Of a DNA stretch of 64,000 nucleotides, positions 1 to 64,000 are shown in pieces. Position numbers and translations under genes: made by a program. Each line of letters begins with the position of its first letter. The stretch's first letter is position 1. The notes below the pieces were generated by a model. That model saw nothing but the letters and a program-made list of their open reading frames with translations. It was not told where the DNA came from and ran no database searches. The stretch lies in the NCBI RefSeq assembly GCF_009764355.1, contig NZ_LNUA01000011.1, forward strand, positions 62,001 to 126,000, written 5' to 3'. This DNA comes from Companilactobacillus bobalius. Its GTDB lineage: Bacteria > Bacillota > Bacilli > Lactobacillales > Lactobacillaceae.

Positions 1-270
1 TACGGATTGCCAGATCAAATCAAGGCTTTCTATGGAGATGGAATTACAGCAGCACAATCAACACAAGCCGACATCATCGCCTGGGTATTAATCGTAGCCG
101 TAGTAGCCTTACTAGTATGGACATTGGTTGATATGCACAAAGGTAATGAAAGATTGAAGACAGAATTAGCAAGTGAACACGTATCATCAACATATGAACA
201 CTTGGCTAAACTATCAAGAGAAGCCGGTTCAGAAGCTGAATTCGATAAAGAAGCAGTCGCAGAAAGATAG
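1..270 (+). CDS. C-terminal end of an unidentified membrane protein (5' truncated)
   Basis: The frame is open from the first base, so this is the tail of a longer gene. One hydrophobic helix (from about IIAWVLIV to WTLVDM) is followed by a charged cytoplasmic-looking tail of about 45 residues rich in Glu, Lys and Ala. This is compatible with the last membrane helix of a transporter, but no family motif is left and I do not name one. The TAG stop coincides with the left end of the structured repeat that follows. An internal TTG at base 7 has no visible ribosome binding site and is unlikely to be a start. Confidence 0.6.
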   Translation, partial: YGLPDQIKAFYGDGITAAQSTQADIIAWVLIVAVVALLVWTLVDMHKGNERLKTELASEHVSSTYEHLAKLSREAGSEAEFDKEAVAER

Positions 271-371
271 AGAGCGAAGTAAGAGCGGTCAGCCTCTGAG
301 GATGTGCCTTGGAATTGCCCGTCATACTTGAGAAACTCATTTTTACTATATTTCCAAGAACCATAGTTATC
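268..371 (+). repeat. Degenerate copy 1 of a ~155-bp structured repeat
   Basis: It begins at the TAG stop of the preceding gene with TAGAGAGCGAAG and carries the conserved block CAGCCTCTGAGGAT, then a right end ACTATATTTCCAAGAAC followed by GTTATC. The same left and right ends bracket the copies at 4543 and 62809. The variable middle hairpin and the AACCGGAAG segment are missing, so this copy is about 50 bp shorter and its arms no longer pair well. Confidence 0.7.
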
Positions 372-511
372 AAAAAATAGAATTTAGAAGATATGAAACG
401 TTAAAACAAAAATGGCTAGAAAATGATAAGTTTTCTGGCCATTTTGCTATATCAAATATTAAAATTAAATACAACGGATGATTTGAATTTCTTATATGGA
501 GAGAAAATATA

Positions 512-1954
512 ATGGACAATCAAAACAAAATTAAAAATATTGATAATACTATTCAAGAATTTATTAACTCATCTTTTAAAAGCTCTAGTTTACTTGAAAA
601 TGTATTGAAACAATACAAAGAATTGAACGACAATCAAAAGAATGTCATAGAAAAAAGAATGTATGTCATTTATCGGGGAAAGTTTGGTTTCCTTTTTTCG
701 AATTCCTTTTATAAAGAAACACTTTTTTGGATGTATAAAACGATGCAGCATGAAAGATTTTCTAAAGAACTTAAAGAAAATAAAAGTGCATTTTTATCAG
801 AAGCAGTAAAAACTTTGCTGATTTTATATCTAGAAGACAGGGAAAGTAATAAATTAATTCAGGCAAAAGAATACTTTGAACAATTGGAAAAAATTGGAGT
901 ATTCGATGAGCAGACTCAAGATATTTATAGCGAAGATACTAAAATTTTATATGCTATAAGGGATAATGGACTATGGACGGAAACAAATTTAACGGTGCCA
1001 ATAGCAATGAATAGCACATTAGAGCCCGTTAAAGTTTTTCTTCAACAAGATGAATTAGTTGCTAGTGTTTCTTGTACTAGAGGAGCTAATAATTCTATTA
1101 TTCAAACAAATGGTAATGTTACTAGATTTCAGGATAGAGAATCTATAGTTAGCAATTCTAAATGGACTGTAAAAATAAATAATTATTTATCTTGTGAGAA
1201 AAACAGCTCTAAAGATAAAACTGCATCAGTAATGCAAGAGATTGTATGTAAATCGATTAATTTGGTTATTGATCAGTATAGACAAAAGACGGGTGAGTAT
1301 TGGATTAAAAGAATTTATCCTTCAATGATAGGAATGCATTCTATTAAATATGGTGCTATGGATACTGTGTTTAGAAATATACCAATGTATGATAGAGGAA
1401 CGTATGAAATATCCCCTAATGTAGAAACATTAAGTCTCTCTGATATATATGAGTCCAACTCGTCGCCACTATATGAAAAGCTTTATTTAGATGCGAAGGC
1501 TTATTTACTTATTGAGGAATTGGGTGAAAGCGTATTGTTATTAAATATGGCATTTGAAAATTTTACATACGAAGTTATCTGTCCTTGTATAGAAAAAATT
1601 AGTAAGGGAAAATATGCAAAAAATTTTTATTATGGAGTAAAAAAATATGATGATTATTTTTTGAAAGATTATATAACTGAAGAAGAATATAAAGAGGCTG
1701 TTTCAAAGAAAATCATTAAAGCAAGTGGAACATCAATGTATGCTATATACAAAATACTTTGGAATGAGTCATCCAAAGTATCTAGTAGAGTTTCAAAAAC
1801 AAAAATGAATAAATTGATTTCATGTATACGTGATAATAGAAATGAGTTTTCACATGGTAGTTCTAATACAAAAAAGATTTATTTCAATAAAGTTAAAGAA
1901 CAGTTAGATGCATTTCAAGAATTAATTGAGGTTTGTAGTATACAATGTGACTAA
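512..1954 (+). CDS. HEPN-motif protein of unknown function
   Basis: A 480-residue soluble protein with no signal peptide or membrane helix. I do not recognise the full-length family. Near the C-terminus, residues about 443-448 read RNEFSH, which fits the RNxxxH signature of HEPN ribonuclease domains, in a predominantly helical context (residues about 330-480). HEPN proteins with this motif are often RNA-cutting effectors of toxin-antitoxin or phage-defence systems; assigning that role here is inference. The start has a GGAGAG ribosome binding site 9 bases upstream. The gene is single, visibly AT-richer than its right-hand neighbours, and is flanked by a structured repeat on its left, which suggests horizontal acquisition. 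No obvious partner antitoxin gene is adjacent. Confidence 0.6.
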   Translation: MDNQNKIKNIDNTIQEFINSSFKSSSLLENVLKQYKELNDNQKNVIEKRMYVIYRGKFGFLFSNSFYKETLFWMYKTMQHERFSKELKENKSAFLSEAVKTLLILYLEDRESNKLIQAKEYFEQLEKIGVFDEQTQDIYSEDTKILYAIRDNGLWTETNLTVPIAMNSTLEPVKVFLQQDELVASVSCTRGANNSIIQTNGNVTRFQDRESIVSNSKWTVKINNYLSCEKNSSKDKTASVMQEIVCKSINLVIDQYRQKTGEYWIKRIYPSMIGMHSIKYGAMDTVFRNIPMYDRGTYEISPNVETLSLSDIYESNSSPLYEKLYLDAKAYLLIEELGESVLLLNMAFENFTYEVICPCIEKISKGKYAKNFYYGVKKYDDYFLKDYITEEEYKEAVSKKIIKASGTSMYAIYKILWNESSKVSSRVSKTKMNKLISCIRDNRNEFSHGSSNTKKIYFNKVKEQLDAFQELIEVCSIQCD

Positions 1955-1974
1955 GGTGACTGTGTGTTGAATCT

Positions 1975-2385
1975 TTAAATCAAAATACCATCACAATGAT
2001 CAACTTCATGTTGAATAATTTGAGCAATGAAGTCAGAGAACTCTTGTGTATGTTCTTTGAAATTAACATCTAAATACTTAACCGTAATATTTTTATAACG
2101 TTTAGTAGGACGTTCACCGTCAAGAGAAAGACAACCTTCAGAAGTGTGATAGGGATTCTGCATACTTATAATAGAAGGATTTATCATAGGAACATTCATT
2201 ATTCCCATAGAAAAGGCGATGATACGTTTGTTGACGCCAATCATGTTGGCTGCCATACCGACACAGTTTTCGGAATGTGATTGTAGAGTGTCGAGTAGAT
2301 CTTGAACGACTTGAGAATCATTTTTAGTGGCTAATTTGGATTTTTGACTGAGAAGTGCTTGGTCGTGGTTTATTGGTTTAATCAT
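1975..2385 (-). CDS. def: Peptide deformylase, short form
   Basis: The 136-residue product has the three deformylase motifs in order: GMAANMIG (motif 1, usually GxGxAAxQxG), EGCLSL (motif 2, with the metal-binding Cys) and QHEVDH (motif 3, HExxH). The enzyme removes the formyl group from the N-terminal methionine of nascent proteins. Pro-Gln of motif 1 is replaced by Asn-Met, a divergence typical of secondary deformylase paralogues, so activity is likely but not certain. I chose the ATG at 2385 because AGGAG lies seven bases upstream; an upstream start would place the ribosome binding site inside the gene. It converges on the HEPN gene with about 20 bp between them. Confidence 0.85.
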   Translation of the reverse strand: MIKPINHDQALLSQKSKLATKNDSQVVQDLLDTLQSHSENCVGMAANMIGVNKRIIAFSMGIMNVPMINPSIISMQNPYHTSEGCLSLDGERPTKRYKNITVKYLDVNFKEHTQEFSDFIAQIIQHEVDHCDGILI

Positions 2386-2497
2386 AATTAAACTCCTAGA
2401 ATAGAATGTTCTCATTATAAGCGATGAAAGATAGTAGATTCAAGCAACAAACGGCTATAATGAGGGTAGTTAATCAATTCAGAGGAGCGTGGAACCA

Positions 2498-3310
2498 ATG
2501 AATCTATTATTTGCGATTGATGATCGTGTCGTCGATCAACTACTAACAGTCTTATACTCAATCAAACGTAATACCTCCGCAACCAGTTTTTCCGTATATG
2601 TGATTCAAGATAAGAAATTAACTCATACCCAAAGGATTATCCAGGTCTGTAAGAAACTCAAGATGACCTATCATCCAATCATTGTTTCCAATACCCATTT
2701 CGACAAGGCACCAGTGACCGACCGCTATCCGAAGACAATTTATTATCGCTTGCTGGCCTACGAGTATCTACCCAAGAATCTGAAGCGAGTACTCTACCTC
2801 GATACCGACGTTTTAGTGATCAATGATTTGAAAAAATTATATAACATGGACTTCGACGGTTACTGGTACGCAGCCGCTAGTCACATCGCACTGGATGTAA
2901 CTGATTCATTAAATAAGATCCGTTTAGGTAACTTTGATACCGATGGCTATTACAATTCTGGAGTCATTTTGATGAACCTGCCGGAAGAACGAGAACATGT
3001 CAAAGCTGAAGATATTTATGGCTACATCAGAATTAAGAATCTAGCACTGTTCTTACCAGATCAAGATATCTTGAATGGACTCTATGGACAGCACATCAAA
3101 AAGATTCCCGATGAACTCTACAATTACGATGCTCGAATGAATCCACTCTATTACACCAAGAGTAACGGCGTCTGGGATATTGATTGGGTAATTGAACATA
3201 CCTCAATCTTACATTTCTGTGGGCGGGATAAACCTTGGAAGTCAGATTACAAAGAACGCTTCTCCGGATTGTACAAACATTATGCACATGTTGCCAAAAG
3301 CTTACATTAG
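2498..3310 (+). CDS. Family 8 glycosyltransferase
   Basis: A 270-residue GT8 enzyme (galactosyl/glucosyltransferase fold GT-A). The N-terminal LLFAIDDRVVDQLLTVLYSI segment, the metal-binding DxD in YLDTDVLV (about residues 102-104), GYYNSGVILMNL, DQDILNGL and the C-terminal HFCGRDKPWK are the family signatures. Acceptor is unknown; relatives act on cell-wall polymers, glycolipids or glycoproteins. The ATG at 2498 is preferred to the GTG at 2489 because AGAGGAG at 2481-2487 is correctly spaced only for the ATG. It stands alone and ends in a terminator that overlaps its stop codon. Confidence 0.85.
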   Translation: MNLLFAIDDRVVDQLLTVLYSIKRNTSATSFSVYVIQDKKLTHTQRIIQVCKKLKMTYHPIIVSNTHFDKAPVTDRYPKTIYYRLLAYEYLPKNLKRVLYLDTDVLVINDLKKLYNMDFDGYWYAAASHIALDVTDSLNKIRLGNFDTDGYYNSGVILMNLPEEREHVKAEDIYGYIRIKNLALFLPDQDILNGLYGQHIKKIPDELYNYDARMNPLYYTKSNGVWDIDWVIEHTSILHFCGRDKPWKSDYKERFSGLYKHYAHVAKSLH

Positions 3311-3327
3311 TAGGCTTTTTTTATTTT
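3295..3327 (+). terminator. Rho-independent terminator of the GT8 gene
   Basis: AAAAGC-TAC pairs with GTA-GCTTTT around a short loop and is followed by a T-run. The left arm lies in the last codons of the coding region. Confidence 0.8.
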
Positions 3328-3335
3328 GCCTAAAT

Positions 3336-3378
3336 TTTATATCAAAGTGATATCACTTTGATATAAAGGTGCTATAAT
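3336..3378 (+). promoter_or_regulatory. 32-bp perfect palindrome plus -10 box, likely autoregulatory operator
   Basis: Positions 3336-3367 are a perfect palindrome (half-site TTTATATCAAAGTGAT). A TATAAT -10 box follows at 3373-3378. The palindrome covers the place where the -35 region should be, where no good -35 hexamer is seen. Ribbon-helix-helix regulators commonly repress their own promoter from such sites, so binding by the next gene's product is a reasonable inference. Confidence 0.75.
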
Positions 3379-3384
3379 ACAGAT

Positions 3385-3708
3385 ATGGCAGATAAGATGA
3401 TTGCATTAAGACTAGATAAAGATTTGTACGACCGAATAGCAGAAGATGCAGGTCGTGAGAATCGTAGTGTTAATAATTATATTGTCACCAAATTGAGTGA
3501 AGCTGTACCTACAAATAACCTCGAACAGCGCCAAATTGTAGGGTCTATCGTCAGAGGGGATAAGATCAACATGGCAAACGACTTGGTCGAGGTTAAAGGT
3601 ATCTACTATCGCTATGATTTACTGGCAAACGATTCAGTTAACACCCAACGTAATTATCAGGTTATTAAAGCAAATGGTAATATCCTGACAATACAGGAAT
3701 TAAAATAG
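3385..3708 (+). CDS. Ribbon-helix-helix (Arc/CopG-type) DNA-binding protein
   Basis: A 107-residue protein. Residues 5-45 (MIALRLDKDLYDRIAEDAGR and NRSVNNYIVTKLSEA) give the beta-strand then two-helix pattern of Arc/CopG repressors. Residues 50-107 form an additional beta-rich region that I do not recognise. The ATG lies only six bases after the TATAAT box, so the mRNA may be leaderless; the closest purine-rich stretch (AAAGG) is about 15 bases upstream. The SPFH gene begins 18 bases after its stop, so the two are probably co-transcribed and autoregulated through the palindrome. Confidence 0.7.
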   Translation: MADKMIALRLDKDLYDRIAEDAGRENRSVNNYIVTKLSEAVPTNNLEQRQIVGSIVRGDKINMANDLVEVKGIYYRYDLLANDSVNTQRNYQVIKANGNILTIQELK

Positions 3709-3726
3709 AAAAGTAGGCGGGGAATA

Positions 3727-4545
3727 ATGTTTGGATTTAAGGTAGTGCGTCAAAATCATGTAGGATTGGTTGAAACTTTGGGGAGATACAAGCGTGAAGT
3801 TAACGCTGGTTTGAGTTTTTACATTCCCATTTTTCAAAAAGTTAGAATAGTGGACCTTGCAATGATACCGTTGTCCTTAAAAGGATATTCCGTTATTACC
3901 AAAGATAACGCTGAAGTACAGACAAACGTTACATTAAATTATCACGTTACCGATGCGCGTAAATTCGAATATGAAAACAGCAACTCAGTTGAATCAATGG
4001 TGCAATTAGTCCGTGGACACTTACGTGATATTATCGGTAAGATCGACTTGAACGAAGCACTAGGGTCAACCTCAAAGATCAACGCAGATTTAGCCGCAGC
4101 AATCGGGGATTTGACTAATACCTACGGAATCAAAGTAGACCGTGTAAATATCGATGAATTGAAACCATCAGCTTCCATCACCGAATCAATGGAGAAACAA
4201 ATCAGAGCTGATCGTGAGAAGACAGCCGCCATTGCTAAAGCAAATGGTGAAGCCAGAAGTATTGAAATTGAAACAAAAGCCAGAAACGATGCGACCGTCT
4301 CAACAGCCAAAGCCGAAGCAGCTGCAACCATCGCCAGAGCCGATGCCAAAGCATACGAAATCAAGAAGTTGAATGACATGTTAGCATCAGCCGACAATAA
4401 ATACTTCACAGATCAACAAATCCAAGCATTCGCAGCCTTGGCAGAATCTTCAAGTAATACCGTTGTGATGAGTAAAGAAGATATCGGAAAGTTCTCCGAA
4501 ATCCCCGTTACCGCACAAGTTATGAATCAGATTAGTAAAAAGTAG
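3727..4545 (+). CDS. SPFH/band-7 domain protein (prohibitin/stomatin-like)
   Basis: The 272-residue product starts directly in the SPFH domain (VVRQNHVGLVETLGRYKREVNAGL, then VQTNVTLNYHV, RDIIGKIDLNEALG and YGIKVDRVNIDEL) and continues into a long Ala/Lys/Glu-rich coiled coil (about residues 160-225, with ADREKTAAIAKANGEARSIE and repeated AKAEAAATIARADAKAYEI). Such proteins oligomerise at the membrane and organise membrane microdomains or support proteases. Unlike QmcA or stomatin there is no clear N-terminal membrane helix. The GGCGGGG ribosome binding site sits just ahead of the ATG. Its partner is the ribbon-helix-helix gene upstream; its stop codon lies at the left edge of the structured repeat. 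Confidence 0.85.
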   Translation: MFGFKVVRQNHVGLVETLGRYKREVNAGLSFYIPIFQKVRIVDLAMIPLSLKGYSVITKDNAEVQTNVTLNYHVTDARKFEYENSNSVESMVQLVRGHLRDIIGKIDLNEALGSTSKINADLAAAIGDLTNTYGIKVDRVNIDELKPSASITESMEKQIRADREKTAAIAKANGEARSIEIETKARNDATVSTAKAEAAATIARADAKAYEIKKLNDMLASADNKYFTDQQIQAFAALAESSSNTVVMSKEDIGKFSEIPVTAQVMNQISKK

Positions 4546-4698
4546 AGAGAGCGGAGTGAGGGCGGTTAGCCTCCGAGGATTTGCCTAAGTACTGAAATCG
4601 CACGCGGATTTTGCGGGCAATTTCAATACTGTAGCAAACCGGAAGAGGTTGCCCTCACGCAGCTCGTTTCCACTATATTGCCAAGAACATTGGTTATC
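4543..4698 (+). repeat. Full copy 2 of the structured hairpin repeat
   Basis: It starts at the stop codon of the SPFH gene and ends at GGTTATC. The arms fold on each other: GTGAGGGC pairs with GCCCTCAC, CCTC with GAGG, TTTGC with GCAAA, and an apical stem AGTACTGAAAT pairs with ATTTCAATACT. Conserved internal segments are CCGAGGATT and AACCGGAAG. Compared with the copy at 62809 the paired positions change on both sides, which supports an RNA or cruciform structure. There is no T-run, so it is not an ordinary terminator. Confidence 0.85.
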
Positions 4699-4719
4699 TA
4701 AATAAAGAACCGCTCAAGA

Positions 4720-4748
4720 TTGCAAAAAGAATAATCATCATTTATAAT
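4720..4748 (+). promoter_or_regulatory. Promoter of the antisense antitoxin RNA
   Basis: TTGCAA at 4720-4725 and TATAAT at 4743-4748 are separated by 17 bp, a strong sigma-A promoter with no protein gene downstream on this strand until 5234. It predicts a transcript starting near 4755. Confidence 0.75.
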
Positions 4749-4759
4749 ATTTATGTAAT

Positions 4760-4796
4760 CGAAAAGAGACCACAGGAATATGGCTCCCGTGATCTC
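4760..4796 (-). terminator. Terminator of the toxin mRNA (minus strand)
   Basis: On the minus strand GAGATCACGGGA pairs with TCCTGTGGTCTC (two mismatches) and is followed by TTTT. It lies 3' of the toxin frame and inside the antisense RNA. Confidence 0.6.
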
Positions 4797-4825
4797 AATC
4801 ATGACTCGAAAAATTTCGTTGGTTG

Positions 4826-4851
4826 GCTAACCCTAGTGGTTAGCTTTTTTT
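4826..4851 (+). terminator. Terminator of the antisense RNA
   Basis: GCTAACC pairs with GGTTAGC around a five-base loop and is followed by seven T. It overlaps the last codons of the minus-strand toxin frame. Confidence 0.8.
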
Positions 4852-4937
4852 ATTATCCAATAGGCCACTGCAAAAAATATGCAGGCGATACCTAGTTGAA
4901 CAACGGATTCTGCGAAAGCAAACACAGCCCAACGCAC
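4833..4937 (-). CDS. Small hydrophobic peptide, probable type I (holin-like) toxin
   Basis: A 34-residue frame with a GTG start encodes one membrane helix (core SVVQLGIACIFFAVAYWII) ending in a basic KKANH tail. Size, single helix and charged C-terminus match small membrane toxins of type I systems such as TxpA, Fst and the holin-like toxin family; the specific family is not certain. The GGAGGG ribosome binding site is about 23 bases upstream and is better placed for an overlapping leader frame at 4954, so translation may be coupled, or a one-base shift may separate the original N-terminus from the helix. A minus-strand -10 box TATACT lies at 4994-4989. Confidence 0.5.
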   Translation of the reverse strand: MRWAVFAFAESVVQLGIACIFFAVAYWIIKKANH

Positions 4938-4954
4938 CTTATCATTTCACTCAT
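4892..4954 (-). other. 20-codon leader frame overlapping the toxin frame
   Basis: An ATG at 4954 with a well-spaced GGAGGG reads MSEMIRC and stops at 4892 without a membrane helix. It overlaps the hydrophobic toxin frame in another register. It may be a coupling leader (as mok is for hok), or the true toxin start followed by a frameshift. Confidence 0.4.
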
Positions 4955-5101
4955 AGTTAACCCTCCATTTCTCCAGTAATCGAGAGGGAGTATACTACTT
5001 GTTTTTAAAGCCACTAAAGTCAATAAAGAGAAATGACCCTTTACGACTCTAGCTTGAGTATAACTAAATAAATCAAACTTTTAAAATTTGATTTGTGATA
5101 A

Positions 5102-5770
<669 letters not shown>

Positions 5771-5777
5771 TATTAGA

Positions 5778-5811
5778 ATGATATACGAGAACATCGTATA
5801 TCATTTTTTTT
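5778..5811 (+). terminator. Terminator between padA and padR
   Basis: ATGATATACGA and TCGTATATCAT form a perfect 11-bp stem with a 5-base loop followed by a T-run. The padR ribosome binding site GGAGG follows at once, so padR depends on read-through or a weak internal promoter. Confidence 0.85.
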
Positions 5812-5820
5812 GGAGGAATT

Positions 5821-6336
5821 ATGCCTAAGAGACGAATTTTGCCATATGTATTGCTTGGATTGATAAACAATAAAGGCAAGTTATCCGGATACCAAATCAG
5901 TCAAGAATTCAAAAATGAAGTTGGCGAATTTTGGCGTGCATCACACAGTCAGATTTATCCCGAACTAGCTCGTATGAAAGAGGACGGTTGGTTAATTGAT
6001 CAAGAAGATGGTAAATCAACTTACTATCAAATTACTGAAGTCGGCCATGGAGTTTTGCGTGCCTGGATGGAAGAACCACTGCAAGCAGATGAGGACTTGT
6101 TCTCGCTAAAAATGTACTTTGTATTGGATGAAACAGATCCGCTGATGAAGAAACTGATTTTTGAAGAGTTAAAAATTAATCAGGATAAGTATGCTCATTT
6201 GCAAATACGACTCCAAACAGTATTTTCCAATCAGCAACAAATAAAAAATAATTATGGTCACTATTTGATTTTGACGCGTGCTATCGAACGAGAAAAAAAT
6301 CATATTGAGTGGTTAAAACGAGAAAGCGACGTTTAA
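5821..6336 (+). CDS. padR: PadR-family repressor of phenolic acid response
   Basis: A 171-residue PadR protein: N-terminal winged helix (ILPYVLLGLINNKGKLSGYQI, then HSQIYPELARMKEDGWL and the wing region DGKSTYYQITEVG) followed by a helical dimerisation domain ending in EREKNHIEWLKRES. It binds ATGT-N8-ACAT and represses padA until phenolic acids release it, as known for Bacillus and lactic acid bacteria. Position right after padA and the operator in the padA promoter support this specific role. Confidence 0.9.
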   Translation: MPKRRILPYVLLGLINNKGKLSGYQISQEFKNEVGEFWRASHSQIYPELARMKEDGWLIDQEDGKSTYYQITEVGHGVLRAWMEEPLQADEDLFSLKMYFVLDETDPLMKKLIFEELKINQDKYAHLQIRLQTVFSNQQQIKNNYGHYLILTRAIEREKNHIEWLKRESDV

Positions 6337-6352
6337 TGACGTCCTTTTTTTG
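6326..6352 (+). terminator. padR terminator
   Basis: GACGT and ACGTC pair across the padR stop codon and are followed by CTTTTTTT. The stem is short, so the terminator may be weak. Confidence 0.55.
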
Positions 6353-6516
6353 TACAATTGAACTTGACTCCCGATATATTTGAACATACAAAGATGAATG
6401 AACCGGTTCGAATATAGTTATTCTTTTTTATTAATAGCCTAACTAACTATTAATAATAGGAAGAAACACAAAAAATAAAAATAATAAGTCTCCATTAATA
6501 TGTCATTTCATAGGAC

Positions 6517-6530
6517 TTTATACATGCTTT
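6517..6530 (+). repeat. 14-bp direct repeat, copy A
   Basis: TTTATACATGCTTT occurs here, upstream of the Mor-like regulator, and again at 7050-7063, upstream of the first EPS gene. It may be a shared regulator site or promoter element. Confidence 0.5.
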
Positions 6531-6608
6531 TTGTATTGCGCCGTGCATTTTTACAGTATCCAAGTTTTTGCTATTTTATATATTAGTGGAGTTCGGGAGG
6601 AAATAATT

Positions 6609-6875
6609 TTGAAAAAGGAAAAAATTCGCTACGAGGTTTTACATCCAACATACAAGGCTCTTTATGATTTAGTTGGCGAAGATAATATGATGAAAGTTTA
6701 TCATGAATTCCGAGGCACCCAAGTACAGATGCCGATGAAACTCTATGATCGTCAAACACTTAAAAAATATTTGGGAAGCATCAGTGATAAGACCATAAGT
6801 ATTAAAGATTTGTCACACATCTATGGTTTTTCCCAGAGATGGATTAGAAAGGCATTGTTTAAGGATAAAAAATGA
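6609..6875 (+). CDS. Small Mor-like DNA-binding protein
   Basis: From a TTG start with GGGAGG eight bases upstream, the 88-residue product reads YKALYDLVGEDNMMKVYHEF followed by MPMKLYDRQTLKKYL and a C-terminal helix-turn-helix, IKDLSHIYGFSQRWIRKAL. This is the layout of the Mor (Mu middle operon regulator) family found as small free-standing proteins in lactobacilli. It lies immediately upstream of the EPS operon, so a role in EPS control is plausible but not shown. The frame continues upstream of the TTG without a better start. Confidence 0.65.
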   Translation: MKKEKIRYEVLHPTYKALYDLVGEDNMMKVYHEFRGTQVQMPMKLYDRQTLKKYLGSISDKTISIKDLSHIYGFSQRWIRKALFKDKK

Positions 6876-7049
6876 AGCTAAGAAATTTAAACTTGGTCGT
6901 CCAAAATATATGTAAAAACAATTAATCAAAAAGTAAAAATAAAAATCTGGTTAACCTTTACTAAACGGAAAAAAGCGTCTGGTAAACGTTGCCAAATTTT
7001 TAAATTTGTCAAGAATTATTGTTTGGAACGAGCTAATGGACTATACTTT

Positions 7050-7063
7050 TTTATACATGCTTT
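7050..7063 (+). repeat. 14-bp direct repeat, copy B
   Basis: Identical to 6517-6530 and about 60 bases ahead of the first EPS gene. A TATACT (7043-7048) overlaps this area and may be a -10 box. Confidence 0.5.
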
Positions 7064-7124
7064 AATTAAGCTGGGGTTTTTATGTATATAATTTACAATA
7101 ACTTGTATATATTCGGAGGACGAA

Positions 7125-7901
7125 GTGGAATCAGAACAAAATATTAGTATGATGCAGATCGTAGGCATCTTACGCAAACATATAAAAGCAATTTTCGGAA
7201 CAACTATTGTTGTTACTTTGGCAGCAATTTTCGTTACCTTTTTCGTTATGACACCAAAATATAGCGCCACTACACAAATTTTGGTCAATCGTAAATTATC
7301 AGATGATATGCAATCAGCGCAGTTCCAACAAGTTCAGGCTGATGTTCAGATGATTAGTACTTATAAGGATATTATTACTAGTCCTACTGTTTTAAGAGAT
7401 GTTAATAAGGAAGTAAGCGCGTATCCGGGATATCCGGGTTCAATAAATGCGTTAAAGAGTTCGTTATCCATCAGTAATGCTCAGAATTCTCAAGTGTTTT
7501 CAGTAACGGCAAAATCTTCTGATGCAGGAACTGCAGCAGCAATCGCTAATATGACAGCAAAAGTTTTTAAGAAAAAAGTAGTAAAAATTATGAGTGTTAA
7601 TAATGTTTCAATTGTTTCTGAAGCTACGGCAAATACAAAACCGGTAAGTCCTAGAAAGGCCTTAAATGTTATAGCTGGTGTAATTATAGGCTTAATCTTA
7701 GGAATAGCATTAGCATTTATTCGTGAGTTAACTGATAGAACAGTTTCAACTGAGACGTTCTTAACTGATGATTTAGGACTTACGAGTTTGGGAACTGTTG
7801 CTGAAATTGATCAAAAAGATATTGAAAGAACTGTTGAACATAAGAAAGTTCAATCTAAATTGAGTATCAATAAATCTTCAAGAAATCATAGAAGGGTCTA
7901 G
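7125..7901 (+). CDS. EPS chain-length determinant / tyrosine-kinase modulator (EPS operon 1)
   Basis: A 258-residue Wzz/CapA-type protein with two membrane helices (about residues 25-46, TTIVVTLAAIFVTFFVM, and 177-197, VIAGVIIGLILGIALAF) flanking an extracellular loop with the conserved PKYSATTQILVNRK and VISEATANTKPVSPRKA segments. It activates the partner kinase encoded next and sets polymer length. GTG start with GGAGG upstream. It is the first gene of the operon, eight bases ahead of the kinase gene. Closely similar in sequence to the gene at 24100. Confidence 0.9.
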   Translation: MESEQNISMMQIVGILRKHIKAIFGTTIVVTLAAIFVTFFVMTPKYSATTQILVNRKLSDDMQSAQFQQVQADVQMISTYKDIITSPTVLRDVNKEVSAYPGYPGSINALKSSLSISNAQNSQVFSVTAKSSDAGTAAAIANMTAKVFKKKVVKIMSVNNVSIVSEATANTKPVSPRKALNVIAGVIIGLILGIALAFIRELTDRTVSTETFLTDDLGLTSLGTVAEIDQKDIERTVEHKKVQSKLSINKSSRNHRRV

Positions 7902-7909
7902 GGAATAAA

Positions 7910-8665
7910 ATGGCATTATTTAAAAAGAAAACTACAAAGCTAGATAATTATAGTTTGAAAAATGGTGTTGGTTTGGTTACTTATGATGACCCTACCAGTA
8001 CGATTTCAGAGCAATTTAATACTATCAGAACTAATATTCAATTCTCATCTGTAGATAAAAAGTTGAATTCAATTTTATTCACTTCATCTGCTCCATCTGA
8101 AGGTAAATCTACCGTAAGTAACAATGTTGCGGTAACTTGGGCTAAACAAGGTGAGACCGTTGTTCTTGTTGATGCCGATCTTCGTCGTCCAACAATCCAT
8201 AAAACCTTTAATGTAAGTAATCGTGTTGGATTGTCCAGTTACTTATTGGGAAATGCTTCATTTGAAGATGTTATTCAACCAACTATGGTTAAAAATCTAT
8301 TTGTTATTACTAGTGGACCAATACCACCTAATCCGTCCGAACTTCTTGGGAGTATGAGAACTAAGGATTTAATTAATCGTCTTGAAGATAAATTTGGATT
8401 ATTAATTATGGATACGCCACCAGTTAATACAGTTACTGATGCGCAAGTCTTGGCAGCACAAATTGATGGTGTAATTATGGTTGTACCTCAAGGAATTGCT
8501 GAAAAAGCTGGCGTTGCTCATGCTAAGCAATTATTAGATACGGTTCATGCTAATATTCTAGGTGTGATTATGAATCGTGTCACAAAAGAAAAGTCACAAG
8601 GCTATTATGGTGGATACTATGGTGGTTATTATGGCGGATACTATGGAGCTGAGAAAGAGAAATGA
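7910..8665 (+). CDS. EPS tyrosine autokinase, CpsD/CapB type (EPS operon 1)
   Basis: A 251-residue BY-kinase. Walker A (SSAPSEGKSTVSNN), Walker A' (VVLVDADLRRP) and Walker B (LIMDTPP) are present. The C-terminus carries a tyrosine cluster of repeated YYGG units, the site of autophosphorylation in this family. It works with the modulator upstream and is opposed by the PHP phosphatase whose ATG overlaps its stop (ATGA). Confidence 0.93.
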   Translation: MALFKKKTTKLDNYSLKNGVGLVTYDDPTSTISEQFNTIRTNIQFSSVDKKLNSILFTSSAPSEGKSTVSNNVAVTWAKQGETVVLVDADLRRPTIHKTFNVSNRVGLSSYLLGNASFEDVIQPTMVKNLFVITSGPIPPNPSELLGSMRTKDLINRLEDKFGLLIMDTPPVNTVTDAQVLAAQIDGVIMVVPQGIAEKAGVAHAKQLLDTVHANILGVIMNRVTKEKSQGYYGGYYGGYYGGYYGAEKEK

Positions 8666-9447
8666 AATTAATTGATTTGCATTGCCACATATTGCCAGGC
8701 GTTGATGATGGTTCCAAAGATATGCAGATGTCATTAGATTTGGCTAAGGCAGCTGTAGATCAAGGAATTACCAATAGTCTGGTAACTCCTCACCATATGG
8801 ATGGGGAATACACTAATCACAAACAAGATGTGATTAGAAAGACTAATGAATTTCAAGAAGCTTTAGATAATGCAGGCATACCGTTGAGTGTGTTTGCTAG
8901 TCAGGAAGTTCATCTAACAGGGGAACTAATGGATGCCATTGCTAAAGATGATGTTCTGTTCATGGATGAAACTAATCGTTATATATTGTTAGAGATGCCA
9001 CACGATGGTATTCCTGAATATACAGCGGACATGATTTTTGATTTAACTACTCGTGGTATAACGCCAGTTATTGCCCATCCAGAGCGTAATCAAGGAATCC
9101 AAGAGGATCCTGATAAATTATATGATTTCGTTAAAATGGGATGTTTAACACAATTGACAAGTAGCAGTTATCTTGGTGTGTTTGGTAAAAGGGTTCAAAC
9201 ACTTACTGAAGAAATCATTAAAGCCAATTTAGGATTTGTTTTTTCATCTGATGCCCATAATTTTAAGGGGCGTAGATATTTGATGAAGGAAGCCTTTGAG
9301 AAGTTAGAAAAAGAAGAGGGACTTCGCAAGGCACAATTATTTAATCTTAATGCAAGAAATATCATCAATGGTGATGACGTTGGTGATACTGATTTTATTG
9401 AGATATCTTCATTACCTAAGAAGAAAAAGAAATTTTGGCTATTTTAG
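8662..9447 (+). CDS. PHP-family protein-tyrosine phosphatase, CpsB/Wzb type (EPS operon 1)
   Basis: A 261-residue PHP-domain enzyme starting MKLIDLHCHILPGVDDGSKD, with the metal-binding LVTPHH, ASQEVHL, VIAHPERN and SSDAHN motifs. It dephosphorylates the EPS tyrosine kinase so that the machinery can cycle. Translationally coupled to the kinase by a four-base overlap. The second EPS operon has no counterpart, so this enzyme may serve both. Confidence 0.92.
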   Translation: MKLIDLHCHILPGVDDGSKDMQMSLDLAKAAVDQGITNSLVTPHHMDGEYTNHKQDVIRKTNEFQEALDNAGIPLSVFASQEVHLTGELMDAIAKDDVLFMDETNRYILLEMPHDGIPEYTADMIFDLTTRGITPVIAHPERNQGIQEDPDKLYDFVKMGCLTQLTSSSYLGVFGKRVQTLTEEIIKANLGFVFSSDAHNFKGRRYLMKEAFEKLEKEEGLRKAQLFNLNARNIINGDDVGDTDFIEISSLPKKKKKFWLF

Positions 9448-9480
9448 TATAAAGACAGTGTTTTTAGGGGGGATTTTAAT

Positions 9481-10149
9481 ATGGAATATTTTGATGATAA
9501 AAGTGATAAGGCAACTGTTAATCTTGAATATCAGAATAGAAGGTATATCTATCGAATGTCAAAAAGAATTTTTGACTTTGTTGCAAGCTTATTAGGATTA
9601 ATAATTTTATCACCATTATTTTTGATTGTCGCAGTTATGATAAAAATTGAAGATCCAAAAGGCCCCGTTTTTTATTCACAAATACGATTAGGAAAAAATA
9701 AAAAGTCATTTAAAATGTTTAAATTCCGTTCAATGATAGTTGATGCTGATAGTCATTTAAAGGAATTATTGAAACAAAATGAAATTGAAGGTGCTATGTT
9801 TAAGATGAAAAACGACCCTAGAGTTACAAGGGTAGGACAATTTATCAGAAAATATAGTATTGATGAACTTCCACAATTAGTTAATGTATTGTTAGGCCAA
9901 ATGAGTTTAGTGGGACCTCGTCCACCTTTACCAAGAGAAGTTGCTAAGTATACAGATCATGACATGCAAAGACTAACTGTGAAACCTGGTTGTACGGGCT
10001 TATGGCAAGTTAGTGGAAGAAACGATGTTGGATTTGATGAAATGGTTAGTTTGGATCTTAAATATATAAGTAAAAGAAGTATTTCTTTTGATTTGTACGT
10101 TATGATCAAGACTGTCGGTATTTTCTTTGTCCCTAATGGGGCATATTAA
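9481..10149 (+). CDS. EPS priming sugar-phosphate transferase (EPS operon 1)
   Basis: A 222-residue bacterial sugar transferase of the short type: one membrane-reentrant helix (IFDFVASLLGLIILSPLFLIVAVMI with neighbouring residues) and the catalytic region KMFKFRSMIVDAD, IDELPQLVNVLLGQMSLVGPRPPLP and GLWQVSGR. It transfers a sugar-1-phosphate to undecaprenyl phosphate to begin the repeat unit. The N-terminal multi-helix part of WbaP-like enzymes is absent, as usual in Gram-positive EPS loci. The exact sugar cannot be read from sequence. AGGGGGG ribosome binding site. Confidence 0.9.
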   Translation: MEYFDDKSDKATVNLEYQNRRYIYRMSKRIFDFVASLLGLIILSPLFLIVAVMIKIEDPKGPVFYSQIRLGKNKKSFKMFKFRSMIVDADSHLKELLKQNEIEGAMFKMKNDPRVTRVGQFIRKYSIDELPQLVNVLLGQMSLVGPRPPLPREVAKYTDHDMQRLTVKPGCTGLWQVSGRNDVGFDEMVSLDLKYISKRSISFDLYVMIKTVGIFFVPNGAY

Positions 10150-10246
10150 TAAATTTATAACTATATTTTTTGTAAGGCTGAGTGTTGATTGCATAATCTC
10201 ACTGGGCCTTATATTGTTAAAAGAAGTTAATTGAGGATGTTTAACT

Positions 10247-11053
10247 ATGAAAGATTTTTTTATTGGTGTTGCCGGGCACAAGAAATATGATATGCCGAAA
10301 GATAATTCTTATGTTCCCATTCAAGTTGGTGCCTCGGGTAAAATGACAATACCAAATTTTACAAGAGATGATATAGGGGATAATATTTCTAATTTGAATT
10401 CCAACTATAGTGAATTGACAGGAATATACTATATCTGGAAAAATGTTAATTCTAGGTATAAAGGATTGGTTCATTATCGCAGATATCTTAAAAGTAAAGA
10501 AAATCATTTTACTAATGGGGAAAATAAAATTTTTGATAAGATTTTAACTACTTCAGATTTGGAATCGTTGTTTAAAAGCGCTGATGTTATTTTACCTCAA
10601 AAGAGAAAATATTATATTGAAACAAATTACTCACATTATGTTCATGCCCATCCATCTGAGGCATTGAAATGTACAAAGAATATTATTTCCGAGATGTATC
10701 CCAAATATAGAAGTTCGTATGATGAAGTAATGAATGCAAGATCTGCTCATATGTTTAATATGTTTATTATGAAATCAGAATTCTTTGATGAATATTGTGA
10801 GTGGTTATTTTCTATTCTTTTTGAATTACAAAATAGATTAGATATATCAGATTATTCAAAGCAAGAGGCTCGAGTTTTTGGCTATGTAAGTGAACTTTTA
10901 TTGGATGTATGGTTAAAGAACAATAAGATTTCGTTTGTAGAAGTGCCAGTGTTGTATGTAGAGGGACAACAATTGTTTAAAAAGGGAATTGGATTTATTA
11001 AAAGAAAAGTTATTGGACATGGTGAAGCACATATTAAAAGTCATGTTGATTAG
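10247..11053 (+). CDS. DUF4422 glycosyltransferase (EPS operon 1)
   Basis: A 268-residue DUF4422 protein. Typical blocks are FIGVAGHKKYDMP, YSELTGIYYIWKN, GLVHYRRYLKS, VILPQKRKYYIETNYSHYVH and MFNMFIMKSEFFDEYCEWLF. Members are found in EPS and capsule loci and act as probable glycosyltransferases. A paralogue with the same motifs sits at the same position of the second operon (26355). A hairpin without a T-run (about 10173-10214) lies in the 97-bp gap upstream and could attenuate transcription. Confidence 0.85.
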   Translation: MKDFFIGVAGHKKYDMPKDNSYVPIQVGASGKMTIPNFTRDDIGDNISNLNSNYSELTGIYYIWKNVNSRYKGLVHYRRYLKSKENHFTNGENKIFDKILTTSDLESLFKSADVILPQKRKYYIETNYSHYVHAHPSEALKCTKNIISEMYPKYRSSYDEVMNARSAHMFNMFIMKSEFFDEYCEWLFSILFELQNRLDISDYSKQEARVFGYVSELLLDVWLKNNKISFVEVPVLYVEGQQLFKKGIGFIKRKVIGHGEAHIKSHVD

Positions 11054-11075
11054 GTAATAATTGGAGAGAGATTTT

Positions 11076-12050
11076 ATGAATACACCATTAGTTTCAGTAG
11101 TGATTCCAGTATTTAATGTTGAAGAATATCTTAAAAAATGTTTAAAAAGTGTAGAAAATCAAACTTATGAGAATATTGAAGTAGTAATGGTTAATGATGG
11201 TTCTACAGACAGTAGTAGAAGTATTTGTAAAGAATTTGTGAATGAAGATTCTAGATTTAAACTATTTGACAAGATTAATGGTGGATTGTCCGATGCAAGA
11301 AATTTTGGAGTCAGTAAATCTAGTGGTGATTTTGTTACTTTCGTTGATTCAGATGATTTTATAGATAATGATTATGTCGAGTATCTTTATGATCTTCTAT
11401 CAAAAAATAATGTAAAAATGTCTATTTGCCAACACAGGACTGTTTTTACTAATGGGAAAGTAGAACATCATTTTTACCATGGAAATGAGAAACTTTCATC
11501 TGTAAAAACATTAGAACGACTTTTATATTCTGATGAAGTGGATACTTCTGCTTGGGCAAAATTATATAGCAAAGATTTATTTTGGAATATAGAATTTCCT
11601 GTCGGAAAATTATTTGAAGATATTTCAACCACTTATAAGTTTATTATGGCGTCAGAGTACGTTTCTATTGGTAGCGATGAAAAATATAATTATGTATATC
11701 GCTCTAAGTCTATTGTTAATAGAAAGTTCAGCTTGAATAAGATGGATTTGATTAGTATGACTGATCAAATGGGGAAAGACGTTAGCAAGAAATTTCCTCT
11801 GCTGGAAAGAGCTGTTTTACGTAGAAGGGTCTATGCTAAAATTAGTACACTTAACCAAATGCAAGGTGTTAAAGAACATAGGGATATAAAGAACAAACTA
11901 GTGAAACAAATTCGCTTGAATGGATTTAAAGTTCTAGGTGATTCTAAGACGCCTACAAGGGATAAAGTTGCCTTAATTTTAATATACCTTGGCTATCCCG
12001 TATACAGTTGTTTTTGGAAGTATTATCTTAAAGTAAAAAAGGGAATATAG
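11076..12050 (+). CDS. Family 2 glycosyltransferase (EPS operon 1)
   Basis: A 324-residue GT-A enzyme. VSVVIPVFNVEEYLKKCLKSV, the MVNDGSTDSS nucleotide-binding segment and the FVDSDDF metal site (DxD) are in the first 110 residues; the rest is variable and probably sets acceptor specificity. The ATG at 11076 has GGAGAG ahead of it; a TTG at 11061 would overlap the ribosome binding site. One base separates it from the next glycosyltransferase gene. Confidence 0.88.
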   Translation: MNTPLVSVVIPVFNVEEYLKKCLKSVENQTYENIEVVMVNDGSTDSSRSICKEFVNEDSRFKLFDKINGGLSDARNFGVSKSSGDFVTFVDSDDFIDNDYVEYLYDLLSKNNVKMSICQHRTVFTNGKVEHHFYHGNEKLSSVKTLERLLYSDEVDTSAWAKLYSKDLFWNIEFPVGKLFEDISTTYKFIMASEYVSIGSDEKYNYVYRSKSIVNRKFSLNKMDLISMTDQMGKDVSKKFPLLERAVLRRRVYAKISTLNQMQGVKEHRDIKNKLVKQIRLNGFKVLGDSKTPTRDKVALILIYLGYPVYSCFWKYYLKVKKGI

Positions 12051-12051
12051 T

Positions 12052-13068
12052 ATGGATTCTTTAAATAAAGAGGAAAAATCAAATCCAGTAGTATCAGTAA
12101 TAATACCGGTATTCAATGTAGTAAGTTATTTAGAAAAGTCTGTAAAAAGTGTTTGTACTCAAACATATGATAACTTAGAAATTTTATTAATAGATGATGG
12201 TTCAACAGACGGGTCTGATAAATTATGTGATTCTCTTGCAAATCATGATGCTCGTATTAGGGTTATTCATAAAAAAAACTCGGGAATAGCTGATACTAGA
12301 AATGTCGGATTAGAGAATGTGCATGGTGATTTTATAGTATTCATTGATTCGGATGATTGGGTGAAGTCTGAGATGATAGAACGATTGTTGAACGTCCTTT
12401 TAAATGAAAATGCTGATATTGTTGCTTGTGAAAACTACTTTGTATATGGCGATAGAATAGAAAAACCAGATACTTCTGGAAAATGTGTTCGTCAAGATAG
12501 TGATTCAAGTTTGAAGACATTACTGGATGACAGAAAGTTCAGAAGTAGAACTTGGGGGAGAATTTATAAAGCCTCTACTTGGAAAGGAATTTCATTTCCT
12601 TCGGGTACAACTTATGAGGACGTTTCTACGGTTTATAAAACGTACTTAAAAGCCAAAGTTATAGTTTTATTAGATGAACCATTGTACTTTTATAATCAAC
12701 GAGATAATTCCATAGTTCATTCCGATAGTTATAAGTCCTTTTTTAATTTGTTGGATGCGAGGATTTTGAGAAAAAAGGAACTAGGTAAATTGAAACCAAA
12801 ATTTTTACCTGAATTAAAAGTCTCTGTTATTGCAGCAATAATTGACATATATAGAGAGGCTGCATTGTCAAATCAGAGATTAGACTTTGGTGAGGATGAA
12901 AAACTACAATTAATTCTGTCAAAGAATTATGGGAAGTTAGAAAAAAAACTTCTCTCTCCTAGGTATAGAGCTGAATTAAATCTATTAAAGCTTTCTAAAG
13001 GGATGTTTTACTCTATGGAAAATAAGTTGAATAGTTTAGTTATTCATATTAAACGGATGGGGAAATGA
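12052..13068 (+). CDS. Family 2 glycosyltransferase (EPS operon 1)
   Basis: A 338-residue GT-A enzyme related to the preceding one: VSVIIPVFNVVSYLEKSVKSV, LIDDGSTDGSD and FIDSDDW near the N-terminus, and TYEDVSTVYKTYL in the middle, a segment also seen as LFEDISTTYKF in the neighbour. The pair probably arose by duplication. Tightly packed between its neighbours with no gap for a separate promoter. Confidence 0.88.
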   Translation: MDSLNKEEKSNPVVSVIIPVFNVVSYLEKSVKSVCTQTYDNLEILLIDDGSTDGSDKLCDSLANHDARIRVIHKKNSGIADTRNVGLENVHGDFIVFIDSDDWVKSEMIERLLNVLLNENADIVACENYFVYGDRIEKPDTSGKCVRQDSDSSLKTLLDDRKFRSRTWGRIYKASTWKGISFPSGTTYEDVSTVYKTYLKAKVIVLLDEPLYFYNQRDNSIVHSDSYKSFFNLLDARILRKKELGKLKPKFLPELKVSVIAAIIDIYREAALSNQRLDFGEDEKLQLILSKNYGKLEKKLLSPRYRAELNLLKLSKGMFYSMENKLNSLVIHIKRMGK

Positions 13069-13069
13069 G

Positions 13070-14368
13070 ATGGGTTATTTATTAATATTTTTTATCTGCA
13101 TAATTATTTTCATTGTCTTTATAAGACGTGATCTTACACACCCATTAATTTATTTTTTAATTCCATGGGTTTTGTGTCTTTTAACTTATGTGTTAGATAT
13201 ATATCGGATTAATGGGCAGATAAATCAGGAAGCTTTAAATTTAGTAATTATAGGTACATTAAGTTTCATTTTAGGAACTGTATTAATCCGTAAGACTTTA
13301 GTAGGGGCATTTAGAATAAATAATTCTGGAAGTGCTTTCCCAACAACTTATAGAAATTGGTTGATTAAACTAATAATTGTTTTCAGTACCGTATTCAATA
13401 TTATGTTAGTTGTCATTATGATTAATTATTTAAGAAGTGGTATTAGTTATGCATATATTAGAGACTTGCTATATTCATATAATGATGATGGAACAAAGTT
13501 TTTTACTTCTAAGCTAATGTTGAATGTTTATAATATTGTCGATGTTCCAATGACGTATTGTGTTGCACCAGTAGCAGTTATTGAACTCTTTCATGGTAGG
13601 CTAAAGTTACAATATAAAGTAATGAGTTGGATAAGTATTGGTGCTTACATAATAGCAACTGGTGGACGATTAATTATTATGTTTATGCTATTCCAGTTTA
13701 TTTTTGCTATGGGATACTATAGGAAAGATATTCCATGGAAAACTATTAGAAGAGTTGGAATGTTTGTCCTAGTTTTAGGAATAGTTGCTTTTGTTACCAC
13801 ATTGTTTAGGGTTAAGTCTCAAAGTGTCGGATCTTTAAAAATCAATTCAGTATATGCATATTTCAATGTAAACTTACCAATATTATCTCGATGGATAGGT
13901 ACAGTAGATACTAGTGGCGTTAAGGGAAATGGTCTAGCATTTTTTGGTGGAATCTTTCAGCTTTTGGATGTGATCCTAAACAAATTTGGAATAAATTTAC
14001 CAGTATATGAAAATGTTGCAAATTTAATTAATATACCTCAACAAAATTGGGTTCAAATATATTCAGGTAATTGGTATAACGCGTTTGATACTATGTTTTA
14101 TGATTTATATATTGATTTTCGAATTTGGGGAGTCTTCATCGGTTCCCTGATTTTGGGTGGATTAAGTAAATGGATATATGTATTATCTACAGAATTTAAA
14201 AATGAGAAATATGTATTTCCAGCTATGATCCTAGTTGAAATACTAGCATCGTCCTTTTTTAGATGGCAATTTGGAACATTTACTTTTACCGGGGCGTTTT
14301 TACTATCGTTCTTTATGTTTAAGAATTTAAAAAGTAATGAAACTAATGGTTCAGAGGATTTGAGGTAA
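13070..14368 (+). CDS. EPS repeat-unit polymerase, Wzy-like (EPS operon 1)
   Basis: A 432-residue protein with about ten membrane helices, starting at the first residues (LLIFFICIIIFIVFI). The middle has a loop with TGGRLIIMFMLF, and a large extracytoplasmic loop near residues 255-340. Topology and position match O-antigen-polymerase-type (oligosaccharide repeat unit polymerase) proteins. Sequence conservation in this family is low, so the call rests on topology and on being the only polymerase candidate of the operon. Confidence 0.8.
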   Translation: MGYLLIFFICIIIFIVFIRRDLTHPLIYFLIPWVLCLLTYVLDIYRINGQINQEALNLVIIGTLSFILGTVLIRKTLVGAFRINNSGSAFPTTYRNWLIKLIIVFSTVFNIMLVVIMINYLRSGISYAYIRDLLYSYNDDGTKFFTSKLMLNVYNIVDVPMTYCVAPVAVIELFHGRLKLQYKVMSWISIGAYIIATGGRLIIMFMLFQFIFAMGYYRKDIPWKTIRRVGMFVLVLGIVAFVTTLFRVKSQSVGSLKINSVYAYFNVNLPILSRWIGTVDTSGVKGNGLAFFGGIFQLLDVILNKFGINLPVYENVANLINIPQQNWVQIYSGNWYNAFDTMFYDLYIDFRIWGVFIGSLILGGLSKWIYVLSTEFKNEKYVFPAMILVEILASSFFRWQFGTFTFTGAFLLSFFMFKNLKSNETNGSEDLR

Positions 14369-14373
14369 ATACA

Positions 14374-15474
14374 ATGGAAAAAGTGGGTACAGTAACATTG
14401 CATTACCCATATAATTACGGTTCTACCCTACAGGCCTTTGCTTTACAAAAAGTACTTGAGCAAATGGGGTATGAATCGGAAATAATAGATTATATATGTA
14501 TGTATGATTTTGAAAATTATAAATTGTTTAGAATTCATCAGTATAAGAATAGACCTAAAACTTTTCTTTCAGATATTTTATATTTGAAAAAAAATTTAAA
14601 ACGAAGACATTCATTTAGAAAATTTCATAAGAAATATCTAAAAATAACTTCAAAAAAGTATAACTCTATTGAAGAATTAAAAAGCTTAAATACTGAAATG
14701 AATGCATTTGTAGCTGGAAGCGATCAAATTTGGAACTTTGAGTGTACAGGTGGAGTAGATTCGGTTTACTTTTTGGATTTCGTTAGTTCTTCAAAGAAAA
14801 AAATTGCGTACGCACCAAGTATGGGACAAAACGGACAAAATCAAAAAGATCTTGATACCATAAAACCAATGTTAGAAAGTTTTAATTCTTTATCAATACG
14901 TGAAAAAAGTATGGAGAAAAAACTAGAAAGCTTAACAAATAGGGACTTTGAAGTTGTACTAGATCCCACTCTGCTTTTAAAAAGTGATGATTATTCCACT
15001 TTATTGAATAAAGATAATGATGGTAAGTACATATTTGTTTATCTCTTGGAGCCAAATAATGAATTGGTAGATTATGTATCTAAATTAGCCAAGGAAAAAG
15101 AACTAAAGGTATTATATATATCTAACATTACAAAAAAGAAAATTTTTGATTCAGTTAATTCTGAAAATTTATATGGTTTGGCACCAAATGAATTTCTATC
15201 TAAATTGAAGAACGCTGAATATGTAGTTACTAATTCCTTTCATGCTACTGTTTTTTCAATAATATTCGAAAAAAGATTTGCAACTTTTAAAACTAGGAAG
15301 AGTTTTCCTAGAATGTTAGATTTATTGGGTAACTTAGGATTAACTAATAGGATAATGGATTCAAATTTTAATATGGATGATCAAATTGACTTCAAAACTG
15401 TTAATAAAAAACTCGAATTACTTAAGCAGAATTCGATTAATTTTTTGAAATCAGCATTATCAAAAAATGATTAA
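14374..15474 (+). CDS. Polysaccharide pyruvyl transferase family protein (EPS operon 1)
   Basis: A 366-residue protein with the family start GTVTLHYPYNYGSTLQAFALQKVLEQ, then AFVAGSDQIWN, KKIAYAPSMG, LDPTLLL and the C-terminal VVTNSFHATVFSIIF. Members add ketal-linked pyruvate to a sugar from phosphoenolpyruvate, giving the polymer a negative charge. Located between the polymerase and flippase genes. The nitroreductase-like gene downstream is a frequent companion of this family in EPS loci. Confidence 0.87.
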   Translation: MEKVGTVTLHYPYNYGSTLQAFALQKVLEQMGYESEIIDYICMYDFENYKLFRIHQYKNRPKTFLSDILYLKKNLKRRHSFRKFHKKYLKITSKKYNSIEELKSLNTEMNAFVAGSDQIWNFECTGGVDSVYFLDFVSSSKKKIAYAPSMGQNGQNQKDLDTIKPMLESFNSLSIREKSMEKKLESLTNRDFEVVLDPTLLLKSDDYSTLLNKDNDGKYIFVYLLEPNNELVDYVSKLAKEKELKVLYISNITKKKIFDSVNSENLYGLAPNEFLSKLKNAEYVVTNSFHATVFSIIFEKRFATFKTRKSFPRMLDLLGNLGLTNRIMDSNFNMDDQIDFKTVNKKLELLKQNSINFLKSALSKND

Positions 15475-15497
15475 CTTTTTATCAAGAGGAGTAGGTT

Positions 15498-16895
15498 ATG
15501 AAAGAAGAACATCGGCTTATAAAGAACACGGGATTAATTGCTTTAGGAAATTTGAGTACTAAGCTGGTTTCTTTTTTTCTATTACCATTATATACGGCGT
15601 TATTAACCACTAACCAATATGGTACTGTCGATTATATAATAAGTATTTCAACCTTTTGTGTTCCCTTTGCAACTATGCTAATGGATGAGTCTATGTTTCG
15701 TTATTTAATTGATGCAAAAAATGATAATGAAAGAAAATCGATAATTAGTGTAGCGGTAAAAATCACTGGAGTAGGAATTTTAATAGTTAGTGCTATTTGT
15801 GGAATATTATATCTATTTATCAATAAAGTGATGATATTGGTTTTCCTAATGTATATGATTTCGTCCGTTGTGGCAACTCTTTTTAGTGCTTTTTTGAGAG
15901 GTATAGGAAGAACAGATTGGTATGCCTTATATAATTGTATTACAGGAATTTTGAATGTTATTTTGAATGTAACTTTGATTGCTGTATTTAGATTTGGTGT
16001 ATATGGTATGCTATTTGCTTTTATAATTGCACAAAGTTCGGTAGCCATATTTACGGCATTCAGAATACATGTTTGGCGTTTCATAGATTTCAAGGCGTCA
16101 GGGAATTACAGAGAAATGCTTAGATACTCAATACCAATGATTCCAAATAGTATTTCTTGGTCTATTATAAATTTATCGGATAGAATTGTGATAATGAATG
16201 TTTTAGGTGCCAGTGCATCAGGTTTATATGCCGTAGCTTATAAATTTCCTACATTAATGGATACAGTATATGGCTTTTTCTATCAGTCATGGAAAGAAAG
16301 TTCTGCACGTGCTCTTGCAAAAGATGATAGTGATGCATTTTTTCAAAAGATTTTTGTGTATTTGATTAATTTTTTAATTTCAGTAGTTCTTTTAATGACC
16401 GCATTTATGCCAATTATTTTTAGATTTTTTGTCAATCATCGTTATTATAGTGCAATCTATTGTGTACCAATATTACTTTTTGCAACGTTCTTTTCGAATT
16501 TGTCTGGTTTTTTTGGTGGTGTTTTCACAGCCCATAAAAATACGTGGATATTGGGTACAACCACTGTATGGTCTGCCATTATTAATCTGGTTCTTAATAT
16601 TGTCCTTATTAAGACCATGGGAATATATGCTGCGGCATTTGCTACCTTGCTGTCAAGTTTTTTCATCTATTGGTATAGAAGAATGAAAGTTAAAGGCATG
16701 GTTAAATTGAGTTACTCAAAGAGAATCATTTTTATCAATATTATAGCCAGTGGTGTTGTATTGAGCTTATTCATGGTTCAGACACCTTTGGCAATAATTT
16801 CTTCCTGCATATTTGCTATGGGGTATTCCATTGTCTTAAATAAACAAATTCTTGGAATTGTTGTTTCTGGAATAAAGGCAAAATTTTTTAATTAA
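15498..16895 (+). CDS. Polysaccharide flippase, Wzx-like (EPS operon 1)
   Basis: A 465-residue MATE/MVF-superfamily exporter with about twelve to fourteen helices. The start GLIALGNLSTKLVSFFLLPLY and the middle SIPMIPNSISWSIINLSDRIVI are typical of Wzx. It moves undecaprenyl-linked repeat units across the membrane. Its sequence differs clearly from the flippase of operon 2 (32451), consistent with different repeat units. GAGGAG ribosome binding site. Confidence 0.9.
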   Translation: MKEEHRLIKNTGLIALGNLSTKLVSFFLLPLYTALLTTNQYGTVDYIISISTFCVPFATMLMDESMFRYLIDAKNDNERKSIISVAVKITGVGILIVSAICGILYLFINKVMILVFLMYMISSVVATLFSAFLRGIGRTDWYALYNCITGILNVILNVTLIAVFRFGVYGMLFAFIIAQSSVAIFTAFRIHVWRFIDFKASGNYREMLRYSIPMIPNSISWSIINLSDRIVIMNVLGASASGLYAVAYKFPTLMDTVYGFFYQSWKESSARALAKDDSDAFFQKIFVYLINFLISVVLLMTAFMPIIFRFFVNHRYYSAIYCVPILLFATFFSNLSGFFGGVFTAHKNTWILGTTTVWSAIINLVLNIVLIKTMGIYAAAFATLLSSFFIYWYRRMKVKGMVKLSYSKRIIFINIIASGVVLSLFMVQTPLAIISSCIFAMGYSIVLNKQILGIVVSGIKAKFFN

Positions 16896-16926
16896 TAATT
16901 AAATTGTATATCAAAGAGGTAACGAG

Positions 16927-17919
16927 ATGAAAGAACTTGTAAAAAAGATTGTTCCCAACATCTGGGTAATTAAGTATAGAGAGTTTAGAGAACATGGTCG
17001 TGTAAAGAATGAATTTCGCGAAGATGCTGTTCAATATAATAATTCAACTAATTTCCATTTGGTAGGTAGTTCGGATAAGGGAGTTAAAGAATTATTGATT
17101 TTTCATACGCATGCTTTGGAGAAGGGACTTAGTCATCCGCATTTTAGACCTAATTTTGGAAAAAGAGCACTGTCTGGTTTGAAGGCAAATTTAGATGAAT
17201 TTGAACGTTTGAATCTTGATAAAAATGACTTTTCTTACCAAAATGCTATTTCCGTTTTAAAATTTTACAAAAACAAGCATAAAAATGCGGGTATTGATAC
17301 TCCTTTTTTTGATTCATTATTTAATCTTGATGAAATTTCATTTGGAAAGCAAATGGCTGGTGCAGAGAAACATGTTAATAAAGAAGCAAATGACATGAGC
17401 TTTGAAGAATTTGAATATTATCGAACAACGCAACGTGAATTTTCACATAAAGGCGTGGATAGTAGTGTATTTGATGAAGCAGTAAAGTTGGCTTTAAAAA
17501 CACCTTCCGTCTGTAATAGGCAACCTTGGAAAGTCTACACAACAAGTAATAAAAATAAAATAGCTGAATTGTTAAGGTTGCAAAAAGGATTCAATGGTTA
17601 TGAGTTACCTCCAACATTAAGTTTAGTTACTGTCGATAGAAGATCCTTTATAGGGAGTTATGAAAGAAATGAAGCATATATAGATGGTGGACTCTTTTTA
17701 ATGAATTTTGATTTTTCTTTAACATACTTTGACTTGGCATCATGCATTCTTAACTCGATGTTACCTAACGAAGAACAAAGGAAGGTAAAAAAAATATTAG
17801 GAATTTCACCTTCAGAGGTTTTAATAGCATTTGTTGCGGCAGGGTATCCTAAGGATGAAGTACTAGCAGCAAAATCAGCAAGAAAACCTACAAATGAAGT
17901 ACTAAAATTTGTTGATTAG
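16927..17919 (+). CDS. Nitroreductase-family protein of an EPS locus
   Basis: A 330-residue protein. The C-terminal half (from about residue 160) is a nitroreductase fold: REFSHKGVDSSVFDEAVKLA, TPSVCNRQPWKVY (FMN-binding region) and IDGGLFLMNFDFSLTYFDLASCILN. The N-terminal half, with HTHALEKGLSHPHFRPNFGK, is an extension also present in relatives from EPS clusters. FMN dependence is inferred from the family; the substrate is unknown. It sits between flippase and a glycosyltransferase gene, which suggests modification of a sugar or of the lipid-linked unit. Confidence 0.8.
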   Translation: MKELVKKIVPNIWVIKYREFREHGRVKNEFREDAVQYNNSTNFHLVGSSDKGVKELLIFHTHALEKGLSHPHFRPNFGKRALSGLKANLDEFERLNLDKNDFSYQNAISVLKFYKNKHKNAGIDTPFFDSLFNLDEISFGKQMAGAEKHVNKEANDMSFEEFEYYRTTQREFSHKGVDSSVFDEAVKLALKTPSVCNRQPWKVYTTSNKNKIAELLRLQKGFNGYELPPTLSLVTVDRRSFIGSYERNEAYIDGGLFLMNFDFSLTYFDLASCILNSMLPNEEQRKVKKILGISPSEVLIAFVAAGYPKDEVLAAKSARKPTNEVLKFVD

Positions 17920-17943
17920 TTTTATAGAAGGGGAAATGAATAT

Positions 17944-18708
17944 ATGATTCCGAAAGTTATTAATTACTGCTGGTTTGGACATGGAACAAAGCCAGATAAT
18001 TTTGAATCTATAATTTCATCTTGGAAAAAATATTGTCCAGATTACAAAATTGTAGAATGGAATGAGAAAAATTACGATATAAATTCCAATGAGTTTGTTC
18101 GATGTGCCTATTCGATGAACAAATTTGCCTTTGTATCGGATTATGCACGGTTAGATATTATTCATCAGAATGGTGGTATTTATGTTGATGTTGATGTTGA
18201 GTTCCTAAGGAATATAGATGAAATTGTCAATAATGGCTCCTTTTTTGCTACTGAGGAAATTGATCGGATTAATACAGGTTTAATTTTTGCTGCTGAAAAA
18301 GGGGATACTATTTTAGGTGAAATTTTGAATATATATTCTTCAATGGATAAGGATGCGGCTATAAATGCAATAAATTATAGTAGTACTGTTGAGATAGTGA
18401 CATCTTTCTTCAAAGATAGAGGATTTAAATTTAATGGGAAACGTCAGAATATTGATAATCATATAATTTATGAAACTTCTGTTTTTTGTCCTCAGCAGTA
18501 TGGAGAAATTAAGAATTCTAAAGATTTTGGTAATGCTTATACGACACATCATTTTAATAGTAGCTGGGTTTCAGAGAATAAATTCTCATTAGAGAAACAA
18601 TATAGGCATGCAAGGGTTTCTAGAAGAATAAAAAAATATTTAGGCGTTCATGTATATAATTTAATATTTAAGGTGTATTCACCACTATTTGGACGAGGAA
18701 AACAATAA
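17944..18708 (+). CDS. DXD-type glycosyltransferase, GT32-like (EPS operon 1)
   Basis: A 254-residue protein beginning IPKVINYCWFGHGTKPDNF, with YKIVEWNEKNYD, FVSDYARLDIIHQNGGIYVD and the metal-binding DVDVEFL. This is the pattern of capsular polysaccharide mannosyl/galactosyltransferases with the OCH1-like fold. The sugar transferred is unknown. Preceded by AAGGGGAAATG and followed 16 bases later by glf. Confidence 0.87.
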   Translation: MIPKVINYCWFGHGTKPDNFESIISSWKKYCPDYKIVEWNEKNYDINSNEFVRCAYSMNKFAFVSDYARLDIIHQNGGIYVDVDVEFLRNIDEIVNNGSFFATEEIDRINTGLIFAAEKGDTILGEILNIYSSMDKDAAINAINYSSTVEIVTSFFKDRGFKFNGKRQNIDNHIIYETSVFCPQQYGEIKNSKDFGNAYTTHHFNSSWVSENKFSLEKQYRHARVSRRIKKYLGVHVYNLIFKVYSPLFGRGKQ

Positions 18709-18723
18709 ATTAGGAGGATTTAT

Positions 18724-19839
18724 ATGAACTACTTAGTGGTTGGCTCAGGTTTATTTGGCTCGGTATTTGCCAACGAAGCGGCAAAAAGAGGAAATAATGT
18801 GACTGTTATTGAAAAGCGAGATCATGTTGGAGGTAATATCTATACTAAAGAAGTAGAGGGAATTCAAGTACATAAGTATGGTGCTCATATTTTTCATACT
18901 AAAATGAAGGATATATGGGATTATGTTAATCAATTTGCAGACTTTAATAATTATATAAATAGTCCAATTGCAAACTATAAAGGTGAGATTTATAACCTTC
19001 CATTTAATATGAATACATTCAACAAGCTATGGGGAGTAATAACACCTACTGAAGCCAAAAGAAAAATTGAAAGTCAAAAAGAAGCGCTTCATATTGAAGG
19101 AAATCCCAAAAATCTTGAGGAACAGGCACTATCTTTAATAGGGCCAGATGTGTATGAAAAACTGGTTAAAGGATATACAGAGAAACAGTGGGGGCAATCC
19201 GCAAAGGATTTACCAGCTTTTATTATCCGTAGATTACCTGTAAGATTTACATACGATAATAATTACTTCAATGATCCATATCAAGGAATTCCAATTGGCG
19301 GCTATACTCAAATTATTAATAAGCTACTAAGTAATGAGTTAATAGACGTTAAAATTAATACAGATTTTTTTGAAAATAAGAACAAATATTTGAAATCTGA
19401 TAATAAAATTATTTTTACCGGTATGATTGATCAATTCTTTGATTACAGATTAGGTGAATTAGAATATCGTAGTTTACGCTTTGATACAAAGGTTTTGAAT
19501 GAAGATAATTATCAAGGAAATGCAGTTGTAAATTATACTGATTCAGATACACCATTTACTAGAATCATCGAACATAAGCATTTTGAATTTGGTCAAGGGA
19601 ATAATGGAAAAACAGTTATTACCCATGAGTATCCTCAAGAATGGCATCGTGGGGATGATCCTTACTATCCAATCAATAATAAAAGAAATAAAGATTTATA
19701 TTCAAATTATGTTAAATTAGCAAGAAATGAATTTCCAAATGTTATATTTGGTGGTAGATTAGGACAGTACCGTTATTATAATATGGATCAAACTATTATG
19801 TCAGCAATGCAAATAGTAAAAAGAGAATTTGAAAATTAG
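18724..19839 (+). CDS. glf: UDP-galactopyranose mutase (EPS operon 1)
   Basis: A 371-residue flavoenzyme that converts UDP-galactopyranose to UDP-galactofuranose. The FAD-binding GSGLFGSVFANEAAKRG, IEKRDHVGGNIYT, HKYGAHIFHT, FNMNTFNKLWGV, GYTEKQWG, RRLPVRFTYDNNYF and GGRLGQYRYYNMDQ are all present. AGGAGG ribosome binding site. A close homologue lies in operon 2 at 31333, so both polymers probably contain galactofuranose. Confidence 0.96.
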   Translation: MNYLVVGSGLFGSVFANEAAKRGNNVTVIEKRDHVGGNIYTKEVEGIQVHKYGAHIFHTKMKDIWDYVNQFADFNNYINSPIANYKGEIYNLPFNMNTFNKLWGVITPTEAKRKIESQKEALHIEGNPKNLEEQALSLIGPDVYEKLVKGYTEKQWGQSAKDLPAFIIRRLPVRFTYDNNYFNDPYQGIPIGGYTQIINKLLSNELIDVKINTDFFENKNKYLKSDNKIIFTGMIDQFFDYRLGELEYRSLRFDTKVLNEDNYQGNAVVNYTDSDTPFTRIIEHKHFEFGQGNNGKTVITHEYPQEWHRGDDPYYPINNKRNKDLYSNYVKLARNEFPNVIFGGRLGQYRYYNMDQTIMSAMQIVKREFEN

Positions 19840-19962
19840 ATTACCATGTGAATATCTAGAAATTTTAATGAATCATTAGATAGTCTATCTGTAATAGCTC
19901 GGGTATTTATTGTATTAGTTTAATTAATTAGAACATGGATGATTTGGTTTTAGGGGGATAAG

Positions 19963-21072
19963 ATGCATAATAATAGAAAAAAGAAAAAACATACATTAAG
20001 AAATGTATTTTTATCATTCGTATTGTTACTTGTTTTGGGTGGAGCAGCATATGGAATGACGCGCTATCGAAGCGTAAAGAATTCAGTAAATAGTTCATTT
20101 AAACCATCAGGTGTGACTAAAGAACGTGATGTAAGTAATGCCTTAAAGAATAAGAAGCCAGTGTCTATTCTTTTAATGGGAACAGATACCGGTGCATTAG
20201 GTCGAGATTATAAGGGACGTACTGATAGTATGATGGTAATTACTTTAAATCCGAATAATAAGAAGACTACTGTAACAAGTATTCCTCGTGATACGGCTGT
20301 TAATATTCCAGGATATAAGTCAGTTTCTCCTGCTAAAATCAATGCTGCATATTCATACGGCCAAACTAAGACAGCTATTAAAACTGTTCAAAAACTTTTG
20401 AACATTCCGATTGATTTCTATGCACTTATCAATATGGGTGGTATGGAAAAAGTTATTGACCAGGCTGGCGGAGTTGATGTAACACCGTCCTTGAGTTTTA
20501 AATATGAAGGATCTTCATTTACAAAGAATGAAAAAACTCATATGAACGGGAAAAAGGCCTTGGCATACTCGCGTATGAGATATGACGATCCAAAAGGCGA
20601 CTACGGTCGTCAGACTCGTCAAAGGGAAGTTCTTACTGCCTTAGTACATAAGAGTAGTTCAGTATCTACGTTATTAAATCAAAGCTTTATTAACTCATTG
20701 TCTGATCAAACGCAAACTGATTTAACGTTCGATGAATTAACTACAATTGCTAAGGATTATAATTCGGTTAGAAAACATACCTCAGAAACACATTTGCAGG
20801 GTAGTAGCGATGAAGTTGCTAAACAAAGTATGGAAGTTATGAAAAAATCTGAATTACAACGCGTAACAAACTTTATTCGTGAGAATTTGGATTTGCCTCA
20901 CGCTAAGACTGGTAATATTGAGTTTAAACCGTCAACACAGAGTACTAATACCAATAAATCAGTTCAAGATATTAATAATATTGGTTCACAGCGTTCAAAT
21001 ACTACAAATGATTCTACTGCAAAAAGTAAGGGAACTACTAGCAACTCAGGGTATTCAAATACAGGGTATTAG
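19963..21072 (+). CDS. LytR-CpsA-Psr (LCP) family ligase 1
   Basis: A 369-residue protein with a basic N-terminus and one membrane helix (about residues 12-30), then the extracellular LCP domain. Conserved active-site segments are intact: LLMGTDTGALGRDYKGRTDSMM, TSIPRDT, AKINAAYSYG, GGVDV and YSRMRYDDPKGDYGRQTRQR. LCP enzymes attach lipid-linked glycopolymers to peptidoglycan. The last 60 residues are Ser/Thr/Asn-rich. A 120-bp AT-rich gap with no clear hairpin terminator separates it from glf. A GGGGG ribosome binding site precedes the ATG. Confidence 0.92.
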   Translation: MHNNRKKKKHTLRNVFLSFVLLLVLGGAAYGMTRYRSVKNSVNSSFKPSGVTKERDVSNALKNKKPVSILLMGTDTGALGRDYKGRTDSMMVITLNPNNKKTTVTSIPRDTAVNIPGYKSVSPAKINAAYSYGQTKTAIKTVQKLLNIPIDFYALINMGGMEKVIDQAGGVDVTPSLSFKYEGSSFTKNEKTHMNGKKALAYSRMRYDDPKGDYGRQTRQREVLTALVHKSSSVSTLLNQSFINSLSDQTQTDLTFDELTTIAKDYNSVRKHTSETHLQGSSDEVAKQSMEVMKKSELQRVTNFIRENLDLPHAKTGNIEFKPSTQSTNTNKSVQDINNIGSQRSNTTNDSTAKSKGTTSNSGYSNTGY

Positions 21073-21100
21073 AATTTTTGAAAACTATATATTTACATAT

Positions 21101-21142
21101 GGGAAATCATGATTCTTAAGAATAGTGATTTCTCATTTTTTT
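21101..21142 (+). terminator. Terminator after LCP gene 1
   Basis: GAAATCA and TGATTTC form the stem, with TCATTTTTTT after it. It separates the LCP gene from the broken acyltransferase. Confidence 0.75.
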
Positions 21143-21187
21143 GTCAAAAAAGAAGTTTTAAAATGACTTTTGAGGGGCGATAATTTA

Positions 21188-22180
21188 ATGAAAAGAATTA
21201 GATGGATTGATTTTGGTAAAGGATTTACCATATTCTTTGTATTGACTGCACATTGTATAGATGAACTTTATGGAACAAATATTTTTCCAAAATATGATGT
21301 GTTTTCTAAATTGATGTTGGCAATAATATATACATTTATAATGCCATGCTTTTTTGCACTGTCAGGTTTTTTATATAAGTCACCTAAATCGAATAAAGGA
21401 TATCTGTATTCAATTAGAAAAAAATTTGTAAATTTTTCGATACCGTATATCGTATTTTCAATTTTATATGTATCTTTACAGCATTTGACGAAAGTTAATA
21501 GATTGAATCCATGGGGAAGTCTGATATTTATATATAAACAGCCAATAAGTTACCTTTGGTTTTTATATGTATTATTTTTAATATTTGTTTTTATAGGTTT
21601 GATGGATATAATAAAGGTTCCTTTTAACATTCAGTTAGTTTTAAGCATAATTTTGTTTATTGTAGTACAACTGATAAATCCAGTTTACTTTATATATGCG
21701 ACATTTTCATGGTTACCATGTTTTTATATGGGAATTCTAATTAAGAGGAATATGAATATTCTGAATAATTATATGGTATTTGTAATTTCTTTAATAATTA
21801 CGATTTTTGGTTTAGCAATAAGAATATATTTAGGCGGTTCATGGTTTAGAAACAATGATATGCTAATGAATACTGCAATTTTCAAAGTTGGAAGTATATT
21901 CCTGATGTTCTTTTTCTTCTACCATGTTCAAAATAATAAGTTTTTTGAATATTTTGAGAAGTATGGAAATTATTCAATAGTTATTTATCTGGTACATTTA
22001 CCTTTGACGTCCTTTTTTTAAATTTTATTGATTAAAATTGGAATTCCAAATTATTTTATCTTTTTGATTTTATCAATAATTTTATCATGGTTCGCTTCAT
22101 TATTTATTTGTTATCTTTCAAGGAAGGTAAACATAATAAATTTCTTTTTCCATCCTAATAAATATTTAAAAATAAAATAA
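21188..22180 (+). pseudogene. Membrane acyltransferase (acyltransferase 3 family) with an in-frame stop
   Basis: The start MKRIRWIDFGKGFTIFFVLTAHCID and PCFFALSGFLYKSPKSN are those of family-3 acyltransferases, which O-acetylate or O-acylate polysaccharides. Translation stops at TAA 22019-22021 after 277 residues, but the same frame continues for 52 more codons to TAA 22178-22180 and matches the C-terminus of the intact paralogue at 34935 (SFF-stop-ILLIKIGIPNYF against TLLKVLLFKIVLSNYF). A single A-to-T change of an AAA codon explains it. The last two membrane helices are lost unless the stop is read through. Confidence 0.85.
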
Positions 22181-22265
22181 TTACCAACTAATGTACCTTA
22201 ATGGGTATGAAGCTTTTTTAAATCACCTGTCAATCTTCTAAAGAATATGATTATAAAAGAATCTT

Positions 22266-22922
22266 ATGAAAAAACATCTCATAGCATTAATTTATATTGG
22301 AATTGTAATAATAATGATTATTACAATTTGGATTTTATCGAAAAAAGAAAAGAAGGTATCAAAAACTATTACAACAATGATTTTAGCCACTGTACCAATG
22401 TTACTTAATATAGTGACAGAGTGGAAAGTTGAAAATGATAAGGTACATACTGAAAAGTTAGAGAACAATATAACGCGTCAATCAATTGAAATAACTACAA
22501 ATAATAGTATAAATACGACTGACGAATTGAGACGTGATTTTGGTCCTTTTGCAGCGGGGAATAGTTCAGATATTGATTCTTTAAGAGAAAGAGTAAAAGT
22601 TAGTATCGAAAATATAGAATTTGATTTACATTCTCTAGAGGGATATAGAAAAAATAGTAGAATTGCGGCTGAACTTTATGGGAGTCTTTCTACTATACGT
22701 GAGTCATTGAAAGAGGATACTGTTAAAATTGATAGTAAAAATTATGCTGATTCCTCATACTATAAGAACATTTTTGCAAAATATAATTATTGGTATACAA
22801 TGTTTCAGGATTTCAAAAATAATAATTATAAAAAAGTTAAAATAGAATCAGATGTGCTGTATGGTGAGTACAATAGGTATAAATTACATGGAACTAGTAT
22901 AAATATGTATGTTGAAAAATGA
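22266..22922 (+). CDS. Unknown small membrane protein
   Basis: A 218-residue protein not recognised. Two N-terminal membrane helices (LIALIYIGIVIIMIITIWIL and about residues 38-54, MILATVPMLLNIVTEW) are followed by a soluble, mostly helical domain of about 160 residues rich in Asn, Lys and Glu. The ribosome binding site is weak. It is very AT-rich. Its 3' end overlaps the convergent GT14 gene by 39 bp. It lies between the two EPS operons. Confidence 0.55.
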   Translation: MKKHLIALIYIGIVIIMIITIWILSKKEKKVSKTITTMILATVPMLLNIVTEWKVENDKVHTEKLENNITRQSIEITTNNSINTTDELRRDFGPFAAGNSSDIDSLRERVKVSIENIEFDLHSLEGYRKNSRIAAELYGSLSTIRESLKEDTVKIDSKNYADSSYYKNIFAKYNYWYTMFQDFKNNNYKKVKIESDVLYGEYNRYKLHGTSINMYVEK

Positions 22923-23834
22923 GGTTTTAGTTTGCAATATCGTTTCCAAATTAAATTTCCGAGAAAACAAATGTCCCAAATCCCGACCATATTCCACCTT
23001 ATCCCAATCATCACTAGACCAAGTATAGGGAGAGCCATCCCACCAATTGATATACCGCAGATTACCCTGCAACTCATCAGGTCGATCATGCACAGGCTGA
23101 GGGTGGTAAACAGTATCCTTAAATTTCTCATTGTTCAACAAAACAGTAGGAACAAACAATTCATCACAAAGAAAAGCATGTCGGAAAGTCCAATAAATAA
23201 AGTCCTTCCGGCTGACTAAATATCTAACAGCCGCATCATTTAAACTAACCCAATTAGAGGCATATTTAATAGGTGGCAAACTAGCTTTTCTACGTTTGGT
23301 AACGCCAGTAATCTTTTGAATTTCAAAGTTGATTCTTTCCAAGATACGAAAGAACTTCTTAGCATACTTATTCAAACTAGATCTACCATAAAATCGAATA
23401 AAATAGTGTTCATACAAAACCCGTTCAGGTATCTTAACTTTTTGATAGATCTCCTGACAGGGAATGGTCAGAAAAATCATATCGGAATGTTGGTCAAAGA
23501 GGTTATGAATATAATTCTGATTGCGTAGCGGCAAATCTTGGCCGGAGATTAGATGGTAATAACCATACTTATCATGTTCACTGGCGATTTCAAACAATTC
23601 CATTTCGGCTGCAATTTGGGAGTAAGTACCCCAAGTGATTTTTATATCATGCAATATTAATAACGTCGTTTTCTCAACACAAGTGTGTAACTTCTGCTTG
23701 TCTTGTTGAGTTAGCGACGTTTTTTTGTCGATTAAAAGATAAATATCATTTCTTGAGTCATCCAATAGCGTTAATAGGAATCCTAGTTGTTCAAATTTAT
23801 TATCCGCAATAATCAAATATGCATGTTTAGTCAT
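22884..23834 (-). CDS. Core-2/I-branching-type glycosyltransferase (GT14)
   Basis: A 316-residue protein with the GT14 pattern: HAYLIIADNKFEQLGFLLTL at the start, WGTYSQIAAEMELFEIA, YYHLISGQDLPLRNQ, SNWVSLNDAAVRYLV and CDELFVPTVLLN. Relatives in lactobacilli transfer hexoses or N-acetylglucosamine onto EPS or teichoic-acid-type polymers. The ATG at 23834 has TTGGAG well spaced upstream. It is the only minus-strand gene of the EPS region and overlaps the 3' end of the unknown membrane protein. Confidence 0.88.
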   Translation of the reverse strand: MTKHAYLIIADNKFEQLGFLLTLLDDSRNDIYLLIDKKTSLTQQDKQKLHTCVEKTTLLILHDIKITWGTYSQIAAEMELFEIASEHDKYGYYHLISGQDLPLRNQNYIHNLFDQHSDMIFLTIPCQEIYQKVKIPERVLYEHYFIRFYGRSSLNKYAKKFFRILERINFEIQKITGVTKRRKASLPPIKYASNWVSLNDAAVRYLVSRKDFIYWTFRHAFLCDELFVPTVLLNNEKFKDTVYHPQPVHDRPDELQGNLRYINWWDGSPYTWSSDDWDKVEYGRDLGHLFSRKFNLETILQTKTSFFNIHIYTSSM

Positions 23835-23929
23835 GATTGGCATCTCCAAGGCATAACTTTTTGATAGATATTAGCACATTAATTTTTAGAATTAAAAAAT
23901 AATCATATAAAAGTAGGTGTTTCATACAT

Positions 23930-24075
23930 TAAGTCTAATCGAGGGCTTAATGATGAATGTTTATGGAAAATGATAGTACTATGACAATCAGAAACCTTAT
24001 GAGGGACTGGTTTCATGAAAGCTATGAGTGGCTTTTGTGCAATTAGTGTTTCGTGAGGTTTTTTGCATACCCTAA
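23930..24075 (+). promoter_or_regulatory. Leader of EPS operon 2 with nested hairpins
   Basis: The 265-bp gap before the operon contains CATTAAG/CTTAATG, GAAACC/GGTTTC and AAAGC/GGCTTTT inverted repeats in a row, the last followed by a short T stretch. This could be an attenuator ahead of the TTG start at 24100. No clear protein-binding site is recognised. Confidence 0.35.
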
Positions 24076-24099
24076 ATTCTATTCATTAGGAGGAGCAAA

Positions 24100-24876
24100 T
24101 TGGAAAATCAACAAAAAATCAGTGTGTTGCGGATTTGGGAGATAATTCGAAAACACATTCGTATGATTATCGGTACCGCATTCTTTGTAATCATTATCTC
24201 CATTTTTGTAACTTTCTTCGTTATGACGCCTAAGTACAGTGCCACAACTGAGATTTTGGTCAACCGTAAAGCTTCTTCTGATGCGGAAGCTAGTCAGTTT
24301 CAACAAGCTCAAGCTGATGTGCAATTGATCAGTACTTATAAAGATATCATTACCAGTCCCACAGTTTTAAACGAGGTTAATCAACGAGTTCATGATTATC
24401 CCGGTTATCAAGGTGCCGGTAATTTATCCAAATCTTTATCGATTAGTAATGCACAGAACTCGCAGGTGTTCTCTTTAACAGCTAAATCGACGGATGCGGG
24501 AACTGCGGCCGCTATTGCTAATGAGACCGCCAGTGTCTTTAAGAAACGTGTTGGTAAGTTGATGAGTGTCGACAATGTTTCGGTTGTTTCTAAAGCTACA
24601 GTTGATCCGACACCAACAAGTCCTAAGAAAATTTTAAACGTCTTGATTGGAATTGTTTTAGGTATCATCTTCGGTATCGCGTTTGCCTGTTTGAAAGAGT
24701 TAAGCAATAGTGCTGTCACTACTGAAACTGAGTTAAGTGATGAATTAGGTTTGACCAGCTTGGGAATTGTCGATGAGATTGACCAAAAAGTAATTGAACA
24801 GACAGATACTAAGAAGTCAGTTGTAGACGAACCAACTTTAAATACTGTCGATGAAAGAAATTACAGGAGGGTTTAA
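24100..24876 (+). CDS. EPS chain-length determinant / tyrosine-kinase modulator (EPS operon 2)
   Basis: A 258-residue paralogue of the product at 7125, with the same length and layout: N-terminal helix (IGTAFFVIIISIFVTFFVM), PKYSATTEILVNRKAS, the shared LSISNAQNSQVFSLTAKSTD block and a second helix (VLIGIVLGIIFGIAFACL). TTG start with AGGAGGAG. First gene of operon 2, directly followed by the kinase gene. Its codons are less AT-rich than those of operon 1. Confidence 0.9.
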   Translation: MENQQKISVLRIWEIIRKHIRMIIGTAFFVIIISIFVTFFVMTPKYSATTEILVNRKASSDAEASQFQQAQADVQLISTYKDIITSPTVLNEVNQRVHDYPGYQGAGNLSKSLSISNAQNSQVFSLTAKSTDAGTAAAIANETASVFKKRVGKLMSVDNVSVVSKATVDPTPTSPKKILNVLIGIVLGIIFGIAFACLKELSNSAVTTETELSDELGLTSLGIVDEIDQKVIEQTDTKKSVVDEPTLNTVDERNYRRV

Positions 24877-24881
24877 ACCAA

Positions 24882-25622
24882 ATGTTAAATTTCAAAAATA
24901 AGCATAAAAAATTAGATAATTACAGTTTGCATCATGGTGTTGGTCTGGTTGCTTCGGATGATCCTAACGGTATCATTTCGGAACAATTTAAAACGATTCG
25001 GACTAACATTCAGTTTTCATCGGTTGATAAGCCCTTGAAATCAATTCTATTTACTTCGTCAGAACCTTCTGAAGGTAAGTCTACTGTCAGCAGCAACATT
25101 GCCGTGACTTGGGCGCAACAGAATGAAAAAGTTCTATTGATTGATGCCGATCTACGTCGACCTACGGTTCATCAAACCTTTAATGTTGATAACAAAAAAG
25201 GTTTATCCAATTATCTATTGGGCAACGCAACTTTTGAAGAGATTATACAACCAACTGATTTTCACAACTTGTACGTCATTACGAGTGGTCCAATTCCACC
25301 TAATCCTTCAGAGTTGCTTGGTAGTAATAAAATTAAACAATTATTTACCAGACTATCAGAAAGTTTTGGACTATTAATTTTAGATGCACCGCCAATCAAT
25401 ACAGTAACGGATGCTCAGGTTCTGGCCAATTTAGTTGATGGTGTGATTTTAGTTGTTCCACAAGGAATTGCTAATAAGGCTGCTGTTGCTCATGCTAAAC
25501 AAGCTTTGTTGATGGTTCACGCACACATCTTAGGGGCAGTAATGAATCGAGTCATTCGTGACCAACATTATGGTTATTACGGGAGTTATTACGGTTTAGA
25601 GAAATATCAGAGAAAGAGTTAA
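24882..25622 (+). CDS. EPS tyrosine autokinase, CpsD/CapB type (EPS operon 2)
   Basis: A 246-residue BY-kinase with Walker A (SSEPSEGKSTVSSN), Walker A' (VLLIDADLRRP) and LLILDAPP. The tyrosine tail is shorter than in the operon 1 kinase (YGYYGSYYGLEKY). Unlike operon 1, no PHP phosphatase follows. Confidence 0.92.
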   Translation: MLNFKNKHKKLDNYSLHHGVGLVASDDPNGIISEQFKTIRTNIQFSSVDKPLKSILFTSSEPSEGKSTVSSNIAVTWAQQNEKVLLIDADLRRPTVHQTFNVDNKKGLSNYLLGNATFEEIIQPTDFHNLYVITSGPIPPNPSELLGSNKIKQLFTRLSESFGLLILDAPPINTVTDAQVLANLVDGVILVVPQGIANKAAVAHAKQALLMVHAHILGAVMNRVIRDQHYGYYGSYYGLEKYQRKS

Positions 25623-25650
25623 TGAAGTATATCCGAGGAGAGAATTTAAA

Positions 25651-25707
25651 TTGACTGGAAAGCCTAATGGCTTTTGGGGCAGGATAAATGATCGAATCGA
25701 AACATGA
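25651..25707 (+). other. 18-codon micro-frame before the priming transferase
   Basis: A TTG with a strong GAGGAG 10 bases upstream reads MTGKPNGFWGRINDRIET and stops inside the next gene. It contains an AAAGCC/GGCTTT hairpin. It may couple translation from the kinase to the priming transferase, or be what remains of a deleted phosphatase gene. Confidence 0.35.
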
Positions 25708-26353
25708 GAAGTATAAGAAGTTACATTTTGACATTGAAACAGCTTGGTATCTGTTTATCAAGCGACTATTCGACATTCTTGTTTCAGCGTTGGCATTAAT
25801 CTGTTTGTGTCCAATATATCTGGTCATTGCCTTAGTAGATCACTTGAGTAAGTTTAATCGCGGACCAGTGTTATACGGGCAAGTACGAATGGGGCTCCAT
25901 GGACAAAAATTTAAAATGTATAAGTTTCGTTCTATGGTCGTTAACGCAGACGAAGAACTGCACGCTGATAAGAAACTGTACGCAGAATACGTTAAAAATA
26001 ATTTTAAACTGCCACCAGATGAAGATCCACGTATTACCAAGCTAGGGAGATTCTTGAGAAGATCTTCAATTGATGAGATACCGCAGTTTATCAATATTTT
26101 TAAGGGTGATATGAGCTTGGTAGGGCCAAGACCAGTAGTCGAGGATGAACTGAAGGAATATGACCGTAAGAAATTATTATCAGTTAAACCTGGCGCCATG
26201 GGGCTTTGGCAAGCGTCAGGTCGCAGTAAAGTTGGCTATCCCAGACGAGCTGAAATTGAGATGCATTACATTGATGAAGCTTGTTTAACAGTCGATTTGA
26301 AAATTATCTTAGCTAACTTTGTCGATATTTTTAAGGAAAACGGGGCTTATTGA
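25688..26353 (+). CDS. EPS priming sugar-phosphate transferase (EPS operon 2)
   Basis: A 221-residue short-form sugar transferase: membrane segment LFDILVSALALICLCPIYLV, then KMYKFRSMVVNADEE, IDEIPQFINIFKGDMSLVGPRP and GLWQASGRS. Same step as the enzyme at 9481, but with a different charged loop (NNFKLPPDEDPRITK), as seen in another subgroup, so it may load a different first sugar. Starts inside the micro-frame at 25651. Confidence 0.9.
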   Translation: MIESKHEKYKKLHFDIETAWYLFIKRLFDILVSALALICLCPIYLVIALVDHLSKFNRGPVLYGQVRMGLHGQKFKMYKFRSMVVNADEELHADKKLYAEYVKNNFKLPPDEDPRITKLGRFLRRSSIDEIPQFINIFKGDMSLVGPRPVVEDELKEYDRKKLLSVKPGAMGLWQASGRSKVGYPRRAEIEMHYIDEACLTVDLKIILANFVDIFKENGAY

Positions 26354-26354
26354 T

Positions 26355-27128
26355 ATGGATGCAAAAGTACTCGTAGCGGCACATAAAGTTTTTCCAATGC
26401 CAGTTGATAAAAAGACATATCTACCAGTTTTGGTAGGAGCTGTTAAAAATTTTAAACAAGGTATTAAGTTTCAACGTGATGATACTGGCAAGAACATTTC
26501 TGAAAAGAACCCTCATTATAACGAGTTGACCGCAATGTATTGGGCCTGGAAGAATTTTGATACGTCAGACGCAATTGGACTCGTACAGTACCGCCGCTTT
26601 TTCAAATCATATGAAGATAAAAATGGTCCACTGACTGATGAAGAGATTGCCGATATTTTGAAGACAACTGACGTTATTTTGCCAACTAAGCGGCACTACT
26701 ATATTGAGACGAATTATTCGCATTACGTTCACGCCCACAAGAGTGACCCCTTAGATAAATTACGTTACGTGATTGCGACTTACTATCCTGATTACTTAGA
26801 TTCCTTTGATAAAGTGATGCATCGTCGCAGTGCACACATGTTCAACATGTTTATCATGAAGAAACAATTTTTTGATCAATATTCTCAATTTCTGTTTAAC
26901 GTCTTAGACATTTTGGAACAACAACTGGATATCTCGAACTATTCGCAACAGGATTCACGCGTTTATGGTTATCTGGGCGAATTGTTAATGGATGTCTGGG
27001 TCGAGAAGAATCGGGTTCGTTATACCGAAGTTCGTTGGTATGAAGTGGGTCCCAAGCATCTGATGAAAAAATACTTCTATTTCTTCTGCCGGAGGTTTGG
27101 CTTAGAAGTAGGAAAGACGCACTTCTAA
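26355..27128 (+). CDS. DUF4422 glycosyltransferase (EPS operon 2)
   Basis: A 257-residue DUF4422 protein (VLVAAHKVFPMP, YNELTAMYWAWKN, IGLVQYRRFFKS, VILPTKRHYYIETNYSHYVH and MFNMFIMKKQFFDQYSQFLF), the counterpart of the gene at 10247. I chose the ATG at 26355 because the conserved domain starts right there; an ATG 36 bases upstream would overlap the priming transferase. Its stop overlaps the next ATG by one base. Confidence 0.85.
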   Translation: MDAKVLVAAHKVFPMPVDKKTYLPVLVGAVKNFKQGIKFQRDDTGKNISEKNPHYNELTAMYWAWKNFDTSDAIGLVQYRRFFKSYEDKNGPLTDEEIADILKTTDVILPTKRHYYIETNYSHYVHAHKSDPLDKLRYVIATYYPDYLDSFDKVMHRRSAHMFNMFIMKKQFFDQYSQFLFNVLDILEQQLDISNYSQQDSRVYGYLGELLMDVWVEKNRVRYTEVRWYEVGPKHLMKKYFYFFCRRFGLEVGKTHF

Positions 27129-28177
27129 TGAAAAGAAAAGTTGCTATCATCACACCTAAGTTATCGGGTAATGGTGGTACGGAAACGGTTCTGAAGACAG
27201 TTTTACAGGAAAATGAGTATTTTGAAAATTTAAATCGGATCGACTTAGTTATTTTGGGTGGTCACAAAAATAATCAATGGATCACTGAATTACCGACCAA
27301 AGTGAAAGTTCATTTTGCGACAGATAATCAAATTTTACGAATGTTGGTTTTGAGTTACTGGTTGTTGTTTGGTGGTTTTGAGCAGGTGATTTGTTTGAGT
27401 ACAACTATCATTCATTGGTCAGCTTTAATCAGGAAAGTTTTCCGTAAACATTATTTGATAGTCTCTTGGATTCACTTCTCAATTTTTAATGAAAAGACAG
27501 TTGATCCTGACAAGTTGCATTATGCCGACTATCACTTAGCTATCAGTTCTGGTATCGTCAAGCAATTGGAATCATTGGGTATCAAAGCCGAACGAATTCG
27601 TTTGATTTTTAATCCAGTCGACAAAAAGAAACGAGTAATCATGCCAGCTGATGATGGTGTGATTCATTTAGCTTATGTCGGACGAGTGATGTTGAAGGGG
27701 CAAAAGGATTTGCAAGAATTGTTTGATGCGCTAACTCTTTTACCACCACAGGCAGTTGTTTTACATATTTATGGCACTGGACAGATAGCTGAATGTAAGG
27801 CTTATCTGGCTAAACATCATGTAAAACAGACAGTTATCTGGCATGGTTGGGTGAAAGATCCATGGCAAGAGATTCGGACATTAGATGCGACGGTTTTGAC
27901 TTCACAGTATGAAGGCTTTCCGATGGCTCTAGCGGAGTCAATCAGTTATGGCGTTCCCGGAATTGCTTCAGATTGTCCGACTGGACCGGCAGATATTATC
28001 GATTCAGAGAATGGGTTTCTCTATCGAGTCGGTGACGTCAAAGGTTTAGTAACTGACATTTTGAAGTTGATCAAGCAAGTACATTTCAATCACGTCACGG
28101 TGCAACAGACGTTAGGAAAATATGCGACTGATAAATTTTGCCAACGTTTTTGGGCTAGTTTGGCGGAAATGAAGTAG
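27128..28177 (+). CDS. Family 4 glycosyltransferase (EPS operon 2)
   Basis: A 349-residue GT-B enzyme. The N-terminal KVAIITPKLSGNGGTETVL and the C-terminal donor-site segment SQYEGFPMALAESISYGVPGIASDCPTGP (E-x7-E pattern) are characteristic of GT4. It adds one sugar of the repeat unit in the cytoplasm. Overlaps the preceding stop by one base and is followed without a gap by the next gene. Confidence 0.9.
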   Translation: MKRKVAIITPKLSGNGGTETVLKTVLQENEYFENLNRIDLVILGGHKNNQWITELPTKVKVHFATDNQILRMLVLSYWLLFGGFEQVICLSTTIIHWSALIRKVFRKHYLIVSWIHFSIFNEKTVDPDKLHYADYHLAISSGIVKQLESLGIKAERIRLIFNPVDKKKRVIMPADDGVIHLAYVGRVMLKGQKDLQELFDALTLLPPQAVVLHIYGTGQIAECKAYLAKHHVKQTVIWHGWVKDPWQEIRTLDATVLTSQYEGFPMALAESISYGVPGIASDCPTGPADIIDSENGFLYRVGDVKGLVTDILKLIKQVHFNHVTVQQTLGKYATDKFCQRFWASLAEMK

Positions 28178-29170
28178 ATGATAAAAATGAAAATAACTTT
28201 GAGTATTATCATTCCGATGTATAACGCCGAGCAAACGATTGGTCGTTGTCTTGATTCAATTGAGCGACAACAAGTTGATTTTCCATTTGAAATTATCGTA
28301 GTTGACGATGGTTCAACTGATGACTCGATTGGTTGTATTGAAGCGTATCAGAAGAAATTTGCCAATATTGAATTATTCAGACAACAGAATTTGAAACAGT
28401 CCGCAGCTCGTAATAATGGCCTAGATCATGCCAAAGGTGATTATGTCATGTTCTTTGACAGTGATGACATTGTTGAAAAAAATATGTTGCAGATCATGGT
28501 TCATAAAATTGAAGCTGACAATGATTTGGTTATGTGTGGAATCAAAAAAATCTATCCGGATAAGACAGTTGTGGAAGATCAAACCGACCTAACTGGTGCT
28601 AAGAATGAAAAAGATTTGATCACCAATTATTTGGATAAAAATAAGGAATTCGACACTGGCTTGTGGAACAAAATTTTTCGCAGGAGTCTGATTCAAGGGC
28701 ACCAACTCCGTTTTAATAATGGCAATTTCTTCGAGGATTCACTGTTCAATCTGCGGTACTTGTTGAATTGCCGACCGGGAAAAGTTGTCTTCATCAATCA
28801 GATACTGTACGACCTCTACAAGACTTTGGGAACAACAACAACTTCGTTCAATCCCAAGATCAGCTATTGGGCTAGTAAGTATGAAAATAAGGTACAAGCA
28901 ATTTTGAATAGTCGCGGACTACATGTCAAAACAGCGATTATCAATGCTTTTAAGATCAGAACGACGTTATATATCATTCATCATCACATCAAATATGACA
29001 CGAGTTGGAATAAGACAAAGCAAAGAAGATACTGGTCACTTTATTCAATTCCAGCGATTCTCAAGGCCTTGCAATATTTGCCAAAAAGATACGCAGCTGC
29101 GGTTATCTTAGCTAGATTTTCACCACAAACTTATATCCGTTTGTACCAAAAGAAGAATCCAGTTACGTAA
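28178..29170 (+). CDS. Family 2 glycosyltransferase (EPS operon 2)
   Basis: A 330-residue GT-A enzyme: LSIIIPMYNAEQTIGRCLDSI, VVDDGSTDDSI and FFDSDDI in the first 105 residues, and NFFEDSLFNLRYLL in the middle. A second ATG four codons in is an alternative start. Acceptor and donor are unknown. Confidence 0.88.
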   Translation: MIKMKITLSIIIPMYNAEQTIGRCLDSIERQQVDFPFEIIVVDDGSTDDSIGCIEAYQKKFANIELFRQQNLKQSAARNNGLDHAKGDYVMFFDSDDIVEKNMLQIMVHKIEADNDLVMCGIKKIYPDKTVVEDQTDLTGAKNEKDLITNYLDKNKEFDTGLWNKIFRRSLIQGHQLRFNNGNFFEDSLFNLRYLLNCRPGKVVFINQILYDLYKTLGTTTTSFNPKISYWASKYENKVQAILNSRGLHVKTAIINAFKIRTTLYIIHHHIKYDTSWNKTKQRRYWSLYSIPAILKALQYLPKRYAAAVILARFSPQTYIRLYQKKNPVT

Positions 29171-29193
29171 TTTTAGTTAGTCTGGTGAGCAAA

Positions 29194-30117
29194 ATGAAAC
29201 AAGTTACAGCATTAGTAGTTACTTATAATCGTTTGAAACTTTTAAAAGAGAATATTGCCGCCATCACTGCACAAACTTATCCAGTGAAACATATTTTGGT
29301 GATCGACAATAACAGTCAAGATGGTACCAAAGAATATCTTGACTCGCTTCAAATCGACGGTTTGATCGTCAAACATTTAGCCAAGAATCTGGGCGGCTCA
29401 GGTGGTTTCTACGAAGGCATCAAAATCTTTGAAGAGCAATTGACTGATGATTTTGTTTGGATCATGGATGATGATACGATTCCGACTTCGACAGCTTTAA
29501 AAGAATTGAGTCAGTGTTGGTCAACGATTGGTCAATTTGGATTTTTAGCTAGCAATGTTCGCTGGATTGACGGTAAACCAGCTGTGATGAATGTACCAGC
29601 TATAGACCAGGCCCATTGGAGTAGCGACGACTTGGAAATCAGCGACAATATCTTTTATCCACGAGTCAGTTCAGCTAGTTTTGTTTCCTTACTAGTGCCT
29701 CGAGAAGTGATTTCCGTCAAGGGTCTACCTTACAAGGAATTCTTCATTTGGGAAGATGATGCCGAATATACCTCTCGAATCAGTCGGGAATACAGCTGTT
29801 ATTTTGTTCCAGAAAGTATTGTCCATCATAAGACCAAATCTAATGACGGAATTGACATCATAGATGAAAGTGGCAGTCGTTTAAGCAGATACTTTTATCT
29901 TTTCCGGAATAAAACTTTTCGTGCTCGTAAGGCCAAAGGTGCGGAGAAAATTAAATCTTTAGGTCGAATCGGAATTGAATATGGTCAAGTTTTGTTTAGC
30001 CACAAGGTACATCAACGGTTTAAGAAATTGGGCATCATGTCCAAAGGTATTATCGAGGGCATGTACTTCAATCCAAAAATTCATTACGTATTGAACGCCA
30101 AAACTAAGGGTGACTAA
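29194..30117 (+). CDS. GT2 glycosyltransferase, galactofuranosyltransferase-like (EPS operon 2)
   Basis: A 307-residue GT-A enzyme with TALVVTYNRLKLLKENIAAI, VIDNNSQDGTKEYL, KNLGGSGGFYEG and the acidic WIMDDDT site, then FIWEDDAEYTSRIS. The NLGGSGGF and DDD combination resembles GlfT-type galactofuranosyl or rhamnosyltransferases. The glf gene in the same operon makes galactofuranose transfer the more likely, still an inference. I chose the ATG at 29194 over the GTG at 29185 because GGTGAG acts as its ribosome binding site. Confidence 0.8.
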   Translation: MKQVTALVVTYNRLKLLKENIAAITAQTYPVKHILVIDNNSQDGTKEYLDSLQIDGLIVKHLAKNLGGSGGFYEGIKIFEEQLTDDFVWIMDDDTIPTSTALKELSQCWSTIGQFGFLASNVRWIDGKPAVMNVPAIDQAHWSSDDLEISDNIFYPRVSSASFVSLLVPREVISVKGLPYKEFFIWEDDAEYTSRISREYSCYFVPESIVHHKTKSNDGIDIIDESGSRLSRYFYLFRNKTFRARKAKGAEKIKSLGRIGIEYGQVLFSHKVHQRFKKLGIMSKGIIEGMYFNPKIHYVLNAKTKGD

Positions 30118-30141
30118 TCTCAAGGAGGGACTGATGATGAC

Positions 30142-31320
30142 ATGAATTTTGGAATGGTTTATGCAGTGCTATTAGTACTCTTTTTGATTTTTGGTTACAT
30201 CTTCAAAGAAAATGATCTCAAACATTATTTTTTGATTAGCGATATTCTGTTAGCTTTACCAGCTTATGTGGCTAATCCGATGAATGGTGTCTACTTCGAT
30301 ACAGTTCGTTTTCAATATATTTTGGATCAGATTCGTGATGCTAATTTAATTTCAGGCTTGAGTGGTGGATTAAATTGGGTACTGAATTATTCAGAGTATG
30401 CCGCTGAACCGGTGGTGGCTGTGTATATTTGGATCTTTAGCTTTTTCAAAAATAATGGGATGTTCTTCTTCATAACAACGTTCTTATTCCTGATTTTTCT
30501 GTCGCATTTGTTATTGAAAGTTGGCAAGTATTTCAAAGTTTCGCACTGGAATCTGATTTTGATTCAGTTTGTGATTCTGACAACTTTTAACTTGTTTTAC
30601 CAAATTGAGGGAATTCGTAATTTCTTAGCCTTTATGATTTTCGCCTGGGCTATCTTCACCGATTTGACCGCAACACAAAAGCATGAAAAAGTCGAAGCCA
30701 TTATTGCTTACATCTTCTGCATGTTCTTTCATCCCATTGCCATCGTGTTTGTCCTCTTCAGATTGTTACTGGCTTTGAAAAACAAATTTGTTTTCTTTGG
30801 CAATCACATTTTTGACGCAGTAGTGATGGTGATTCTTTTGATCTATAACCATTTCATGACTTTCATCGTTAATCTTTTGGCTCAAGTCAGTGAGTTGCCA
30901 ATGATGAGTTCACTATTTTCCAAGTCACAGAATTACGTTTATGGACAAACTGAGTTTAGTGCTTCAACCGGTAGAGCGGAGGTTTCCTTCACCTCGATGG
31001 TTTTTGTAGCTTTGATTGTGGAGCTGCTGCTGTTCCTATCTTTGTATAAAGATACGGTTTTACCAAAAGGTTATTTGACGCTCTATCTATATATCATCGC
31101 TTTTACAATTGGATCATTTATGAATTCACAGATTTACTTGCGAGCCATCATGTTACTGCTCTTCATGAGCGCACCTTTGAAGGCATTACTGTTTTCAACC
31201 GAACGACTCAAAGACAGAACGGCTTATCTGATGTTCTTCTATAATTTGATGACTTACGCCACAGCCTTTGTACTCTTTGGATATTGGTACGTTGCAGTTT
31301 ATCAGACCGTGGCACTTTGA
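30142..31320 (+). CDS. EpsG-family polymerase (EPS operon 2)
   Basis: A 392-residue protein with about ten membrane helices. The early loop YVANPMNGVYFDTVRFQYIL and YQIEGIRNFLAFMIFAWAIF, with Arg-Asn after a helix, are typical of EpsG-type polymerases. It is unrelated in sequence to the polymerase of operon 1, so the two operons make different polymers. AGGAGGG lies upstream; an earlier ATG pair is out of frame and stops immediately. Confidence 0.83.
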   Translation: MNFGMVYAVLLVLFLIFGYIFKENDLKHYFLISDILLALPAYVANPMNGVYFDTVRFQYILDQIRDANLISGLSGGLNWVLNYSEYAAEPVVAVYIWIFSFFKNNGMFFFITTFLFLIFLSHLLLKVGKYFKVSHWNLILIQFVILTTFNLFYQIEGIRNFLAFMIFAWAIFTDLTATQKHEKVEAIIAYIFCMFFHPIAIVFVLFRLLLALKNKFVFFGNHIFDAVVMVILLIYNHFMTFIVNLLAQVSELPMMSSLFSKSQNYVYGQTEFSASTGRAEVSFTSMVFVALIVELLLFLSLYKDTVLPKGYLTLYLYIIAFTIGSFMNSQIYLRAIMLLLFMSAPLKALLFSTERLKDRTAYLMFFYNLMTYATAFVLFGYWYVAVYQTVAL

Positions 31321-31332
31321 TGGAGGTGCAAT

Positions 31333-32451
31333 ATGACAAAATATTTAGTCGTTGGTTCAGGATTGTTTGGAGCTGTTTTTGCTTATGAGGCTGCTAAACG
31401 AGGTCATCAAGTCAAAGTAATTGAGAAACGTAGTCACATCGGCGGCAACATTTATACGCATGAAGTTGCCGGTATTCAGGTTCATGAGTACGGAGCTCAC
31501 ATCTTTCATACCAAGTCATCAGAAATTTGGCAGTACATCAATCAATTTGCGGAATTCAATCACTACATCAACAGTCCCATCGCTAATTTCAATGGGGAAA
31601 TCTACAATTTACCTTTCAACATGAACACCTTTAATAAGTTGTGGGGCGTAGTTACTCCAGTTCAAGCACAAGCCAAGATTGAGCAACAGAAGCAGTCTTT
31701 AGAACTGGATGGTAATCCCAAGAATTTGGAAGAACAGGCTATTTCCTTAGTAGGTCCCGACGTTTATCAAAAATTGATCAAGGGTTATACAGAGAAACAA
31801 TGGGGCAAGTCAGCTAAGGATTTACCAGCCTTTATCATTCGTCGTTTGCCAGTTCGGTTTACTTATGACAACAATTATTTCGACGATCCATACCAAGGAA
31901 TTCCCATTGGTGGTTATACACCAATTATCGAAAAAATGTTGGGTAATAAGTTGATTGAAGTGCAGAACCAGACCGATTTCTTTGATCATAAGGATGAATA
32001 TTTGAAGTCAGGTGCCAAAATTATTTTCACCGGAATGATCGATCAGTTCTTCAACTACCAGTTTGGAGCCTTAGAGTATCGAAGCCTTCGTTTTGAAACT
32101 GAAGTGTTGAATCAGGCTAATTACCAAGGCAATGCAGTTGTTAATTATACCGATTCCCAGACGCCTTACACGAGAATCATTGAACATAAATTCTTTGATC
32201 CTGGACAAGATGTTAAAGATAAAACCGTTATAACGCATGAATATCCTAAGGCTTGGGAGATTGGGGATGAGCCTTATTATCCAATCAATGACCACGCCAG
32301 CAAGGAACTCTATGCCAAGTATCTGCAACTAGCTCGTAAAGATTATCCTCAAGTGATTTTTGGCGGACGTTTAGGTCAATATCGTTACTACAATATGGAT
32401 CAGACGATTATGGCAGCTCTACAAACTGTCAAGAAAGAATTTGACGATTAA
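31333..32451 (+). CDS. glf: UDP-galactopyranose mutase (EPS operon 2)
   Basis: A 372-residue UGM with the same motifs as the operon 1 copy (GSGLFGAVFAYEAAKRG, IEKRSHIGGNIYT, EYGAHIFHT, GYTEKQWG and GGRLGQYRYYNMDQ). The two copies are highly similar at protein level but differ in codon use and GC content, so they are not a recent duplication. Stop overlaps the flippase ATG. Confidence 0.96.
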   Translation: MTKYLVVGSGLFGAVFAYEAAKRGHQVKVIEKRSHIGGNIYTHEVAGIQVHEYGAHIFHTKSSEIWQYINQFAEFNHYINSPIANFNGEIYNLPFNMNTFNKLWGVVTPVQAQAKIEQQKQSLELDGNPKNLEEQAISLVGPDVYQKLIKGYTEKQWGKSAKDLPAFIIRRLPVRFTYDNNYFDDPYQGIPIGGYTPIIEKMLGNKLIEVQNQTDFFDHKDEYLKSGAKIIFTGMIDQFFNYQFGALEYRSLRFETEVLNQANYQGNAVVNYTDSQTPYTRIIEHKFFDPGQDVKDKTVITHEYPKAWEIGDEPYYPINDHASKELYAKYLQLARKDYPQVIFGGRLGQYRYYNMDQTIMAALQTVKKEFDD

Positions 32452-33866
32452 TGAAAGTTATTAAAAATTACCTCTATAATGCTTTTTATCAAGTATTTAT
32501 TCTGATAGTTCCCTTAGTAACAACGCCATATTTAGCTAGAGTGCTGGGTCCGAGGGGAGTTGGAATAAATTCTTACACGAATTCAATTATTCAATATTTC
32601 ATCCTCTTTGGAAGCATTGGCGTGAATCTTTATGGAAATCGACAAATTGCTTTTGTCCGCAATGATCGGCAAAAATTGACCGCCACGTTCTACGAAATCT
32701 TTCTGATGCGGCTAATAACAGTGGTCATAGCTACTTTAGCCTTTGGAATATTCTTTGGATTAGTGAGTGATTACCAAATCTATTACTTAGCTCAAGCAAT
32801 TTCGTTAATAGCCGTTATCTTCGATATTTCCTGGTTTTTTATGGGAATTGAGAATTTTGCTGTGACAGTGCTACGAAATTTCATCATTAAGATTTTAACT
32901 TTGGTCAGTATTTTTACTTTAGTGAAGTCAAAAGCTGATTTGACTATCTACATTTTGATTTTGTCACTGTCATTGTTGATTGGGAATTTGACCCTGTTTC
33001 CCAGTTTGCACAAGTATATCGGTAGACCCAGATTTCACGATTTGCGGATTGCAAAACATTTCAAGCCAGCCTTGATTCTATTCGTACCGCAAATTGCCAC
33101 TCAAATCTATGTTGTTTTGAATAAGACGATGTTAGGTTCGATGGTTTCGGTTCAAGCTTCTGGGTACTTTGATCAGTCAGACAAAATCATCAAAATGGTT
33201 TTAGCAGTAGTGACGGCGACGGGAACTGTGATGTTACCACACGTTGCAAATGCCTTTGCTAATGGTCATCTGGACAAAGCTAAAGAGTATTTGTATACCA
33301 GTTTTTCTTTTATTACCATGTCGTCCATCCCGATGATGTTGGGGTTGATGGCGATTACCGTTAAATTTGTACCATTGTTCTTTACCAACAAATTTCACGG
33401 AGTTATTCCGATTATGATGATCGAAGCGTTGATTATCATCTTGATTGCTTGGAGCAATGCGATTGGGATGCAATATTTGTTACCAACTAATCAGACCAAG
33501 GCCTATACGATTTCAGTTATTTTAGGGGCAGTGGTAAATCTGATTGCCAATATTCCACTGATTTTCTTTTGGGGTACAGTTGGAGCGGCTATTTCAACGA
33601 TTTTGTCAGAATTATCGGTCACTTTGTATCAATTAGTCTCTATCCGGCACCAAGTATCTTATTCTAAGTTGTTTGACGACACTTATAAGTACTTACTGTC
33701 GGGATTGATTATGTTTTGTATTGTTTTTTCATTAGATAGAATTCTACCTAATGGATGGTTCTCAATCATTTTTGAAGTATCCATTGGTTTCTTGACATAT
33801 TTGGCTTTGATATTGTTATTTAAAGTTAAGATGCTAACTCAAGCTAAGCGATTCTTGAAAAAATAA
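32451..33866 (+). CDS. Polysaccharide flippase, Wzx-like (EPS operon 2)
   Basis: A 471-residue exporter with twelve to fourteen helices; the start YNAFYQVFILIVPLVTTPYLARVLGP is the signature of the RfbX/Wzx group. TNTSI-type and KMVLAVVTATGTVMLPHVAN segments are also seen. It exports lipid-linked units for the EpsG polymerase. Overlaps glf by one base, so the order glf-wzx differs from operon 1. Confidence 0.92.
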   Translation: MKVIKNYLYNAFYQVFILIVPLVTTPYLARVLGPRGVGINSYTNSIIQYFILFGSIGVNLYGNRQIAFVRNDRQKLTATFYEIFLMRLITVVIATLAFGIFFGLVSDYQIYYLAQAISLIAVIFDISWFFMGIENFAVTVLRNFIIKILTLVSIFTLVKSKADLTIYILILSLSLLIGNLTLFPSLHKYIGRPRFHDLRIAKHFKPALILFVPQIATQIYVVLNKTMLGSMVSVQASGYFDQSDKIIKMVLAVVTATGTVMLPHVANAFANGHLDKAKEYLYTSFSFITMSSIPMMLGLMAITVKFVPLFFTNKFHGVIPIMMIEALIIILIAWSNAIGMQYLLPTNQTKAYTISVILGAVVNLIANIPLIFFWGTVGAAISTILSELSVTLYQLVSIRHQVSYSKLFDDTYKYLLSGLIMFCIVFSLDRILPNGWFSIIFEVSIGFLTYLALILLFKVKMLTQAKRFLKK

Positions 33867-33892
33867 ATACCTATATGAGGAGGAAAGGCCTT

Positions 33893-34867
33893 ATGTATAG
33901 AAACAGAAATAAGAGACACACTATAAGAGATTTATGTATGTGGTTCGTTTTAATCTTTATTTTAGGTGGCGCAGCCTTTGGAATGACTCGTTATCGTGAT
34001 GTTAAGAGTGCGGTCAACAGTTCATTTGTACCTTCTGGAGCTGAAAGTCGTGATGTCCACGCTGAATTGGCAGCTCGCAAACCATTTTCCATTTTGTTGA
34101 TGGGTATTAATACCAATAGTTCGATCAGTTCATACAAAGGTGATACTCACAGTATGATGGTTCTAACCGTGAACCCAGCTACTAAGAAGACTACTATCAC
34201 TACAATTCCACACGATGTTGCTATTAAAGTGCCTGGATTTGAAAAGAGTTCACCAGCTACAATTAGTTCGGCTTACTCATTAGGTCAAACTAAGACAGCT
34301 GTTACATCTGTTGAACAACTTTTGAATGTGCCAATTGATTCATACTTGCTATTGAATATGGATGGTATGAAACAAGCAATTGACGATGTCAAAGGTATCG
34401 AAGTCGTTCCTGATGTTTCATTTAGCGTTGCAGGTTATAACTTTGTAAAGGGCAGTTCAACACATATGGACGGCAGAGAAGCTATGGCTTACATCAGTAA
34501 TGGCAATGACTATGTTCGTGAGGACCGTCAAAGAGCTGTTCTATCAGCTTTGCTACACAAGGGGCGTTCAATTTCTACATTGTTCAACCAACGTTTGATC
34601 AATTCAGTTTCTGGTCAAATGGAAACAGATTTAACTTTCGATAGTATGACTTTACTAGACAAGAATTATGATGAAGTCGGTGATCATACTGTTGAAGATA
34701 ACCTCCAAGGCAGTGCTGCCAAAGTATCTGGTCAAAGCATGGAAGTTGTTAACAAAGCTGAATTACAACGTGTCACAGATGATCTCAGAGTTAACCTAGG
34801 ATTGTCCAAAGCTACAACTGGTGATATTGAATACGTACCGGTTCAAGCTCCAGTCGCTAAGAAATAA
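33893..34867 (+). CDS. LCP family protein 2, divergent active site
   Basis: A 324-residue LCP-fold protein with one N-terminal helix. Several residues conserved in the two sister LCPs are replaced: MGINTN instead of MGTDTG, GDTHSMM instead of GRTDSMM (Asp to His), TIPHD instead of SIPRD (Arg to His), and the YSRMRYDDPKGDYGRQ region is shortened to YISNGNDYVRED. These positions form the pyrophosphate/metal site in studied LCP enzymes. The fold may be kept without ligase activity, as a regulatory or scaffold protein. The ATG at 33893 has AGGAGG. Confidence 0.85.
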   Translation: MYRNRNKRHTIRDLCMWFVLIFILGGAAFGMTRYRDVKSAVNSSFVPSGAESRDVHAELAARKPFSILLMGINTNSSISSYKGDTHSMMVLTVNPATKKTTITTIPHDVAIKVPGFEKSSPATISSAYSLGQTKTAVTSVEQLLNVPIDSYLLLNMDGMKQAIDDVKGIEVVPDVSFSVAGYNFVKGSSTHMDGREAMAYISNGNDYVREDRQRAVLSALLHKGRSISTLFNQRLINSVSGQMETDLTFDSMTLLDKNYDEVGDHTVEDNLQGSAAKVSGQSMEVVNKAELQRVTDDLRVNLGLSKATTGDIEYVPVQAPVAKK

Positions 34868-34882
34868 ATTTTGATATCAAAA

Positions 34883-34918
34883 AGGGAACCATATCGGTGT
34901 GATATGATTCCTTTTTTT
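34883..34918 (+). terminator. Terminator after LCP gene 2
   Basis: GGAACCATATC pairs with GATATGATTCC (one mismatch) and is followed by seven T. Confidence 0.8.
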
Positions 34919-34934
34919 GAAGGGAGGAAACATC

Positions 34935-35927
34935 ATGAAAAGAATTGGCTGGATTGATTTTGGCAAAGGTTTGACGATTTTCTTTGTGGTCGTAGCCCAC
35001 TGCCTGAGTGATCTGTTAGAATCAAACCACTTTGGAAATTATAATTTGCTATCACAGTTTTTACTGGGAATTATTTTGACCTTCGTCATGCCTTGTTTCT
35101 TTGCGCTATCAGGGTTCTTGTATCGTGCTCCTAAGTCGAGTGGTGAGTATCTTAAAGGGATGGAGAAAAAATTTTGCGGATTGATGATTCCCTATGCAAT
35201 TTTTTCCGTAATTTTTATTATGCTGCAACAATTCGACAAGAGTAATGTTAATAAGTTATATACCTGGGGCAGTTTGGGGCAGATTTGGAATAAACCGATT
35301 GGTGAGTTGTGGTTTTTGTACAGTTTATTCTTTATCTTTTTAGTAGTTGGTTTGATCGATTTATTGCACATTCAATGGTACTGGCAATTGCTTATTTATG
35401 GCGGTTTATTCATTCTTGTACAGACAGTTCAACTGCCATTCATGGTTTCTGGAACTTTTGGTTGGTTACCTTGCTTTATGATTGGAGTCGTTTTAAAGAA
35501 ACATCAAGCTTTGTTGAAGAACAAGTTACTATTCTTTGGTTCATTAGGTGGGATGTTGGTCAGTCTGGTATTTCAATATTTTCTAGTCAGTGATTGGTAC
35601 AACACTGATGGAATGGTACCGGCAACTAGCATTTCTAAATTATTGAGTATTTTCGTTTTCTTCTATCTTTTTAGTAATCTACATCCAAGTCGTTTATATA
35701 ACTACTTCAGTAGATATGGTCAAGCTTCAATCGTAATTTATCTAGTTCACGTTCCGATTAAGACATTGTTGAAAGTGCTGCTCTTTAAGATTGTTTTATC
35801 AAATTACTTCTTGGTTGTATTGGCTTTGATTGCTGGGACTTGGTTATTGTCACTCTTCGTTTGCTTTTTGGTCAATAGAATTAAATTGGTCAGATGGATT
35901 TTTTATCCACGACTAGTGCGGAGTTAG
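34935..35927 (+). CDS. Membrane acyltransferase, acyltransferase 3 family (EPS operon 2)
   Basis: A 330-residue protein with about ten helices: MKRIGWIDFGKGLTIFFVVVAHCL, PCFFALSGFLYRAPKS and IVIYLVHVPIKTLL. The His in VVVAHC is the probable catalytic residue of the family. It O-acylates cell-surface glycans. Full length, and the reference that shows its paralogue at 21188 is broken. GGGAGG ribosome binding site. Confidence 0.9.
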   Translation: MKRIGWIDFGKGLTIFFVVVAHCLSDLLESNHFGNYNLLSQFLLGIILTFVMPCFFALSGFLYRAPKSSGEYLKGMEKKFCGLMIPYAIFSVIFIMLQQFDKSNVNKLYTWGSLGQIWNKPIGELWFLYSLFFIFLVVGLIDLLHIQWYWQLLIYGGLFILVQTVQLPFMVSGTFGWLPCFMIGVVLKKHQALLKNKLLFFGSLGGMLVSLVFQYFLVSDWYNTDGMVPATSISKLLSIFVFFYLFSNLHPSRLYNYFSRYGQASIVIYLVHVPIKTLLKVLLFKIVLSNYFLVVLALIAGTWLLSLFVCFLVNRIKLVRWIFYPRLVRS

Positions 35928-36016
35928 ACAAAAAGTACAAAACGATTCTTATAAATAACTACATAAGAATTCATGAACTATTATTACGGCAGAAGATATG
36001 GAAAAGGATGATAGTT

Positions 36017-38134
36017 ATGTTATTAAATAAGAAATGTGTATATTTAGGGGCAACACTATTTTCAGCAATGATTTTGACATCATTATCAAATCAAACCGTT
36101 AAAGCCGATACTACAACTGATGGAAATACTAATGTGAGTGTTGAAAAGGCTGTACCACCAACTACTTCAACCACTACAACGACTCAAGCACCAACAAATA
36201 ATACTGATGTATCAAAACTGGTAACAACTACGCAATCATCAACAGTTGATACGCAAACAGAAAAGACGCCAACCACGGCTACATCAAAACCAGTTACGAC
36301 TACAACACAGTCAACAACTACTAATGTACAAAAAACAACTGCACCAACTGACAATTCAGTAGCAAAACCTGAAGTTACTCAAACTGCCAAACCAGTAGTT
36401 AAAGTGGCACCGACTGTAGTTAAGAAAACACCAGCAACTAATGTGGTAGCGAACAAGCCAGAATCGGCAGATACAGTCATAGATATCAAGGATCCGACAC
36501 TATCATCAATGGTCAAATGGTCATTGGGTTTGAATGATAAGGACAAAGTAACCGTTGGAGAATTTCAAAAGTTTAATAATTCTGAATTTTTCCTAAATGA
36601 AACGGTTTATTTATCTGGCATTAATCCTAATGTGACAGATGAAACCGATACGCCAATTGAAAATCTTGATGGTTTGCAAGTTTTGAAGTATTTACCAAAG
36701 AATACTCAGGTATTTTTCCAAGTTAAATTAGCTTCAGATCCGAAAGCTGACCTCGATTTGTCACCTTTGTATGGAATTCCAATTTACAATTTTACTTTGG
36801 ACGGCAACTATAGCAATGCTAAGGCTAAGGAAATTGATTTGAATCAATTGGTTAAATTGGATATTTCTAAAGCTACAAATGTTGAATTAACTGGTGATAC
36901 TGCCGTTTCAGCTAATTCAGGAATTACGCAAGCACAATTAGAAAAGATTGCACCATGGCTGGTCAAATATGCTAATAACGGTAAAACATACAATGACATT
37001 GTTTTGAATAACGGTTCGATTTCTAACTTTTCGGCCTTGAAAGGTATCAATCGAACAAAATCGGTAACTGTATTCGTTAATCACAATAATGTAGCCAGCA
37101 CTATACCTGTCTACGCTACCGCAAGTAAAGCAGGTCTAATCTTTACTGCTTTGCCATTTAAAGGAATTGATGGTGAAGATCTGGCCTCGACTTACCACTA
37201 CACGACGACGGTCAAGACGCCTGCTGACGATAACTTGATTCATGTTAAAGGCGACGTTTATAAGATTGCCGATCCTGACACTTCGGCTAAGAAATTAACT
37301 TACGGCATTATTGGCGACTACATCAGCAGTAATGACGATTCGATGTTGCAGAAGAGCTACGGCAACTCAACTTTGGAATACTTCGGGATGTACTCACAAC
37401 CTTTGATTTGGAAGACTTCAACTAAACCTGTGATTGAACCGACAACACCTGCGCAATCTACAGAGACTGGTGATTCAACTGGATCAAGTAACGTTCTTGA
37501 CACTGCAGGTAATGAATCTAGTGAAACAACCACAACTCCAGTGGCACCAACATATGTTGATAAGAGTGGTGTTGTCAGAACTTTCAATGGTTATACAAAA
37601 TTAACTGATATTGAAGGTAACACATTGGCAGTTGAATTAGGGCCTAATACCGGTTGGACTTATGACAGAGTAGTGGAAATCAATGGTCAACAATATTATG
37701 AAGTGGGAACTAATGAATACTTGTTAGCTGATAGTGGAATTACTTATACACCAATTCAAACGAGAACAGTTTTGGCAGCAAGTTCAGCTGTACCTTTGTT
37801 CAATTCAAAAGGTATTAAATTGAGTACAACTTTGCCAGCACGTTCCAATTGGTTAACTGATAGTAGTGCCACTATTAATGGAATCAAAATGTATCGTGTT
37901 GCCAGTGACGAGTGGGTAGCCGCTGATGCAGTGAATGTTTCTGGTAGTAAGGTAGTTTCAACCACATTCCCCAAAGTCTTCACTGCTAAAGTTAAAACAC
38001 CAGTTTATTCGGCTACTGGTAAGTTATTAGATTATCAATTGGCAACTGGTACTTCTTGGAAAGTTGACCGTAAGGTTGTCATTAATGGAATTGCTTATTA
38101 TCGTATTGCTACAGATGAATTTGTTCGTGCATGA
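36017..38134 (+). CDS. Secreted SLAP-domain surface protein
   Basis: A 705-residue exported protein. Residues 1-32 are a signal peptide cleaved after VKA; residues about 35-150 are a Thr/Pro/Val-rich linker (runs such as TTSTTTTTQAP); about 155-390 is a folded region with weak leucine-rich-like motifs (ENLDGLQVLKYL and ISNFSALKGI); from about 520 there are three SLAP-type repeats, each with a VYSATGK-like strand and an INGxxYYRVATDEFV-like strand. SLAP domains hold proteins non-covalently to secondary cell-wall polymers. It sits inside the EPS operon 2 region, so it could bind that polymer. I chose the ATG at 36017 because AAAAGGA lies nine bases upstream. Confidence 0.82.
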   Translation: MLLNKKCVYLGATLFSAMILTSLSNQTVKADTTTDGNTNVSVEKAVPPTTSTTTTTQAPTNNTDVSKLVTTTQSSTVDTQTEKTPTTATSKPVTTTTQSTTTNVQKTTAPTDNSVAKPEVTQTAKPVVKVAPTVVKKTPATNVVANKPESADTVIDIKDPTLSSMVKWSLGLNDKDKVTVGEFQKFNNSEFFLNETVYLSGINPNVTDETDTPIENLDGLQVLKYLPKNTQVFFQVKLASDPKADLDLSPLYGIPIYNFTLDGNYSNAKAKEIDLNQLVKLDISKATNVELTGDTAVSANSGITQAQLEKIAPWLVKYANNGKTYNDIVLNNGSISNFSALKGINRTKSVTVFVNHNNVASTIPVYATASKAGLIFTALPFKGIDGEDLASTYHYTTTVKTPADDNLIHVKGDVYKIADPDTSAKKLTYGIIGDYISSNDDSMLQKSYGNSTLEYFGMYSQPLIWKTSTKPVIEPTTPAQSTETGDSTGSSNVLDTAGNESSETTTTPVAPTYVDKSGVVRTFNGYTKLTDIEGNTLAVELGPNTGWTYDRVVEINGQQYYEVGTNEYLLADSGITYTPIQTRTVLAASSAVPLFNSKGIKLSTTLPARSNWLTDSSATINGIKMYRVASDEWVAADAVNVSGSKVVSTTFPKVFTAKVKTPVYSATGKLLDYQLATGTSWKVDRKVVINGIAYYRIATDEFVRA

Positions 38135-38138
38135 TGAG

Positions 38139-38176
38139 AAATCGCTAAAATCAAACAGATTTTAGCGATTTTTGTT
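38139..38176 (+). terminator. Terminator after the SLAP gene
   Basis: AAATCGCTAAAATC pairs perfectly with GATTTTAGCGATTT around AAACA; T-rich after it. Confidence 0.85.
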
Positions 38177-38281
38177 TCCTATATTAAAGATATTTCCGTC
38201 TATACCTCTAATCACCTTGGCAAATATGATAAAGTTCATATGAGCACCTAAGGGTAGTTAGAAAATGTGGGGGAAAACAAC

Positions 38282-39703
38282 ATGCACAAAAAACACAAAA
38301 GTCACACATTTCGTAATGTATTTTTGTCAATTTTAGCTTTGCTCATCTTCGGTACAGCGGCATTTGGAATGTCACACTATCGTAGTGTCAAAGCAGCAAT
38401 TAACAGTTCTTTTGCACCGTCTGGTGCGAATAAATCACGTAATGTCAGTTCAATTTTGAAAAAGAGGACTCCGGTTTCAATCTTATTAATGGGGACAGAT
38501 AATGGAGCTTCTGGTCGTAATTATACGGGTCGCACGGACTCAATGATGGTCGTTACAATCGACCCTAAGACTAGAAAAACTTCTATTACAAGTATTCCAA
38601 GGGATGTAGCAGTTGTAGTTCCAGGTTACAAAGGGAAGTCACCTGCTAAAATAGATGCGGCTTATTCTTATGGCCAGGCTAAAACAGCTGTGACAACTGT
38701 ATCTAAACTTTTGAACGTACCAATCGATTTTTATGCCTTGATTAATTTAGAAGGTATGGAAGATGTGATCGATCAAGTCGGTGGAGTTGATGTCTACGAA
38801 CAAGGGGAAAAGACACATATGGATGGTGCCAAAGCCATTGATTATGTCAATAACGCCAATAACGATTATGGTCGTCAGTTACGTCAATTCGACGTTCTAA
38901 GTGCCATTTTGCATAAGAGTGACTCAATTTCAACCTTGTTAAATCAAAGTTTCTTCAACTCAATGGCTGAACAAACACAGACTGATTTAACCTTCGCTGA
39001 TTTGAACGTTTTAGCTAAGAATTATTTCTATAATGGCGAAACGAATCAAACACATATGAAAGGTACAGCGGCAAAAGTTGCTGGTCAAAGTATGAAAATC
39101 GTCAAGGATTCAGAGTTGCAGCGAGTAACTAACTTTATTCGTGACAATTTGAATTTAGAACACGTCAAGACAGGTAAGATTTCTTATCAAAAGGGTGAAA
39201 AGATTACCGAACCAGCTAAAAAGAAGGACAAGAAGAAAAAGGTAACTAAGAAGAAGACCAAGAAAGAATCGACTAAGAAGGAAACAACTGACAGCAATAC
39301 TTCTGATACTGATAGTGGAACAGCCAATAGTGCTGCATCTGATACAACTGGTACCACGAGTTCAGCAACAGGTTCTTCCTCAACAGCCGGATCCGGTGCA
39401 ACAGGTAATAGTGCTGGAAGTACTTCATCTTATGGTAGCAATTCTTCAAGTGGCACATCATCTAGTACTGGTTCTTCATACGGAAGTGGTTCATCAACAG
39501 GTAACAGCGGAAGTTCAGCAAATAGCGGCTATTATGGTGGCGGTTCGTCATCTAATACCGGAAGCTCCAGTTCAACAACCGGTAGCGGCAGTTCTTCAAG
39601 TAATAGTGGTGAATCCTCATATGGAGGCGGTTCATCAGCATCTACTGACAGTTCTAGCAGTGATGTAAATAATGGTTATGCATCATCAGGTTATGGTGAA
39701 TAA
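38282..39703 (+). CDS. LCP family ligase 3 with long Ser/Gly-rich tail
   Basis: A 473-residue protein with an N-terminal helix and an intact LCP domain (MGTDNGASGRNYTGRTDSMM, TSIPRDVA, AKIDAAYSYG, GGVDV, NNDYGRQLRQ). After the domain comes a Lys-rich stretch (about residues 318-345) and about 130 residues almost entirely Ser, Gly, Thr, Tyr and Asn. The tail is low-complexity and extracellular, and may reach through the wall or be glycosylated. The ATG at 38282 is preferred because GGGGG lies at the right distance. Its own 130-bp upstream gap suggests a separate promoter. Confidence 0.9.
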   Translation: MHKKHKSHTFRNVFLSILALLIFGTAAFGMSHYRSVKAAINSSFAPSGANKSRNVSSILKKRTPVSILLMGTDNGASGRNYTGRTDSMMVVTIDPKTRKTSITSIPRDVAVVVPGYKGKSPAKIDAAYSYGQAKTAVTTVSKLLNVPIDFYALINLEGMEDVIDQVGGVDVYEQGEKTHMDGAKAIDYVNNANNDYGRQLRQFDVLSAILHKSDSISTLLNQSFFNSMAEQTQTDLTFADLNVLAKNYFYNGETNQTHMKGTAAKVAGQSMKIVKDSELQRVTNFIRDNLNLEHVKTGKISYQKGEKITEPAKKKDKKKKVTKKKTKKESTKKETTDSNTSDTDSGTANSAASDTTGTTSSATGSSSTAGSGATGNSAGSTSSYGSNSSSGTSSSTGSSYGSGSSTGNSGSSANSGYYGGGSSSNTGSSSSTTGSGSSSSNSGESSYGGGSSASTDSSSSDVNNGYASSGYGE

Positions 39704-39706
39704 AAT

Positions 39707-39747
39707 AAAAGGTTTCTTCAAATTTAAACTTGAAGGAACCTTTTTTT
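39707..39747 (+). terminator. Terminator closing the EPS region
   Basis: AAAGGTT-CTTCAA pairs with TTGAAG-AACCTTT and is followed by a run of T. Confidence 0.85.
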
Positions 39748-39836
39748 GTTACACAATTTCAAAATTGCTTTTAAATTGGATTTTAAAATTACACAGTATA
39801 TATATTTAAGATGTAATGAAAAAGAGGTTAGTAATT

Positions 39837-40069
39837 ATGGATAATAATAGTGTAAAAAAATCATAAGAAAGTACCGTAACTCTTATCAAAAGGAGGAAAT
39901 GGGAGGACATCTTCTGGGAAATGAACTCTAATGTATACCTGACAAACAAGATATTATTCAAATTGTCTTTGATTCTTCCACAGGGAAAGGGATAAAAAAA
40001 CGAAGACCTGCTTTGGTAATGAGCAATAAAGGATATAGTGAAATAACTGATTTGGTAGTTATATCTTGA
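39837..40069 (+). pseudogene. Decayed mazEF-type toxin-antitoxin remnant
   Basis: From 39935 one frame reads IPDKQDIIQIVFDSSTGKG then KKRRPALVMSNKGYSEITDLVVIS and stops at 40069. This is the N-terminal third of a MazF/PemK toxin (PDKxDII and KKRRPALVxSN are family motifs), with no start codon in frame and the rest missing. Upstream, an ATG at 39837 with AGAGG reads nine codons (MDNNSVKKS) before a stop and could be what is left of the antitoxin; that part is speculative. This fills the 450-bp stretch between the EPS region and the arsR gene. Confidence 0.65.
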
Positions 40070-40104
40070 GTTAATATGCTTTAATTCATTATCGTAGAAA
40101 ATCA

Positions 40105-40150
40105 AAAATTCCACTAAATAACTAATCAAGTTATTTTAGTGGAATTTTTT
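40105..40150. terminator. Bidirectional terminator
   Basis: ATTCCACTAAATAACT pairs with AGTTATTTTAGTGGAAT. T-runs occur on both strands, so it can end the ArsR transcript from the right and anything from the left. Confidence 0.8.
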
Positions 40151-40153
40151 GCG

Positions 40154-40513
40154 TTAGAAGTCATTGTCATCTTCAATAATATGTTCTTTAGTTTGATTGA
40201 AGATGGTAATAATATGTTGATCGCTCAAACGGTAGTGAATATTTCTACCACGTCTGGCGTTGGAGACCAAATTTAACTGTTTCAAAATGCTGAGTTGGTG
40301 GGAGATGGAGGACTGGCTCATGTCCAAGGTATCCGCAATCTCACCGACACTTAAAGGCGTTTCAGATAAAGCTAAGATGATCTTAACTCGGGTCATATCG
40401 CCGAATGCTTTGAAGATGTTGACCATGGCTTCCAAATCGGTATCATCGGGTAAACCTTGCTTTAAATTATGGAGAGCTTGTTGGTGTTCCATCTCAAAAT
40501 TTTGTTCTGACAT
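40154..40513 (-). CDS. ArsR/SmtB-family metal-sensing repressor
   Basis: A 119-residue winged-helix regulator: IFKAFGDMTRVKIILAL, LSVGEIADTLDMSQSSISHQLSILKQLNLV and the wing RRGRNIHYRLSD. The last helix has DQHIITIFNQTKEHI, where Asp and His residues match the alpha-5 metal site of CzrA/SmtB-like zinc sensors; the alpha-3 ELCVC motif of CadC is absent. It probably releases DNA when Zn or Cd binds, derepressing the divergent ATPase gene. Confidence 0.87.
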   Translation of the reverse strand: MSEQNFEMEHQQALHNLKQGLPDDTDLEAMVNIFKAFGDMTRVKIILALSETPLSVGEIADTLDMSQSSISHQLSILKQLNLVSNARRGRNIHYRLSDQHIITIFNQTKEHIIEDDNDF

Positions 40514-40539
40514 TTTTTGTTCCTCTTATCAAAAATAGG

Positions 40540-40600
40540 TTGCAAACTGATACTTTATTATATTATAATTCACATATGAATGAATGCTCATATATTCAAT
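40540..40600 (+). promoter_or_regulatory. Promoter and operator of the metal ATPase
   Basis: TTGCAA (40540-40545) and TATAAT (40564-40569) are 18 bp apart. Directly downstream is an imperfect dyad with TGAAT...ATTCA and ATATGA...TCATAT (about 40575-40598), which resembles ArsR/SmtB operators. It lies between the divergent arsR-type and ATPase genes and could control both. Confidence 0.7.
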
Positions 40601-40634
40601 TGAACATGTAAACTCTTTCGAGGAGGACAACGTT

Positions 40635-42548
40635 ATGAAATTATATAATGTCCAAACTGATTACAAAGTTAAAAAGAAAGCTAATCAAATAAAAAGTGAA
40701 ATGAGTTCGGAAACAAAACTGACAATCACGCGACTATTGATTGCCTTCATTTTGTTGATAGTGGGGTCCAGTTCCTTTGTTCCGGAACCTTTTAATATTG
40801 TCTTATTGGTCGGAGCCTATCTAGTTATTGGGGCACGGATCGTTTGGCAGGCCATCAAGAATATTTTTCACGGAGAAATTTTCGATGAGAACTTCCTGAT
40901 GAGTATCGCCACGATTGGGGCAATCATTCTCAAACAATATCCTGAGGCCATTGCGGTTATGCTTTTTTATGAGTTGGGTAATGTTTTTGAAGACATTGCT
41001 GTTAATAAGTCAAAACGTTCTATTTCAGCTTTACTAGAAGTAAAGCCGGCTTACGCAACTTTGATTTCAGGCGATCAGAATAATGTTGTTGATCCTAATC
41101 TGGTTCAGATTGGTGATACAATTTTGGTTAAACCTGGAGAAAAAATTCCACTAGATGGAACAGTTGTTTTAGGTAGCTCAGCAGTTGATACATCAGCTCT
41201 AACTGGTGAGTCGATGCCACAGTCGATCAAGGTGGGTGATACAGCTTTGAGTGGTTCGATCAACCAGACTGGAACTTTGCGCATCAAGGTTACTAAGCTT
41301 TACAACGATTCGACCGTAGCCAAGATTTTGGATTTAGTTGAGAATGCTAGCACCAAGAAGGCCGATACGGAAAAATTTATCACTAAGTTTGCTAAAATTT
41401 ATACACCAATCGTAGTCTTTCTAGCAGTAGCCTTAGCAATCGTACCGTCTCTTATGACGAGTGATTGGAATACTTGGATTTACCGAGCATTAATTTTCCT
41501 AGTAATTTCTTGTCCTTGTGCTCTAGTTATCTCAGTACCATTGAGTTTTTTCGGTGGTATCGGTGCGGCTTCTAAGCAAGGTATCCTTGTTAAAGGAAGC
41601 AACTACTTGGAAGCCTTGAATGACGTGGATACAGTAGCTTTTGACAAAACGGGAACTTTGACTAAAGGTCAATTCTCAGTTGTGCAAGTTAATTCGGTAA
41701 ATATTTTAGAACAAAAATTGTTGCAGATGGCGGCTAGTGTTGAGAAGAATTCAACTCATCCGATTGCTAAATCAATCCTTCAGGCTTACGAAGGTGAGTT
41801 ATTGACCGTGACTAAAGCTGATGAAAAAGCCGGACATGGTTTAATGGCTCAAGTAGATGGTCAAGAAGTTATCGTCGGAAATGCCAAAGCACTCAAGCAA
41901 AACAAGATTGCTTTCACTGAAACAGATGCTGTGGGAACAGTTGTTTACGTGGCTGTCGATAACCAATTCTGGGGTGATATTGTGATTGCGGATGTGCCTA
42001 AGAGTGATGCTCAAAAGGCAATTCAATTGTTGAACAATCGAGGAATTCACAAGAATGTCATGTTAACCGGCGATAATCAAACTGTCGGTCAAGCAATGGC
42101 TCGGAAGTTAAAAATGAGTGCAGCTTACACGAATCTTTTGCCAGAAAATAAAGTTGAGATTATCAATGATTTATTGAAAGTATCACATCAAAACAACAAG
42201 AAAGTTGCCTTTGTTGGTGACGGAATCAATGATACTCCCGTTCTAGTAACTGCTGATATCGGTTTTGCAATGGGTGGTTTGGGTTCAGATGCAGCGGTTG
42301 AAGCTGCTGACATCGTCATCATGGGAGACGAGCCATCAAAAGTTTCCGAAGCTATGAAGATAGCCAAAAAGACCCGTCGTATTGTGGTTGAGAATATCTC
42401 ATTTGCCTTGGTCATTAAGATTTTGTTCCTATTATTGGGAGCTTTAGGAATGGTCAACATGTGGCAAGCTGTTTTCGCCGATGTTGGAGTAACCATTATA
42501 GCTGTTTTAAATGCAATTCGATTGCAATTTATTAACTTTGATAACTAA
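40635..42548 (+). CDS. P1B-type heavy-metal translocating ATPase (Zn/Cd/Co exporter)
   Basis: A 637-residue P-type ATPase with LTGES (actuator), SCPCAL (transmembrane metal site), DKTGTL (phosphorylation Asp), STHP and GDGINDTP. The CPC motif marks heavy-metal transport; no N-terminal HMA domain or His-rich region is present. It exports divalent metals from the cytoplasm. The ATG at 40635 has GAGGAGG; the open frame upstream overlaps the promoter and is not coding. Divergent from the metal-sensing repressor, the usual arrangement. Confidence 0.93.
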   Translation: MKLYNVQTDYKVKKKANQIKSEMSSETKLTITRLLIAFILLIVGSSSFVPEPFNIVLLVGAYLVIGARIVWQAIKNIFHGEIFDENFLMSIATIGAIILKQYPEAIAVMLFYELGNVFEDIAVNKSKRSISALLEVKPAYATLISGDQNNVVDPNLVQIGDTILVKPGEKIPLDGTVVLGSSAVDTSALTGESMPQSIKVGDTALSGSINQTGTLRIKVTKLYNDSTVAKILDLVENASTKKADTEKFITKFAKIYTPIVVFLAVALAIVPSLMTSDWNTWIYRALIFLVISCPCALVISVPLSFFGGIGAASKQGILVKGSNYLEALNDVDTVAFDKTGTLTKGQFSVVQVNSVNILEQKLLQMAASVEKNSTHPIAKSILQAYEGELLTVTKADEKAGHGLMAQVDGQEVIVGNAKALKQNKIAFTETDAVGTVVYVAVDNQFWGDIVIADVPKSDAQKAIQLLNNRGIHKNVMLTGDNQTVGQAMARKLKMSAAYTNLLPENKVEIINDLLKVSHQNNKKVAFVGDGINDTPVLVTADIGFAMGGLGSDAAVEAADIVIMGDEPSKVSEAMKIAKKTRRIVVENISFALVIKILFLLLGALGMVNMWQAVFADVGVTIIAVLNAIRLQFINFDN

Positions 42549-42558
42549 TATTGAACAC

Positions 42559-42590
42559 AAAAAAGAGACCCTTACGGGTCTCTTTTTTTA
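42559..42590. terminator. Bidirectional terminator
   Basis: AAAAGAGACCC pairs perfectly with GGGTCTCTTTT around TTAC. It serves the ATPase gene from the left and the lectin-WxL gene from the right. Confidence 0.9.
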
Positions 42591-45500
42591 TAGACTTTCG
42601 GTCAAATTCCAGTTAACTCGACCTTTGTAATCGCCGGCTCTTGGTACGGTATTAGCTTTCAAAAGAATACCATTATCGGAACTCCATTGGTTACTAATAT
42701 CGACCGTATGAGCTGCTAAACTGCTGTCTTTAGCAATTACAGGGTCCATATTTAATGGAGTAGCTAGGTTATCTTTATTAACGAATGCCATCGAAAGGTC
42801 AGATTGTTCGTCAGTAGCTGCGTAGTCCAAGTTGCCAGCTTTAGCGCTGAGGGTCCAACCAGCCTTGTAGCTTGTGACATTCAGTTTCCAATCGCCAGAA
42901 CGGTTGATATAACCGGGCTTGAATGACTTAGGGTCAATTGTCTTGAAACGATAATTGTTGAAGTCTAGCTCCAAAGCTTTGGCTAAAATCTTTAAGTTGA
43001 AGGTTTCTGTGTTAGTCTTTCGCCCATATGGATCGGTGAAGTAGACAGACACCACAGAAGTATCTTTGTCTGTTGGTAGTTTCAATTGATCACCGGATAA
43101 GTTGAAACTCATATCAAAACTCGAAGTTTGAGCTTCGGTTGGATTAGGCAATTTGAGATTAATCGGTGTTTGATTGTCAACTGTGAAGACGCCAGTTAAA
43201 TCATGATAGTTGAGGGCATAGTCACTATCGTAAGTGAAGTCCATTGGGAAGTAAATATTACCGCTAGGGCCTAGGACCGTTAAGTCATTAGATTTAGCAG
43301 TGATCTTTGGTGTTAGTTTAGGCACATTGACAGTAATCGTTGTGCTTGCACTAGCATATTTTCCATCTTGAACTGTTACTTTAACAGTATTTTTACCTTC
43401 AGCTAGGACGTTGTCTTCAGCGGGATTCTTTAGATAATCATCTAAAGTTTGAGTAACCGGCTTGTCATAAGCAATTGGTTTCAAAGTAATATCGATCTTT
43501 TTATCGTGGGCTACAGTTTTAGTGATCTTATGGACGGTGCCATCAGGATTGGTAATTTCATAAGTCTTTGTGGCATCTTCATCTTTAAATTGAGAATCAT
43601 CAGAATACTTGTAGCTTCCTGATAGCGTGACTGGTTTATTATCATTAACCGTAATATCAGTTTTGTCAGGAGTGATAACTAATTCGCTGTCGGTTACGGT
43701 GATGTTATAGGTCACGGTATTAGAAACGAGTCCTTGACTGTCGGTTAGGTAAACTTTGATTTTATAGTCGCCCGGATCTAGAGTGCCTTTGGGGACATCT
43801 AGTGAATAGTCACCTGTTGTGGCATCTTTAGCAACCGGCACGGTCCAAGTACTCTTCATATTTGTGGTCTTGCCATTAGCGTCAAAGATTTCACCGTAAG
43901 CGGAAAGGTCATCACCACTGAATTTAGAACTAAATAGGTAACTAGCAGTTCCTTCCAGTTTAAAGTCATCAGTACTTTTGACCTTTTGTGTCTCGCTGTC
44001 TTTTGCGGCCACAATTTGTAGTTTTTGATTAGTTATTTTGAAACCATAACTCATAACATCGGCGTTATAGTAATCACTCTTATAGGAAGTATGTTCAGGA
44101 CTAACAGTAGTTGAAGTGAGTGTATTACTGATAGGTGCGTTGGCAGTTCCGTAAATCTTGATGTTAACTTCGGTACTCTTCTTGGAAAGAGCACCAAGAT
44201 CTAGATTGAGTGTCTGTACTTCATCACCGTCAGCATTTTTAGATGTGGTCAACTGTGAAGCACTGATGTAAGTAACACTATCGGGATCGTCAGGGTAGGT
44301 AATTTCACCGATTCGGTTATTGCTGTCATTTTGGTAAAGCACATGTTGTGGTAGCTGAAGTTCGGTAGTAATATCACCTGTACCAATAGCACCAGAAGTG
44401 TATTTCAAATTGTAGTTAAAGGCTAATTTATCGCCATCATCAACCGTATAATCTGAATCACTATCAGTTGGATTTGTATCACGACGATCAAGGTCTTTGA
44501 TAGCACGATCTTGAGTAACATCATAAAGACTGGATGCATCAGTAACGTTAGCGATTGCTGGTATTTTTTCAAGAATAATGTCATTATAGCCAGGCAATGA
44601 ATTAGGGGAACCAGTTGAACTAGTAAAGCCCCAACGAATCTTAGTCTGACCATCTTTTAAATTAAACTTTCTTAAATCAATTTTGATTGGATCATCAATA
44701 TCACGAGGACGTTTATCCCAAGTGTGATATGGCTTAACAGTTCCGTCAGTCTCACGGTCATTGTAGACGTAATTGATGTAGCCGTAGTTACTATCATCTT
44801 TATCAGGTTTGTAAGTGAAAGTAAAGTGATGCCAAGCATCTTTACCTGTAGCGCCAGTAAGAGAGTCATAACCACCAATAGTAGCATTAAATATAACATT
44901 GTGGTGATGCATACCAAAGAAATAATAAGTTAGAGCCATCTTTTGTACGTACGTGTCTGGATCACCGGGGTAGGCCCAAGCAACATGTTGACCTTTGGTC
45001 TCCTGTGTTAGATGAGAATCGTATAAACCGTCGAATAGATCATCCGTTTTTTTATCGTTGAATTGTTCTTTGCCATTGCTAAGACCCGCACTCGAACTTG
45101 AATTATTAAAAGAATCAAATTCAAGAGCAAAACTATTTTGGATAGCATTACCAGCAAACTCAGTTGCATTAGAAACAGTAGCGGGCGAAGAAGTTCCTCC
45201 GTAAACGCCGAGAGATTCACCAGAAGCCGCATAGTTTTTTTCTGGATCAATAAACGAAAGTAATCCAGCCTTTTTATAGTACCGTCCAATTGCGTTGATA
45301 CCTCTATCGTCGTTTTGTAAGACTAAAGCAATCCCGTCACCAGAAACGTTAAATGTTGGTCCAACGTAGATCCAACCAGTAATAGTCTGTTCTTTAGTCA
45401 AATCAAAGTAATTGTATGATTCAGTAGAATCATCAGGATTGGTCATACGTCCCCAAATGGAACCTACTGCGTTATCTTGAGCACCCGTCATTTGAATTAC

Positions 45501-45770
45501 ATCGACAGGATTAGGGTTCGAACCACCACCCTCTAGAATCTGTACAGAGTTTTTGGTGTCCTTAGAACCTGAATAGTCTGTAGGATATTCAAATAGATTA
45601 CCAATCTTCATTCCGTTCGGAGCAGCCTTCAGGACGTCATCATTTGATGGTGCCACACTTGAGAAGTCCACAATCGCATGAACATTGGTTGTACACATAG
45701 AAAAAATTGTTAACGTCAAAAAGAACATAATCGTAGGTAGCAAATTATGCCATAACTTGTGATAATTCAT
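42588..45770 (-). CDS. Large lectin-WxL surface protein
   Basis: A 1060-residue secreted protein. Residues 1-32 form a signal peptide (cleavage near VHA). Residues about 40-410 are an L-type lectin-like domain (GDGIALVLQNDDRGINAIG, LEFDSFNN, HHFTFTYKPD). Several Ig-like beta domains follow, including repeated LVITPDKTDITVND-type strands (about 640-930). The C-terminal region has two WxL motifs, GWTLSA and VNWNL at the very end, which bind peptidoglycan non-covalently. It stands alone about 5 kb from the main WxL locus and has the same layout as the protein at 55420. Confidence 0.87.
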   Translation of the reverse strand: MNYHKLWHNLLPTIMFFLTLTIFSMCTTNVHAIVDFSSVAPSNDDVLKAAPNGMKIGNLFEYPTDYSGSKDTKNSVQILEGGGSNPNPVDVIQMTGAQDNAVGSIWGRMTNPDDSTESYNYFDLTKEQTITGWIYVGPTFNVSGDGIALVLQNDDRGINAIGRYYKKAGLLSFIDPEKNYAASGESLGVYGGTSSPATVSNATEFAGNAIQNSFALEFDSFNNSSSSAGLSNGKEQFNDKKTDDLFDGLYDSHLTQETKGQHVAWAYPGDPDTYVQKMALTYYFFGMHHHNVIFNATIGGYDSLTGATGKDAWHHFTFTYKPDKDDSNYGYINYVYNDRETDGTVKPYHTWDKRPRDIDDPIKIDLRKFNLKDGQTKIRWGFTSSTGSPNSLPGYNDIILEKIPAIANVTDASSLYDVTQDRAIKDLDRRDTNPTDSDSDYTVDDGDKLAFNYNLKYTSGAIGTGDITTELQLPQHVLYQNDSNNRIGEITYPDDPDSVTYISASQLTTSKNADGDEVQTLNLDLGALSKKSTEVNIKIYGTANAPISNTLTSTTVSPEHTSYKSDYYNADVMSYGFKITNQKLQIVAAKDSETQKVKSTDDFKLEGTASYLFSSKFSGDDLSAYGEIFDANGKTTNMKSTWTVPVAKDATTGDYSLDVPKGTLDPGDYKIKVYLTDSQGLVSNTVTYNITVTDSELVITPDKTDITVNDNKPVTLSGSYKYSDDSQFKDEDATKTYEITNPDGTVHKITKTVAHDKKIDITLKPIAYDKPVTQTLDDYLKNPAEDNVLAEGKNTVKVTVQDGKYASASTTITVNVPKLTPKITAKSNDLTVLGPSGNIYFPMDFTYDSDYALNYHDLTGVFTVDNQTPINLKLPNPTEAQTSSFDMSFNLSGDQLKLPTDKDTSVVSVYFTDPYGRKTNTETFNLKILAKALELDFNNYRFKTIDPKSFKPGYINRSGDWKLNVTSYKAGWTLSAKAGNLDYAATDEQSDLSMAFVNKDNLATPLNMDPVIAKDSSLAAHTVDISNQWSSDNGILLKANTVPRAGDYKGRVNWNLTESL

Positions 45771-45985
45771 ATTAATTTCCCCTTAAAAATACATTATCCG
45801 TAAGCTTTCACGATTATTATAATATCAAAATATAAAATGTGCTATATATAAGATATAAATTATAATAATTTGAATTTTATTAAACTAATGACATGTTATG
45901 ACATTGATTTAATAAAGACTGGTTGTTTCTGGTTAAAGATAATATCTAATAATTGAGGGAATAAATCATATTAAAAATTCGAGAC

Positions 45986-46024
45986 AAAAAAAGAGACCCT
46001 AATTGTAATTAGAGTCTCTTTTTC
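45986..46024 (-). terminator. Terminator of the purine permease gene
   Basis: AAAAAGAGAC-CTAAT pairs with ATTAG-GTCTCTTTTT. T-runs are present on both strands. Confidence 0.85.
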
Positions 46025-46039
46025 GTACCAGATTCGTTT

Positions 46040-47380
46040 TTAACCTGGCAAAATATTAATAAAGTAAAGTAGAACAACGAAGACGAAGAAGAGGATGTAC
46101 ATAATAGGTGTAACTTCCTTGCCTCGACCTGCAGCCCACATTGTTAATGGGTAGAAGAGGATTCCGAAAGCAAATCCATAAGAGATGTTGTATGTCAAAG
46201 GCATTCCTACAATAGTAAGAAAGGCTGGCATAGCAATTTCGAATTTGTTCCAGTTAATTTGTCTCATTGATTGAGCCATTAAAATACCAACAATGATCAA
46301 TACTGGTGCGGTAACGTTTGAAGTTACAACAGTCAATAGTGGTGAGAAGAACATGGCAATGGCAAACATGATGCTGACAACGAGGGATGTTAGTCCTGTA
46401 CGACCACCGACAGCGATACCGGCAGAAGATTCAACGTAAGCGGCAGTTGGAGTAGTACCCATAACAGCACCACCTAGCATTGAAATAGAATCAGCCATCA
46501 AAGCACGTCCAATTCTAGGCATCTTGTTGTTCTTCATGAAGCCAGCTTGTTCAGCTAAACCAATCAAAGTACCAGCAGTATCAAAGAAAGCTACAAGTAG
46601 GAAGACTAGGACAACTGCCCAAAGTTTTGGATCTGATAGATCAGGTAAATGAGCGATACTGACACCAAAAGTTGGTTTCATACTTGGAATAGTAGAGATA
46701 ACTTGTTTTGGCAAAGGAATCAATTTAGTTACTAATCCTAAAATAGTAGTTAGCACCATACCGATGAAGATTGAACCAGGAACTTTTTTAGCCATTAGTA
46801 AGCCAGTTACAACTAGTCCAAAGATAGTTAACCAAGTTGTAGGAACTGTCAGTGAACCCATAGCAACAAGGGTTGATTTACTACCAACAACTAGACCACC
46901 ACCCTGTAATCCAACAAAGGCGATAAAGAGTCCGATACCAGACGCCATAGCCAATTTTAAATCATGTGGAATTGAGTCGATGACCAGTTCACGTAATTTA
47001 AGTACGGAAATCAAGAGGAAGAGAACGCTGGACATGAAGACACCAGCCATTGCCGTTTGCCAAGGAATTCCCATGGCTAGTACAACTGAGTAAGTGAAGA
47101 AGGCATTATCGCCTAAACCTGGAGCTATTGCAATTGGATAATTAGCTAATAATGCCATTAAAATAGAACCCAAGATTGCTGAAAGAGCAGTAGCTGTAAA
47201 GACAGCACCTTTGTTCATACCCGCGACCCCTAAAACTTGCGGATTGACAAAGAGGATGTAGGCCATTGATACGAAAGTCGTCAAACCAGCTAGAATTTCA
47301 CGTCTAACAGTAGTTTGAGCTTCTTGGAGATGGAATAATTTTTCAATGAAGCTACGATTTGAATCTGTTGATGATTCCAT
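46040..47380 (-). CDS. NCS2-family purine permease (AzgA/PbuG-like)
   Basis: A 446-residue transporter with about 12 to 14 helices. TTVRREILAGLTTFVSMAYILFVNP, APGLGDNAFFTYSVV, SGIGLFIAFVGLQ, FFDTAGTLIGLA and AYVESSAGIAVGGRTGL are hallmark segments of the AzgA branch, which imports adenine, guanine or hypoxanthine. Exact substrate is not decidable by eye. No purine riboswitch is visible in its leader, but a PurBox-like site is (47478-47490). Confidence 0.92.
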   Translation of the reverse strand: MESSTDSNRSFIEKLFHLQEAQTTVRREILAGLTTFVSMAYILFVNPQVLGVAGMNKGAVFTATALSAILGSILMALLANYPIAIAPGLGDNAFFTYSVVLAMGIPWQTAMAGVFMSSVLFLLISVLKLRELVIDSIPHDLKLAMASGIGLFIAFVGLQGGGLVVGSKSTLVAMGSLTVPTTWLTIFGLVVTGLLMAKKVPGSIFIGMVLTTILGLVTKLIPLPKQVISTIPSMKPTFGVSIAHLPDLSDPKLWAVVLVFLLVAFFDTAGTLIGLAEQAGFMKNNKMPRIGRALMADSISMLGGAVMGTTPTAAYVESSAGIAVGGRTGLTSLVVSIMFAIAMFFSPLLTVVTSNVTAPVLIIVGILMAQSMRQINWNKFEIAMPAFLTIVGMPLTYNISYGFAFGILFYPLTMWAAGRGKEVTPIMYILFFVFVVLLYFINILPG

Positions 47381-47477
47381 GATATAACCCCCTAAGTTTT
47401 TTACTACTTAGAAAGTATTACAAAAATTATGGAAAATAGCAAGTAAAATACGATTAATTCAAGCTACAATTTGGATA

Positions 47478-47490
47478 ATTGTTCGTATTT
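47478..47490 (-). promoter_or_regulatory. PurBox-like site upstream of the purine permease
   Basis: On the minus strand AAATACGAACAAT matches the PurR box of Gram-positive bacteria (AWWWCCGAACWWT) at all but one position. It is about 100 bases upstream of the permease start. A second box in opposite orientation was not found. Confidence 0.4.
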
Positions 47491-47566
47491 ATATCTATAT
47501 AATTATAATTGTTATCTAAAAGTTATACATTAAATAATTAAATAACGAATTATATTTAAAAAGCAA

Positions 47567-47601
47567 AACAGTCAACAACTCAAATTGAGTCACTGACTGT
47601 T
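47567..47601 (-). terminator. Hairpin after the SDR gene
   Basis: AACAGTCA and TGACTGTT enclose ACTCAAATTGAGT, giving a two-part stem. On the minus strand it is followed by a T-rich stretch. Confidence 0.6.
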
Positions 47602-47611
47602 ATTTTCGATA

Positions 47612-48253
47612 TTAACTAAATATATCTTCTTCAGGTTGATCACCACTGGCAAAGGTGTACTCTTTACCGATTGTTGACGAATTCTGAATAATCAATGCTA
47701 AAGCTTTAGCAACGTCAACTCGAGGAATTGTGTCATTTTCATTAGGTCCCAATAATTTGATCTTACCAGTACCATCTTCATTAGTTAGTGTTCCGGGATG
47801 AATAATTGTGTAATCGAGACTAGTGCCACGCAGATGATCATCAGCGTAATGTTTAGCAGTCATGTAAGGTCTGATACCACTTGCGTCCCACTTATTTCGA
47901 TTGTCACTAAAGACAGAACTAACCATAATATAACGTTTGATTCCAATTGCTTCGGCAACCATCATTGTTTTGATAGCACCATCGAGATCAATTTCAATTG
48001 TTAGAGCATCGCTAGCACCACCAGCACCGGCAGAGAAGACGATAATGTCAGCACCAGACTCTTCAATTGAATTCTTAATATCGTCTAGAGAAGCTGTTAG
48101 ATCGATAAATTGAGTTTCGATATTGTTTTCGTTGTAGGCCTTGATTTGTTCTTGACTACGCAATCCAGCAACAAATTCGATGTTTCTTGATTGTAATTCA
48201 CCAATCAGTAGGTGTCCGATTTTGCCATGGGCACCAATAATAAGAACTTTCAT
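47612..48253 (-). CDS. NAD(P)-binding atypical SDR (NmrA/YwnB-like)
   Basis: A 213-residue Rossmann-fold protein. MKVLIIGAHGKIGHLLIGEL has the GxxGxxG dinucleotide motif, followed by DIIVFSAGAGG, RYIMVSSVF, YMTAKHYADDHLRG and LDYTIIHPGTLTNE. The usual SDR catalytic Tyr-x3-Lys is changed to YMTAK. Relatives are predicted NAD(P)-dependent reductases or epimerases, often stress-induced; the substrate is unknown. The ATG at 48253 has AAGGAGG at the right distance, better than the in-frame TTG two codons upstream. Confidence 0.85.
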   Translation of the reverse strand: MKVLIIGAHGKIGHLLIGELQSRNIEFVAGLRSQEQIKAYNENNIETQFIDLTASLDDIKNSIEESGADIIVFSAGAGGASDALTIEIDLDGAIKTMMVAEAIGIKRYIMVSSVFSDNRNKWDASGIRPYMTAKHYADDHLRGTSLDYTIIHPGTLTNEDGTGKIKLLGPNENDTIPRVDVAKALALIIQNSSTIGKEYTFASGDQPEEDIFS

Positions 48254-48364
48254 ACTCAAAACCTCCTTAGTTAAACATACTGTAGCAACATTTTTTTAAT
48301 AATGCTAGTGTTTTGAATCTTATATTTGAGTATATTAGACTTATATACAAAGGGGAAATAGCGT

Positions 48365-49126
48365 ATGAAAATATTAGGAATTTTGGCCTCCCATCAAGAA
48401 CATGGTCTCAATGCCCAAATGTTGGATGAAGTGTTGAAAAATGTTGATAGTGGAATCGAAACAGAAACAATCTTCTTAGAGAATTATGATATTACGCCTC
48501 ACAAATATCATGAGGACAATCCTGTTTTGGATGAATTGGCGCAGAAATTAATGGACAGTGACGTCTGGATCTTTGCTGCACCTACTTATTGGCGAGAATT
48601 GTCAGGAGTTTTAAAGAATTTTTTCGACTGCATGCGACCTAAGTTTGTCTATTTCAAACAAAATGGCGACACGATACCAGGTCCATTCAAGAATAAGCAC
48701 TACTTGAGTATTTCGTCTTGTTACGTTTCTATATTAGAAAACTTTGTTACTGGTGTGACTGACGATTCATTTAAGACGATTGATCGAGTAATGTCCGCTG
48801 CTGGAGTAATTAAAGTAGGGGAAATAGTTTTGCCGAATACCTTTGGCATGAAAACCATTCCATATAATAAGAAGAAACTGTGTCAAAAGTATGCTAAAAA
48901 GATTTCTGTCAGAAAGAGAAAGGATGATTCAACCGTGAAAAGATATATACAGCTATTCTTTATGATTGCCGTGATGGCACTAATAACAATGGGGATTCAA
49001 TTACCACTCTCAGGATGGATCGGTAACAATTTCTGGTTGAATTATACTAGTTTTACTATTATTTTCTTTGTCTTACTGGCTTGTATCTTGCACTTTGTAA
49101 CGTTTGTCAAACATCGCCGTCGTTAA
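48365..49126 (+). CDS. Flavodoxin-fold NAD(P)H-dependent reductase with C-terminal membrane anchor
   Basis: A 253-residue protein. Residues 1-185 form an NADPH-dependent FMN reductase domain (MKILGILASHQEHGLNAQML phosphate-binding start, IFAAPTYWRELSGVLKNFFD). Residues about 190-253 add two membrane helices (YIQLFFMIAVMALITMGIQL and SFTIIFFVLLACILHFVTFV) and a basic end. The combination anchors a flavin reductase to the membrane, perhaps for electron transfer to quinones or iron; this is inference. AAAGGGG ribosome binding site. Confidence 0.8.
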   Translation: MKILGILASHQEHGLNAQMLDEVLKNVDSGIETETIFLENYDITPHKYHEDNPVLDELAQKLMDSDVWIFAAPTYWRELSGVLKNFFDCMRPKFVYFKQNGDTIPGPFKNKHYLSISSCYVSILENFVTGVTDDSFKTIDRVMSAAGVIKVGEIVLPNTFGMKTIPYNKKKLCQKYAKKISVRKRKDDSTVKRYIQLFFMIAVMALITMGIQLPLSGWIGNNFWLNYTSFTIIFFVLLACILHFVTFVKHRRR

Positions 49127-49133
49127 ACTAAAA

Positions 49134-49173
49134 AAATCTCGGACAATTTATTGTAAATTGGTCGAGATTTCTT
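49134..49173 (+). terminator. Terminator after the membrane-anchored reductase
   Basis: AAATCTCG-CAATTTA pairs with TAAATTG-CGAGATTT, with a short T-rich tail. Confidence 0.75.
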
Positions 49174-49251
49174 ATTGAAATGTATTATTATCAGGAATGG
49201 TTCTTTACATTTGTATAGGAATTTTTACAAATGCTGAATGGTTCGATGAAT

Positions 49252-49746
49252 CTAATTCATTTGGTCAATCTGATCCAGTACCTTATCATAACTTGGTTCG
49301 TCAGTTTGTACTGGAACTACCTCAGAATAAGTGATTTCGCCGTTAGGGTCAACTACCCAGACTGAACGTGCCAAAATGTCCAAGTCCTTGATCCAAAGAT
49401 TGGATTTCTTACCGAAGTCGCGGTTGACATCAGCTAACATTTGCATGTTCTTCACATTTTCAGCTGCACACCAGTGGGTTTGTTCCTCAACAGTGTTAGT
49501 AGAAATGGTAACGAAGTTGATAGCCGAGTGACCATCGACTTCTTCATTGAAATGTTTAGTTTGAATACTGCAGACACTAGTATTGATGTTAGGAACGACA
49601 CTGATCAATAATGGTTTGTTTAATAGATCACTGAGTTTGATTTCTTGATTGTTCTTATTTAATACGGTAAAGTCGGGGAACTTATCTCCAACAGATAGTG
49701 GTTGACCAATTGTGGCAACAGTTTGTCCTTTAAATTCCAAATTCAT
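49252..49746 (-). CDS. tpx: Thiol peroxidase (atypical 2-Cys peroxiredoxin)
   Basis: A 164-residue Tpx: GDKFPDFTVLN, VVPNINTSVCSIQTKHFN with the peroxidatic Cys, THWCAAENV with the resolving Cys, and GEITYSEVVP near the end. It reduces hydrogen and alkyl peroxides with thioredoxin. I chose the ATG at 49746 because GAAAGGG lies about 11 bases upstream; the GTG four codons earlier overlaps that site. Confidence 0.93.
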   Translation of the reverse strand: MNLEFKGQTVATIGQPLSVGDKFPDFTVLNKNNQEIKLSDLLNKPLLISVVPNINTSVCSIQTKHFNEEVDGHSAINFVTISTNTVEEQTHWCAAENVKNMQMLADVNRDFGKKSNLWIKDLDILARSVWVVDPNGEITYSEVVPVQTDEPSYDKVLDQIDQMN

Positions 49747-49840
49747 ACGAATATTCACCCTTTCTTTTTTGATGCTAGACTCATTATAAGTTAGGGCAAA
49801 ATAAAAACCTAGAAATTAGATTGCAAATTGAGGTGATGCC

Positions 49841-50353
49841 ATGTTAATAGTAGGAAAAGATATTAAGATAAGAAATTTTACGGAAACTGACTTTCCTCAG
49901 TTTCTAGCGTTAGTCGGTGATAAGACTAATCATGAACTAGCGGGATTGGAATATAGCACGGATTCCAATTATGTTCACCAGTTGTTTGAAATGTATTGCA
50001 AAAGAGATGATGCTAATGTCATTGCTGAAGTAGAAAATAATACAATGGTAGGAATTATCGAGATCAATCATCGTGGAGAGTCCGCAGACCTTGTTTTGAC
50101 ACGAGAAATCGGCTTTGTTATCGATCAAAAGTATCGACAAAAGGGATTTGCGACAGAAGCAATGCAGTTAGTGATTGATTATGGATTTAAACAGTTGCAC
50201 TTGAAAGAGATTTGGGCGTCCACTGAAGAAAAAAATCAAGTTCCTCAGAAGATTTTAGAAAAATTAGGGTTCAAATATATCTACAGTGCCGACCAAGCGC
50301 TTCCATTCGCAACACATAGCAATATAGTCAGATATTATCTTCTGAAGGAATAG
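49841..50353 (+). CDS. GNAT-family N-acetyltransferase
   Basis: A 170-residue RimJ/RimL-like GNAT. IKIRNFTETDFPQFLALVGD begins the fold; EIGFVIDQKYRQKGFATEAM gives the acetyl-CoA-binding motif (RxxGxA variant QKGFAT) and STEEKNQVPQKILEKLGFKY is the conserved C-terminal block. Substrate is unknown. GAGGTG ribosome binding site. Monocistronic. Confidence 0.88.
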   Translation: MLIVGKDIKIRNFTETDFPQFLALVGDKTNHELAGLEYSTDSNYVHQLFEMYCKRDDANVIAEVENNTMVGIIEINHRGESADLVLTREIGFVIDQKYRQKGFATEAMQLVIDYGFKQLHLKEIWASTEEKNQVPQKILEKLGFKYIYSADQALPFATHSNIVRYYLLKE

Positions 50354-50465
50354 TTCACTTTTTGTAAGAAATTCTTAATTATTTCGGAGTAAGCAAATGG
50401 TATACGGATGGTACTATACTTCTTGTAAGGAGAAAATAGACTGACTTTTGATGAGAGGTTTTTAT

Positions 50466-50933
50466 ATGAAAAAAAGAACGAGAACTAGAAAAAGTCTCAC
50501 AGTCAAAAAGCGAATAGTCGGTTTCTTCGCAATTGCCGTTATTTTGTTAGGTGTGGTTGGTGGATTCAGTATTAACAAAGTTATTGCTGAATCTGACAGC
50601 ACGGCAGGGAATGACGCTGCAGCACCAGTTGCGGTACTCGCTAAGACGTCTGATAGTAGTACTTCAGGCGCAGGCGGTGCAGCAACTAATGCTAACGTCT
50701 TAGTTGGTGATAATACTGGAACAAGTACCGGTAGCCAAACACAAGCTAAAGATACTGACTATACACCGTCAGTCAACGTCAACAACATGTCAACATACCC
50801 ACAAACCGGGGATGCGCATGATACCGGATTAGTCATTTTAGGCTTTACTATTTTGATTGGTCTATTCGCTTTTTATGGATTGAAGTTCCGGAAAAGCTTC
50901 CAATCTTTACACGTTTCAAAGGTAACAAATTGA
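50466..50933 (+). CDS. Small sortase substrate with YPQTGD sorting signal (WxL locus)
   Basis: A 155-residue exported protein. The basic N-terminus and helix (about residues 19-41, VGFFAIAVILLGVVGGFSI) form a signal peptide. The mature part of about 70 residues is rich in Ser, Thr, Ala and Gly. At about residues 112-117 lies YPQTGD, a variant of LPxTG, followed by a hydrophobic helix (TGLVILGFTILIGLFAFYGL) and a basic tail. Sortase anchoring to peptidoglycan is expected. WxL loci often include such a small LPxTG protein, and this one is directly upstream of a WxL gene. Confidence 0.8.
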   Translation: MKKRTRTRKSLTVKKRIVGFFAIAVILLGVVGGFSINKVIAESDSTAGNDAAAPVAVLAKTSDSSTSGAGGAATNANVLVGDNTGTSTGSQTQAKDTDYTPSVNVNNMSTYPQTGDAHDTGLVILGFTILIGLFAFYGLKFRKSFQSLHVSKVTN

Positions 50934-51057
50934 TTCAATTCTGATAAATATCTTTTACAAATTATGAGATGTACGGTTCGTAAAATTTGGTATTATCTAA
51001 TTGTAATCAAGAAAGACAAAAACAAAAAATAATTTTCTATATCAGGGAGGATATATC

Positions 51058-51888
51058 ATGAAATTATCTAAGAGTGTTTTAGCAGGATCATTAGCAACAG
51101 CAGGAATCGTTTTAGGAGCAATTGCACCAACAATCACAGCACAAGCTGCTACATCTTCAGGTGCTACAGCTGCTGATGGAACTGTTTCATACAAAGCTGG
51201 TACAGATGTTGGACCACTTGGTGGCAGTGATAGTAAATTAGCAATTGCATATGATGAAACTACAGATGGAAAGACTACAGCTGTTGGTGAAGCATCAGCT
51301 CAATCAAATGCTAATGTTAAAGTTCAATCAGGTCTTTTGACATTAGATTCTGTTCCTGATTTTGGATTTGGTAATGCTGCCATTGGCACAACAGTTGCTT
51401 TGGATAGCAACAATCGTGATGACAGTGCTACAGATAGTCAAGATAAAGGTGTATTAACAGTAACTGATTCACGTACTGACGCACCTGGATTCACAGTTGA
51501 TGCTGCTATTACAAACTTCTTTGCCGGTAGTGATGACAAGACAGGTCAACCATTTGTTTTGAATCTACAAAAGACACAATTGAAGAATGATAAGGGTGGC
51601 GATGTTTCAGCCGATGGTCCTAGATATACTACAGGTATCAATATTGCCGGTGCAGCTAATAAAGCCGGAAGTGCTGATTCAACAGCTCCAGAAGCTTCAA
51701 CTATGATTGACTTGGATAAGGGTACATATACAGATGGTCCTATCAATGCTTCATTTACACCAACTGACAAGAACACATACTTGAACTTAGCTACAGATAC
51801 TCCAGCAACAAGTGGCAAAGATGGTGTTCAATCATACAATGCTACAATTACATGGACATTGAAGACAAAATCTACTGTTACAGCATAG
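51058..51888 (+). CDS. WxL-domain surface protein
   Basis: A 276-residue secreted protein: signal peptide (about 1-30, cleavage at AQA) and a WxL domain over almost the whole mature part. VPDFGFGNAAIGTT and LTVTDSRTDAPGFTV correspond to the first WxL block, with Phe in place of the usual Trp. The second motif, ITWTL, is intact near the C-terminus. WxL domains bind peptidoglycan and act with DUF916 partners, three of which follow. GGAGG ribosome binding site and a strong terminator downstream suggest high expression as its own unit. Confidence 0.92.
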   Translation: MKLSKSVLAGSLATAGIVLGAIAPTITAQAATSSGATAADGTVSYKAGTDVGPLGGSDSKLAIAYDETTDGKTTAVGEASAQSNANVKVQSGLLTLDSVPDFGFGNAAIGTTVALDSNNRDDSATDSQDKGVLTVTDSRTDAPGFTVDAAITNFFAGSDDKTGQPFVLNLQKTQLKNDKGGDVSADGPRYTTGINIAGAANKAGSADSTAPEASTMIDLDKGTYTDGPINASFTPTDKNTYLNLATDTPATSGKDGVQSYNATITWTLKTKSTVTA

Positions 51889-51918
51889 TGAGTATTTAAA
51901 ATATAAATGTTAAAATGT

Positions 51919-51951
51919 TAACCACTACTACAATAGTAGTGGTTTTTATTT
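51919..51951 (+). terminator. Terminator after the WxL gene
   Basis: AACCACTACTA pairs perfectly with TAGTAGTGGTT around CAA; T-rich tail follows. Confidence 0.9.
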
Positions 51952-52000
51952 TATAATATAAACGACTTATGCATTGATTTTAAAAAGGGAGGTTCAAGTT

Positions 52001-53092
52001 TTGAAACCAAAAGTTAGATTCTTGTTTCTAATTTCATTTATTTTTACTATGATAACAGGATTATTCGGTGCTACTAATGTTAGGGCCGCAACCTCTGGTG
52101 ACTATACGATTAAACCAGGTGGCGAAAGTAATGATGTCGTAAATATTGATAATGGATCGTATATGGTAACGGGTAAACCTGGTCAAACTGCACAATTGAA
52201 ATTGATGGTTGTTAATAAGGCCAGTGATACACGTAATTTTATTTATTATGCAGCAACTGCCTATACTAATAATAATGGTACTTTATCGTATGATGATACG
52301 AATGTAAAAGATCCATCTCTTAAAATTCAAACTAAAGACGCGTTATCTCCAAAAAAATCAATATTTAAAGTTCCAGGCAATACAACAGCCACAATTACTT
52401 TAAACGTGACTGTTCCTAAGAAAAAATTTGCAGGTACTTTAATGGGTGGTGTAACAATTGCTCCATATAAAGAGAAGGCTAAAGGAAGCGTCTCAGATAA
52501 TGGTACTTTGATTAAAAATAAGTTTAGTTATTCTATACCTGTGCAAATTCATCAAACTGGCCAACCTAAAGTACAACCTAAGTATTCAGTTAGAACGGTA
52601 AAACCTGGTTTGGTACAGACATTTAAGGGTAGAAAACAAGGCGTTTTAGCCAATGTTCATAACTCTACTAATTCATATGCAGGTACACTTTCTGCTAAGG
52701 CTGTTGTCACTAAAAAAGGTGATAAAAGCTTTAAGATAACTCAGAATTATAGTTCACAAGATATTGCTTCAACTACTAATTATGATTTGAGTATTCCGTG
52801 GGGTAAAAAAACTCTTCAATCGGGTAATTATCATTTGAAGTTAACTTATAAAACAGATGGTGGTTTGAAGAGTTGGGTTTTAAATAAAGACTTTGCAATC
52901 ACAAATAACGATGCTGCTAAGTATAATAAATTAGCTGGTATCAAGCCTAATTATCTATGGTTGTACATCCTATTAGGCATTCTTGCTTTGGCAATTATCC
53001 TAGGATTAGGTATTTACTTAGGTAAGAGAAACAATAACAAGAACAACAACGGTGGAGATGGCAATCAACCTACAAGACGTCGTCGTCGTTAA
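52001..53092 (+). CDS. DUF916/DUF3324 WxL-interacting protein 1
   Basis: A 363-residue membrane-anchored surface protein. Signal peptide to about residue 30 (VRA-A); DUF916 domain about 35-160 (YTIKPGGESNDVVNIDNGSY, GQTAQLKLMVVNKA, MGGVTIAPYK); DUF3324-like domain about 160-310; one membrane helix (YILLGILALAIILGLGIYL) and a basic tail ending in RRRRR. In studied enterococci these proteins bind WxL proteins and peptidoglycan. The TTG at 52001 has AAAGGGAGG upstream; the longer frame would include this site. Confidence 0.9.
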   Translation: MKPKVRFLFLISFIFTMITGLFGATNVRAATSGDYTIKPGGESNDVVNIDNGSYMVTGKPGQTAQLKLMVVNKASDTRNFIYYAATAYTNNNGTLSYDDTNVKDPSLKIQTKDALSPKKSIFKVPGNTTATITLNVTVPKKKFAGTLMGGVTIAPYKEKAKGSVSDNGTLIKNKFSYSIPVQIHQTGQPKVQPKYSVRTVKPGLVQTFKGRKQGVLANVHNSTNSYAGTLSAKAVVTKKGDKSFKITQNYSSQDIASTTNYDLSIPWGKKTLQSGNYHLKLTYKTDGGLKSWVLNKDFAITNNDAAKYNKLAGIKPNYLWLYILLGILALAIILGLGIYLGKRNNNKNNNGGDGNQPTRRRRR

Positions 53093-53119
53093 TATTCTTT
53101 GATAAATAATTAAATATTG

Positions 53120-53149
53120 AGCTGTTCCAAGACTTGGAACGGCTTTTTT
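53120..53149 (+). terminator. Terminator between DUF916 genes 1 and 2
   Basis: AGCTGTTCCAAG pairs with CTTGGAACGGCT (one G-T pair) and is followed by TTTTTT. Confidence 0.8.
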
Positions 53150-53188
53150 AGTATTATTAGAGGTGAAGTAATTATCAGGGGCAGAACA

Positions 53189-54181
53189 ATGAATAAAAAA
53201 ATAATCTATTTTCTATCAATGGTATTCTTTGCCTTTATAGGCTTTATAACGTTTAACAACACTGTCGTGAAGGCCGATATTAGTAATGTTACAGTGACTC
53301 CCTTAATTGAGGATGCTAATAGTGATGTTACTGATAGGTTTGATATTGTTGGCAAACCGAATGCTACACGTACAGTTAAGATTTCTATTGGTAATTTCAG
53401 TATTAATAAACTACGTTTGAGAATTGTACCAACAAATGCAACAACTTCCATGGATGGTAAAATCGTCTATACAGACAAGGTTCGTGCAGGTCAGTATGGT
53501 TTGAAATATGCTTTTGCCGATATGACCAAGCCACAGACCTTAGTTTTGGAGCCGAATAAGACTAAAGATGTGACTTTTAAAATTAAATTGCCATCTGATA
53601 AGATAGAAGGATTAGTTATGGGTGGATTTAACATCTATGATGCAGCTAGGGATGGTGCCAAAGGTAATGCCAATGTTGCAGTCTGGATAACGGGCAACAA
53701 TAAAGCTGTTGGTGGTATTATCAGTTTACATAATTTGGCTTTGGACGTAATTAGTCGAAAACCGCATATTATTATCAATTTGCAAAATAAAGAACCTGGT
53801 CAGATGAAGAATGTTATCGTTCATATGACTGTAAAACGTAAGAGTTGGTTGGATCGTTTCAATTTGGGACCTAAGGAAATGGTTGCCGATACGACGTATA
53901 ATAAAGTTGCACCTAATTCAGCTATTCCGGTTGATTTTGATCAGAATCAGACACCAATTCAAGCGGGTGAATATGTTGTTAAGGGTGCGGCCCGAAGTGG
54001 AAAAGCTACTTGGACTTTCCATAAGACATATAAAATTACGCAAGATCAGGCGAATGATATCAACAAACGTTGTAAAGGCTTGATCTATAACAAGACCACA
54101 ACTTATATTTTGATTGTCTGTGTCTTAGTATCATTGATTTTCCTTATTTTCTGGGCCATTTGGTATTCAGGTAGGAGTTAA
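53189..54181 (+). CDS. DUF916/DUF3324 WxL-interacting protein 2
   Basis: A 330-residue protein of the same family: signal peptide to about VKA (residue 28), DUF916 region (VTPLIEDANSDVTDRFDIVG, ADMTKPQTLVLEPNKTKDVT, VMGGFNIYDA), DUF3324 region (ALDVISRKPHIIINLQNKEPGQM) and a C-terminal helix (TTYILIVCVLVSLIFLIFWAI). It lacks the long basic tail of its neighbours. The ribosome binding site CAGGGGC is moderate. Its stop is four bases before the next ATG. Confidence 0.9.
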   Translation: MNKKIIYFLSMVFFAFIGFITFNNTVVKADISNVTVTPLIEDANSDVTDRFDIVGKPNATRTVKISIGNFSINKLRLRIVPTNATTSMDGKIVYTDKVRAGQYGLKYAFADMTKPQTLVLEPNKTKDVTFKIKLPSDKIEGLVMGGFNIYDAARDGAKGNANVAVWITGNNKAVGGIISLHNLALDVISRKPHIIINLQNKEPGQMKNVIVHMTVKRKSWLDRFNLGPKEMVADTTYNKVAPNSAIPVDFDQNQTPIQAGEYVVKGAARSGKATWTFHKTYKITQDQANDINKRCKGLIYNKTTTYILIVCVLVSLIFLIFWAIWYSGRS

Positions 54182-54185
54182 AAAT

Positions 54186-55298
54186 ATGAAAAAACGAATA
54201 ATATTATTTTTCTCAACATTGTTGATGTTATTAATTGCCTTTTTACCAGCAACAACGGTGAAGGCAGCACCAGACAAATCTTATGCTATTCAAGCAATTT
54301 TACCTGACAATCAAATTGACAAGAATGAATCATATTTTGATTTGAAGGTAACTCCTAAGAAGGAACAAACTTTAAAAGTTTTAATTGCGAATACTGGTAC
54401 GAAACCAATTACAGTTACTGCTGAGGTTAACAATGCTTATACAGCTGACTCAGGTGTGATTGGCTATGATAAATACAATACTAAATTGTATAAGTCTAAG
54501 CTTCCTTCATTGACTTCATTAGTTGATGGTTCAAGGAAACAAGTTGTTAAGTTGGATACTGGTGAGAATAAGACGGTTGAATTCAAAGTTAAATCTCCAG
54601 ATTCAGAATACGCCGGAATTATTCTTGGTGGAGTCACGACCACAGCGTCAGTCAGTCCTACTAAGTCAAAAAATATCAATATCAAGAATCAAGTGCGTTA
54701 CGTTAAGGGTGTTGTTCTACGTTCAAAAGACGATGGAGTAATGCCTAGTATGCATTTAACTTCAGCTGCTCCAAGGGCTGTGGCGGGTTCAACTGGTATT
54801 TCTTATATGTTAGATAACACAGCTCCGATTAACATTAATAAAGTTAAATTGACTGCTCACATCAAACATAATGGTAAGACGATTAAGTACAACGCTGACA
54901 ATTTGCAAATTGCGCCTAATTCACAATTCAATTACTTTATTCCGATTAGTAAGTTGACATCGGGAACTTATAAAGCACATATTACTTTGAAAAATGATTC
55001 TGGATTTTCTCAATCATTTGATAAAAATATATCGGTTCAACAAAAAGAAGTCGATAGTGTTAAAGATGCCATCAATCCTAAGCAGGAAAGTAATAATAAG
55101 CAGTGGATTGGTATCATCATTGGAATTATTGTTTTAATCGTAATTGTTGTTTGGATGTACTTGTACTATTCACAACGTAATAAGAACGGTAAAGGACCTA
55201 AAGGTCGTAGTGGATTGAGATTTGGTGGAAAACCAAAGAATGATCCTAATAAGACTACTAGATCTGGTAATACAAGATCATCTCGTCATAAGAAATAA
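54186..55298 (+). CDS. DUF916/DUF3324 WxL-interacting protein 3
   Basis: A 370-residue paralogue: signal peptide to about VKA (residue 27), DUF916 (YAIQAILPDNQIDKNESYFD, EQTLKVLIANTG, YAGIILGGVTTTASV), DUF3324, a helix (WIGIIIGIIVLIVIVVWMYLYY) and a Lys/Arg/Gly-rich cytoplasmic tail. The ribosome binding site TAGGAG lies in the last codons of the preceding gene, so the two are translationally coupled. Confidence 0.9.
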   Translation: MKKRIILFFSTLLMLLIAFLPATTVKAAPDKSYAIQAILPDNQIDKNESYFDLKVTPKKEQTLKVLIANTGTKPITVTAEVNNAYTADSGVIGYDKYNTKLYKSKLPSLTSLVDGSRKQVVKLDTGENKTVEFKVKSPDSEYAGIILGGVTTTASVSPTKSKNINIKNQVRYVKGVVLRSKDDGVMPSMHLTSAAPRAVAGSTGISYMLDNTAPININKVKLTAHIKHNGKTIKYNADNLQIAPNSQFNYFIPISKLTSGTYKAHITLKNDSGFSQSFDKNISVQQKEVDSVKDAINPKQESNNKQWIGIIIGIIVLIVIVVWMYLYYSQRNKNGKGPKGRSGLRFGGKPKNDPNKTTRSGNTRSSRHKK

Positions 55299-55305
55299 GC
55301 TACCG

Positions 55306-55340
55306 ATACCTCAAGCAAATAATGCTTGAGGTATTTTTTT
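55306..55340 (+). terminator. Terminator after DUF916 gene 3
   Basis: TACCTCAAGC pairs with GCTTGAGGTA and is followed by a run of T. Confidence 0.88.
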
Positions 55341-55419
55341 ATTCTTTTAATTAAGGTGGAGATATTATTTTATTGAGAATATAATAAGCTTGATGAGTAG
55401 GCTGAAGGAGGGCGTTAAT

Positions 55420-57660
55420 TTGAAGACTAAAAATCTTTGGCAGAATGTTCTATTATTTTTTGCCAGTATTATGATTGTTCTTTTTAGTGCAACGACAGTT
55501 AAAGCTGATGATACGCCAACTGGGCTAAGTAATGATGATGTCTTGGGATATACACCGAATGGTTCTATCATAGGTAGACCAGCAAAAGATGGTATTTTTA
55601 CTAAACCATCCAGTTTGATCAATGGTGGAACGAATGCAGCCGCTGTTGTTAATAATACTTTGAGTAATACGGTTTACATGACTTTTTGGAGTAGTAAAAA
55701 TAATAATGGGATTTTATGGTCAAATGAGAAGAATAAGATGGATGTCACTAAGAATGCTTATTTTTCATTTTGGATAAAAACTCCTGTAGACACTGCTAGT
55801 GGTGGTGGATTAGCATTCGTTATGCAAAACGATCCTAATGGCACTAATGCTTTGTCGACTTTGAATGGCAATGCGACGGCACCAATGGAAACATTAGGTG
55901 TTTGGGCAGCGGATCAGAATACATCCCATTTGGCGAACGCTATTCAAAATAGTTGGGCACTAGAATTTGATAATTATCCTAACGTCAGTGGGAACGTGAA
56001 TGATGCTTTTGACAAAGATTCGAGTTTGGATAGTACTCAATTAGTCAGTGACAAGGTTCACATTGCTTCGGGATATCCTGATGATGAGCAATCTTATTCA
56101 CCACTGAGTAATGGGGCTTATTCATTGATTCATCAGTCACCAATTTATCGGACGATTGGTACAAATAGCGGTTGGCATCATGTTTCGATTCTATATAATC
56201 CGAATAATGATGGTAAGACGGCCAATATTACTTATAAATTCAATGATAAAAATATTGATGGTACACCTAACACTAATACTGGAGTAGATTCTGCTACAAA
56301 TCCAATCGAGGCAGATAAAACGGTCGAAATCGACTTGAGTAAATTTAATTTAGGCAGTGATAAAAAGGTTACTTGGGGTTTTGTTGGTGCTGGTAATACG
56401 GGAGCAAGTGAATCTCAGTTGATTTATGAACAATTATCTTCATTGGCTGATGTTTCAGTTGATGCTAAAATCTTCGACTCTACTCAAAATGATCGCGAAT
56501 TGACTTCTAATTATAAAGAAATCAATGCTGGCGATAATCTGAAGTTACAGTACGATTTGAAATACAATGGTGGACAAGAAGATGTTGGTAAAATCAAAAC
56601 GACAATTGATGTGCCCAAAAACGTTACTTTAAATTATGGTGCTTCAATTAAATTTGCTAATGGCAATACGGAGAATATTTCTAATTCAGAAATTGACACA
56701 GCTAATAAGACTGGTGTTTTGACCCACACAATCAGTTTGGTTACGAACGTGTTGAATACGACTAATAATCAGGCTACGCTTACTTTAACTGGTACCACGC
56801 CAACAACGGTTGCTGACAATACGAAGGTAGCATCTAGTCATGTTCATTTTGCCAGTGATACTTATATTGGTGATGCAATGGCAACTGATTTTGTTATCCG
56901 TAATCCTAAAATCAAAACTCTAAATTTGGATGCTAGTTTGTCATCAACTGAGATTTCAACTATTACTAGTACCAATTTGAAGGGTTCACTTACTTATGCT
57001 GATGGTAGTGCCTTTGAAAGTGAGGGAGCTCTTTTAAATGTGACAGTTGATGGTAAAAATTTGAGTCAAATGGCAGTCACGGCTACTGATGACAATAAGA
57101 AGATTGATTTTTCACTTCCGTTTTATGGTAGTTCTGACGCCGGAACTGACTTACCTGAACAAGAGATTCTAGGCCCAGGTACACACACGATAACAATTTC
57201 AGCCAATGATCACTACAATAATAAATCAGAGACGAAGACCTTTACGGTGACAGTTGATGCGCAATCGTTGAAACTTGATTTAGGTGATGGTAACTTTTCA
57301 TTTGCTAATATCCAATCATATTATTCTGGAGATGTACGTCGAAATGACGATTGGCAGGTCAATGTGATTGCTCAGGATTCATCGTGGTCTCTGTCAGCCA
57401 GTGGTACTTCTTTAGTGAACGACGATAGTGAGACTTTTGATGGTGAAATGTTTTATCGGGATGCCCAAGGTGAGGTAGCTGATTTGAATTCACCAACACT
57501 TATTAGTAATTCAGAAATTGAAAAGTCGGAGACGGGTACCTTTGATGTGACTAAGGGCTGGTCGAAAAATACTGGAATCTTGTTGCATTCAGATGGTGAT
57601 CTAGTTTCTAGTGGAAAATATACAGGAACAATTAGTTGGACTTTGAATAACTCAATTTAG
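55420..57660 (+). CDS. Lectin-WxL surface protein of the WxL locus
   Basis: A 746-residue secreted protein: signal peptide to about VKA (residue 30), L-type lectin-like domain about 40-360 (GGGLAFVMQNDPNGTNALS, NSWALEFDNYP, GWHHVSILYNP, KVTWGFVGAGN), Ig-like region about 370-640, and a C-terminal WxL domain with DWQVNV, SSWSLSASG and ISWTL at the end. It matches the layout of the 1060-residue protein at 42588. The TTG at 55420 has AAGGAGGG; no ATG with a ribosome binding site exists nearby. Confidence 0.88.
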   Translation: MKTKNLWQNVLLFFASIMIVLFSATTVKADDTPTGLSNDDVLGYTPNGSIIGRPAKDGIFTKPSSLINGGTNAAAVVNNTLSNTVYMTFWSSKNNNGILWSNEKNKMDVTKNAYFSFWIKTPVDTASGGGLAFVMQNDPNGTNALSTLNGNATAPMETLGVWAADQNTSHLANAIQNSWALEFDNYPNVSGNVNDAFDKDSSLDSTQLVSDKVHIASGYPDDEQSYSPLSNGAYSLIHQSPIYRTIGTNSGWHHVSILYNPNNDGKTANITYKFNDKNIDGTPNTNTGVDSATNPIEADKTVEIDLSKFNLGSDKKVTWGFVGAGNTGASESQLIYEQLSSLADVSVDAKIFDSTQNDRELTSNYKEINAGDNLKLQYDLKYNGGQEDVGKIKTTIDVPKNVTLNYGASIKFANGNTENISNSEIDTANKTGVLTHTISLVTNVLNTTNNQATLTLTGTTPTTVADNTKVASSHVHFASDTYIGDAMATDFVIRNPKIKTLNLDASLSSTEISTITSTNLKGSLTYADGSAFESEGALLNVTVDGKNLSQMAVTATDDNKKIDFSLPFYGSSDAGTDLPEQEILGPGTHTITISANDHYNNKSETKTFTVTVDAQSLKLDLGDGNFSFANIQSYYSGDVRRNDDWQVNVIAQDSSWSLSASGTSLVNDDSETFDGEMFYRDAQGEVADLNSPTLISNSEIEKSETGTFDVTKGWSKNTGILLHSDGDLVSSGKYTGTISWTLNNSI

Positions 57661-57701
57661 GTTAAAAATGATTCATTTTATGAAATAAAAGCTTTTATAA
57701 A

Positions 57702-57762
57702 GGTCGTCAATTGAAAAAACTCGGTAATTTATTACCGAGTTTTTTCAATATTTTGGACGACC
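57702..57762. terminator. Long perfect hairpin / bidirectional terminator
   Basis: TTGAAAAAACTCGGTAAT and its exact complement flank a two-base loop, and an outer GGTCGTC/GACGACC pair extends the structure to 61 bases. The inner part ends the lectin-WxL gene; the outer arms are more than a terminator needs. Confidence 0.8.
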
Positions 57763-57799
57763 ATTATTATATTTTTTAATTGTTAATTAACACATTCTA

Positions 57800-57965
57800 T
57801 TACAATTTTTTAGATGCATTTCCTAATGTGCTCATAAAATAGTTTGAAGACCAAAGATGGCCACTCCATAATTGTGATTTTGTTTCCGGGTATTTCTTGA
57901 GCCGTTCTCTAACCGATATTCTTTTTAGATTTTTTACGGTATTTGTTGGTGTTTTATCCGGTAAA
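57800..57965 (-). pseudogene. tnpA: IS200/IS605 TnpA (Y1 transposase) C-terminal fragment
   Basis: On the minus strand the frame reads FLLPDKTPTNTVKNLKRISV, KKYPETKSQLWSGHLW and SSNYFMSTLGNASKKL before a stop. LWSGHLWSSNYFMSTLG is the tyrosine-motif block of Y1 HUH transposases. The HUH-containing N-terminal two thirds and the usual C-terminal helix are gone. At its right edge it runs straight into the tnpB remnant of opposite orientation. Confidence 0.75.
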
Positions 57966-58932
57966 AGAAAGCTGAAAGCACCAGTCTTCAGGCCACTAAT
58001 AAAGATTTGTTTGAGGCATATAGGGGTTTCTTTAGTAAAAAGCGTAAGTTTCCTCGTTTCAAGAGCAAGAAGTTTCCCAAACAAAGTTATCAATCTAAGT
58101 TCGTAAATAACAACGTTGAGATCATTGATAACTCTTATATAAAACTTCCTAAACTTGGAGTAATGAAATATAAGAACAAGAAATCAATTCCTAGTATCAT
58201 CAAGTACGTTACGATTCGTAAGTCATCTACTAGCAAGTATTATGCTGTTTTAACGGTTGATGAAGAACCAGAGCAATTACCTAAGACTAATAAATCAGTT
58301 GGAATTGATATGGTGTTTCTGATCTAGTCATTTGTTCAAACGGTAGAAAATATAAGGCTATACGGTTTGATAAAAAATTAGCTAAAAAGAAACACCATTG
58401 GGAAAAACGATTAGCTAGAAGACGTACTCAGGCTTTGAGGGACATTCAATACAAGAAAAAATTTGGATTGAGTGACCCAAAAACTTTAGAACAGTACAGT
58501 AATTATATAAAGGCTAAGCTCATGGTAGCTAAATACAGTGAAAAAATAGCTAATCAAAGGAAAGACTATCTTCATAAGATAACTCGTGAATTAGTTGAAA
58601 ATAATGACATGATTGTAATTGAAGATTTGAAAACCAAAAATCTTCTTAAGAATCATAAATTATCACGTGTTATTGCCAACCAATCATGGAGTGCATTAAG
58701 ACTAATGCTTGAATACAAGTGTGAATGGTATGGTAAAAAACTTTTGATAGTTAATCCATTCAAAACTAGTCAAATTTGTTCTAACTGTGGTTATGACGAT
58801 GGTAAACACGGATTAAACATTCGAGAATGGGATTGTCCAAATTGTAGTATTCACCATGATAGAGATGTCAATGCAAGTAAAAACATATTAAATATTGGCT
58901 TGGAACAAGCCTTAGTAACCTCTACTGACTAG
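57966..58932 (+). pseudogene. tnpB: TnpB (IS605 OrfB, RNA-guided nuclease family), truncated and frameshifted
   Basis: The frame starts mid-domain with STSLQATNKDLFEAY and FFSKKRKFPRFKSKKF, so about the first 60 residues are missing. At 58309-58315 one G is lost (GATATGGTGTTT for expected GATATGGGTGTT), breaking VGIDxGVSDLVICSNG. Downstream, IVIEDLKTKNL, the CSNCG/CPNC zinc ribbon and DRDVNASKNIL keep the remaining RuvC and zinc residues. In active elements the 3' end and right end give the guide (omega) RNA; here the protein cannot be made in one piece. Confidence 0.82.
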
Positions 58933-59000
58933 TTGAAATACTAGTTGGCAAGTATGGAATGTTCCTAGAAGCTCGGTATTTTAGTACCGACGTAGTTCAC

Positions 59001-59171
59001 AGTGAAGGCGGCTTGATTATGAAAAAACATTTTCAAACGAAGACAGTTGATGATATTTCTGATGATTGGACAAATAATTCAGGTCTATTATTGGAGAATG
59101 ATACTAGTAAAGAAAATGAGGCTGGTCAATATACTGGTACTTTAAATTGGACAGCAATTAATTCATTGTAA
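59001..59171 (+). pseudogene. C-terminal remnant of a lectin-WxL gene
   Basis: Immediately after the IS right end, 56 codons read SEGGLIMKKHFQTKTVDDIS, then DDWTNNSGLLLENDTS and YTGTLNWTAINSL before TAA. This matches the last 55 residues of the lectin-WxL protein at 55420 (GWSKNTGILLHSDGD and YTGTISWTLNNSI), with the second WxL motif changed to WTA. The rest of the gene was lost on insertion or later deletion. An upstream TTG in the IS end would give a 70-codon frame, unlikely to be a real gene. Confidence 0.75.
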
Positions 59172-59210
59172 AAAAATAGACGGACTCGTTATGAGTTCGT
59201 CTATTTCTTT
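59172..59210. terminator. Bidirectional terminator
   Basis: AAATAGACGGACTC pairs with GAGTTCGTCTATTT; T-runs on both strands. Shared by the WxL remnant and the convergent Mga-like gene. Confidence 0.85.
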
Positions 59211-60723
59211 ACAAAACTTTTTTCTTTTTATTTGTGGTGATTTTATTTTTAAGTTTTTTGACGTAGATTTGATTCAATTGAATCAATAACCAGATATAGT
59301 CTGGCCTAGTGGAGGAAATATCCCAGGGAATGACTTTAAGATTTCCTGGATACTTCTTTTTCTCGATATCCAATGGTAAGACATCCAATGAAGTGATTAA
59401 GACGTCGACATCATCGTAAACGTTACTTGGAACTACTTCAACGAATTCGAGATTACGAACTGTTCTTAAAGCAACCTCAGCGGCCTGATTACCTGGGTCA
59501 ATTAAGACTTTAACACGGATGAAATCTTCTTCACGAATTGTTGAAATATAACTTGGCAAGATTTGATATAAATCTTTTGAAATTAATTCAGCCGCATTAT
59601 AAATGCCCGGAAATTCATTTTGATCAACATTTGAGAAGAAGGTATAAACGTCTTTGTACAAGTCAGTATATGATTGTTCATTACCCTCAGCGTACATTGT
59701 ATCGAGATGCATCAAGGAATATGGCGCCATGATGTAATAGAAAACAATATCACGGGTGACATAAGTCATGATGTGCTTCAAAGTCTTTTGATTATGATAA
59801 ACAGTCATATCATCGTGATAATGCTCTTTAAGAAAATCTATAAAGTGATAAACGAGCGCGTAGAACTTCGGATTAATACGAGCATTAGTATTGATTGGTT
59901 GTTCAAAGGCGGTGTCACTAGGTTGAAAGGCTGTCTTTCTAAAGAGATTGATCAGCTTATTTTCATTATGTAAGGCATCTAGTGGCACAATTGGATAATC
60001 ATCGTGAGTTAAAATCTCTTCACCTAGTTGTTGATTATCGAAGACAACGTTGTAATATGGCAAATCTTCAATATAATTTCGTTTGATCAAACGAATTCTG
60101 GAGATTGCCAAGAAATACTTCAGTTGAAAATGTACGATTGGATTGTCAAAAGTTATTCCCGCTTTGGCAATAATTTGATCGATTGAGTTCTCTTGAATAA
60201 GGCTAAATGGCCATTCTTGAGCATGGTAAGTATACCAATAGACATAATAAGCCATCCATCGGATATTTTTCTCATTACCCTTGATCTCAAGGGTTGAATT
60301 GGAAATTTTAAGTCCAAAGTTTTTAAGGAAGGCTCTGAATTTGGACATTCGACGATTGAGAGTTGATTTACTAGTAAAGTGTTCGTTACTGAAACTCTCA
60401 AATGATGGATTAGCACTGGTCAGGCCATAATTAAAGGCCTGAAAAACTACCGAGTTCTTAACTAAGTATAGGCGGTAAGTATCAATGAAAATTTTACTAA
60501 AGTCGATTGACTCAATCTTAGTGTCACTAGGATCGATATCAGGGGCGACATCGGCAAAATCTTCTAGCAGTGCTTGGAAAATGTTATATGTTTTTTGGTA
60601 CGTAAATTGTAATCTACTACTAATATTACTCAAGTTTACTTCACGAGGAGGTAGCGACTTAATAACAGTTAGCATTCGATATTTCTCTACGTCTTGCTTA
60701 ACTAAGAAAATTTGCTCCAACAT
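59209..60723 (-). CDS. Mga/AtxA-like transcriptional regulator
   Basis: A 504-residue protein. N-terminal helix-turn-helix regions at about residues 25-50 (REVNLSNISSRLQFTYQKTY) and about 105-140 (STLNRRMSKFRAFLKNFGLKI), then a long PRD-like helical region and a C-terminal EIIB-like fold (DVLITSLDVL, IPWDIS). This is the layout of Mga-type regulators of surface proteins. It converges on the WxL locus and is the obvious candidate controller, although no binding site is identified. The ATG at 60723 has GGGGG spaced ahead of it. Confidence 0.8.
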   Translation of the reverse strand: MLEQIFLVKQDVEKYRMLTVIKSLPPREVNLSNISSRLQFTYQKTYNIFQALLEDFADVAPDIDPSDTKIESIDFSKIFIDTYRLYLVKNSVVFQAFNYGLTSANPSFESFSNEHFTSKSTLNRRMSKFRAFLKNFGLKISNSTLEIKGNEKNIRWMAYYVYWYTYHAQEWPFSLIQENSIDQIIAKAGITFDNPIVHFQLKYFLAISRIRLIKRNYIEDLPYYNVVFDNQQLGEEILTHDDYPIVPLDALHNENKLINLFRKTAFQPSDTAFEQPINTNARINPKFYALVYHFIDFLKEHYHDDMTVYHNQKTLKHIMTYVTRDIVFYYIMAPYSLMHLDTMYAEGNEQSYTDLYKDVYTFFSNVDQNEFPGIYNAAELISKDLYQILPSYISTIREEDFIRVKVLIDPGNQAAEVALRTVRNLEFVEVVPSNVYDDVDVLITSLDVLPLDIEKKKYPGNLKVIPWDISSTRPDYIWLLIQLNQIYVKKLKNKITTNKKKKVL

Positions 60724-60788
60724 GTTTGTTTCCCCCGGCAATGTTAAATTGTTAATTTAAAAAGATTAATAAATATAAGAAACACTAC

Positions 60789-60817
60789 TTGCTACTATCT
60801 TAACATTTATTTATAAT
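60789..60817 (+). promoter_or_regulatory. Promoter of the lysine riboswitch-lysP unit
   Basis: TTGCTA (60789-60794) and TATAAT (60812-60817) are 17 bp apart, placing the transcription start near 60824, just before the riboswitch. Confidence 0.75.
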
Positions 60818-60825
60818 ATTTTGTA

Positions 60826-60995
60826 ATCAGATAGAGGCGCAATTTTTATTAGTCGTGTTTTGGAGTACGATAGGGTACCTTGAAAAAACATTAAAGGAAA
60901 AGTTGCCGAAATCATTTTATCCCTACTTGATAAAGTTGATTGGGCTATTACTTAATAGGTGGTAGACTGTCGTACGTTCAGAGAATGAGTTTCTT
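60826..60995 (+). promoter_or_regulatory. Lysine riboswitch (L box)
   Basis: Conserved L-box blocks appear in order: AGATAGAGGCGC, AGT, AAAGGAAAAGTTGCCGAA, TTGATTGGGCT and AGACTGTC, closing with AGAATGAG. Lysine binding is expected to favour the terminator at 61042-61083 and shut off the permease gene. Confidence 0.88.
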
Positions 60996-61041
60996 ATTTT
61001 TTGAAAAACGTTGAGCTATTGATTATTGGGATAATTATAAT

Positions 61042-61083
61042 CCTTATTGTCAGTAGTTCCTCTGATAATAGGGACTTTTTTTA
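61042..61083 (+). terminator. Expression-platform terminator of the lysine riboswitch
   Basis: AGTTCC and GGGACT, extended by TTATTGTCAG/CTGATAATA alternatives, precede seven T. Alternative pairing supports on/off switching. Confidence 0.75.
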
Positions 61084-61108
61084 TGTCCAAATAAAAGGGG
61101 AATGAAAG

Positions 61109-62557
61109 ATGGAAAATAATGATGTGAGTCGGTCGTTAAAGACTCGTCATCTATCAATGATTGCGTTAGGAGGTTCGATTGGAACTGGATTATTTGTTGC
61201 CAGTGGTTCTTCAATCTCAACCGCAGGACCTGGAGGAGCTCTGATAGCTTATGCGGCTATCGGTATCATGGTCTATTTCTTGATGACAAGTTTGGGAGAA
61301 ATGGCAACTTATATGCCGGTCTCCGGTTCCTTTGCAACTTACGCAACTAAATTTATCGATCCAGCCTTTGGCTTTGCTTTAGGTTGGAATTATTGGTTTA
61401 ACTGGGCTATTACCTTAGCGGTAGACTTATCAACTATTTCATTGGTTGTTAAGTATTGGTTCCCAAGTTGGACATCATGGAAAATAAGTTTAACTTTTAT
61501 GATTGTTTTACTAGTAATTAATTTTATTTCAGTTGGATCATTTGGTGAAACTGAATATTGGTTATCATCAATTAAAGTTATTGCTGTAATCATCTTCTTG
61601 ATTGTTGGTATCTTGAGTATTTTAGGTATTCTAGGCAATCAAAATTTTGTTGGTTTAACTAACTACACTTACAAGAAAGCACCATTTGTTGGTGGAATAC
61701 CGGCAATTCTGAGTGTATTCGTTGTAGCTGGTTTTTCGTTCCAGGGTACCGAGTTGATCGGAATTACCGCAGGTGAATCTGCTACACCCGAGAAGAGTAT
61801 ACCTAAGGCTATCAAGCAAGTCTTCTGGAGAATCTTGTTATTCTACATATTGTCAATCGCCGTTATCGGTGCCTTGATTCCTTATACAAGTCCTAACTTA
61901 TTAGGATCAGGAGCTGGCGATATTGCTATCAGTCCATTTACTATTGTCTTCAAAAAAGTTGGTATTCCACTAGCTGCTGGAGTAATGAATGCCGTTATTT
62001 TAACATCAGTTATTTCTGCTGCTAATTCAGGATTATATGCTGCCAGCCGTATGCTCTGGTCAATGAGTAAACAAGGCATGGCACCAAAGGCTTTCCAAAG
62101 AACCAATGGTCGAGGCGTTCCCGTATTTTCACTATTATTAACAGCTTTAGTTGGAGCCATCGCCTTGTTTACAAGTTTGTATGGTGATTCATTCTATGAA
62201 TTGTTAGTTGCCGCATCAGGACTAACCGGATTCATTGCATGGTTAGGAATAGCCTTTTCACATTACCGTTTCAGAAAAGCATACTTGTATAAAGGCTATG
62301 ATCTAGATGATCTTCGTTATAAAGCAAAGTGGTTCCCATTTGGACCAATTTTAGCCATTGTTTTAGGAATTATTATTATCTTAGGACAAGACGTAAGATC
62401 AATGGTAGATTTCAATATCGGAAGATTATTGATTAGTTATAGTGGATTGATTATTTTGTTCGTATGTTGGCTTTACTACAAGATTAGATATAAGACTAAG
62501 TTTTTGAAACTAGAAGATATCGATGTAAAACATGAACAAAAACACAACCGCTATTGA
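61109..62557 (+). CDS. lysP: Amino acid permease, lysine-specific by its riboswitch
   Basis: A 482-residue APC-family transporter with twelve helices: SLKTRHLSMIALGGSIGTGLF, AGPGGALIAYAAIGIMVYFLMTSLGEMATYMPVSGSFATYA, FQGTELIGITAGESATPEKSIPKAIKQVFWRI and SAANSGLYAASRMLWSM. The consensus is that of LysP-type permeases. Control by an L box makes lysine the likely substrate. AAGGGG ribosome binding site. Confidence 0.9.
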   Translation: MENNDVSRSLKTRHLSMIALGGSIGTGLFVASGSSISTAGPGGALIAYAAIGIMVYFLMTSLGEMATYMPVSGSFATYATKFIDPAFGFALGWNYWFNWAITLAVDLSTISLVVKYWFPSWTSWKISLTFMIVLLVINFISVGSFGETEYWLSSIKVIAVIIFLIVGILSILGILGNQNFVGLTNYTYKKAPFVGGIPAILSVFVVAGFSFQGTELIGITAGESATPEKSIPKAIKQVFWRILLFYILSIAVIGALIPYTSPNLLGSGAGDIAISPFTIVFKKVGIPLAAGVMNAVILTSVISAANSGLYAASRMLWSMSKQGMAPKAFQRTNGRGVPVFSLLLTALVGAIALFTSLYGDSFYELLVAASGLTGFIAWLGIAFSHYRFRKAYLYKGYDLDDLRYKAKWFPFGPILAIVLGIIIILGQDVRSMVDFNIGRLLISYSGLIILFVCWLYYKIRYKTKFLKLEDIDVKHEQKHNRY

Positions 62558-62589
62558 TATTTAAGTTAGTTTAAATTATTATTAGAAAT

Positions 62590-62807
62590 GAATATAACGC
62601 TAAGAGAGTGCCTACTCATAAACCTTTCAGAGAAGCGATGGTTGGTGAAAATCGCAAAGGCTTTTATTCCAGCATTCTGGCAACGGGTAATGCCGTTCGG
62701 GTTGATCCGATAAAGTCTGAAAGTGCAGTGTATTTGCGTACACTGAAACTGGGTGGTACCGCGAATGGTCGATTCGTCCCTTTATTGGGATGAATCGGCC
62801 TTTTTTT
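62590..62807 (+). promoter_or_regulatory. T-box leader for serS
   Basis: The T-box sequence GGGTGGTACCGCG (62751-62763) is complete, followed by a terminator stem GGTCGATTCGTCCC/GGGATGAATCGGCC with seven T. Stem I features (AGAGAAGCGATGG and GGTGAAAATCGC) precede it. TTCC at 62667-62670 contains UCC, a serine codon, in the expected specifier region, consistent with serS downstream. Uncharged tRNA-Ser would stabilise the antiterminator. Confidence 0.9.
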
Positions 62808-62808
62808 G

Positions 62809-62959
62809 TAGAGAGCGGAGCAGGGGCGTTCAGCTCCCGAGGATTAAGACTACTTATCTCAGTCGGTAGCGAAGCGCCGGCAGAGATAAGTTGACTTAAC
62901 CGGAAGGAGTTGTCCCTGCGAAGCTCGTTTCCACTATAAAAAATAGAACAATGGTTATC
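62809..62959 (+). repeat. Full copy 3 of the structured hairpin repeat, inside the serS leader
   Basis: It starts TAGAGAGCGGAG one base after the T-box T-run and ends GGTTATC. The arms pair: GCAGGGGC with GTCCCTGC, CTCC with GGAG, TTAAG with CTTAA, and apical ACTTATCTC with GAGATAAGT. Conserved internal segments CCCGAGGATT and AACCGGAAG match the copy at 4543, while the stems differ by paired changes. It lies 72 bases before the serS ATG, so antiterminated serS mRNA would carry it in its 5' untranslated region. Confidence 0.85.
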
Positions 62960-63031
62960 AAAAAAAATTTCACCCCAAACCAAAAAAGAGTACAAACTCT
63001 CTCAAGCCAAAAATCAAAAAGGAGAATCTCA

Positions 63032-64000
63032 ATGTTAGATATCAAATTGATTAGAAAAGATCCAGAATGGATCAAGAACAAGTTAGCATCACGTGGAGTA
63101 ACTAGTGATGAAATTGATGAATTGCTTGGCTATGACAGCAAACGTCGTGAATTATTAGTTAAGAGTGAAACCCTTAAAGAAAAGAGAAACACTGTTTCTC
63201 AAGGTATCGCTACTAAGAAACGTAATAAAGAAGATGCCAGTGACGAAATTGCTGCTATGAAGCAAGTTGGTTCAGACATTAAGGACTTGGATGCTGAGCT
63301 TGAAGAAACAGAAGGAAAAATGAACTATATCTTAGTTCGTCTACCTAATATTCCTGATGATTCAGTTCCTGTTGGACCTGATGAAAGTACTAACGTTGAA
63401 ATCCGTAAAGTCGGTGCTATTCCTAAGGAAGGTTTCAAACCTCGTCATCACTGGGATATCGGTGAAGAACTAGGAATCTTAGACTTTGAACAAGCTACTA
63501 AAGTTGCTGGTTCACGTTTTGTTTACTACATTGGCATGGGTGCTAGACTTGAACGTGCTGTTTACAACTTTATGTTGGATCAACACCAAAAGGAAGGCTA
63601 TACAGAAGTTATCCCTCCATACTTGGTAAACAACGATGCCATGTTTGGTACAAGTCAATTCCCTAAGTTTACTGAAGACGTTTATACAGTTATGGTTGAT
63701 GAAAACCCACTAACTTTGATTCCTACAGCTGAAGTACCTTTGACAAACTACTTTGCCGGTAAGATTTTGAATGAAAAAGACTTACCTAAGTACGTTACAG
63801 CTCTAACACCTTGTTTCCGTTCAGAAGCAGGTAGTGCTGGTCGTGATACTCGTGGTTTGATCCGTATGCACCAATTCAATAAAGTTGAAATGGTTAAGGT
63901 TACAAAACCAGAAGAATCATACAATGAACTAGAAAAATTGACAGCTAATGCTGAAAATATTTTGAAACAATTAGGACTACCATATCACGTTATCGTACTT
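63032..64000 (+). CDS. serS: Seryl-tRNA synthetase (3' truncated by the window)
   Basis: The ATG at 63032 follows AAAGGAG. The open frame encodes at least 323 residues: the N-terminal coiled-coil tRNA-binding arm ([20 protein letters not shown], long Lys/Glu helices to about residue 100), then class II motifs: [42 protein letters not shown] and the motif 2 segment [28 protein letters not shown]. It charges tRNA-Ser. The gene runs off the right edge, with about 100 residues missing including motif 3. Controlled by the T-box leader upstream. Confidence 0.96.

Follow-up and report, generated by a model that had tools for sequence, protein, structure and literature searches.

A stop-codon-anchored hairpin repeat of Lactobacillaceae as a candidate folded RNA of 3' untranslated regions

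BOX repeats are short intergenic folding elements that are transcribed and affect mRNA, and EFAR repeats are characterized by modular assembly and length variation. In passages of PMC3733652, EFAR is classed among the MITEs, transcription and an effect on mRNA are stated for RUP, NEMIS and ERIC, and REP palindromes are given a length of 20-40 bp. The Efa-1 repeat of E. faecalis is described in passages of PMC2267715 and PMC1590033 by a model of 163 bp, 65 copies and a pair of adjacent stem-loops. The same passages place the hairpin repeats Efa of E. faecalis and Ype of Y. pestis near gene 3' ends or between genes, and for such repeats near 3' ends they mention mRNA stabilisation as a preliminary result from unpublished data (PMC1590033, PMC2267715).

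In this study, a repeat was analyzed that occurs in a window of 64,000 nucleotides from Companilactobacillus bobalius (contig NZ_LNUA01000011.1, positions 62,001 to 126,000). The repeat resembles EFAR/Efa-1, as described in these passages, in being non-coding, intergenic and hairpin-forming, in its similar size and in its preference for gene 3' ends. However, when compared by description only, two adjacent stem-loops are found there and one dominant long hairpin here, and stop-codon anchoring, present in the lactobacillar element, is not described in the passages on EFAR/Efa-1. REP/REPIN palindromes with RAYT are likewise extragenic, hairpin-forming and of high copy number, which would fit a system of the REP/REPIN type that depends on a Y1 (RAYT/IS200) transposase for its movement. 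Such a system is extremely improbable here, as the element measures about 130 nt (131-position model) and is thus much longer than a 20-40 bp palindrome, and 11 of the 16 element-carrying genomes gave no Y1_Tnp match (5 have one). A Y1 transposase as the driver was disfavoured by the lack of a match in these 11 hosts. Integron attC sites resemble the element in keeping structure more than sequence and in lying behind genes, whereas the copies of the element in genome G403 (2.4 Mb, single contig) are scattered over the chromosome. ERIC, NEMIS/Correia, RUP and BOX are not known to be as restricted in position and orientation as the lactobacillar element, which is mostly gene-sense and stop-anchored, forms head-to-tail arrays and has a covarying interior across a bacterial family. 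These four groups share with it a short, non-coding, intergenic and folding form in many copies.

The best reading of the element is an ERIC/BOX/EFAR-like hairpin repeat in a stop-codon-anchored variant. Judged from sequence, it is probably a MITE-like dispersed element that acts as a folded RNA in 3' untranslated regions (UTRs), perhaps on mRNA stability.

Two full copies of about 150 nt each (4546-4698 and 62810-62959) and one internally deleted copy (269-371) were located on the plus strand of the window. The hairpin core of copy 1 spans 4546-4677 (model positions 1-131, 136.1 bits) and is followed by a tail at 4678-4698 that ends in GGTTATC, with the right end inferred from the sole alignable empty site, L115. 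From sequence and fold, its main stem consists of the 5' arm GTGAGGGC (4556-4563) and the 3' arm GCCCTCAC (4651-4658), and in the alignment CCGAGGATT (4573-4581) and AACCGGAAG (4637-4645) are the conserved 5' and 3' sides of an internal loop. The core of copy 2 spans 62810-62938 (114.1 bits), and its tail at 62939-62959 also ends in GGTTATC. The main stem of copy 2 reads GCAGGGGC/GTCCCTGC, in which three adjacent pairs are changed on both arms and one more pair is turned to G-U. The model matched copy 3 over 269-350 (22.9 bits, E = 5e-4). The original prediction had described three related copies, with such compensatory changes between the two full ones, and no T-run. Its quoted letters, coordinates and pairings were correct on re-reading the window, the third copy was still detected despite its deletion, and the 3' ends of the copies viewed confirmed the lack of a T-run. 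The segment AGCTCGTTTCCACTATA was found exactly at 4661 and 62922, and with up to three mismatches it gave 4 matches compared to 0.15 expected. The left-end 10-mer alone was weak, with 5 matches at up to one mismatch, a number reached by 8 of 100 shuffles.

Copy 1 begins at the base following the TAG stop codon (4543-4545, plus strand) of an HflK/HflC-like gene at 3727-4545, which matched NCBIfam hflK with E = 9.5e-24 and 84 bits, under the curated cut-off of 159. The first two bases of copy 3 complete a TAG stop codon at 268-270. The serS T-box leader with its terminator and T-run (62593-62806, plus strand) immediately precedes copy 2, the start of which adjoins this T-run. The Rfam match of the T-box (62593-62784, E = 3e-15) is under the gathering score and is therefore absent at the default threshold. 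The inferred start codon of the following gene is at 63032-63034 on the plus strand, 72 nt after the copy 2 tail. We take this gene to be serS, as judged from its protein sequence and the T-box rather than by a family search. The stop-codon start of copies 1 and 3 and the T-box adjacency of copy 2 are absent from the original prediction.

The fold energy was -62.1 kcal/mol for copy 1 (z = -5.0 compared to shuffles) and -60.6 kcal/mol for copy 2 (z = -5.2). The whole element consists of a single long hairpin with interruptions, about 125-133 nt in length, and a clade-specific AT-rich tail. A small second hairpin was present in the tail of copy 1, and another small one in the centroid fold of copy 2. 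The covariance model R1 (131 positions, 31 pairs) was built on alignment A3, which contains 52 of 57 copies; L002, a near-duplicate of L001, and the deleted or aberrant L011, L020, L052 and L054 were left out. In alignment A2 (52 copies, L036 excluded and L002 included), both-sided changes were observed in 22 of the 31 predicted pairs. On the R1 structure, 96.7% of the A3 cells pair, compared to 30-44% in slid controls. Cells with changes on both sides number 334 in A3, compared to 96 (sd 7.5) in shuffles, and the covariation score is 0.601 against 0.184 when shuffled. For the weakest covariation measure, further pair types, 33 of 500 shuffles reached the observed value. The basal GAGC/GCTC helix is nearly invariant, and the remaining five helices vary and compensate. 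Unpaired residues were kept in the aligned copies, in line with the predicted constancy of the unpaired segments. GAGSATT and AASC recur on opposite sides in the Lactobacillaceae copies viewed and are missing from several more distant relatives of the order sample.

All pairs of four model-fitted alignments together held 362 G-U and 51 A-C mispairs, and when the count was restricted to columns in which 85% or more of the pairs are Watson-Crick, the numbers were 91 and 29. This excess of G-U is supportive only: it would suggest that the gene-sense strand is the one that folds, and the RNA rules of the covariance model favour G-U, which counts against the folded-RNA reading. Of 264 rows, which include opposite-strand shadows, 218 had the better fold on the modelled strand, and the mean energy was -59.5 kcal/mol compared to -50.9 kcal/mol for the complement. 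The covariation far above both controls, the kept unpaired residues, the G-U excess and the gene-sense orientation behind stop codons support selection for a form that is folded and single-stranded.

Covariation alone would leave DNA-level palindrome correction possible, and the position and orientation are the stronger argument for an RNA. The DNA-level alternative is a DNA-only MITE with a TA target, moved in trans by a transposase of the IS630/Tc1 type or similar. Its covariation would arise from quasi-palindrome correction and replication template switching, and its position from the purging of harmful insertions. We regard this as rather unlikely, since palindrome correction accounts for part of the covariation and fails to explain the orientation, the position and the conserved mismatches. 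It should erase the extra A of GGATT/AACC, the loop adjacent to the basal helix and the G-U pairs, yet all of them persist in the Lactobacillaceae copies viewed. Furthermore, with a strict pattern for one subfamily, no autonomous copy was found in the 2.4 Mb of G403. Within 6 kb, the nearest matching right end never lay more than 262 bp from its left end, and of 49 left ends 13 lacked a right end altogether.

The stop-codon position is the main new fact beyond the original prediction. Over all sets, the upstream ORF was co-directional in 145 of 170 clusters, and in 118 of these the element started -2 to +6 nt from the stop codon. The start was at -2 in 53 of the 145, where the element's own AG completes a TAG stop. 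The window, two plasmids and the Companilactobacillus loci gave 65 same-direction and 15 opposite clusters (2 of 82 had no upstream ORF), and 57 of the 65 started at -2 to +6. The family sample of 27 loci (31 clusters) gave 25 same and 6 opposite, with 20 of the 25 in this range. In G403, the upstream ORF had the same direction in 55 of 59 clusters, and 41 of the 55 were at -2 to +6 nt, compared to 4.7 of 54 expected if placement was uniform in the gap. Stop codon usage among G403 ORFs of at least 100 aa was TAA 1222, TAG 532 and TGA 178.

The clusters with an opposite upstream ORF count against the folded-RNA reading. These were 4 of the 59 in G403 and 21 of the 111 clusters having an upstream ORF in the other sets, where 2 more had none. 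ORFs were called mechanically at a minimum of 60 or 80 aa, and some of the exceptions may be missed short genes. Among 19 exceptional or unusual copies that were inspected, a few had a short same-direction ORF ending there and most had none. No tRNA gene was found beside the exceptional copies, the one tRNA-Leu in L063 being more than 1 kb off.

Between co-directional genes of G403, 31 elements were sense and 2 antisense. A strand-neutral insertion of a near-palindrome leaves this bias and the 41 of 55 starts at the stop codon unexplained, which argues against a DNA-only MITE. Among G403 clusters in lagging orientation, with origin and terminus judged from the GC skew of the fetched part, 17 followed the upstream ORF and 3 did not. 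Thus, in G403 the orientation of the element is tied to transcription rather than to replication, and insertion on the lagging strand was disfavoured as its cause in this genome.

A sense orientation independent of replichore also fits an insertion coupled to RNA or transcription, with entry into ribosome-free RNA or R-loop single strands past stops or terminators. By itself, such entry would yield both the sense orientation and the stop-codon position without selection. Both kinds of site, after a stop codon and after the T-box T-run, are ribosome-free, and the element in L051 also lies behind a terminator T-run. The mobile element would then insert in sense into the ribosome-free nascent transcript, where it can supply its own stop (TA|G). 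Such an element would be carried in 3' UTRs as a passenger made of structured RNA, across Lactobacillaceae and perhaps wider in the order, with putative new mobilising machinery. We consider this route improbable, since selection against other positions is simpler and one G403 copy (L277:3145-3271) is antisense to a lysine-riboswitch leader.

The antisense copy at the lysine riboswitch also counts against the folded-RNA reading. It extends 24 nt into the 3' end of the aptamer, and the aptamer of that leader (L277:3248-3419, minus strand) is still a full-length Rfam match with 93.6 bits. An interruption of the riboswitch by this copy was dropped as a candidate because the aptamer is full-length and only its 3' end is overlapped.

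The place of the element between the stop codon and the next gene would suit a family of transcription terminators or attenuators as well. This is very improbable, because the element has no T-run and so lacks the G+C-rich hairpin with T-run of an intrinsic terminator, and because the serS copies follow a complete T-box terminator. Furthermore, in a crude test terminator-like sites followed 23 of 59 elements compared to 145 of 300 background genes, about as frequently as behind other genes. By this test, the element neither replaces nor requires a terminator. The same proportions fit read-through, without proving it, and they count among the points against the folded-RNA reading.

Empty orthologous sites were compared with occupied ones. 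The HflK-like gene carried the element in 3 of 30 rows (the window, L113 and L114) and none in 27. In the 16 closest element-free rows, the protein end differed from that of the window protein (272 residues) by about one codon at most, and the remaining 11 rows were more distant. A left junction TA|GAG at the stop codon was observed in four pairs (L050/L182, L018/L032, L023/L182 and L079/L252), taken among at least 57 pairs listed, many of them redundant or at serS. This TA|G junction is a point in favour of the DNA-only MITE. The right junction was alignable once only, between the window and L115. In the pair L093/L186, the protein at the occupied site has one residue less, which counts against the folded-RNA reading. 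Overall, the empty sites showed little or no protein truncation, the protein end being kept or changed by about one residue.

At serS, at least 12 of 31 rows had hairpins between the T-box and the start codon, and in L154, L159 and L160 these were internally deleted remnants. The hairpin was absent in other rows, such as L148 and L151. The serS flanks of G004 were 100% identical to the window over 265 nt on the left and 96% identical over 477 nt on the right. The interior of the first hairpin, however, was only 61% identical to the window in G004 and 58% in G006, and the whole serS element of the window was 95% identical to one elsewhere in G001. In light of the near-identical flanks and differing interiors, the interiors were exchanged or replaced at a fixed site. 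The DNA-only MITE is favoured by interiors that differ as blocks and by the three internal deletions, as long palindromes should give. A different long repeat (containing GGAACAAAAATNGAAATTGGCTCAG) lies before serS in L147, L149, L150 and L155, with parts of it in L153. No hairpin of the present family was found in L147, L149, L150 and L155 within the 420 nt viewed upstream of serS.

Two L. plantarum plasmids (L001/L002) carry the element behind celB, with 77-80% identity. The celB element of these plasmids and that of C. mindensis (L052) have nearly the same flanks and different interiors. This pattern, read from sequence comparison, suggests a transfer between genera with replacement of the interior.

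The exact two-end pattern gave 53 stretches over the GTDB collection, 52 of which were from Companilactobacillus or an uncultured 'Lactobacillus' MAG. The 53rd, a Streptomyces stretch (L041), was taken as a chance match and dropped. In eight host-genus genomes (seven named Companilactobacillus species and one MAG, with up to 150 candidates scored in each), R1 found 50-134 matches per genome at E ≤ 1e-3, and in eight further genomes 14-87. These counts may include opposite-strand hairpin shadows, as 84 matches corresponded to 65 copies in the 2.4 Mb of G403. The covariance-model search of Lactobacillaceae proposed with the original prediction was run with strict filters on 397 genomes, scoring 8 candidates in each. 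It gave at least one match at E ≤ 1e-6 in 168 of them. The other 229 genomes gave no match among the candidates scored, which argues against an essential function and is a point against the folded-RNA reading. In the order sample, R1 matched 27 of 295 genomes at E ≤ 1e-5 (11 candidates scored).

Head-to-tail arrays were observed in 12 of 82 clusters of the window, plasmids and Companilactobacillus, 11 of 31 of the family sample and 6 of 59 of G403. The element is short, non-coding, dispersed and present in many copies per genome, as is characteristic of a MITE of the ERIC/RUP kind. No element match was found in phage records, and the exact pattern was absent from IMG/VR. The original prediction had recognized no named RNA family, and in agreement with it Rfam 15 gave nothing over the element at the gathering threshold in the window and 15 loci, most of them with copies. 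A permissive threshold gave only weak, chance-like matches over the copies scanned. Among the matches listed from open-licence titles and abstracts, this family was not described, which is weak evidence of absence.

Two pieces of the order-sample element L312 (R1, 45 bits) matched E. faecium plasmids with 80% identity. R1 found nothing in the fetched E. faecium plasmid region similar to L312, and an enterococcal kinship through this element is only a lead. Plasmid searches with four order-level relatives were empty for three and gave one E. faecium match. The plasmid segment similar to L312 (L328:601-776) covers the last 41 nt of a hexose kinase gene as annotated.

In the preferred folded-RNA reading, the hairpin would be co-transcribed as the start of the 3' UTR. 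The folded RNA would most likely shield the upstream mRNA from 3' exonucleases or set its processing. Insertions elsewhere or in antisense would mostly have been lost, or never made, and the interiors may have been exchanged through recombination between copies or repeated insertion. The predicted folded RNA under selection agrees with the covariation, the G-U excess and the gene-sense position, but the element is not a single-locus noncoding RNA or riboswitch, being a high-copy dispersed repeat with interiors that differ at the same site. For this reason, the MITE alternative and the RNA idea of the original prediction were each partly right.

Dozens of genes per lactic acid bacterial genome carry the same folded element at the stop codon. 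If it is active on mRNA, it would form a shared layer of 3'-UTR control without a matching Rfam family. If it is a mere passenger, its stop position and gene-sense orientation would point to an unusual, perhaps transcription-coupled, insertion route. In either case, the covarying set of copies yields a covariance model that works and a clean handle for experiments.

The tails behind the hairpin, including those of copies 1 and 2, are clade-specific, with ATAGAACMATGGTTAT, CGGGCAACGTTTGGYAAC and GCCACTGCCTATATAA types that are sometimes repeated. In G403, TGCCTATATAA was found 16 times in the 200 nt that follow an element and one time at another place. A second, AT-richer subfamily of G403 starts with GTGTGACAAAAC, for example at L218:17199-17325 and L176:15661-15787. 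The tail GTTATGTCACA can pair with this start, so that two alternative pairings seem possible on base complementarity.

Two further features of the window were observed. A lysine riboswitch (Rfam RF00168) lies at 60824-61026, and its counterpart in G403 is the leader with the antisense copy described above. The gene at 7125-7901 resembles polysaccharide chain-length/export proteins (TIGR01006, 179 bits, under the cut-off of 296), and a capsule or exopolysaccharide cluster may follow it.
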